Below, in pieces: positions 1 through 22,333 of a stretch of 22,333 nucleotides of DNA (positions are counted from its first letter, which is position 1; each line of letters opens with the position of its first letter). The position numbers and the translations under genes are program-made. The notes beneath the pieces are model-generated. The model saw nothing but the letters and a program-made list of their open reading frames with translations. It was not told the DNA's origin and ran no database searches. Where the stretch lies: positions 1-22,333 of the IMG/VR virus record IMGVR_UViG_3300046009_011038. One strand, given 5' to 3'. Origin of the DNA: a virus.

Positions 1-69
1 AATTAAATTTTGCCGAAATTGTGCAAAATCTTTATTTAAGTATTTTACATCTTTTTTAACTAATTCCAT
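1..69 (-). CDS. baseplate wedge protein gp6-like, N-terminal fragment
   Basis: Partial gene: 23 codons run from an ATG at 69 off the left edge. The peptide begins MELVKKDVKYLNKDFAQF. A start of the form 'D-x-x-Y-x-x-x-D-F' is typical of gp6/J-type baseplate wedge proteins, which link neighbouring wedges of contractile tails. The start lies 14 nt inside the 3' end of the gp25-like gene, so the two are probably translationally coupled. In many T4-like marine phages gp25 and gp6 are neighbours, which supports the call. Only the first residues are visible, so the rest of the domain cannot be tested here. Confidence 0.6.
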   Translation of the reverse strand, partial: MELVKKDVKYLNKDFAQFRQNLI

Positions 70-646
70 TAAACTCTCCTGAACTAAAACGACCTACTGC
101 AACTAGTTGCGTGTTTACATTACTAACTGTAGTAACTTGCGATAATACAATTTGATTTTCTGATGCCAAAACGTTTATAACTAAATTTGCGCCTTGCTGA
201 CTAACTCGAAATGTTATAGCTACCTGTATGCTATTTTCATAAAAATTAGTACGCTTGACATCAACATCTAACAACTCTATATACGGTAACCAATATGCAA
301 CATCTTCCTCAATTGTAGATCTGATATTATCTAATAAAATATCTGTATTCTGTTCAAATATACTATCCTGTATCCTAGTGCCAAAGTTTGGCTGCATTAT
401 TCGCTCACCCTTACGTGTAAGTAATAGGTTAGATAAATTACTTATAGCTTGATCCTCAGTTGTATATGAAAGTGCAAATACTCCATTACCAGCTGCATAT
501 GTAGAATCAGATGCATAATCCAAAACACCGCCAGAGCCAGTTATTTCTAAACGTTGTATTGCTCCTTTATTAAAAGGCAATTTTATACCAACTGCTACAT
601 CGCTGGCATCAATAAAGGGTTTGTATTGATAAATGGGTCTAGCCAT
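56..646 (-). CDS. 25: baseplate wedge subunit, gp25/GPW family
   Basis: 196 aa. Residues about 60-130 carry the gp25-like (phage W/T4 gp25) signature: a helix AISNLSNLLLTRKGER (67-82), then QPNFGTRIQDSIFEQN (85-100), and a helix ending in PYIELLDVDV (121-130). This family forms the small wedge subunit of contractile-tail baseplates and holds the sheath-initiator region. T4 gp25 is 132 aa; this one has about 50 extra residues at the N-terminus and a longer C-terminal tail. Its ATG shares one base with the stop of the upstream gene (TAATG), and the gp6-like gene starts inside its 3' end. Family assignment is strong; the role of the extensions is unknown. Confidence 0.85.
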   Translation of the reverse strand: MARPIYQYKPFIDASDVAVGIKLPFNKGAIQRLEITGSGGVLDYASDSTYAAGNGVFALSYTTEDQAISNLSNLLLTRKGERIMQPNFGTRIQDSIFEQNTDILLDNIRSTIEEDVAYWLPYIELLDVDVKRTNFYENSIQVAITFRVSQQGANLVINVLASENQIVLSQVTTVSNVNTQLVAVGRFSSGEFNGIS

Positions 647-1083
647 TATCTAACACCCTTTTTCTTATCAATTGCTTTCATTAATGCCGAATAATCTTTA
701 GTCATTGCATTTACTACTGTAGCTACACTTTCTTTTTGCATATCAACTGGCTTACCGTCTAGATCATGTATCGGAGCCACAGCTGTTTTACTACTTGCAA
801 AAGCTTGTGCCATTTCTGAACTAAATGATAAAGTAGCTCCCTCAGATAAATTAATCGGGCGACTTGCAGTATCGTTTAATAATTCGTTAAGTAACGGATC
901 TTTAACAAAAGATTTAGGCTTTTGCGATTGTTTTTTAGCATTTATCACTGTTTCTGTAACCGGAGGAGTATATGTCTGATTAGTCCGTTCTGTTAATAGA
1001 CTACGTAATTCCGCACGTACAGCTGACTGCACTTCTTCATGAATAATAGTACGTAATGTCTTTATAAAAGACTTGGTATCCAT
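646..1083 (-). CDS. putative virion protein with N-terminal HEEV helix tag
   Basis: 145 aa. The N-terminus is a charged amphipathic helix (FIKTLRTIIHEEVQSAV, residues 6-22) of the same form as the LRNLIREE tags found at 14261-15622, followed by L-T-E at 30-32, a possible prohead-protease site of the T4 L-x-E type. The middle (about 33-60) is Thr/Pro/Lys-rich and looks disordered; the end is basic (IDKKKGVR). AAAGGA lies 5-6 nt before ATG and an ATATTTAT motif lies 13 nt before it. Its place between gp25 and other tail genes suggests a structural or packaged protein. No enzymatic motif is seen and the function is unknown. Confidence 0.7.
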   Translation of the reverse strand: MDTKSFIKTLRTIIHEEVQSAVRAELRSLLTERTNQTYTPPVTETVINAKKQSQKPKSFVKDPLLNELLNDTASRPINLSEGATLSFSSEMAQAFASSKTAVAPIHDLDGKPVDMQKESVATVVNAMTKDYSALMKAIDKKKGVR

Positions 1084-1096
1084 AATATCCTTTAAA

Positions 1097-1104
1097 ATAA
1101 ATAT
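1097..1104 (-). promoter_or_regulatory. ATATTTAT motif, candidate late promoter
   Basis: Coding-strand ATATTTAT, 13 nt before the ATG at 1083, between two tail genes and just upstream of AAAGGA. It is one of eight such gap or near-start copies in the window. Promoter function is inferred from recurrence and position only. Confidence 0.4.
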
Positions 1105-1106
1105 GT

Positions 1107-1388
1107 TTATGATAGAGTTCCGGGCGTTGTAACCGTACCAATTCCAGGAGCAGTTGTTGCACCAGTTACTGGCCCAGATGGACTGGCACCTACAATAACA
1201 ACACCTGGCGGTGTTGTTACTACCTGGCCAGGATTGACTGTAGCTTGTAATGCATATGTATGTATTGCCAATGCTAAATCTTTAGCTAACGATTGTGTAG
1301 CAGATTCGGCATTTTTCGATAATTGGGCTTTTTTCAGTGCTGCAAATATTTGCGCCTCTAATCCAGGCTGTGCTGCTGATAATGGCAT
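1107..1388 (-). CDS. small Pro/Thr/Gly-rich virion-type protein
   Basis: 93 aa in two parts. Residues 1-50 form an alanine-rich helix (LEAQIFAALKKAQ; LAKDLALAIHTYALQA). Residues 51-93 are low-complexity, rich in Gly, Pro, Thr and Val (VTTPPGVVIVG; TGATTAPGIGTVTTPG). Small proteins of this plan (helical head with AIH-Y, Gly/Pro tail) sit among tail genes of many myoviruses and are usually annotated as structural; this is recalled resemblance, not a search. It lies between the gp5-like gene (9 nt gap) and the tagged gene, with AAAGGA before its ATG. Exact function unknown. Confidence 0.7.
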   Translation of the reverse strand: MPLSAAQPGLEAQIFAALKKAQLSKNAESATQSLAKDLALAIHTYALQATVNPGQVVTTPPGVVIVGASPSGPVTGATTAPGIGTVTTPGTLS

Positions 1389-1397
1389 ATCGATCCT

Positions 1398-2414
1398 TTA
1401 TTGTTTCATTGTCTTTAATTCTGTTAACAACTGTTGTACTTGTGCTACATTAGTAGACGTCAACGTCGGGCCGCCCATGGGAGTCTGAAACTGAGCTTTA
1501 CCGGCAGTTAAATCTGCCAACTGTTGCAACGTTTTTTCTAAAATAGTAAATAATTTATCCATATCCATTTGCCATTTAGGCGTAACAACATTGACAGTTT
1601 TTTTACCAGATAAAATTATTTCATCTAATTTAGAATTAAAAATTAATCGGTCTGATGAAATAATACACTGAGATTTATTATAAGTAGCTATAGGCGTAAC
1701 ACCTATACCAATTTGTTTTTGTGATGGTGTAAATTTAAGTTTTTGATCTGAACTAAGAATAAGAATGCTTTTTGTAGTTTCTGGATCTTCAATAATATAT
1801 TTGTTAGGCCCGCCTTGTCCTTTATGTCCATTACTTATAATAGTTATAGGCGAGCCGTTTGTAGTACCGTTCGACCACCATGACTTTTCAGCATATTGTG
1901 ATAAATTACCAGTTACAGTTGATCCAAATCGTAAACTTTGCCCAAATCGTCCTTGTAATAATACATCGCCCTCATACGGCTGTATATTTTTTACAGATGC
2001 ATTTTCAGTAAAGTTTTCTCCAGGTTTATAGTCGTTAATGTCAGCATTTTTAGGTGCGGCTGTACTAGTATAATTATTTGAACGACCACCCGCCGGTATT
2101 GTATATAGCAACCCAGTTGGGTTTAGATTGACATTACCATGTAAATTAATAGGTGATATATAAAACCACGCCTGTTCTTTATGTAATCCATCGCCATAAT
2201 CAGAAACAGTGCTAAAACATGTAACTAATTCTCCTAATAATGGAATGGTAGTAGAATTAAATGCTGGATATGCATAAAAATCACTAGCTGCCTGATTGCT
2301 TGATAAACTGCGTAATTTAATAGTACCTAATGGAAAATCTCCGCGGTCTGGATATCGTTTATTAGGATTAGTTTTATATGCTGTTGAGGTATCAATGACT
2401 TGGGCTATTGTCAT
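1398..2414 (-). CDS. baseplate/tail protein, gp5-like candidate
   Basis: 338 aa. Residues about 58-96 (PLLGELVTCFS to WFYISPINLHGN) resemble the OB-fold entry of VgrG/gp5-like hub proteins, and YEGDVLLQGRFGQSLRFG (147-164) is a signature I recognise from baseplate proteins of marine myoviruses. No lysozyme domain is visible, unlike T4 gp5. The C-terminus (about 270-337) has a short helix (MDMDKLFTILEKTLQQLADL) and a Gln-rich end. A strong AGGAGA site precedes the ATG, which shares one base with the upstream stop (TAATG). Baseplate or central-spike role is likely from context; hub versus spike cannot be decided. Confidence 0.6.
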   Translation of the reverse strand: MTIAQVIDTSTAYKTNPNKRYPDRGDFPLGTIKLRSLSSNQAASDFYAYPAFNSTTIPLLGELVTCFSTVSDYGDGLHKEQAWFYISPINLHGNVNLNPTGLLYTIPAGGRSNNYTSTAAPKNADINDYKPGENFTENASVKNIQPYEGDVLLQGRFGQSLRFGSTVTGNLSQYAEKSWWSNGTTNGSPITIISNGHKGQGGPNKYIIEDPETTKSILILSSDQKLKFTPSQKQIGIGVTPIATYNKSQCIISSDRLIFNSKLDEIILSGKKTVNVVTPKWQMDMDKLFTILEKTLQQLADLTAGKAQFQTPMGGPTLTSTNVAQVQQLLTELKTMKQ

Positions 2415-2779
2415 TATACATCTCCTGATTTACGTTGTATAGCCTTTATTTCATTTTCAGCTTCTTGTAACAGTTGATTGCGTTCTTCATCTGATAGCAT
2501 GAACTCGCCACCACTTTCTTCTTTACTTGAGGCTGTTAATAAACGCTGAACAACCGCAGCTAACTTAACTAATGCATCATCGTTTTTGACAGATACTTCC
2601 AAATATTCTTTGATCATGGGAACTATTACAGATGCATCACCTACACTCTTAACCAACGGCTGTAACTCTTGTATGAGCCCGTCAATTTGTCTCGACTTTT
2701 TCTTAGAATTATGATAGATATCTTTCATCAGATCTGAAAGAGTCGTGCCTTTGAATAATTCAAAATCTGTAGATGCCAT
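2414..2779 (-). CDS. helical protein of the tail block, unknown
   Basis: 121 aa, almost entirely predicted helix, beginning FELFKGTTLSDLMKDIY and containing IQELQPLVKSVGDASVIVP and IKEYLEVSVKNDDALVKLA; the end (92-121) is a Glu/Lys-rich helix. I recall similar proteins next to baseplate genes of aquatic T4-like phages, but no function. The stop is coupled to the next start (TAATG). The ribosome site (AAAGG) lies in the 3' arm of a hairpin at 2781-2811, so translation from read-through transcripts may be restrained. Confidence 0.7.
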   Translation of the reverse strand: MASTDFELFKGTTLSDLMKDIYHNSKKKSRQIDGLIQELQPLVKSVGDASVIVPMIKEYLEVSVKNDDALVKLAAVVQRLLTASSKEESGGEFMLSDEERNQLLQEAENEIKAIQRKSGDV

Positions 2780-2780
2780 T

Positions 2781-2811
2781 GATAACCTTTAATATAAATA
2801 TAAGGGTTATC
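2781..2811 (-). promoter_or_regulatory. hairpin hiding a ribosome site with ATATTTAT in the loop
   Basis: On the coding strand, GATAACC and GGTTATC form a 7-bp stem (longer with mismatches) around a loop containing ATATTTAT (2794-2801). The 3' arm includes AAAGG, the likely ribosome site of the gene starting at 2779; the 5' arm overlaps the stop of the sigma gene. T4 gene e has a comparable layout, where long early transcripts fold and late transcripts starting in the loop do not. Regulation here is inference. Confidence 0.5.
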
Positions 2812-3547
2812 GTATTAGTCCAGATTTTTGGTAGTTAGTGAACATTTTTTCAAAGTCTTTACGCATTACATTGAGCACACGAGTAATGTTTTGAGTTTTC
2901 AGGCCAGTACGTTCACGTATAAGAATATAGATAGACTTCTTATTAAAATTTTCTATTGACTCACGGATGCGGAATATTTCTAAAATAGTATCTGCAATAA
3001 GTACATCACGCTTGTTAGTAAATACATGTTCCATATTAGAATCATACCAGTCTACCCAAAGATCGGTGAAATCACGTAACGATTCTTGATATGACGAAAT
3101 CGATAATTCTAACGTCAAATTGCGGTCATCATCAATAACTGTCGTTTCTACTCGACGTTTAAGCTTGGCATAATTGGCATTGTTTTGTATAATCAAATAG
3201 TTTTTAACCACTCGGCTAAAGTAACTAAAAGCTTTACCTTTACCTTCAGTATATTTACCAATTTTTTCATTTAAGAATGCTACTACTTCGCATTTAACAT
3301 CCTCATATGGTACATCGAAATAACTAAATTTAAAAGTATGATAGATATTTTCTACTAATTTATTAAATGCATAATCGATATGTTCGCGATAAATTTTATT
3401 ACGTAAAATATAATCCGGTTCCTTGTTATAAGCTATAATAGCCTTTTCAGTGGTACTGGTAAAGTACATATTTGTAGCTTTTCTACCACGTTTAGTAACT
3501 GTATCTTGTACATCTAGTTCTGCGTAAAACTGTTCAACTGGTGACAT
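2807..3547 (-). CDS. 55: late-transcription sigma factor, gp55-like
   Basis: 246 aa. The core (residues about 45-125) resembles the sigma region-2-like domain of T4 gp55 relatives: a helical stretch with YREHIDYAFNKLVENIYHTF, then KYTEGKGKAFSYFSRVVKNY (98-117) and LIIQNNA. The basic AKLKRRVE segment and a C-terminal helical region with LIRERTGLKTQNITRVLNVM (a helix-turn-helix-like stretch) follow. gp55-type factors direct host RNA polymerase to late promoters and partner with sliding-clamp proteins. Its ATG shares one base with the stop of the upstream gene (TAATG) and AAAGG precedes it. The call is by family resemblance; the target promoter in this phage may be the ATATTTAT motif. Confidence 0.72.
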   Translation of the reverse strand: MSPVEQFYAELDVQDTVTKRGRKATNMYFTSTTEKAIIAYNKEPDYILRNKIYREHIDYAFNKLVENIYHTFKFSYFDVPYEDVKCEVVAFLNEKIGKYTEGKGKAFSYFSRVVKNYLIIQNNANYAKLKRRVETTVIDDDRNLTLELSISSYQESLRDFTDLWVDWYDSNMEHVFTNKRDVLIADTILEIFRIRESIENFNKKSIYILIRERTGLKTQNITRVLNVMRKDFEKMFTNYQKSGLIR

Positions 3548-3834
3548 TAAAACCTTTCATTCAATTCATTAACAATATCTTTAAGTTCCTTAAAGATTAC
3601 TCCCGTCTCATCATCTGCCTCAAATGATCCTAATCGATCTATCTGCTTCAATCTGGAGTTTGATTGATTGATACGACGTTTTAAATCGGCATAAAACTCA
3701 TCATACTCAGTAACTGCTTGTACTAATTCTTCGATATTATCTTCTAATGTTTCCATTTTTTTAAGAAGATTACGTACAATATATGTACCAATAACTAATA
3801 GTACAACTATACCGCTAATTAAAATTAGTTCCAT
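3547..3834 (-). CDS. small membrane-anchored coiled-coil protein
   Basis: 95 aa from the ATG at 3834. I prefer this start over one ten codons upstream because it leaves a 1-nt gap after the HD gene's stop and opens directly with a membrane segment (MELILISGIVVLLVIGTYIV, residues 1-20). The rest is charged and helical (LKKMETLEDNIEELVQAV; FYADLKRRINQSNSRLKQID), probably a coiled coil facing the cytoplasm. No domain is recognised. It sits between the HD hydrolase and the sigma factor and is coupled to the latter by TAATG. It could be a membrane-bound regulator or scaffold; function unknown. Confidence 0.7.
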   Translation of the reverse strand: MELILISGIVVLLVIGTYIVRNLLKKMETLEDNIEELVQAVTEYDEFYADLKRRINQSNSRLKQIDRLGSFEADDETGVIFKELKDIVNELNERF

Positions 3835-3835
3835 A

Positions 3836-4576
3836 TTAGTCCCCGAAAATCTTTGAAATATCAAATGCTGTATTATTAGATGCTATCGATGGCTTCTTAG
3901 AATTAGAACTTGGAATCTTTATGGATGGCTGTTTATCTCGCCACATTTCATACTCAATCCTAGCTGCCATATGATCGGCATGGTGAAGAATTAACGGTAA
4001 GTTATTACGTAACTTACTATCGGCGTTACGTGATACATAATATGCTTTATTAGCTTCATCATATAATCCATCATGTATACGAATACCTAAATATTCATTC
4101 CATGTCATCTTAATACCAAACTCCTGTAAAATCCAAATACTTAAATCTGGTACCATAGTAAAAGGTATATTAGGATTGTGCTTATACATCTTACCCTGAT
4201 TCTTACGATGCCATTCGGATTCATTTACCTGATAAACTTCTTGGCCAGGTCCTGGAAATCCAGCTTTACCTAAGTCATGATGCATTGCAGCAAACATGAG
4301 TTCTTCATACGTAAACCCAGTAACGTCAGCGCCCATCTCTTGCCAAGAGTTATAAAGTTTGGATGTACAATCCATTACGCGTAATATGTGATCAATATAA
4401 CCACCGGCAAATGCATTATGAAAATGATCCGTACCACTAGCTGGCATTAACATCATGCGATCCATATAATGGTCATACATGGCACGAAGTTCTTTAGCAC
4501 GTCCTGGAAATTCCTGATCTACACGAGATAGAAATTTGTTCCAATTATCTTGAATTTGTTCTGCTGATAAACTCAT
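3836..4576 (-). CDS. HD-domain phosphohydrolase
   Basis: 246 aa. HD-superfamily metal ligands are visible: H63 in GGYIDHILRV, HHDLGK at 99-104 (the HD pair is H100-D101), H168 in GIRIHDG, and HHADHMAARIE at 198-208. HD proteins hydrolyse phosphate esters of nucleotides or nucleic acids. The substrate cannot be read from sequence; phage members are often thought to act in nucleotide metabolism. The C-terminal 35 residues are Ser/Asn/Lys-rich and probably disordered. No clear ribosome site precedes the ATG, which lies 6 nt after the ClpP-like gene's stop, so it is probably translated from the same message. Confidence 0.85.
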   Translation of the reverse strand: MSLSAEQIQDNWNKFLSRVDQEFPGRAKELRAMYDHYMDRMMLMPASGTDHFHNAFAGGYIDHILRVMDCTSKLYNSWQEMGADVTGFTYEELMFAAMHHDLGKAGFPGPGQEVYQVNESEWHRKNQGKMYKHNPNIPFTMVPDLSIWILQEFGIKMTWNEYLGIRIHDGLYDEANKAYYVSRNADSKLRNNLPLILHHADHMAARIEYEMWRDKQPSIKIPSSNSKKPSIASNNTAFDISKIFGD

Positions 4577-4582
4577 AAACTA

Positions 4583-5194
4583 TTAAATTATTTCGTCAAT
4601 TATTCCGTATTGTTTTAACTGGTCTGCTGATAAAAATAAATCCGTACGCTGTTGTTGTTTCCACCAATTGGCATCTTTATTAGATTTAGATGCTAGCATA
4701 TTACATACATCATCTTCTAATGATTTGAGATTATTGATATAAGCTGTCATATCACTCATCTTAATGCCATCTGCAAAACTAATAGCCTCATGAAACATTA
4801 CACATGATCGCTTACTAGCCATACGCGTCCCAGTACCACATGCTAATATTACCGCTGCAGCACTAAAAGCACGACCACGACAAATTGTATTGACTGGTAC
4901 TGATAATGATTCAATGTAATCGACAATTCCTAGCATTTCATATACATCTCCACCATTGGAATTAATAATCAAATTGATTGGATAGTCCTTGGTAGCCGCG
5001 GTCCGCGATGATAAGATAGCACGTATTCGTATAATCAGATCTACTAATGTACGTTCATCGATATCTCCAGCTAAATAAACAACAGATGATTCGATATCAA
5101 CATATGTATCTAATTGCTGAGATATAGACTCATAAGGAGTACTCATAAGTTCTTCTACAGGTACACGTTTGTTTTTTTCTTCGTATATACTCAT
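4583..5194 (-). CDS. clpP: ClpP-type serine protease
   Basis: 203 aa, close to the length of bacterial ClpP. The catalytic triad can be placed: Ser111 in GRAFSAAAVIL, His135 in MFHEAIS, and Asp185 in RTDLFLSADQLKQYGIID, which aligns with the ClpP 'RDRFLSA...YGL' segment. The oxyanion region INSNGGDVYEM (77-87) matches ClpP 'INSPGG', with Asn in place of Pro. ClpP forms a barrel that needs an AAA+ unfoldase; no Clp ATPase is in this window. It may pair with a host ClpX/ClpA, degrade host proteins, or act in capsid maturation. The triad is firm; the role is inference. Confidence 0.88.
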   Translation of the reverse strand: MSIYEEKNKRVPVEELMSTPYESISQQLDTYVDIESSVVYLAGDIDERTLVDLIIRIRAILSSRTAATKDYPINLIINSNGGDVYEMLGIVDYIESLSVPVNTICRGRAFSAAAVILACGTGTRMASKRSCVMFHEAISFADGIKMSDMTAYINNLKSLEDDVCNMLASKSNKDANWWKQQQRTDLFLSADQLKQYGIIDEII

Positions 5195-5234
5195 AACACG
5201 TTTATTATAAGAACTTTTTCTTTAAAGATCAAAT

Positions 5235-5747
5235 TTATTTTACTTTTTTCAATTTGCGTTCTAATGCACGTAACTGTACTTTATTACTATTGATATCACG
5301 CTTAAGTTTGGATTTCATCAATTGCCCTCGGACAAAAACAATTTGCTGCAAGATTTGGTCTTTAAGTTCTTGTCTCTCTTCTTTCGTTAAACGTTTCTTT
5401 TGATCAGGTTCAATTTGAGTTGCTGGTAAGGTTCCCTTAAGTCCAGGCTGTTCAACTCCTTTATAGAATACATTGCCTTGAGCATCTACATATTCCTTCA
5501 TAAATTGCCAGCCGCGTGGTTTGCCAGAGGGTTTATAACCATTACCAATATCGGGGTCGCCGGCTAGTCGTCCACTGCATTTGTGACACAATACGGATGT
5601 AGTGTTAATACCAACGCGGGACCATTCTTCACAATGTTTACCATTCCAATATTTACCATCCGGTATACTGTTTCGGCATATCATATACCGCTGGTTGCCG
5701 ATGTTTTTTGATGCAAATTTCTGCACCTGTACTTCTTTTTTTGCCAT
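5235..5747 (-). CDS. Cys4 putative zinc-binding protein
   Basis: 170 aa. Four cysteines (C24, C39, C54, C57) in MIC...KHCEEW...VLCHKC suggest one structural zinc site, an uneven zinc-ribbon-like pattern. GKPRGWQFMKEYVD (about 76-89) follows. The C-terminal third is basic and helical (KKRLTKEERQELKDQ; LMKSKLKRDINSNKVQLRAL), likely coiled coil and possibly nucleic-acid binding. It lies between the four-span membrane protein and ClpP. I recall similar proteins in aquatic phages without known function; a transcription or structural role is possible but unproven. Confidence 0.7.
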   Translation of the reverse strand: MAKKEVQVQKFASKNIGNQRYMICRNSIPDGKYWNGKHCEEWSRVGINTTSVLCHKCSGRLAGDPDIGNGYKPSGKPRGWQFMKEYVDAQGNVFYKGVEQPGLKGTLPATQIEPDQKKRLTKEERQELKDQILQQIVFVRGQLMKSKLKRDINSNKVQLRALERKLKKVK

Positions 5748-5761
5748 AAATTTAATTTAAA

Positions 5762-6832
5762 TTAAGTCCAATACGCGCGTTGACGCGGAGGTGTATTAGT
5801 TTTTTCTTGATAAATATCTTTTTGAATAGAGCCGCTATCTATAGATCCGCTAGATACTACAGTGACTATGTTAGGCTCTGGATATGTACTATTATTTTGT
5901 ACAGATTCGTATTGATCATAAACGTTTTCGTAATATGTATCATCATGGTCATTGGTATATACGTCATTATTCTGCGGTGGATCATTTAATGTAGCTATTG
6001 GCTGCTCGATCGAGCCTGTCTGAACGTTAACAATACGTAATCTATCAAATGCCTGATTGGCTACGACTACTAATGTTATAGCTAATGGATCAAATACAAA
6101 TATTATAAGTAGCAAATACCAATTAATAACTCGATCCATTGATACACCTGTTAACTTTGATAAATACATTAGAGGGCCTAGTTCACTAACAGATGCATCT
6201 GAATTACGAATTGTAATAATATTCATATCGGCGATGGCTATAGAGTCTGATAAAGCTTGTATTTTAGTATCTAATGAATCACGGTCAGCCGATGCCTTAT
6301 TTACCTCAGCTTGTAACAAAGTCCTAGCACCAGTCGATGTATTTGTTATAACTTGCCCTGTTTTCCGGTCAATATACTGGCTCTGTCCCGGGTTTGAAAT
6401 AGCTAATCTAAGTTGAGTAATCGAGTTGGTTAATTGTTCTTTTTCGGTTACATAATCATCTTTTCTGGACTGGAAGTTAACCTTTTTAGCTTCTATCAAG
6501 CCAATCTGGCGTTCAACAACTTGAGTAGATGCAAACGTTTCCTGATATGCCCCAGTTAAGAACCCGTATATACCAGCGCTGGTGATAGTCATTAATACAA
6601 TTATAGCCAATGTTAAATAGGCACGTAATACCTTATTAATACTATCCCAGTACTGATACAATGCGGATGCAATTACTAATTTAGCAAATTCTAAACTACC
6701 TGCCATAATCATAACCTGTGTACTGGCACCGGCAAATAATTTACCTAACCCGTATACAGAATAAAAAGCTGCGGAACATGATACTGATAACGCAGCTAAT
6801 GCAATAATAAATGGAAATAGTCTAGCTTTCAT
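5762..6832 (-). CDS. four-span membrane protein with central coiled coil
   Basis: 356 aa. Hydrophobic spans are visible at about 6-28, 37-58, 72-94 and 237-260. Between spans 3 and 4 lies a long charged helical region (about 98-205) with VERQIGLIEAKKVNFQSRK and AEVNKASADRDSLDTKIQAL, a probable coiled coil. The tail after 270 is acidic, Asn/Tyr-rich and disordered. The start SCSAAFYSVYGLGKLFAGA and GSLEFAKLVIASALYQYW are features I recall from a membrane protein common in aquatic myoviruses (compare DUF4407), function unknown. It follows the 56-aa gene by 1 nt. It could sense or remodel the host envelope. Confidence 0.75.
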   Translation of the reverse strand: MKARLFPFIIALAALSVSCSAAFYSVYGLGKLFAGASTQVMIMAGSLEFAKLVIASALYQYWDSINKVLRAYLTLAIIVLMTITSAGIYGFLTGAYQETFASTQVVERQIGLIEAKKVNFQSRKDDYVTEKEQLTNSITQLRLAISNPGQSQYIDRKTGQVITNTSTGARTLLQAEVNKASADRDSLDTKIQALSDSIAIADMNIITIRNSDASVSELGPLMYLSKLTGVSMDRVINWYLLLIIFVFDPLAITLVVVANQAFDRLRIVNVQTGSIEQPIATLNDPPQNNDVYTNDHDDTYYENVYDQYESVQNNSTYPEPNIVTVVSSGSIDSGSIQKDIYQEKTNTPPRQRAYWT

Positions 6833-6833
6833 T

Positions 6834-7004
6834 TTAACTCAAAGAAATTCTATCCATAGCAAATTTAATTCTACTACGAATTTCGTTTAAACGGCGTACT
6901 GCCTCATTTGTGTCAACAGCCTTTTTACTAGCCAAATCAACTAATACCATAGCCATGTTATCAGCTTCGTCTAATCTACGTAACACATTGTCTTTGTCTT
7001 TCAT
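6834..7004 (-). CDS. 56-aa helical protein
   Basis: 56 aa: MKDKDNVLRRLDEADNMAMV at the start and RRLNEIRSRIKFAMDRISLS at the end. It is amphipathic and charged, with no membrane span. Support is strong from architecture: AGGAGG, the best ribosome site in the window, lies 8 nt before the ATG; the start overlaps the uvsE stop by 4 nt (ATGA); and the next gene starts after 1 nt. Helical proteins of this size and pattern occur in phages without assigned function. It may be a small adaptor of a neighbouring protein. Confidence 0.75.
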   Translation of the reverse strand: MKDKDNVLRRLDEADNMAMVLVDLASKKAVDTNEAVRRLNEIRSRIKFAMDRISLS

Positions 7005-8050
7005 ACTAAAACCTCCTGTTGTTTATATGCATAAATATCGCGGAACCGTAAAAGGGCCAATTCTTTACCTTTAGCCTCGATCATAATATCTAAAGGTAAT
7101 CCATATGTCTCAATAGGACCTTTGATATAATCGGCATGCGCTGTTTCTTTAATCTTATCAAATTCACGTTTATACTCTGCTAATGTCGGCCATTTGTCAA
7201 TATCATCAATATTGATATTGTTAGTCTTACACATATTATCTAGAAGTAATTGATATTCGCTACGTCGCGATTCTGACCAATGCGTAGCTTGTCGTATATG
7301 TGCCGGCCAAGTCTCACGCGCCAACATTAATGCGTCATACTCACTCAAACCATCTGTATGAAACTTATGATGATAATAGTCAAATGTAATAGGAATACCA
7401 ACGTTAACGTATAGAAAATTGTATAGCATTTGTACACTATACATACTAGCCTTATCATCATTTTCAACGACTAATCGGCGTTTCAAATTATCAGATAAGC
7501 GATCATAATTCCTAAGCCACGTCATTGCAGCTCGTTCAGGATTACCATATGCCCCGCCTAGATGTATATTGATCTTGTTCTCAAATGATGGCTCATAACC
7601 CATTAGGTCAAACATCTCGGAATGACGTTCAAGTCCAATAATAGACTTGTTAACAACTGCCTCATGAGGAGAACATAATATATGAAATTGTCCTGGATGG
7701 GTAGTCAATCGATGGCCATGTAATCGAGCAAAGTCGCCACATTCGCGTAGCTTAGCAGCTAGCGCGTCATAGTTAGGTAGATCGTTAAGCTCGTAATGAT
7801 CATGCCATGGAATAAGCTCAGAACCGATACGAAACAATGTAATGCCATTCTCTTGATTCCATTTAAGATAATGTAATAGATCCGTAGCATTTTGTAAAGC
7901 CAATTCGCCGAGCTTGGCCAACTCCCAACGTGGCTGCCAGGAATCTTTTCGAATGGTACGGCTGGTAGTAACACGTCCGCCTAATTTCTTTGGTCGGTTA
8001 GTTAATGTCATATTGACACAGGCATAACCTAATCTTACATTTTCATTCAT
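7001..8050 (-). CDS. uvsE: UV-damage endonuclease UvsE/UVDE
   Basis: 349 aa from the ATG at 8050. I choose this start because NVRLGYACVN (residues 4-13) is the expected N-terminus of the family; an in-frame ATG 17 codons upstream would lie inside the promoter element. Family motifs follow in order: FRIGSELIP (73-81), LTTHPGQF (115-122), NIHLGGAYG (161-169), ENDD (196-199), FDYYHHK (223-229) and HWSE (257-260), supplying the metal-binding His, Glu and Asp residues of the TIM barrel. UVDE nicks DNA 5' of UV photoproducts, starting excision repair, which suits a phage exposed to sunlight. A copy of the four-member promoter cassette precedes it. Confidence 0.92.
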   Translation of the reverse strand: MNENVRLGYACVNMTLTNRPKKLGGRVTTSRTIRKDSWQPRWELAKLGELALQNATDLLHYLKWNQENGITLFRIGSELIPWHDHYELNDLPNYDALAAKLRECGDFARLHGHRLTTHPGQFHILCSPHEAVVNKSIIGLERHSEMFDLMGYEPSFENKINIHLGGAYGNPERAAMTWLRNYDRLSDNLKRRLVVENDDKASMYSVQMLYNFLYVNVGIPITFDYYHHKFHTDGLSEYDALMLARETWPAHIRQATHWSESRRSEYQLLLDNMCKTNNINIDDIDKWPTLAEYKREFDKIKETAHADYIKGPIETYGLPLDIMIEAKGKELALLRFRDIYAYKQQEVLV

Positions 8051-8064
8051 ATGATATTTTTTTA

Positions 8065-8099
8065 TATACTTAATGATAAGTGAAAACCCGTACGAATCC
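8065..8099 (-). promoter_or_regulatory. promoter-like cassette, copy 1 (uvsE)
   Basis: Coding strand: GGATTCGTAC, then 9 nt, then CTTATCATTAAGTATA, ending 14 nt before the uvsE ATG. The same two blocks with the same spacing occur at 13817, 19262 and 21397. It can be read as a -10 TATCAT with a 17-nt spacer to TTGGAT. Unlike the others, this copy lacks the TTGATWATCAA dyad upstream. Confidence 0.6.
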
Positions 8100-8140
8100 A
8101 AATTTATTTTTAAAAAAATACACTTGGATAATGTACGGGC
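8087..8140 (-). repeat. imperfect inverted repeat over the uvsE promoter
   Basis: CCCGTACGAATCCAA (8087-8101) is mirrored by TTGGATAATGTACGGG (8125-8140): 7-bp and 6-bp stems separated by a 2-3 nt mismatch, with a 23-nt A/T-rich loop. One arm contains the conserved GGATTCGTAC block of the promoter cassette, so it could be an operator or a hairpin ending the upstream transcript. Confidence 0.45.
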
Positions 8141-8148
8141 CTTACAAT

Positions 8149-8165
8149 ATTCTTAAAAAGAATAG
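8149..8165 (-). terminator. weak A/T-rich hairpin after the 139-aa gene
   Basis: A perfect 7-bp stem (TATTCTT/AAGAATA) with a 3-nt loop lies 4 nt after the stop at 8169. It has no GC-rich stem and only a partial T run, so termination would be weak. It separates two transcription units, because a promoter copy follows. Confidence 0.3.
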
Positions 8166-8168
8166 GAG

Positions 8169-8588
8169 CTAGTTTTCACATAACGGCTGTTCTTCGCCAA
8201 CCATTTCATATGCTATGAAGTATTTTGGCATAACGTTATGCGGAGATTTTTGTATATCACGTCGGCGGTGTAGTATATAACCACTATACCACATATGTTT
8301 AGTGAACGCGCGTATCAACCGCAAACTATCAGATGAGAATACAATCAGTCGTTCGATATTCATAATTGTTAACTTATAAGGGCCAACATGTATATCCTGT
8401 ACAGACATTAATACTTGTTTAGTATTACCAGACTTTAAGTCTTCCTCTAACTTGGATATTTGCTTATCAGTAGACTTCTCTGACCCAATATGCAATGCAT
8501 CCCACAGGAATTCTATTTTCTCTGTAGGATTCAATGCCACGAAAACATCGAACTCATTTTCTTGTATTACTAGATCTTTAATCACCAT
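8169..8588 (-). CDS. hypothetical protein, 139 aa
   Basis: 139 aa, mixed helix and strand, no recognised domain. Visible segments are LNPTEKIEFLWDALHIG (20-36), a Lys/Glu-rich stretch, MNIERLIVFSSDSLRLIRAF (76-95) and a basic patch LHRRRDIQKS. No membrane span or signal peptide. It is the last gene before the uvsE transcription unit. An ATATTTAT motif lies 29 nt upstream of its ATG; no good ribosome site is seen. The ORF fills its space with normal gene spacing, which is the main support. Confidence 0.65.
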   Translation of the reverse strand: MVIKDLVIQENEFDVFVALNPTEKIEFLWDALHIGSEKSTDKQISKLEEDLKSGNTKQVLMSVQDIHVGPYKLTIMNIERLIVFSSDSLRLIRAFTKHMWYSGYILHRRRDIQKSPHNVMPKYFIAYEMVGEEQPLCEN

Positions 8589-8617
8589 AGTTTTCTGAAA
8601 ATGATATTACATTTTAT

Positions 8618-8625
8618 ATAAATAT
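8618..8625 (-). promoter_or_regulatory. ATATTTAT motif, candidate late promoter
   Basis: Coding-strand ATATTTAT in the 41-nt gap before the gene starting at 8588. It overlaps the 5' arm of a small GATATT/AATATC stem. Function inferred from recurrence. Confidence 0.35.
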
Positions 8626-8629
8626 CGTG

Positions 8630-8902
8630 TTAGTCTAGTCGTCCCATCATTCCTAACCGGTAACGTTTCATTACTGTTTCACGAGCTTCACGACATGTCT
8701 GCTCCATAAGCTCTAGTTCTTCCATTGTTACTGGAAAACGGGAATTACCGATCAAAAATTCACCAATCGTAGGTCGATTAGGATCATTTTTAAATACTTG
8801 TGCTGATACCTTGTCATTGCATTCGAAATCAATGCTTCCATAGAACCTACCGTTCTTACGCGCTTTTGTTTGGTCCATTGCGAACCGGCTGTTAATACTC
8901 AT
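8630..8902 (-). CDS. hypothetical protein, 90 aa
   Basis: 90 aa. The first half is basic and polar (MDQTKARKNGRFYGSIDFEC, 9-28), the second half helical (MEELELMEQTCREARETVM). No domain recognised. It begins 4 nt after the methyltransferase gene's stop, so it probably shares that message. A second in-frame ATG at codon 9 is possible; neither start has a clear ribosome site. Confidence 0.65.
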   Translation of the reverse strand: MSINSRFAMDQTKARKNGRFYGSIDFECNDKVSAQVFKNDPNRPTIGEFLIGNSRFPVTMEELELMEQTCREARETVMKRYRLGMMGRLD

Positions 8903-8906
8903 AAAT

Positions 8907-9674
8907 TTATTTGTAAATAATTAATGTAAACATTTCATCGGAGAACGAATGGTCTATCGCTGCTCCTCCGAATTCTTTTTGTGCCCAATTGATAATATCT
9001 CCGGCATTCCAGTTAATAAGTCCATCCTCTGTACCAATGGTATCTGATGATAGCATGGCAACGATGCCGGAAGTGGCCTGAGCATACATACTTGTTACAG
9101 ATGCTTTGAAATATTCCCAATCTGTTTTGGATATATCTTTATCATAACGTATATTCAATGAATTGATATTGATACTCCATTCCTTTTTAAGATCGGTAGG
9201 AGTATTCATCCAATCAACTGCTTGTAAATCTATACCTGGGTATAATTCCTTACCGGCATCTATAAGGACATTGTTAATGTCTATACCAGTGTAATCGATC
9301 TGGTCTAATTCAATACCTTGGTGCTGTGCATGGAATACTTTGAAATCTCCACGACCACATCCAAAATCTAAAATAGAAGCGTCTCGTACAATGTCAGAGA
9401 TGATCGAATAGTTTGCAAATTGACGTTCTCGGTTATCATAACCAACAACTTCAGTTGAATGCATGATATAACCTTCATCTGGATCGGAAATATCAGTTTC
9501 AATATCATAATCTTCAACGATATCAGTTGTATTATCAGCATCTGGTGCGAAGGACTGGCTTTCGATTAAAGTTTCTAGACTGGTCAATTCCATAGTAGTT
9601 GATTCAGTAACTGTTTCATTCATTTGTTCAGATTCTGGAGTAGATGAGAGAAATTGTTTAATTTTTCGTAGCAT
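8907..9674 (-). CDS. class I SAM-dependent methyltransferase
   Basis: 255 aa. Residues about 1-70 are acidic, Thr/Ser-rich and probably disordered. A Rossmann methyltransferase domain follows: motif I ILDFGCGRGDF (101-111), the acidic residue closing strand 2 in YTGIDIN (D132), and later a strand/helix pattern to the C-terminus (MFTLIIYK). No DNA-methylase DPPY/NPPY motif is seen, so the substrate is unknown; small molecule, RNA or protein are all possible. The start overlaps the upstream gene by 17 nt. An internal ATG at codon 18 or 28 could be used, since the N-terminal tail is not needed for the fold. Confidence 0.8.
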   Translation of the reverse strand: MLRKIKQFLSSTPESEQMNETVTESTTMELTSLETLIESQSFAPDADNTTDIVEDYDIETDISDPDEGYIMHSTEVVGYDNRERQFANYSIISDIVRDASILDFGCGRGDFKVFHAQHQGIELDQIDYTGIDINNVLIDAGKELYPGIDLQAVDWMNTPTDLKKEWSININSLNIRYDKDISKTDWEYFKASVTSMYAQATSGIVAMLSSDTIGTEDGLINWNAGDIINWAQKEFGGAAIDHSFSDEMFTLIIYK

Positions 9675-9939
9675 GACGTTTACGTTTTTGTATTCTATTT
9701 AACTTGACTTCAAAATTACTTAGATCTAATCGGTCAGGATGAGTTCTATTGAAATTTTGAGTGGTTTTACATGATAAGGCTGCATATTTCCATGCCGTTT
9801 CCGGATCTTCTGCTGGAGGTAACAAATACTCTTCGGCTAACAATTGATCTTCGGCTTCTACGGCGTAACTACCATCTTCTAGTATGGTTAATTTGGCCAT
9901 CGGATAACGTTTCAAAACACGTTTCTGATCCTTGTTCAT
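9658..9939 (-). CDS. hypothetical protein, 93 aa
   Basis: 93 aa from the ATG at 9939, 10 nt after the upstream stop. A GTG nine codons earlier would overlap that gene, so I prefer the ATG. The protein is MNKDQKRVLKRYPMAKL, a short strand-like part with an acidic turn, then EDPETAWKYAALSCKTTQNF and a basic tail (LNRIQKRKRHATKN). The tail could bind nucleic acid or mark a flexible end. No known family recognised. Confidence 0.6.
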   Translation of the reverse strand: MNKDQKRVLKRYPMAKLTILEDGSYAVEAEDQLLAEEYLLPPAEDPETAWKYAALSCKTTQNFNRTHPDRLDLSNFEVKLNRIQKRKRHATKN

Positions 9940-9949
9940 ATACAAAAGT

Positions 9950-10297
9950 TTAATATGATCTAGCACCTATAGTTTTAAATACAAAGTCATTATTACGTTC
10001 ATAATGCTTATCCTCCAACGTAATATCCGAAGCATAATTAGCTACTGTATGACCTAATGCGCGATCAACACGCATATTGTTCTTACCATCATTTGCTCGG
10101 AAAATAGACGTTAATGCCGAATCTATATAGAAATGAGATTTTTTAGCATCTACCGGTACAATAAGATAACTAGACCCCTTTTCTGATCGAATATCATAAG
10201 TGGATATTCCTTTCTTAGTTCTACGATTGGTGATCAATCCAACTTGGTTAACACCATCAAACCGAAATACTACAAGTTCTCCAACATTATACTTCAT
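9950..10297 (-). CDS. SH3-like barrel protein, TYDIR type
   Basis: 115 aa. Residues 4-50 (VGELVVFRFDGVNQVGLITN, then STYDIRSEKGSSYLIVP) have the strand pattern and glycines of an SH3/KOW-like small barrel. The protein at 12074 shares V-G-x-x-V, V-G, N-x-R and TYDIR at matching spacing, so the two are probably paralogs. The C-terminal half is polar with no motif. Small barrels of this kind often bind nucleic acid or peptides; the partner is unknown. It starts 3 nt after the DUF4494-like gene's stop. Confidence 0.65.
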   Translation of the reverse strand: MKYNVGELVVFRFDGVNQVGLITNRRTKKGISTYDIRSEKGSSYLIVPVDAKKSHFYIDSALTSIFRANDGKNNMRVDRALGHTVANYASDITLEDKHYERNNDFVFKTIGARSY

Positions 10298-10300
10298 ACC

Positions 10301-10507
10301 TTAGTTTTTATCGTTAATAATTTTGCAAATTTTACTGTTCGATACAGACTTTACATCAAACTCAACTCCAGAGTTTTTAAAGTCCTCATTGATCAGTTGC
10401 TCGGCATGTGTAACCGATACGGCATTAACGAGATAGGTTTCAGTAACCCACTTCACCCCTTTAGGGGTATCTGTAGCAATTTTTACTTTTGATACGTAAT
10501 AATTCAT
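10301..10507 (-). CDS. DUF4494-like protein
   Basis: 68 aa. VTETYLVNAVSVTHAEQLIN (21-40) followed by EDF matches the pattern of DUF4494 ('VTEPYLVDALSFTEAE...'), a short family known mainly from Bacteroidota and their phages; function unknown. The fold is probably an alpha/beta sandwich, with strand, E-x-YLV turn and helix. It is the only host hint of this type apart from the Hc1-like gene, and resemblance by eye is not proof. The upstream gap (10508-10580) holds a hairpin terminator. Confidence 0.6.
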   Translation of the reverse strand: MNYYVSKVKIATDTPKGVKWVTETYLVNAVSVTHAEQLINEDFKNSGVEFDVKSVSNSKICKIINDKN

Positions 10508-10541
10508 AACTATTTTGTTTTAATATTTATTTGAATATAAA

Positions 10542-10559
10542 GACTTAATTCTCTAAGTC
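10542..10559 (-). terminator. hairpin with T-rich tail
   Basis: Coding strand: GACTTA-GAGAAT-TAAGTC, a perfect 6-bp stem (7 with an adjacent G-T) followed by TTTATATT. It lies 21 nt after the stop at 10581, so it could end the operon holding the XhlA-like and tagged genes. The stem is only moderately GC-rich. Confidence 0.5.
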
Positions 10560-10580
10560 CAAATAATTACGTAACTTTTT

Positions 10581-10976
10581 TTACATTTGTTTTGGAATTG
10601 GAGTGGCACGGCGACCGCCTTTGGTGCGCAACTCTTCCAATTGTTCGGCAATTTCAATTTCAGCTCGTATCATTTGTTTCAATACACTTTTATCGTCAAC
10701 TAAACTCAGGATGGATTTGTAATTGCGATAAGGTGCATCAGAACCAGCTGCTTGTTCTGCCGATTTCATAAGCTCTTTAAAACGTGATGCAATGCCAGCA
10801 CGTAATTGTGATCTAAGCATTGTACCAAAGCCTACTACATAAACTTCTGGATCGATGGGATCGAAGTTCTTAGGGTCTAATAGGCGACCATAACGGTCAG
10901 ACGCCTCAGCTAGTATGGATTGAATCTCTTCACTGACTATCTGACGTATTCTATTTTTAAGATCGGTATGTTCCAT
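10581..10976 (-). CDS. tagged protein with candidate L-x-E cleavage site
   Basis: 131 aa from the ATG at 10976, which shares one base with the upstream stop (TAATG); an ATG three codons earlier is less likely. The N-terminus DLKNRIRQIVSEEIQSILAE (5-24) matches the helical tag of the 14261-15622 proteins, and L22-A-E24 followed by A25 is a good T4 gp21-type prohead-protease site. After it comes DRYGRLLDPKNFDPIDPEVY, then helices (LRSQLRAGIASRFKELM; IRAEIEIAEQLEEL) and a basic Pro-rich end. I infer an internal virion or scaffold-associated protein; no enzymatic motif. Confidence 0.65.
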   Translation of the reverse strand: MEHTDLKNRIRQIVSEEIQSILAEASDRYGRLLDPKNFDPIDPEVYVVGFGTMLRSQLRAGIASRFKELMKSAEQAAGSDAPYRNYKSILSLVDDKSVLKQMIRAEIEIAEQLEELRTKGGRRATPIPKQM

Positions 10977-11230
10977 TATTCCCAAAATATTAATTTAGCA
11001 ACTACACCTAATAATGTTATCCAGAGAGACCAAAGCGCGGCAGAGGCCGTTTTTCGAAATTCAGTATTTTTATTTACTCGCGCTATGGCCCCAGTATCTG
11101 GATCTAACAATGTACGTTTGATTTCAGAGACATCTGTTTGCATTTTTACTTGCACATCTCTTAAAACTTCAACGTCCTTTTTAATCAATTGTAACTCGTT
11201 GTGAATTTCTGATGTACTAGGCCTCGGCAT
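10976..11230 (-). CDS. coiled coil with C-terminal membrane anchor, XhlA-like
   Basis: 84 aa. Residues 6-45 form a heptad-like helix (IHNELQLIKKDVEVLRD; VQVKMQTDVSEIKRTLL), then DPDTGAIARVNKNTEFRK, and a hydrophobic span at about 63-82 (ASAALWSLWITLLGVVAKLI). This plan, a coiled coil followed by one C-terminal span, is that of XhlA-type holin partners and similar phage membrane proteins. It is translationally coupled to the tagged gene after it. A lysis role is possible, but it could equally be a virion- or replication-linked anchor. Confidence 0.6.
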   Translation of the reverse strand: MPRPSTSEIHNELQLIKKDVEVLRDVQVKMQTDVSEIKRTLLDPDTGAIARVNKNTEFRKTASAALWSLWITLLGVVAKLIFWE

Positions 11231-11234
11231 ATAT

Positions 11235-11420
11235 CTATGTCCTTTTTGATTCAGCTACCGATTGCTTACGGTATTCGGTAACCAATTTTTTAAACTCACC
11301 GGCTGCAGAGCGAGCTCTGGTCGCGGCTGATTTGTTTCCTTTGTTAACGAATTGATCATGATTAAGTTCAATCGCTTCCCAAAGCTGTTTCATCTGCGTA
11401 AATAATTCATTTGAAGTCAT
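11235..11420 (-). CDS. histone H1-like Hc1-family protein
   Basis: 61 aa. FVNKGNKSAATRARSAAGEFK (about 24-44) and KKLVTEYRKQSV match the Hc1 pattern 'F-x-KGNK-A-TR-R...E-KKL...R', a short helical chromatin-like family common in Bacteroidota and some phages. Lys/Arg-rich DNA binding fits, though the protein lacks the long basic tail of chlamydial Hc1. It could compact phage or host DNA. AAGGAAAA lies before the ATG and ATATTTAT 22 nt upstream. It ends 4 nt before the XhlA-like start. Confidence 0.7.
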   Translation of the reverse strand: MTSNELFTQMKQLWEAIELNHDQFVNKGNKSAATRARSAAGEFKKLVTEYRKQSVAESKRT

Positions 11421-11442
11421 AACATTTTCCTTTTTATTTTAA

Positions 11443-11450
11443 ATAAATAT
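11443..11450 (-). promoter_or_regulatory. ATATTTAT motif, candidate late promoter
   Basis: Coding-strand ATATTTAT 22 nt before the Hc1-like start, between it and the upstream stop, upstream of AAAAAGGAAA. If active it would put the DNA-binding protein and the tagged/membrane pair in a late unit ending at the hairpin 10542-10559. Confidence 0.45.
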
Positions 11451-11453
11451 ACA

Positions 11454-11708
11454 TTACATATAGTAGTCAGTATCATACGGGTCAGATTCATCAGTATCAG
11501 TTGCATCCTCAGTATAATCCGATACTTCGAATATACGGTTGAATTCAAGTTCTAATTCATACTCATCAACTACGTCTTTATCTAGACATTGATAAATGAG
11601 ATCCCCATCCAAATACACTTCTCCTATCTGTGTATCTTCGTCAATGAAAAATTCGAGTTCATCGCCTCGAAATATTTCACCTGTCATCATATTGTGTACT
11701 GTTATCAT
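11454..11708 (-). CDS. acidic hypothetical protein, 84 aa
   Basis: 84 aa, strongly acidic, ending in an Asp/Glu/Tyr-rich tail (DYTEDATDTDESDPYDTDYY). The N-terminal half looks like small beta strands (MITVHNMMTGEIFRGDELEF; IGEVYLDGDLIYQ). No known family. Acidic phage proteins of this size can mimic DNA or block host nucleic-acid binding proteins; for this one that is speculation. ATATTTAT lies 12 nt before the start. Confidence 0.65.
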   Translation of the reverse strand: MITVHNMMTGEIFRGDELEFFIDEDTQIGEVYLDGDLIYQCLDKDVVDEYELELEFNRIFEVSDYTEDATDTDESDPYDTDYYM

Positions 11709-11720
11709 AGCCGTTTATTA

Positions 11721-11728
11721 ATAAATAT
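11721..11728 (-). promoter_or_regulatory. ATATTTAT motif, candidate late promoter
   Basis: Coding-strand ATATTTAT 12 nt before the start at 11708; it overlaps the palindrome TTTATTAATAAA. It lies in the short gap after the 48-aa basic gene. Confidence 0.35.
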
Positions 11729-11729
11729 A

Positions 11730-11876
11730 TCAAGGACGACCTTGTCCGCGATATGCTTTTTTATAGTTCTTAGACTTTTTTGAACGGGCATTACGACATT
11801 TAGAATGTACCCCAGGTCGCTTTTTTTTAGGGTTTGGTGACCATGCGTTTATCGTTGATTTGCTGTTGCGTGCCAT
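11730..11876 (-). CDS. 48-aa basic RPGVHSK protein
   Basis: 48 aa, with 17 Lys/Arg: MARNSKSTINAWSPNPKKKR then PGVHSKCRNARSKKSKNYKK and AYRGQGRP. I recall short proteins with 'RPGVH-K...SKNYKK-Y-GQGR' in many aquatic phages, so I think it is a real conserved gene; function unknown. The composition suits nucleic-acid or ribosome binding. AAAAGGAC lies upstream. Its first 47 nt overlap the 3' end of the GTG-start gene 11827-12093; if both are real they share sequence in different frames. Confidence 0.7.
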   Translation of the reverse strand: MARNSKSTINAWSPNPKKKRPGVHSKCRNARSKKSKNYKKAYRGQGRP

Positions 11877-12093
11877 ATTTGTAGTCCTTTTTTATTACGT
11901 TTACTTTATAAATATGTAAACGTGTCAGACTCCAGTTTAAACGGCGCTTTAGTTCAGATATGTTACGTTTATCCGATGGCTGTGGGTAATCACAGTGTAG
12001 TACATATGGCCACCAGTCGCGGCCATGAGTTGTACCTACCAACACCTTATATAAATGGCAATACGGGAATGGTTTATTTGTCAGTTTCTCCAC
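11827..12093 (-). CDS. hypothetical protein, GTG start (uncertain)
   Basis: 88 aa, opened by GTG inside the end of the upstream gene (20-nt overlap); there is no useful ATG. Contents: PYCHLYKVLVGTTHGRDWWP (10-29), then YVLHCDYPQPSD and LKRRLNWSLTRLHIYKVN. The aromatic-rich, well-mixed composition looks protein-like, and otherwise about 190 nt would be empty. Against it: overlap of both neighbours and a clean hairpin with an ATATTTAT motif (11898-11922) inside the last third, which would fit a gap better. A shorter product cannot be excluded. Function unknown. Confidence 0.45.
   Translation of the reverse strand: MEKLTNKPFPYCHLYKVLVGTTHGRDWWPYVLHCDYPQPSDKRNISELKRRLNWSLTRLHIYKVNVIKKDYKYGTQQQINDKRMVTKP
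11898..11922 (-). promoter_or_regulatory. hairpin with ATATTTAT in the loop
   Basis: Coding strand: CGTTTAC-ATATTTATAAA-GTAAACG, a perfect 7-bp stem with the motif (11908-11915) in the loop, 31 nt before the ATG of the 48-aa gene. This is the same architecture as at 2781-2811, though the ribosome site lies just downstream of the stem rather than in it. Confidence 0.45.
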
Positions 12094-12373
12094 GTAAAAA
12101 CTTCTTTTGCTCGTTGATGATATCAGTTAACTCAGCGCTAGTTTCTGGTATATCTACGGCTGGTACGTTACCGCCTTTGGCTATGATATACCATGGCCGT
12201 TGCTTTTTTAAACTGGTATCTTCCCAGTCACAATTAGGTAGTATAGTACCGTCAATGCAACGAATATCATAGGTACCAGTCTCGCGAATATTGTATACTT
12301 TACCTACCCGAGGCGTACCTAACATACGAGTAGTTACAGTGTCTCCTACCTTGAGTTTATATCGTCTAGCCAT
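12074..12373 (-). CDS. SH3-like barrel protein, TYDIR type
   Basis: 99 aa. Residues 7-45 (LKVGDTVTTRMLGTPRVGKV then GTYDIRCIDGTILPN) look like an SH3/KOW-like barrel and align with the protein at 9950 (VG, V, R, G, VG, N-x-R, TYDIR). The rest is helical and polar with KKQRPWYIIAKGG and a Glu/Lys end. The two barrels differ in their C-terminal parts, so they may serve different partners. It lies 1 nt after the upstream stop. Function unknown. Confidence 0.65.
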   Translation of the reverse strand: MARRYKLKVGDTVTTRMLGTPRVGKVYNIRETGTYDIRCIDGTILPNCDWEDTSLKKQRPWYIIAKGGNVPAVDIPETSAELTDIINEQKKFLRGETDK

Positions 12374-12374
12374 A

Positions 12375-12653
12375 TTAGTAATACAATATTATTTTATTAT
12401 AATCGCTGCTACTTACAACGGCATTTACCTCCAATTCTATACGAGCTGTTTGCACTAAAGACTGCAGTGCATTGTCGTATCTGGAATCGAACATGACCGG
12501 AACTTGTAATAGCATTGTGACATACTCTTGTATGAAACGAATAATTTCATGCTCACTTTTTTCCGGCATTTTATGTGCTATCCATAGGCGCAGAAAATGT
12601 GCCAAATCATTAGCATTGCGGGTATTCAAATACCGTATGAAAACTTCTCTCAT
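12375..12653 (-). CDS. hypothetical helical protein, 92 aa
   Basis: 92 aa, mostly helical: FIRYLNTRNANDLAHFLRLW (5-24), HEIIRFIQEYVTMLLQVPVM and LQSLVQTARIELEV. No recognised domain, metal site or membrane span. Start and stop fit the tight spacing of the operon: its start overlaps the upstream stop by 4 nt and the next gene follows after 1 nt. Confidence 0.6.
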   Translation of the reverse strand: MREVFIRYLNTRNANDLAHFLRLWIAHKMPEKSEHEIIRFIQEYVTMLLQVPVMFDSRYDNALQSLVQTARIELEVNAVVSSSDYNKIILYY

Positions 12654-12832
12654 TGTTCAGGATTTTGCTGTTTGTAAACACGCTGCTCTACCTTATGACA
12701 GATTTCATTGAAGTGTTTACGGGAGGTGCTTATAGGGTAAGTGTTACCCCAGATAGTACCAACATTTGTCTCATTGATGGTGATCAGATCACCCGTTAAT
12801 TCAACGGTGTATTTACCGATTTCTCTTTTCAT
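12650..12832 (-). CDS. hypothetical protein, 60 aa
   Basis: 60 aa: strand-rich start (GKYTVELTGDLITINETNVG, 6-25), then a polar helix (FNEICHKVEQRVYKQQ). Small phage protein with no known family. ATATTTAT ends 8 nt before its ATG with no ribosome site between, so an RNA begun there would be nearly leaderless. Confidence 0.6.
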   Translation of the reverse strand: MKREIGKYTVELTGDLITINETNVGTIWGNTYPISTSRKHFNEICHKVEQRVYKQQNPEQ

Positions 12833-12840
12833 AGTTTTCT

Positions 12841-12848
12841 ATAAATAT
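12841..12848 (-). promoter_or_regulatory. ATATTTAT motif, candidate late promoter
   Basis: Coding-strand ATATTTAT in the 22-nt gap between the SWIM gene and the 60-aa gene, 8 nt before the ATG. Same motif as the other copies. Confidence 0.4.
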
Positions 12849-12854
12849 ACGTGA

Positions 12855-13166
12855 TTACATTGCTAAAGCCTGGGCAATATGTTTACATTTTTTATGGTAG
12901 GAAAATCCTACACAACTACATGATGGCTGCCCGAATTGGTTGAAACTAACAGTATAGGCATTACCTTTACTGCCGGCAATTTGTATAGTTTTTGGCTGAT
13001 GTATCGGCGCTATATCATTACGACCGATTACCTGTATATCATCAATAGTTGTATCATCTGGTACCAATTGCCAAGCCGGTACTACATATGTTTTACCAGA
13101 TGATCGTACTATACCAAAACCACCTCCAGGAGTCAGTAAATTGGCAGGAATCTGTATTTTACTCAT
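12855..13166 (-). CDS. SWIM zinc-finger protein
   Basis: 103 aa from the ATG at 13166. I choose it because MSKIQIPANLLTPGGGFGIV is a natural start, whereas the earlier ATG (13226) lies well inside the upstream gene. The C-terminus has CSC-x8-CKH (C83, C85, C94, H96), the SWIM CxC...CxH zinc finger found in proteins that bind DNA or other proteins, including ATPases and transposases. The N-terminal part (GGFGIVRSSGKTYVVPAWQL) is probably a small beta domain. A stand-alone SWIM protein may be a DNA-binding or adaptor factor in the phage. Confidence 0.75.
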   Translation of the reverse strand: MSKIQIPANLLTPGGGFGIVRSSGKTYVVPAWQLVPDDTTIDDIQVIGRNDIAPIHQPKTIQIAGSKGNAYTVSFNQFGQPSCSCVGFSYHKKCKHIAQALAM

Positions 13167-13176
13167 AACAGGATTT

Positions 13177-13353
13177 TTAAAAATAACTAGCTGTACAACG
13201 GGTTCGGTATTGCAATCGCTCATCATCAGACATGCGATTTAGGAGTTCAAACAAACTGCATTCATATCGATACACTGTATGAATATCTGTCACCGTATCA
13301 GTTAATTCCAACAGATACAATGCTTGTTCCACTAACGAATTTTGATAGCTCAT
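13177..13353 (-). CDS. 58-aa helical protein
   Basis: 58 aa: MSYQNSLVEQALYLLELTDT at the start, then IHTVYRYECSLFELLNRMSD and DERLQYRTRC. Two amphipathic helices, no known family. It fills the space between the SWIM gene and the small membrane protein, starting 1 nt after the latter's stop. Function unknown. Confidence 0.6.
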   Translation of the reverse strand: MSYQNSLVEQALYLLELTDTVTDIHTVYRYECSLFELLNRMSDDERLQYRTRCTASYF

Positions 13354-13354
13354 A

Positions 13355-13564
13355 TTATTTGATTATATTTTTAATACAGAATGCTAGTATTAGTATCGCA
13401 ATGGCCACAACGACCGGTATCCATAAAGGTGCTGTAACCCACCACCAACTCCAATCAATGTGATTGGTAAGCTTGAGTACTAGGAATATCAAAAAAAGTA
13501 CAGTACCTAAATTTAGGTCAATGCCGCTCGTCGACTGCGTTTTATGATTCATACTGGATTGCAT
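13355..13564 (-). CDS. small two-span membrane protein
   Basis: 69 aa. A polar N-terminus (about 1-17) is followed by spans at about 18-34 (LGTVLFLIFLVLKLTN) and 46-66 (PLWIPVVVAIAILILAF), joined by HIDWSWWWVTA. The 'IDWSWWWV-P-W-P' loop is one I recall in many small phage and bacterial membrane proteins of unknown function. A second ATG at codon 5 is possible. It starts 4 nt after the 71-aa gene's stop and shares its promoter cassette. Confidence 0.7.
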   Translation of the reverse strand: MQSSMNHKTQSTSGIDLNLGTVLFLIFLVLKLTNHIDWSWWWVTAPLWIPVVVAIAILILAFCIKNIIK

Positions 13565-13568
13565 ATTT

Positions 13569-13784
13569 TTATGCGTAAACTGTGGTTGTAACTTCGGACT
13601 GCAACTCTCTCATCCAATCTTCTCCTATATGCCGTCGGACAAAGCCCGCATCAATCCAGCCGTCAACTGTAATGCTTGCGCCGTCATTGACACATCCTTT
13701 GAAGTATAGTGCAGTATTATTCAATCCACATTTAGTGAAGTAACTCACTACATCTGCGAGTTTCATTCTGCTAGTGTTCGCCAT
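13569..13784 (-). CDS. hypothetical protein, 71 aa, first gene of a promoter unit
   Basis: 71 aa: MKLADVVSYFTKCGLNNTAL (7-26), then YFKGCVNDGASITVDGWIDA and a polar end. Mixed alpha/beta, no known family. It is the first gene after promoter cassette copy 2 (32 nt to the start) and a large inverted repeat, so it is probably one of the earliest expressed genes of its unit. Confidence 0.6.
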   Translation of the reverse strand: MANTSRMKLADVVSYFTKCGLNNTALYFKGCVNDGASITVDGWIDAGFVRRHIGEDWMRELQSEVTTTVYA

Positions 13785-13816
13785 CTTGTGTATTTTTTAT
13801 TTGCATATCTTTTTTC

Positions 13817-13851
13817 TATACTTAATGATAAGGACTTTTAGGTACGAATCC
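13817..13851 (-). promoter_or_regulatory. promoter-like cassette, copy 2
   Basis: Coding strand: CTAGGATTCGTAC, then CTTATCATTAAGTATA at the same spacing as copies 1 and 4, preceded by TGTAACTTTTCTTACTTTTT, an A/T-rich stretch that could act as an UP element. It ends 32 nt before the ATG at 13784. Possible -10 TATCAT and -35 TAGGAT with a 17-nt spacer. Confidence 0.6.
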
Positions 13852-13881
13852 TAGAAAAAAGTAAGAAAAGTTACAGAAAAG

Positions 13882-13960
13882 TGTAACTCATTGATAATCA
13901 ATTGGTTATAAAGTACTGATTTACAATAGATTATAAGTTGTTGATTATCAATGAGTTACA
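13882..13960. repeat. 20-bp perfect inverted repeat with TTGATWATCAA dyads
   Basis: TGTAACTCATTGATAATCAA (13882-13901) and its exact reverse complement (13941-13960) flank a 39-nt A/T-rich spacer. Each arm contains the 11-bp dyad TTGATWATCAA, which also occurs upstream of cassette copies 3 and 4. It could be a pair of operator sites, an enhancer or a replication-initiation site. Confidence 0.7.
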
Positions 13961-14071
13961 AAGCAAAGATCGTTCATTTAACGAACTCGAGGGGTAATCT
14001 GGTATTCTGATATTCCCAATTGGGATTGAGTTCAAAATACGTTCTGTATTATGGGCAGATCTAAGGGTAAA

Positions 14072-14248
14072 TTACGCCTTTTTACTTAAGGCACTCCAAA
14101 GTACGGCTACTATACCCATAACGGCACCAGTTACCATAGTCCATGAAGCTTCATCAGTTTTACCCTTGTAAACCAGAATAGCGCCAACAGCTGTAAGCGC
14201 GTGACGAATAATACCAAATGTTTGCTCTTGTGTTAGTTTCAGTTTCAT
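14072..14248 (-). CDS. holin-like protein, Pam3-gp28 type
   Basis: 58 aa: MKLKLTQEQTFGIIRHALTA, then VGAILVYKGKTDEASWTMVT and GAVMGIVAVLWSALSKKA. The 'GIIRH-LTAVG-ILV-KG--DE' segment followed by a G-rich hydrophobic helix and a Lys end matches the Pam3-gp28-type holin family as I recall it. Two spans, at about 13-27 and 38-54. Holins permeabilise the inner membrane at lysis. It sits immediately downstream of the tagged genes (12 nt gap). No endolysin is in this window, so the lysis call rests on family resemblance. Confidence 0.7.
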   Translation of the reverse strand: MKLKLTQEQTFGIIRHALTAVGAILVYKGKTDEASWTMVTGAVMGIVAVLWSALSKKA

Positions 14249-14260
14249 GTTTATCTTTAT

Positions 14261-14560
14261 TTAGAAATTAAAATCATCAAGTGCATCTGTCATTGCCTTT
14301 AGCAGAGCCTTTTCTTGTTGCGGTGTTATTGGTTCTTCCTCTAGCCATTTAGAGTATACATCATCTAGTTTAGCATCCATCATGGCACCTTGTACCCAAT
14401 CTAAACCTTCATCACCGTTTTCATAGAATTCAGCATGCACTTTACGTAGTTTTTTACCAATCGGTGATAACGTAGCTTCATTAACTACTACACGTTTACG
14501 TGTACGTAGTACATTACGAATCTCTTCACGTATCAAATTTCGTAAGTCCGATTTTTTCAT
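14261..14560 (-). CDS. tagged internal-virion-type protein (MKKSDLRNLIREE)
   Basis: 99 aa. The N-terminus MKKSDLRNLIREEIRNVL is nearly identical, even in DNA, to that at 15169, and V26-N-E28 followed by A29 is a near-consensus L/I-x-E prohead-protease site. After it comes ATLSPIGKKLRKVHAEFYEN, then a helical, acidic region (GLDWVQGAMMDAKLDDVYSK). A strong AAAGGAT site precedes the ATG. By analogy with T4 internal proteins, the tag may target it to the prohead and be cut off. Mature function unknown. Confidence 0.7.
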   Translation of the reverse strand: MKKSDLRNLIREEIRNVLRTRKRVVVNEATLSPIGKKLRKVHAEFYENGDEGLDWVQGAMMDAKLDDVYSKWLEEEPITPQQEKALLKAMTDALDDFNF

Positions 14561-14596
14561 ATATATCCTTTAGTTAATACCTTTCACACTAGCGCC

Positions 14597-15169
14597 TTAT
14601 AGTTTATTTTTTTGACGAGTCAACTTAAGCGTTGCTATTGATAGCAGAGTTACTACAAAAAATACCAAAAAGGCATATGTACCTAACTTAAACCAAATAC
14701 TACCTTCGGCAGCCTTTGCTCCATATAAGTCTGTCATAACACGCATTACATCCGACTCTGCCATTCCTTGAATATACTCATAATACCACTTAGTAAATGA
14801 CGCATCCAAGTAGGTCATACCTGCCGAGAGCGCTGTAATTGCGCTGACTGCAGAGCCCATGAGACCTGCACGGAGTGCTTTTCTAGAAAAATTACGAATC
14901 GTATCTACGAATCCTTCATGAAGGGCTTGAGATTTGGTTTGTAACTCACTTTGTGCTTTGCTAATGTAATTAGCTGGTAGTGGCTTGCTTGCGAGTTTGT
15001 TCATATCAATAAGCTTCTCAGCGTCTTGATAACTATCCTTTGCTGCTTTTGTTGCAGCTGCTTTAATCTGACCAAAGAAGTCGCTTAACTTACCCTCTGA
15101 TAGTTGCTGTTCAAAAACTGCTAATTGTACTTCTTCACGTATTAAATTTCGTAAGTCCGATTTTTTCAT
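14597..15169 (-). CDS. tagged two-span membrane protein
   Basis: 190 aa from the ATG at 15169. An ATG two codons earlier lies within the AAAGGATG ribosome site, so I use the start matching the tag of the next gene. Tag MKKSDLRNLIREEVQLAV, then L23-S-E25/G26 as a probable cleavage site. The mature part has a helical, Lys/Ala-rich region, a span at about 98-118 (AGLMGSAVSAITALSAGMTY), FTKWYYEYIQGMAES, and a span at about 157-180 (LGTYAFLVFFVVTLLSIATL) with a basic end. It is a paralog of the 15905 protein. I infer a virion-packaged membrane protein, possibly delivered at infection; unproven. Confidence 0.75.
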   Translation of the reverse strand: MKKSDLRNLIREEVQLAVFEQQLSEGKLSDFFGQIKAAATKAAKDSYQDAEKLIDMNKLASKPLPANYISKAQSELQTKSQALHEGFVDTIRNFSRKALRAGLMGSAVSAITALSAGMTYLDASFTKWYYEYIQGMAESDVMRVMTDLYGAKAAEGSIWFKLGTYAFLVFFVVTLLSIATLKLTRQKNKL

Positions 15170-15178
15170 ATACATCCT

Positions 15179-15622
15179 TTAGTTGACACCTTTCACGCCA
15201 GCGCCTTTAATAGCTTTCTTAACTTGTGCTGGTGACATTTTAGAATAAACGTAAGCAGTGAAGCCGATACCAGACTCACCATTATCATTTTTCATTGCAT
15301 GTATTTTGACATTCTTAACGTCATCACCGCCGAGGCTAGCCATACCTTCTGCACGATCACCTTGAATAGCTTGTGCAACTTGCTTAGCCATTTTGAATGC
15401 AGCATTTGCATTTTTAGCAACATTGTTGATATTTAATCGCTCTCTATCAGAATGGAAGTAAGATACGGCATATTCATATTCACCCTGACCGCCTTCGTCT
15501 GGGGTCATACCTGAATTACGCCACATTACAAACTCTTTTGGAAGTGCAAAGGTTGCTTCATTTAAGCCTGTCATGTTTTTTACTTCTTCACGTATCAAAT
15601 TTCTTAATTGTAATTTGTTCAT
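15179..15622 (-). CDS. tagged soluble protein (MNKLQLRNLIREE)
   Basis: 147 aa. Tag MNKLQLRNLIREEVKNM, then L20-N-E22/A23, a textbook T4-type protease site. The mature protein is mixed alpha/beta with WRNSGMTPDEGGQGEYEY, FHSDRERLNINNVAKNANA and a Lys-rich end (AQVKKAIKGAGVKGVN). AAAGGAT precedes the ATG. No known family. It lies 3 nt before the next downstream ribosome-site region, in one unit with the other tagged genes. Confidence 0.72.
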   Translation of the reverse strand: MNKLQLRNLIREEVKNMTGLNEATFALPKEFVMWRNSGMTPDEGGQGEYEYAVSYFHSDRERLNINNVAKNANAAFKMAKQVAQAIQGDRAEGMASLGGDDVKNVKIHAMKNDNGESGIGFTAYVYSKMSPAQVKKAIKGAGVKGVN

Positions 15623-15631
15623 TTATATCCT

Positions 15632-15883
15632 TTATAGTTCATGATACCCTACACGGGCCTGATTGATAAAATTATAGCTTTGTGTGATATGGTCTTGAAT
15701 CCAACCCGGTAGGTTGATTTCATTAGTACCAATTAATTGTGATAGTTCTACAGCTGCTTTAGCTATTTCCTGTAGTTGCGCTTGTGCCATACCCACCTCA
15801 TGGTCTTGGCCTGGTAAACCAGTTTCTGATAAACGTAATTCTCGAGGTATACGGGCGTTACGCTGTAAACGTTCAATGTTCAT
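15632..15883 (-). CDS. small helical structural-type protein (LPGWIQDHI)
   Basis: 83 aa. A basic start (IERLQRNARIPRELRL) leads to L18-S-E20/T21, another L-x-E site, then a helix-rich body with LQEIAKAAVELSQLI and the end NLPGWIQDHITQSYNFINQA. The 'LP-W-Q-HI--A-NYI-QA' ending is a pattern I associate with packaged or scaffold-related proteins of aquatic T4-like phages. It lies in the tagged block, 9 nt before the next gene. Function unknown. Confidence 0.65.
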   Translation of the reverse strand: MNIERLQRNARIPRELRLSETGLPGQDHEVGMAQAQLQEIAKAAVELSQLIGTNEINLPGWIQDHITQSYNFINQARVGYHEL

Positions 15884-15904
15884 AATTTATAATCCTTAAA
15901 TGGT

Positions 15905-16441
15905 TTATACTAAATGTTCATATTCTGATGGCAATGTACCTAAACGCTTAAGTCGCTTCATTTCACGAATACCAATGTAGTATACTATACTAAACGCAAA
16001 TATTACCAAAAATATAAATAATCCAGCTGCCGCTAATGGACTGTCTGGTATGATACGATCTACAACTGCACTGGCCATGGGTCGTATAGCTTTATCATAC
16101 CATGACATAAAACTATCTAATAAATAATCACCAGCTGATAACGCACTTAGTCCAAACGTCAAAGTATTCCAAAGTTTACTAGACCATTTTTTTATATCAT
16201 CATAACTGATCTCAGTTAAACGATTAACTTGCTGTGTAAGCTTTTTTGTAATGGCATGTACATCTGAAATTGCAATAGGCTCTTGACGAATTAAGTCTAT
16301 GTCTACATGTTTAGATGCATCACGATATCTGCGTTTTGCCAAATTCATTGCACTATACGCAATATCGCGTATATCACTTAATGATACAGATTCATTGAGT
16401 AAATGATTAGGTATGGTATATGGCAATCTATAAGTATTCAT
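15905..16441 (-). CDS. two-span membrane protein, untagged paralog with LNE site
   Basis: 178 aa. It aligns through its body with the 14597 protein: AKRRYRDASKHVDID with AKDSYQDAEKLIDMN, then SALSAGDYLLDSFMSWYDKA with SALSAGMTYLDASFTKWYYE, and two spans at matching places (about 93-108 and 134-155). It lacks the LRNLIREE tag; its first residues are MNTYRLPYTIPNHLLNE, with L15-N-E17/S18 aligned to the tagged protein's L-S-E/G. So the cleavage site seems kept while the tag differs. Basic C-terminus KRLKRLG. Likely virion or membrane-delivery protein. Confidence 0.72.
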   Translation of the reverse strand: MNTYRLPYTIPNHLLNESVSLSDIRDIAYSAMNLAKRRYRDASKHVDIDLIRQEPIAISDVHAITKKLTQQVNRLTEISYDDIKKWSSKLWNTLTFGLSALSAGDYLLDSFMSWYDKAIRPMASAVVDRIIPDSPLAAAGLFIFLVIFAFSIVYYIGIREMKRLKRLGTLPSEYEHLV

Positions 16442-16647
16442 CGTTTTATTTTTACGTATGGATTAGGTATTACAAATGACGGATGTACATCCCATCCGGC
16501 ACGTTCCAATGCAGCGCAGTCACGACGCATTACATCCCAAACCCATAGATCATCTGAATCACGTACGGTATATTCAACACGTAACGTGTCCGGATTCCAG
16601 ATTCCATATATGCTAGGTAAACCGTATTTGTCAACTAAATGCTGCAT
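16438..16647 (-). CDS. hypothetical protein, 69 aa
   Basis: 69 aa, Trp- and Asp-rich (IYGIWNPDTLRVEYTVRD, 13-30; DLWVWDVMRRDCAALERAGW, 33-52). No known family. Its stop overlaps the next start by 4 nt (ATGA), so it is cotranslated with the membrane paralog. ATATTTAT ends 6 nt before the start, with no ribosome site between. Confidence 0.6.
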   Translation of the reverse strand: MQHLVDKYGLPSIYGIWNPDTLRVEYTVRDSDDLWVWDVMRRDCAALERAGWDVHPSFVIPNPYVKIKR

Positions 16648-16653
16648 GCGAAT

Positions 16654-16661
16654 ATAAATAT
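16654..16661 (-). promoter_or_regulatory. ATATTTAT motif, candidate late promoter
   Basis: Coding-strand ATATTTAT 6 nt before the ATG at 16647. It would begin the unit of tagged/membrane virion proteins, which fits late expression. An RNA started here would be leaderless. Confidence 0.45.
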
Positions 16662-16663
16662 GT

Positions 16664-16858
16664 TTAACAGCATGCTATACCTTCAGCGATAATGGCATCA
16701 ATGCGACGCTTACCTAAACCGCGAATGAAACTCAGTTCATATAGATCGCGGAATGTATTGGTGGCTCGGTGAGTGATGATAGCCTCGGCCCGGGACTTAC
16801 CAATGTGAGTGATTGCTACCAATTGTTCCAATGTAGCCTTGTTAATGTCTATTGTCAT
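16664..16858 (-). CDS. helix-hairpin-helix protein, ComEA-like
   Basis: 64 aa. NKATLEQLVAITHIGKSRAE (6-25) is the (HhH)2 pattern of ComEA-type DNA-binding domains, and the second hairpin is GLGKRRIDAII (47-57). Such domains bind duplex DNA without sequence specificity through the G-x-G/K hairpins (HIGKSRA; GLGKRRI). The length equals a single (HhH)2 unit with no other domain, ending in CC. AAAGGAAAA precedes the ATG. Role in DNA handling inferred. Confidence 0.8.
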   Translation of the reverse strand: MTIDINKATLEQLVAITHIGKSRAEAIITHRATNTFRDLYELSFIRGLGKRRIDAIIAEGIACC

Positions 16859-16871
16859 AATTTTCCTTTAT

Positions 16872-17162
16872 TTATACTGTTTCAGTTTCAAATTCTTCTA
16901 ACGTTATACTTTCTAATATATCATCTAACGGGGCAAACCGTATGATGTTGAATGACGGTTCCAATGTAGCACCGAACAATGCGCGAACATTTTTAGGATT
17001 ATGTATCTCCTGCAACAATACACCGCGTTTGTCGTGCATATCATAAAATACTATATCGCGTATGGTATAGATACCGTCCTTGCGTGGCCGATTAGGAATA
17101 ACCTCGATAGATCGAGCGTCAAACCTGTCATCTATACATACTACTTGGTCACCTGCTTTCAT
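16872..17162 (-). CDS. small beta-barrel-like protein, KAGDQVVCIDD type
   Basis: 96 aa. MKAGDQVVCIDDRFDARSIE and KDGIYTIRDIVFYDMHDKRG have the spacing of small phage beta proteins that begin 'K-GD-VVCID...Y-VR-I', a family common in phages with no known function, probably an SH3-like fold. The C-terminus is acidic (DDILESITLEEFETETV). It lies in the early-type block, 12 nt after the 29-aa membrane gene. Confidence 0.7.
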   Translation of the reverse strand: MKAGDQVVCIDDRFDARSIEVIPNRPRKDGIYTIRDIVFYDMHDKRGVLLQEIHNPKNVRALFGATLEPSFNIIRFAPLDDILESITLEEFETETV

Positions 17163-17174
17163 AAACGTCCTTGA

Positions 17175-17264
17175 TCAAGCGATTAACATTGCCAATATGA
17201 ACAGTACCATAAATATCAATGTAACTGTTCGTACATTTAAAGCTTCTCGGTTTGAGTTGTTCAT
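17175..17264 (-). CDS. 29-aa membrane peptide
   Basis: 29 aa: a polar start MNNSNREALNVR and one hydrophobic span (TVTLIFMVLFILAMLIA). The start lies 1 nt after the stop of the upstream gene and the stop is 12 nt before the next start, so it fits the operon spacing. Codon for codon it is open on the coding strand with no competing frame. Very short, so a chance ORF cannot be fully excluded. Function unknown. Confidence 0.55.
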   Translation of the reverse strand: MNNSNREALNVRTVTLIFMVLFILAMLIA

Positions 17265-17265
17265 A

Positions 17266-17598
17266 TTATTGAGCCTTTCTTAAATAATTTGGTATGCCTG
17301 GACATCTATTCACTCGCCAGCCTTCCGATCCGTCATACTCCCATCGGGATAGCCATACTCCATACGTTAGCCATACAGTCCCGTACAACTCCTGAGTACC
17401 ATATCCGTCATTGTAATTGAAGTTTAACGCATCGAAGAATGCCTCCGCTTCTTCCGGGGTATGCGCATGCTTAAGTTCTATCTTGGTAGCATGATCTTCT
17501 CCCCATCCCACTTCATGTTGGATCTCGGCACATACTAAGTCCAGTCCCTTTTCTTTTTGCTTTTTTAAGATCTCCTGTAGTTCTTCTCTAGCGTTCAT
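17266..17598 (-). CDS. hypothetical protein, 110 aa, phage-type
   Basis: 110 aa from the ATG at 17598. The longer reading to 17724 would run through most of the upstream gene, so I reject it. Residues 2-40 are helical and charged (NAREELQEILKKQKEKGLDL), then HAHTPEEAEAFFDALNFNYN and the end VWLTYGVWLSRWEYDGSEGW with CPGIPNYL. The 'W-x-x-YDGSE-W...CP-IP' ending is one I recall from phage hypothetical proteins. It overlaps the upstream stop by 11 nt. Function unknown. Confidence 0.65.
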   Translation of the reverse strand: MNAREELQEILKKQKEKGLDLVCAEIQHEVGWGEDHATKIELKHAHTPEEAEAFFDALNFNYNDGYGTQELYGTVWLTYGVWLSRWEYDGSEGWRVNRCPGIPNYLRKAQ

Positions 17599-17833
17599 AG
17601 TTGATCGTATATTGGTTATATTGTCTATCATTACTGTATGTTTGGTCGTAGTACTTACGTGCAAAGGCACGGGCTGAAGCTTCGGTCGGTAGGTTGATTT
17701 CTGCATCCATCCAGGCCCGTTCAATCTGTTCCTGCTCTAGCATCAAGAAGTATTCCTTGATCTCTGCTATCTCCGATATCCGCCCTTCGTCGAGCATATC
17801 GTATAGCTTCATCACAGCTGTCTTGTTACTCAT
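17588..17833 (-). CDS. hypothetical protein, 81 aa
   Basis: 81 aa, helical: KLYDMLDEGRISEIAEIKEY (9-28), then FLMLEQEQIERAWMDAEI and ASARAFARKYYDQTY. The 'E-Q-I--A---AE...A--YY--TY' ending resembles small proteins common in phages whose role is unknown. It is followed by an 11-nt overlap with the next gene; AAAGGAGGTGAC gives a strong ribosome site before its ATG. Confidence 0.7.
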   Translation of the reverse strand: MSNKTAVMKLYDMLDEGRISEIAEIKEYFLMLEQEQIERAWMDAEINLPTEASARAFARKYYDQTYSNDRQYNQYTINYER

Positions 17834-17846
17834 TTGTCACCTCCTT

Positions 17847-18041
17847 TCATAATTTTTCTATCTCTTGTTTTACTTCCTCCCAAAATGGTTTCATAACCTC
17901 ATAACAATTGAGTAGTATCTCATCTACTGCAATCAAAGCACATTGTTTTGCTCTGTCTAAACAATTTTCTTGTCCTAATTTCCATTGAACGCTAGGATAA
18001 AATTTGTAAACCAACTCTTTTGCCTTGTCTTTTGCTTTCAT
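17847..18041 (-). CDS. hypothetical helical protein, 64 aa
   Basis: 64 aa: KAKDKAKELVYKFYPSVQWK (2-21), CLDRAKQCALIAVDEILLNC and FWEEVKQEIEKL. The 'KAKELV-KFY...AKQCALIAVDEI' pattern is one I recall from many phage genomes, especially of Bacteroidota; function unknown. It overlaps the upstream stop by 4 nt and GGAGGTGACC precedes the ATG. Confidence 0.7.
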   Translation of the reverse strand: MKAKDKAKELVYKFYPSVQWKLGQENCLDRAKQCALIAVDEILLNCYEVMKPFWEEVKQEIEKL

Positions 18042-18262
18042 TGGTCACCTCCAAACAGCTTCATGAATTGTGTCATCCAATAGTTCATAGCCGGCATAGC
18101 TATAACCCCAACGAATAGCACCGCGCCCCAGAGTTGCCACCCACCGCCAGCGGCAGTATCAGCGGCCAAACCTAGTCCATATATGCCCAGGCCCAGAGCG
18201 GAAATGCTCGATGCCCAAACGAAGAGAAAACGGAGGGTGTCCCTCAAAGTGTTGATATTCAT
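18038..18262 (-). CDS. two-span small membrane protein
   Basis: 74 aa: spans at about 10-34 (LRFLFVWASSISALGLGIYG) and 42-60 (LWGAVLFVGVIAMPAMNYW), with a Gly-rich turn AAGGG between and LFGGDQ at the end. It could be a holin-like or membrane-stress protein; size and two spans fit class II holins, but the location far from lysis genes argues for an accessory early membrane protein. ATGA overlap with the next gene. Confidence 0.65.
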   Translation of the reverse strand: MNINTLRDTLRFLFVWASSISALGLGIYGLGLAADTAAGGGWQLWGAVLFVGVIAMPAMNYWMTQFMKLFGGDQ

Positions 18263-18319
18263 AGTATATTATTTTTATGTGTGGTCCTCATCAAGTGCGG
18301 TTCAGTACCGGTATCAGCA

Positions 18320-18454
18320 TTATCCAATCAAGTGCTCCCAGCACCATACGGCGCCACGCGCCACAATGGCCAATAAGCCTACGACGGCTACAAGGGCCGA
18401 GAATAGGATACCAGTGTCGATGAATGCATCTATAAGGTCGTATCTACGTTTCAT
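18320..18454 (-). CDS. 44-aa membrane peptide
   Basis: 44 aa: MKRRYDLIDAFIDTGILFSA, then LVAVVGLLAIVARGAVWCWE and HLIG. A basic start and one span (about 14-32), so probably N-in. It is followed by 57 nt of gap before the next gene. One of a set of tiny membrane proteins in this region. Function unknown. Confidence 0.55.
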   Translation of the reverse strand: MKRRYDLIDAFIDTGILFSALVAVVGLLAIVARGAVWCWEHLIG

Positions 18455-18473
18455 GTTGTTGTGATTGTTTAGT

Positions 18474-18722
18474 TTATCCGTTACCTACTCGTGGACGCCA
18501 TCCGCCGGTTGTGGTTGCGATGGCGGCAGCGCCATTGACTCCGACGGTGCGCGGGTCATGATCATGAGGTGCCTCTATGACACCATCCGTGAGAAACTTT
18601 TGGTATTTATTGGCTATACGAAGGACGGCGTCGCTATCGGTTTGGTAGCCGGCTTCCAAGCGCTTGATGCAATATTCGGTAGCGCATTGCAGCGCGATTT
18701 GACGATCGGTATACATTTGCAT
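18474..18722 (-). CDS. hypothetical protein, 82 aa
   Basis: 82 aa: MYTDRQIALQCATEYCIKRL (3-22), EAGYQTDSDAVLRIANKYQK and a Gly/Arg/Thr-rich end. A plus-strand frame covers the same bases, but the minus-strand reading matches its neighbours in direction and has a natural helical N-terminus; I choose it. No known family. Confidence 0.6.
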   Translation of the reverse strand: MQMYTDRQIALQCATEYCIKRLEAGYQTDSDAVLRIANKYQKFLTDGVIEAPHDHDPRTVGVNGAAAIATTTGGWRPRVGNG

Positions 18723-18734
18723 ATTTGATATGTT

Positions 18735-18842
18735 TTAGTTAATGATATCGGGATTGTGCATGGCTATGGCAGTTAATACCGCAATGATTGCAAAGACCCA
18801 TATGAGGTATCTACCACGGGCGTCGGCTGACGGGTTCATCAT
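18735..18842 (-). CDS. 35-aa membrane peptide
   Basis: 35 aa: MMNPSADARGRYLIWVFAII, then AVLTAIAMHNPDIIN. One hydrophobic span (about 12-28). It lies 4 nt after the stop of the 36-aa peptide and 12 nt before the 82-aa gene, so the spacing is gene-like. Either ATG of the pair could be used. Function unknown. Confidence 0.5.
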   Translation of the reverse strand: MMNPSADARGRYLIWVFAIIAVLTAIAMHNPDIIN

Positions 18843-18846
18843 AGGT

Positions 18847-18957
18847 TTATGGTTTAAATGATAGACTTACACTAAAGATGGCATATAGGGTGCTAGCGAT
18901 GCATATCAGGCCTAGCGCTAAGTCAATCCAATGACTTGTGGTTCTTTTCTTACACAT
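18847..18957 (-). CDS. 36-aa membrane peptide
   Basis: 36 aa: MCKKRTTSHWIDLALGLICI, then ASTLYAIFSVSLSFKP. A basic start and one span (about 11-31). The gene 5' of it ends 37 nt away. Same size and plan as the neighbouring 35-aa peptide, but no sequence similarity I can defend. Function unknown. Confidence 0.5.
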   Translation of the reverse strand: MCKKRTTSHWIDLALGLICIASTLYAIFSVSLSFKP

Positions 18958-18994
18958 AGTTATATGTTGGTTTTTGTTCTTCAAATATTCTGGA

Positions 18995-19243
18995 TTAGGC
19001 ATATCTTAAGGATCTTAAAGATGTACTCCAACTTGCTGCATGGCGCGCATCGCTGATACGGCAAAGTTCCACTAGGGTCAAATCCATCCAGGCATGTGCA
19101 CCATATATTTTCGACTTTAAAGCCTCGGGTAAATCGTCTGGGTCAAATGTTACTGTATTTCCTTTAGCGCTAGTCGCTGATGCTAATGCATTACCATATT
19201 GATTATGGCTTATAAAGGTTGGATATGTCTTCGCTGATGTCAT
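18995..19243 (-). CDS. hypothetical protein, 82 aa
   Basis: 82 aa from the ATG at 19243. An upstream in-frame start would place it inside the promoter cassette, so I reject it. Contents: TSAKTYPTFISHNQYGNALA (2-21), then FDPDDLPEALKSKIYGAHAW and a polar, Arg/Ser-rich end. No known family. It is the first gene after cassette copy 3, 18 nt downstream of the TATA block. Confidence 0.6.
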   Translation of the reverse strand: MTSAKTYPTFISHNQYGNALASATSAKGNTVTFDPDDLPEALKSKIYGAHAWMDLTLVELCRISDARHAASWSTSLRSLRYA

Positions 19244-19261
19244 ATTTGGTATCTTTTTATC

Positions 19262-19296
19262 TATACTTAATAATAAGAGCAAAATGTCATGAATCC
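19262..19296 (-). promoter_or_regulatory. promoter-like cassette, copy 3
   Basis: Coding strand: CTAGGATTC, 13 nt, then CTTATTATTAAGTATA (one base from the consensus 16-mer). The GTAC half of the upstream block is lost here (CATGAC). The block TTTTCTCTAGG and a dyad at 19336 lie further upstream. It ends 18 nt before the ATG at 19243. Confidence 0.55.
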
Positions 19297-19335
19297 TAGA
19301 GAAAAGTTACTTTTTTTCCACTTTTCGGTAACCTG

Positions 19336-19353
19336 TTGATTATCAATGAGTTA
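19336..19353. promoter_or_regulatory. TTGATTATCAA dyad upstream of cassette 3
   Basis: TTGATTATCAATGAGTTA lies about 40 nt upstream of cassette copy 3 and matches 18 nt of the inverted-repeat arm at 13941. Preceded by GTAACC as in the copy at 21471. Candidate operator. Confidence 0.5.
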
Positions 19354-19370
19354 TATCTGTACCATATATG

Positions 19371-19706
19371 TTATGCTGGGCGATATCCTACAAATTCCAT
19401 ACGAGTAGGTTGCACAATACCACGCGCCAACAATGCGGGCCATGTTTCCTGATACATCCAATATCCTGCCATGGCGTCCAATGTGGTAAGCGCGTCTGTG
19501 ACTATCTGGCTGACGCTATATCCTAGTCCATGCTGTACAGCACATATGGCTTGGGCTATATAGCGTACTTCCACCTCGTCTCCAGCGTGAAGCGCGGCAT
19601 GTAGTGCCAAGCGTACAGCGGCACGTCGGGCCTTCATTACTTCGGCGTTATGCGCGTACATTTCGGGACTCCATGGGCGCACTATTTCGATTCCTTGATC
19701 TTGCAT
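19371..19706 (-). CDS. hypothetical protein, 111 aa
   Basis: 111 aa, Ala-rich and helical: VMKARRAAVRLALHAALHAG (23-42), then VRYIAQAICAVQHGLGYSVS and a Trp/Tyr segment (AGYWMYQETWPALLARG). It has a higher GC content than the tail genes. No known family. A TATATAAAAC stretch lies about 10 nt before the ATG and could be a -10 element. Confidence 0.6.
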   Translation of the reverse strand: MQDQGIEIVRPWSPEMYAHNAEVMKARRAAVRLALHAALHAGDEVEVRYIAQAICAVQHGLGYSVSQIVTDALTTLDAMAGYWMYQETWPALLARGIVQPTRMEFVGYRPA

Positions 19707-19966
19707 TGTATTGTTTTATATAAGTATGCTTCCATGCATGGAAGGGTGGCCGCTGGCCAATCTCTCTAAACCGGGGGCTATAGGCGAAAAGCGTTGTTCG
19801 CAATGAAAATCGGTTATTGTCCACCCAAAACCCCGGTTACCCCTATATGTTAAGGAAAACCGGTATATCCCCCTGGTTTGGGGTGGTTTTGGGTGGTTTT
19901 GGGCGGTTTTACCGGATATTACCGGTTTACCCCGGGTATCATCGGGTATGCCGGGGTATGCGGTGC
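19707..19966. repeat. G-rich repeat region, non-coding
   Basis: 260 nt with no gene. Plus strand: palindrome CTTCCATGCATGGAAG (19729-19744); hairpin TGGCC-GCT-GGCCA (19747-19759); CCACCCAAAACC (19821-19832), mirrored by GGTTTTGGGTGG (19885-19896); tandem 10-mers GGGTGGTTTT, GGGTGGTTTT, GGGCGGTTTT (19881-19910); ACCGG repeats; and GGGTAT three times (19934-19958). It has G-quadruplex potential on the plus strand. It could be an origin, a packaging or recombination site, or a strong transcript end. Confidence 0.65.
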
Positions 19967-20389
19967 TTACTCCTCTGCTACGGTAATATTACGCGATCGC
20001 AACCATTCTGCCAGGCTTTCGGTGATAGTAGCGGCTAATGTACTTTCTTCCAACCCTATGCTATCTATATTGATCTGACGGTCATAGTCTATACTTAGCT
20101 CTATATTGCTTTGATCAATGTAATTATCTGCATCGCCTGCTATATGGCTAGCTATATCATCTGCTAGGGTCTCTATGTCTATATATGCAATGCTAGTATT
20201 GGTTTTAGCATTTGCTACGGCCGTAGGGTTCGCCATCGCGGATAGCAAGCGTTGCACATCCATTAGTTGTAATTGGTGCACTATCTGATCGCGCATACCT
20301 AATTCATTGATAATGAATTCCATGGTCTCGCCGTCTACTTCGGCCTGGCGCAGTAGGGTTACTGCGGCTTGGGTTAATGAGTTGTACAT
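19967..20389 (-). CDS. hypothetical protein, 140 aa
   Basis: 140 aa. Helical first half (TQAAVTLLRQAEVDGETMEF, 6-25; VHQLQLMDVQRLLSAMANPT), then an acidic, Ile/Asp-rich second half (DIETLADDIASHIAGDADNY; IDYDRQINIDSIGLE) and a helical end. No domain recognised. It follows the tRNA-like RNA and precedes the repeat region. Function unknown. Confidence 0.65.
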   Translation of the reverse strand: MYNSLTQAAVTLLRQAEVDGETMEFIINELGMRDQIVHQLQLMDVQRLLSAMANPTAVANAKTNTSIAYIDIETLADDIASHIAGDADNYIDQSNIELSIDYDRQINIDSIGLEESTLAATITESLAEWLRSRNITVAEE

Positions 20390-20406
20390 ATGTGATTTAA
20401 ATTTAG

Positions 20407-20510
20407 GAGCCGGTATAGGGATCGAACCTATACTCCGAACCGATTGGATCTAACGGTCTAGCCATATGGTAGACCCAACACCATCTCGGTACTACCTTTA
20501 GTACCGGCTC
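20407..20510 (-). tRNA. tRNA or tRNA-like RNA, isotype unassigned
   Basis: 104 nt. An 8-bp acceptor-like stem (GAGCCGGT with ACCGGCTC) joins directly to a canonical T arm, ATAGG-TTCGATC-CCTAT. The 5' side gives a short D-like hairpin (ACTA-AAGG-TAGT). The middle (about 58 nt) is too long for a normal tRNA and allows competing stems: TGGTG-TTGGGTC-TACCA with a GGG loop, or GGTCTA/TAGACC with the palindrome CCATATGG in its loop. CCA is not encoded (CTA follows). The 13-bp stacked helix is 1 bp longer than in canonical tRNA, as in tRNA-His or tRNA-Sec. Ends are convincing; the identity is not. Confidence 0.6.
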
Positions 20511-20524
20511 AAGATATAAAGATA

Positions 20525-21376
20525 TTAGATGCCCATTACTTGTTCTGCAATCATCTGCTTCCAATTGCCGAAGCCGGCTTGGCGTATACGAATGCTCTTG
20601 ATCAGGCTACGGAAGTTCAATTCAACTCCGGCATAGGTCTCATATGCTGCTATCAAGGCTTCCAGCGCTTCGGTCTTCTGGCTCATTGGAGCTTTAGGTT
20701 CAATGTCCTTTAGCAAAGCCCTCATACGCTGTATCATTTGCTCATTGGTCAGGCTTATATCCGTTACAAAGCTACGGCTACGGATGGCTGGATCGATTCG
20801 GCTGATATCCATATTGCTAATGAATATCACTTGACCGGTAAAGGTGAAGCTACGCGGCATCTCATCACCATCGCCATCCTTCAACGGCTTGGCCGATATC
20901 CAACTGATAACTCGGCGATCATAACTATCCAACGCACCCTTAAGGACGTTAACGGCATCTACATCACGGAATACCGAATCACAGTCATCAAATATGATCA
21001 GCTTATCACGGTTCTCATACAAGGTAATGAACATACCCGCGGCCGATGCACGACCCTTAACATGCACAAAGTCCCAATTCTCACGCATGCCCATTTGCTC
21101 TAGCATGGCTACTACTTGGTAGGTCTTACCCAATCCAGGCTGGCCGGTAATAACCAGACTTGGTGATATCTTCTTGGCAACCATGGCAGCCATACCCGTC
21201 ATACCTGCGAACATGTCCTCGGCTGAACGACCGGATTGGAACTTGGCAAAATTCATTCGGGTGTCCTTGGTTGGTGCAGCATAGCTATTGCGCTGCTCTG
21301 GGTTCACTTTGCGGGCGGCTAATTGTTTCTGACGCTCACTTACTACTCGGTTTTTGGATCCTTTAGGTCTTGGCAT
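20525..21376 (-). CDS. AAA+ ATPase
   Basis: 283 aa. Walker A GQPGLGKT (78-85), Walker B LIIFDDCD (126-133), sensor 1 FISN (185-188) and an Arg-finger-like RIDPAIRSRS (193-202) give a full AAA+ core; the helical lid follows (LTNEQMIQRMRALLKDI). The N-terminus PRPKGSKNR (2-10) resembles an AT-hook. Phage AAA+ proteins of this type act in DNA handling or as remodelling factors. It opens the unit after promoter cassette copy 4 (20 nt) and precedes the tRNA-like RNA. Substrate unknown. Confidence 0.85.
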   Translation of the reverse strand: MPRPKGSKNRVVSERQKQLAARKVNPEQRNSYAAPTKDTRMNFAKFQSGRSAEDMFAGMTGMAAMVAKKISPSLVITGQPGLGKTYQVVAMLEQMGMRENWDFVHVKGRASAAGMFITLYENRDKLIIFDDCDSVFRDVDAVNVLKGALDSYDRRVISWISAKPLKDGDGDEMPRSFTFTGQVIFISNMDISRIDPAIRSRSFVTDISLTNEQMIQRMRALLKDIEPKAPMSQKTEALEALIAAYETYAGVELNFRSLIKSIRIRQAGFGNWKQMIAEQVMGI

Positions 21377-21396
21377 AATCGGTATATCTTTTATCT

Positions 21397-21431
21397 TATA
21401 CTTAATGATAAGGTAAAACCCGTACGAGTCC
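21397..21431 (-). promoter_or_regulatory. promoter-like cassette, copy 4 (AAA+ gene)
   Basis: Coding strand: CTAGGACTCGTAC then CTTATCATTAAGTATA with the same spacing as copies 1 and 2, preceded by CTTTTCTTACTTTTTT as in copy 2. It ends 20 nt before the AAA+ start. One base of the upstream block differs (GGACTC). Confidence 0.6.
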
Positions 21432-21470
21432 TAGAAAAAAGTAAGAAAAGTTTCAGAAAGTTTAGGTTGT

Positions 21471-21521
21471 AACCAGTTGATTATCAATGCTATATAATGC
21501 ATTAGTAATCAATGAGTTACA
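21471..21521. repeat. imperfect inverted repeat with TTGATTATCAA dyad
   Basis: TTGATTATCAATG (21477-21489) and GTAATCAATGAGTTACA (21505-21521) flank a short A/T-rich spacer and resemble the 20-bp arms at 13882-13960. The outer arm matches the earlier arm except at three positions. The stop codon of the 39-aa peptide lies in this arm (21509-21511). Confidence 0.5.
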
Positions 21522-21628
21522 GAAAGCCATAAGAGCATTGCGAGCACTAGGTATACAGCGTCCCCCAGACCGGAGGCTATAAAAAAAATCTTGCGTGGAC
21601 GAGAAAATTGCGTTACACTACCACCCAT
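21509..21628 (-). CDS. 39-aa membrane peptide
   Basis: 39 aa: MGGSVTQFSRPRKIFFIASG, then LGDAVYLVLAMLLWLSVTH. A basic start (RPRK) and one or two hydrophobic segments (about 14-37). TAGGAAAAG just before the ATG gives a ribosome site. Its stop lies inside the conserved repeat arm. The frame is open throughout, and the AT- to GC-mixed codons look coding. Function unknown. Confidence 0.5.
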   Translation of the reverse strand: MGGSVTQFSRPRKIFFIASGLGDAVYLVLAMLLWLSVTH

Positions 21629-21755
21629 CTTTTCCTAGGCATCCGTGTAGTACGCTGTACAGGCATGGTGCCCTCTAGCAATACGCTGGCACATTTACTT
21701 GTACCGATACCCCGGCGCCGTATTCCAGACACCTGGCGCTAGGACAAAACGCATA
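21629..21755. other. 127-nt gap with no firm gene
   Basis: A GTG-start 39-aa basic reading (SGIRRRGIGTSKCASVLLEG, then MPVQRTTRMPRKRWVVV) ends over the next ATG. Two 19-aa ATG readings also fit. None has a good ribosome site, so I do not call one. Confidence 0.4.
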
Positions 21756-21989
21756 CTACCATTGCAATCTGCCTTGCACACGCAACCTCCATATGGCCCT
21801 TAAGTTCAACATGCATATACATGCACTTAATATGGTATGGGGCACATTATGGATCACTACGTCATATGCTATCCATAGACTATCTCCTAATAACCATATG
21901 GCTACTGCAAGTGCATATCTTTGCTGACTATTGCATGCATATCCTGCTAATACCAATACTGTAGCTATGTATCCTATTGCTTCTATCAT
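21756..21989 (-). CDS. small membrane protein, YgjV/CBU_0592-like plan
   Basis: 77 aa: spans at about 3-20 (EAIGYIATVLVLAGYACN), 26-45 (ALAVAIWLLGDSLWIAYDVV) and 52-66 (ILSACICMLNLRAIW). The order 'E-IGY-AT-LVL...' then a three-helix plan and 'N-x-R' end resembles small YgjV/CBU_0592-type membrane proteins, function unknown. It follows the 77-aa gene upstream without a gap. Inner-membrane localisation is likely; the role is not. Confidence 0.6.
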   Translation of the reverse strand: MIEAIGYIATVLVLAGYACNSQQRYALAVAIWLLGDSLWIAYDVVIHNVPHTILSACICMLNLRAIWRLRVQGRLQW

Positions 21990-22223
21990 CTATTTGCCGT
22001 TTATCGTATTTACAATTGCTGCGCTTAGCGCGGCCGACACCATTCCAATCACCAATCCAAATAACACATCTATGGCAACGCGTTGGCCAATTGGCCTGTC
22101 CTGCGTAGCAGGAACTGCCGGGGTATGGGTTACAACCGTATCCACAACACTACTTGTACGCGACGTACGTACACTGTCCGCGGACATCAACACGGCGGCT
22201 ATCTGTTCATTTCCTTGTGTCAT
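21990..22223 (-). CDS. C-terminally anchored protein, 77 aa
   Basis: 77 aa: a Thr/Ser/Val-rich, probably disordered part (1-44; VVDTVVTHTPAVPATQDRPI), then a span at about 50-73 (IDVLFGLVIGMVSAALSAAI) and a polar end. A tail-anchor plan. Start overlaps the upstream stop by 3-4 nt (ATGA). Function unknown. Confidence 0.55.
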   Translation of the reverse strand: MTQGNEQIAAVLMSADSVRTSRTSSVVDTVVTHTPAVPATQDRPIGQRVAIDVLFGLVIGMVSAALSAAIVNTINGK

Positions 22224-22333
22224 CGCTGCATCTGTTTACGTATGAACTTCCATATGGTCACTAGCAACATCCAACACCAACTTAGGATCACTACTGGCAT
22301 TACCAAAGGCCATAATGCGGCTGCTAGGAATTC
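22220..22333 (-). CDS. membrane protein, C-terminal fragment
   Basis: 37 codons visible, cut by the right edge. They read EFLAAALWPLVMPVVILSWC, then WMLLVTIWKFIRKQMQR and stop. One long hydrophobic span with a basic end, so the C-terminus is probably cytoplasmic. The stop overlaps the next start (ATGA), which supports the frame. No family can be assigned from this part. Confidence 0.55.
   Translation of the reverse strand, partial: EFLAAALWPLVMPVVILSWCWMLLVTIWKFIRKQMQR

Follow-up and report, generated by a model that had tools for sequence, protein, structure and literature searches.

A shared N-terminal helix ending in L-x-E as a likely capsid-targeting sequence in T4-like phages

An N-terminal helix shared by several genes of an uncultured phage is likely a capsid-targeting sequence, T4-like in its working and new in its sequence. 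Docking, cleavage, packaging and injection are inferred, and no virion data are available. Sequence comparison established the modularity of the tag, its Glu-specific end, the presence of gp21 in relatives, the location of tags inside the prohead module, the exchange of cargo and the scaffold counterpart of a second tag. The initial annotation had proposed that the tagged proteins are packaged in the prohead and then cut. The sequences support this reading, while packaging and cleavage remain inferred because virion proteomics is lacking. The system had also been called phage-specific, which is too narrow, since a broad range of T4-like phages carries the tag. A second, scaffold-derived tag goes beyond the initial annotation.

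Tagged genes of the window

The window, the whole stretch of DNA analysed, is a genome fragment of 22,333 bases from an uncultured phage. It is placed among the T4-like myoviruses because of a gp25-like gene at one end. Head genes and gp21 are absent from these 22 kb. The features are listed by position; a slash marks the predicted cut, and the helix tag is called tag 1.

56..646, minus strand: T4 gp25-like baseplate wedge gene (phrog_261, E 9e-21)
988..1083, minus strand: extended tag (MDTKSFIKTLRTIIHEEVQSAVRAELRSLLTE/R) at the start of gene 646-1083, which lies upstream of gp25
10905..10976, minus strand: weak tag of gene 10581-10976 (MEHTDLKNRIRQIVSEEIQSILAE/A)
14072..14248, minus strand: flank of the cargo block (tblastn homologues in L109, L110, L112-L114, L121 and L122)
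14261..14476, minus strand: cargo part of gene 14261-14560, no family match
14477..14560, minus strand: residues 1-28 of gene 14261-14560, tag 1 up to the predicted cut (MKKSDLRNLIREEIRNVLRTRKRVVVNE/A)
14523..14598, minus strand: 76-bp repeat (blastn) of a 15179-like 3' end remnant (GASVKGIN-stop), intergenic DNA and tag
14597..15094, minus strand: cargo part of gene 14597-15169, two hydrophobic stretches, membrane-spanning by look, no family match
15095..15169, minus strand: residues 1-25 of gene 14597-15169, tag 1 up to the predicted cut (MKKSDLRNLIREEVQLAVFEQQLSE/G)
15132..15207, minus strand: second copy of the 76-bp repeat, from the 3' end of gene 15179 (GAGVKGVN-stop) into the start of gene 14597
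15179..15556, minus strand: cargo part of gene 15179-15622, unmatched in Pfam and PHROG, 60% identical in L360
15557..15622, minus strand: residues 1-22 of gene 15179-15622, tag 1 up to the predicted cut (MNKLQLRNLIREEVKNMTGLNE/A)
15632..15883, minus strand: gene combining a DHEV cargo domain with an N-terminus like tag 2 (MNIERLQRNARIPRELRLSE/T)
15905..16441, minus strand: gene distantly related to 14597, its N-terminus different and ending in LLNE/S

Most claims of the initial annotation on these genes held. Three adjacent genes (starts at 14560, 15169 and 15622, minus strand) begin with LRNLIREE, and weaker forms of the helix are present at 10976 and 1083. The tag DNA of the three genes is nearly identical, as claimed: 33-38 of the first 42 nt agree, compared with only 10-17 of the following 42 nt. 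On a profile made from unrelated tagged genes, the five window tags score 35.4, 30.8, 26.5, 8.0 and 5.1 bits, the 99.99th percentile of internal protein positions being 3.9. The named sites were exact, i.e. VNE/A at residues 26-28, LSE/G at 23-25, LNE/A at 20-22, LAE/A at 22-24 and LTE/R at 30-32, and LSE/T and LNE/S were confirmed in two neighbours. A small residue after the Glu was confirmed only loosely. Both neighbours had been described as untagged, which is wrong for gene 15632-15883; a variant of the second tag (ERLQRNARI) is present there, followed by LSE.

The L-x-E site is kept in orthologues. The L360 orthologue of gene 15179-15622 retains LIREEV...LNEATF with a different spacer, and orthologues of gene 14597-15169 read LTE/S (L235) and LTE/G (L382). 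Gene 10581-10976 and four divergent orthologues keep [LI]-x-E as LAE, IME, LME, LNE and LNE. The extended tag directly upstream of gp25 recurs in most of the contigs L001-L028, many of L060-L079, Flavobacterium phage immuto and Mel-JY01. The weakly tagged gene 646-1083 speaks against the main reading, since it adjoins the baseplate gene gp25 and holds no obvious head-cargo position. A gene with a long tag-like helix upstream of gp25 is located in the baseplate cluster of the window (646-1083), immuto (81525-81944) and Mel-JY01 (162421-162993). The window also encodes a ClpP-like protease (4583-5194, E 1e-29) and a UvdE-type UV endonuclease (7001-8101, E 2e-53).

Tag 1 in related phages

L-x-E followed by a small residue occurs within residues 13-38 of 12 of the 49 window genes, and the motif therefore proves little inside the window. 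For this reason public viral contigs were searched, and the support rests on related sequences. The seed was a DNA pattern for residues 1-13 only, leaving out the L-x-E region. It yielded 136 non-redundant tagged proteins. Most relatives are fragments, and gene calling in the contigs simply took the longest ORF. A profile was used in place of a loose motif, because the latter also matched terminase and scaffold N-termini. Most internal matches of the pattern belong to one family, seemingly the small terminase of unrelated phages (it adjoins the terminase), and were set aside. Isolate phages gave no megablast match to the window, and tblastn with a 21-residue tag was equally negative. A search of the open-access literature by peptide letters retrieved no report of either tag.

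The consensus MKxSELKxLIREEIxKxLxE (132 sequences) covers residues 1-20 only, and conservation ends at the Glu at residue 20. [LIV]xE is located exactly at residues 18-20 in 107/136 proteins and anywhere in residues 14-35 in 126/136, compared to 45 ± 5 in shuffles; about 7% lack it in that range. [LIV]xE[AGS] is present in 55/136 (9.3 ± 3 in shuffles). Shifted sites often recur further along, e.g. in window genes 14597 and 14261. Where residue 18 is aliphatic, residue 20 is Glu in 108 proteins and Asp in none; in the cargo parts Asp is slightly commoner than Glu. Such an end is what a Glu-specific protease would impose, an inference from sequence alone. In T4, Asp at the processing site blocks processing, not targeting (PMC9026906).

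Two alternatives concern the tag itself. It may be a permanent docking or oligomerization helix of the tail, the baseplate or another assembly, never cut, with L-x-E merely as the helix end. The conservation of the weakly tagged gene 646-1083 beside gp25 fits this explanation, as does the prediction of the tag as a helix in low-confidence models. Against it stand the 108:0 ratio of Glu to Asp at position 20, the preservation of L-x-E despite a changed distance from the helix, the stop of conservation at the Glu, and the site of the second tag between peptide and body in both orientations. A permanent helix is thus considered unlikely. Alternatively, the shared N-terminus may be a DNA-level feature without protein role, such as a translation start, a promoter or a recombination site. 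The near-identical DNA in three window genes and a 76-bp repeat spanning a gene start point in this direction. However, third codon positions vary across the 136 tagged genes where the residue is kept. At pattern-free positions, e.g. 18 and 20, the second base is the most conserved and the third is freer. This alternative is considered highly improbable.

Prohead protease and core genes

The link of the window to gp21 rests on relatives, because the fragment carries no head genes. The 67.9-kb contig G002 is a relative of the window, with the same gene order and a gp25 59% identical to that of the window. It encodes a gp21 (E 1.6e-27), and its gp20 (portal), scaffold and gp23 were identified by position and sequence. 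A tagged ORF lies between protease and scaffold, inside this T4-type prohead module. The initial annotation had set the joint occurrence of tag and gp21-type protease as a test beforehand, and the test was supported by G002 and by all eight tagged records of at least 99 kb (8/8). Among tagged records of at least 40 kb, gp21 was detected in 15/31, compared to 5/23 random contigs of at least 40 kb, a moderate difference (p about 0.04). An HK97-type protease and capsid were found in none of these 31 tagged records. The strict DNA pattern was present in 1/39 prohead contigs and 0/50 random contigs, a comparison without power. RM378 has the protease and lacks the tag.

Cleavage-site motifs are enriched around the protease. 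In ten genomes, proteins within 4.5 kb of gp21 contain 314 LxE[AGSN] motifs, 2.4-fold the 129 expected, and 64 LxD; proteins elsewhere in these genomes contain 1614 LxE and 1588 LxD. The gp23 propeptide site is near-uniform, reading QLV[TS]E followed by A, V or N in all 58 distinct sequences. The small core gene between portal and protease bears tag 1 in several lineages, e.g. MKKSELKKLVQEILQE/ISTTG. Tagged genes are not confined to tail clusters; prohead modules contain them, and so do separate arrays of cargo genes. In portal ORFs, a conserved internal helix (YNEMRELIREDAKR; around residue 471 in immuto 120621-122474, for example) resembles tag 1; chance or mimicry is possible.

Cargo and its exchange

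The profile matched about 4-11 times in each of seven large gp21-carrying contigs, and the matches often formed runs; a few low-scoring matches in large contigs were terminases and were not counted as tags. In G045, six tagged genes follow each other consecutively from 101803 to 104772. The cargos behind tag 1 differ in length and sequence and share no alignable core (6% mean column identity). At E 0.001, Pfam matched 2/132 tagged proteins and PHROG likewise 2/132, neither with a telling function. The structure model of window gene 15179 is weak (pLDDT 56). The tagged genes L345:8171-8839 and L202:2700-3350 show a weak likeness to ADP-ribosyltransferases with an LYHFT motif, a possible analogue of T4 Alt. 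The Pfam values (E 0.02-0.04) failed the cut-off, and no function is claimed because the model is poor (pLDDT 47).

The two copies of the 76-bp repeat in the window are 92% identical (70/76, blastn). The repeat extends across a gene end, intergenic DNA and the tag; therefore the array was built, at least partly, by duplication across the tag. The sister locus L393 has an identical flank 15632 and a flank 14072 that is 91% identical, with five tagged genes carrying other cargos in between. The L393 gene 10358-10654 resembles window gene 14261-14560 at 57/75 nt in tag and spacer, and at 28/75 nt in the cargo. The DHEV domain of gene 15632 is preceded by tag 1 in L201 and by a form of tag 2 in L691. 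It is also part of a prohead-core protein adjoining gp21 in L665 and L690. In other phages, distant homologues of the flank 14072..14248 directly precede the scaffold gene.

Such arrays could also arise if a single gene family had simply expanded, with diverging cargos and the N-terminus as its slowest-evolving part. Some tagged genes are indeed in tandem, and gene 15905 is distantly related to gene 14597 (15905..16441 matches L382, which bears the 14597 orthologue, with a tblastn E of 8e-5). The lack of an alignable core among the cargos, the occurrence of one cargo domain behind different tags, and the same tag and spacer before different cargos in the window and L393 contradict this explanation. 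It is regarded as very improbable.

A second tag from the scaffold

The peptide RMQKLAGI (tag 2) is the C-terminus of the scaffold. In 71 of 98 distinct occurrences it lies at most four residues from the C-terminus, and 62 of these 71 have [LIV]xE up to 20 residues before the peptide. Genes with the C-terminal peptide are directly upstream of the gene for the major capsid protein (MCP) in 78/88 cases. On accessory genes RMQKLAGI is N-terminal (24/98), with [LI]xE directly after it in 24/24. The cut is presumed to fall between peptide and body in both orientations; this is again read from the sequences only. Some genes combine both tags (L211, G028:108719). The L087 orthologue of window gene 15632-15883, the carrier of ERLQRNARI, reads ERLQRLAGI...LSE/G.

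Further tag-like ends were observed. L384:5607-6161 (184 aa) ends in ELRLLIREEIKSILK, possibly a C-terminal form of tag 1. A possible third tag is the recurrent N-terminus, roughly (N)F-x-[LIKF]-[KR]-x-[FYW]-L-x-E-[NS]-K-L, on unrelated genes (immuto 117631, 118632 and 125241; L690:3412; L691:6420), which is nearer to YQEFIAE of T4.

Comparison with known systems

The capsid-targeting peptide of T4 is reportedly MKTYQEFIAE, cut by gp21 at L/I-x-E. The T4 sequence on IPI-IPIII and Alt is likewise an N-terminal propeptide of 10-20 residues common to unrelated cargos (PMC9026906, PMC5694885). It is cut after Glu by gp21 and blocked by Asp, and it also belongs to a phage with T4-type head genes and exchangeable cargo (PMC9026906, PMC5694885). 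The present tag, MKxSELKxLIREEIxKxLxE, differs in sequence and is, by prediction, a longer amphipathic helix. It is carried by up to about 11 genes per genome, and the second tag copies the scaffold C-terminus.

Head propeptides of phiKZ-like phages (gp53 and gp54 of SPN3US, and others) are similar: the N-termini are conserved although the head proteins have diverged, and a relative of gp21 cleaves them after Glu (PMC5694885). In contrast to the present tags, SPN3US cuts at A-x-E and phiKZ also at S-x-E, and most of the propeptides are much longer than 20 residues. As with T4 gp22, the scaffold gene is directly upstream of the MCP gene; the recurrence of its C-terminal peptide as an N-terminal tag on accessory genes is different, and no report of it was found. 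The tagged core gene between portal and protease resembles gp67 and gp68 of the T4 prohead core. In T4, gp21 cleaves proteins of the core (PMC5694885).

Proposed mechanism and significance

In the capsid-targeting reading, the tag would attach its protein to the core or shell of the still open prohead; the docking partner of tag 1 is unidentified. A gp21-type protease would cut after the Glu of [LIV]-x-E and remove the tag. The freed protein would stay in the head with the DNA and be delivered into the next host. Tag 2 copies the scaffold C-terminal RMQKLAGI and would work alike, being cut off between this peptide and the protein body. The block at about 14261-15883 would represent an exchangeable cargo island, joined by new cargos through duplication and recombination at the tag DNA.

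A bolder reading is favoured by a narrow margin. In this case, a large aquatic clade of T4-like phages would load cargo by two codes, the helix tag, also present on a prohead-core protein, and the scaffold C-terminal peptide moved to the N-terminus. Both would be detached at L-x-E, and they would mark an exchangeable pool of uncharacterized injected proteins, numbering in the hundreds. If this is true, injected effectors of uncultured phages become readable from sequence.

Phage proteins that are packed and injected are hard to recognize because they resemble nothing known. As portable peptides, the tags could serve to load other proteins into the heads of phages other than T4, and the scaffold-derived tag hints at the origin of such labels. 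A readable label would turn part of the phage dark matter into testable early effectors, e.g. for anti-defence or host takeover.

Follow-up and report, generated by a model that had tools for sequence, protein, structure and literature searches.

Among DNA sites, iteron origins of replication and partition sites are known for numerous direct repeats spaced by about one helical turn. Within the T4 group, the nearest precedent is oriE of phage T4, whose evenly spaced 12-nt repeats have been termed iterons and are conserved in relatives, with an ill-defined role; oriE is the only T4 origin at which repeats have been given that name (PMC3016281). In the T4 genome (NC_000866; L359, positions 1403 to 1570), the repeats surrounding oriE are 24 nt long and belong to the coding sequence of gene 5; the published iterons may accordingly mirror repeats in the protein. 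In some plasmids, the parC sites bound by ParR are direct-repeat arrays of 11 bp (R1) or 10 bp (pB171), usually located upstream of parM (PMC9426499). Arrays of a further kind were seen in another phage group of IMG/VR (L110, L141, L161, L172, L188, and L200), in which GTAAACC boxes at 9 to 10 bp, with inverted copies, directly precede a Toprim/AAA_25 primase-helicase gene and are likely to be replication origins. These were retrieved by searching for the same word that is described below and serve as an analogy, not as independent proof.

The locus studied here lies in a 22,333-base virus record (IMGVR_UViG_3300046009_011038; G000), the whole of which is referred to as the window. The window is an uncultured T4-like phage with T4-type genes that include a gp25-like baseplate wedge protein, a ClpP-like protease, UvdE, and an AAA+ ATPase of family phrog_1250. 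Gene leaders have no clear Shine-Dalgarno sequence and the proteins are similar to those of Flavobacterium phages, which suggests a Bacteroidota host. A search with the 140-aa protein encoded next to the element recovered one relative, IMGVR_UViG_3300022752_000171 (39,112 bases; L002, G001), which is collinear with the window at roughly 67 to 79% DNA identity. The element occupies L002 5418-5650, in the gap between the same two genes, with identical gene order and ~75% identity around it. The first-pass annotation had named loss from a close relative of unchanged gene order as the observation that would count against a functional site; the relative retains the element. No homolog beyond this relative was found by DNA BLAST of phages, by conserved-core patterns in IMG/VR (among the matches listed), among the AAA neighbors in 80 loci, by a covariance model run over 0.7 Mb of loci, 14 records, and 395 genomes from the phylum of a Bacteroidetes MAG, or by protein search in those 395 genomes. 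Comparison of the element is thereby one of two sequences (n = 2), the window and L002. Two blocks elsewhere in the window, at 15604-15899 and 17826-18052, share 91% and 98% DNA identity with the relative (L013), compared with ~70 to 75% in the rest of the genome, and appear to be products of recent exchange.

The element lies in an intergenic gap of 260 nt between two open reading frames (ORFs) on the minus strand (19371-19706 and 19967-20389), as first annotated. Directly upstream is the gene of the 140-aa protein (19967-20389, minus strand), which has no assigned function, an N-terminal segment similar to small Flavobacterium phage proteins, and a predicted structure of low confidence (pLDDT, 44.5). 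The downstream gene (19371-19706, minus strand) encodes a 111-aa protein, also of unassigned function. In L002, an additional 50-aa ORF separates the element from this downstream gene; the element therefore remains next to the upstream gene rather than serving as a simple 5′ leader. The first gene of the operon that includes the element encodes the phrog_1250 AAA+ ATPase (20525-21376, minus strand), with distant similarity to clamp loaders. Within the 140-aa gene, positions 20064-20223 (minus strand) show 80 to 97% DNA identity to the relative, above that of the surrounding gene and with synonymous sites included, which possibly reflects constraint at the nucleic acid level or a recent exchange.

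On the minus (sense) strand, ten AWACC boxes form an array within the gap at 19862-19959, and all ten places are kept in the relative (L002 5425-5522). The word reads (A/T)(A/T)ACC, and boxes 1 to 10 occupy 19955-19959, 19945-19949, 19935-19939, 19924-19928, 19914-19918, 19905-19909, 19895-19899, 19885-19889, 19875-19879, and 19862-19866. In both phages, the first box begins 7 nt past the stop codon of the 140-aa gene. The relative has ten boxes at spacings of 10, 10, 11, 10, 9, 10, 10, 11, and 12 nt, while the window has nine that are exact or near-exact, one of them displaced by one base, and a decayed box at 19914-19918 (TATCC, compared with AAACC in the relative). Averaged over the first nine boxes, the period is 10.05, and over all ten it is 10.18; phase coherence is maximal at 10.0 to 10.25 bp, falling to 0.2 at 11. 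The 10-mers one helical turn apart that had first drawn attention (GGGTGGTTTT) are the last few boxes of this longer, conserved array; Tandem Repeats Finder (TRF) reports them as a 10-bp tandem repeat, TGGTTTTGGG, at 19874-19910 (3.7 copies, 92% match). Protein coding was rejected for the stretch, whose ORFs are short and whose 10-nt period is no multiple of a codon.

Chance does not readily produce such an array. The longest WWACC chain among 2,000 dinucleotide shuffles had four members, whereas the relative carries a chain of nine at 9- to 11-nt spacing and of ten at 9 to 12 nt; the chain in the window is two runs of four plus the decayed box, and a single run of four arose in 3 of the 2,000 shuffles. 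The chain occurs once in the window and once in the 39-kb contig of the relative. When ~1.0 Mb of DNA from the window and related phages was scanned for any word of this kind, no other noncoding chain of this length was found; the next longest had six members, within coding repeats or A/T-rich DNA. A further scan for four phased AAACC words returned, among the matches listed, mainly low-complexity sequence or K-P coding repeats.

The two sequences align without an indel over the first 152 columns. With the boxes defined from L002 alone and then scored in the window, 46 of 50 box bases are retained, compared with 28 of 48 spacer bases (Fisher P = 9e-5, columns being treated as independent). Conservation is highest at zero offset, and identity declines smoothly when the frame is slid away. 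The preference also holds at positions left unpaired by the RNA model discussed below (boxes, 22/26; spacers, 8/24), and pairing alone is therefore an insufficient explanation. By itself, the array is not a structured RNA, since in the relative it folds no better than its shuffles (z = −0.14).

These properties lead us to place first, tentatively, the explanation that the element is a DNA platform, similar to iterons, on which an oligomeric DNA-binding protein docks. Ten direct boxes at one per helical turn would present ten sites on a single face of the helix, along which a phage (or host) protein could assemble, wrapping the DNA. The neighboring core, which carries the box word inverted (ACCGGT and AACCGGGGTTTT), might be the part that opens, bends, or extrudes after the array has been occupied. 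As a first guess at its purpose, we name an iteron-type replication origin, although this assignment is doubtful. Direct repeats at about helical-turn spacing, by which iteron origins are recognized, are present in the array, yet we recognized no cognate initiator (Rep) among the neighboring genes, and the genome is incomplete, so that such a gene may lie elsewhere. We therefore claim a working likeness to iteron origins and not membership of that family. The array shares with oriE of T4 its short, even direct repeats and their retention in close relatives, but the oriE repeats are coding and spaced at 24 nt, whereas the repeats described here are noncoding, spaced at ~10 bp, built on another word, and attached to a hairpin. 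Similarly, the arrays of L110, L161, L172, and their kin have intergenic AAACC-containing boxes in direct and inverted orientation; however, they belong to unrelated phages and have shorter spacing (9 to 10 bp), a replication gene directly downstream, and no Y-shaped core. A noncoding, strictly phased, single-word array common to two phages would offer a cleaner test case for initiator-bound arrays in T4-like phages.

The position of the element argues against docking, for it sits in the middle of an operon among hypothetical genes and not beside a recognized replication or partition gene. No DNA-binding domain was recognized in the small neighboring proteins. The origin-type site proposed by the first-pass annotation is matched by the conserved array at helical-turn spacing, which would equally suit other protein-docking sites, but the cumulative GC skew recommended as a check does not turn at the array in the 39-kb contig of the relative and forms just a local plateau in the window. 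A partition (parC-like), packaging, or multi-operator site would operate in the same way as an origin, and the ParR arrays of R1 and pB171 share the spacing of about one helical turn. We regard this substitution as improbable: no ParM- or ParR-like or terminase gene was recognized beside the element within the genes scanned, parC mostly precedes parM whereas the element is intercistronic, and the element lies inside an operon, away from the phage promoter-like sequences mapped.

The second part of the element is a Y-shaped hairpin of 84 nt (the core; 19817-19900, minus strand) whose 5′ arm consists of boxes 7 to 10, so that array and hairpin share sequence. Its stem P2 pairs 19885-19896 with 19821-19832 (12 pairs), and from it branch a side hairpin, P2b (19870-19883, 4 pairs), and a long hairpin, P3 (19833-19863, 12 to 13 pairs). 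The two strands of P2 are the inverted copy noticed at first annotation (CCACCCAAAACC and GGTTTTGGGTGG). The core aligns without gaps to L002 5484-5567 at 93% mean column identity. Among 10,216 windows of 84 nt on both strands of both contigs, it is the most stable, on the sense strand, with folding energies of −43.5 and −42.4 kcal/mol in the two phages and the same shape. The sense fold is more stable than the antisense fold by 6 and 9 kcal/mol; a site that works as double-stranded DNA has no need of such a strand preference, which counts against a docking site. A covariance model of the core (R1) found no additional copy in the 59 sources searched.

A structured RNA is expected to fold with unusual stability on the strand that is transcribed; both phages show this, and an intercistronic regulatory or processing RNA is a possible, second-ranked explanation. 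The transcript would fold at 19817-19900 as a Y, and the CC-rich array would offer an RNA-binding protein multiple landing sites; boxes 7 to 10, when paired within the stem, could provide a switch. Such an RNA could control stability, processing, or termination. Location in an untranslated gap that opens right past a stop codon, the conserved G-U pairs of P3, and compensatory changes in P2b (C-G to U-A) and in an upstream helix are consistent with such an RNA. However, where both sides of a pair vary, two pairs are compensated and two are broken (14-34 and 73-144), a balance equaled by 135 of 500 shuffles. The array portion adds no fold of its own, a flexible RNA would not obviously call for a strict 10-nt spacing, and no Rfam family matches at the gathering score. 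The conserved motif downstream of the core, GAACAnnGCTTTTCGnCTATAG (19778-19799, minus strand; GAACA..CTATAG), likewise has no single helix that is retained in both phages. Should the RNA explanation be true, phages with a probable Bacteroidota host would possess an RNA element that matches no Rfam family.

In general, Rho is taken to require no more than YC dinucleotides. A Rho-dependent terminator, in which a C-rich, G-poor, unstructured rut region past the stop codon is followed by a pause hairpin, would for this reason leave unexplained the conserved AWACC words, their strict spacing, and the 93% conserved core, and we consider it the least probable of the explanations weighed. The array resembles rut sites in that it has repeated C clusters, is followed directly by the hairpin, and has the top 78-nt excess of C over G on the sense strand of both contigs (joint top in the window), in agreement with the general description of rut sites (PMC6407284). 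The more specific rule of a C every 11 to 13 nt (78 nt with C above G; RhoTermPredict, PMC6407284) holds in the window but fails at the array in the relative, and the final boxes are sequestered within the hairpin. Searches for an intrinsic terminator gave hits close to chance level and on the opposite strand.

Collectively, the evidence favors an array that acts as DNA and a core that acts as RNA (or single-stranded DNA). In this comparison of two sequences, in which covariation favors neither explanation, the docking platform keeps first place and the structured RNA follows as a close rival. We also consider, as an unlikely combination, that a helically phased docking array of ten sites and a Y-shaped sense RNA hairpin together form a new bipartite cis-element of phages, in which docking and transcript folding would be mutually exclusive and would link operon transcription to replication or another nucleoprotein event.

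The remaining features of the gap vary in their conservation. A small hairpin, TGGCC-loop-GGCCA (19747-19759, minus strand), has an identical stem and a variable loop in the two phages. The ACCGG and GGGTAT repeats of the first-pass annotation are present, as is its 16-bp palindrome, CTTCCATGCATGGAAG (19729-19744), but the palindrome is missing from the relative and is therefore probably not part of the conserved element. A G-quadruplex, also suggested earlier, was rejected: no motif of four runs of at least three G's, with loops of up to 7 or up to 15, occurs on either strand, and the G-runs of the plus strand drop from six to three in the relative. The description of the stretch as very unlike its flanks applies to most of the contig (GC content of ~0.51 in the 500-bp segment containing the element, compared with 0.35 to 0.40) but not to the right end (17 to 22 kb), which is already at 0.42 to 0.48 throughout. 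As for the A+T-rich unwinding region that would be expected beside the repeats of an iteron origin, a short A/T-rich leader (19707-19728) lies ~90 bp from the core, but such leaders are general among the genes of this phage.

Two other elements were observed on these contigs. A dispersed leader element on the minus strand occurs at 19232-19400, 21371-21496, 13798-13960, and 8049-8099 of the window and in about eight copies in the contig of the relative (L013 and L014). It comprises one to three palindromes like GTAACTCATTGATAATCAATGAGTTAC, an A/T-rich stretch, and TAGGATTCGTACGATTTTG and CTTATTATTAAGTATAGATTAAAG, followed by the start codon. This layout resembles a phage promoter in which an operator is shared, and the copies may define a genome-wide regulon. 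In addition, a tRNA-like element not called by ARAGORN is located at 20407-20510 of the window (minus strand) and at ~4905-4978 of L002 (plus strand). Its acceptor end and T-arm (GGTTCGATCCCTATACCGGCTC) are conserved while its middle is wholly different between the phages, and in L002 a 7-bp stem with a GCAA loop stands at the place expected of the anticodon arm.
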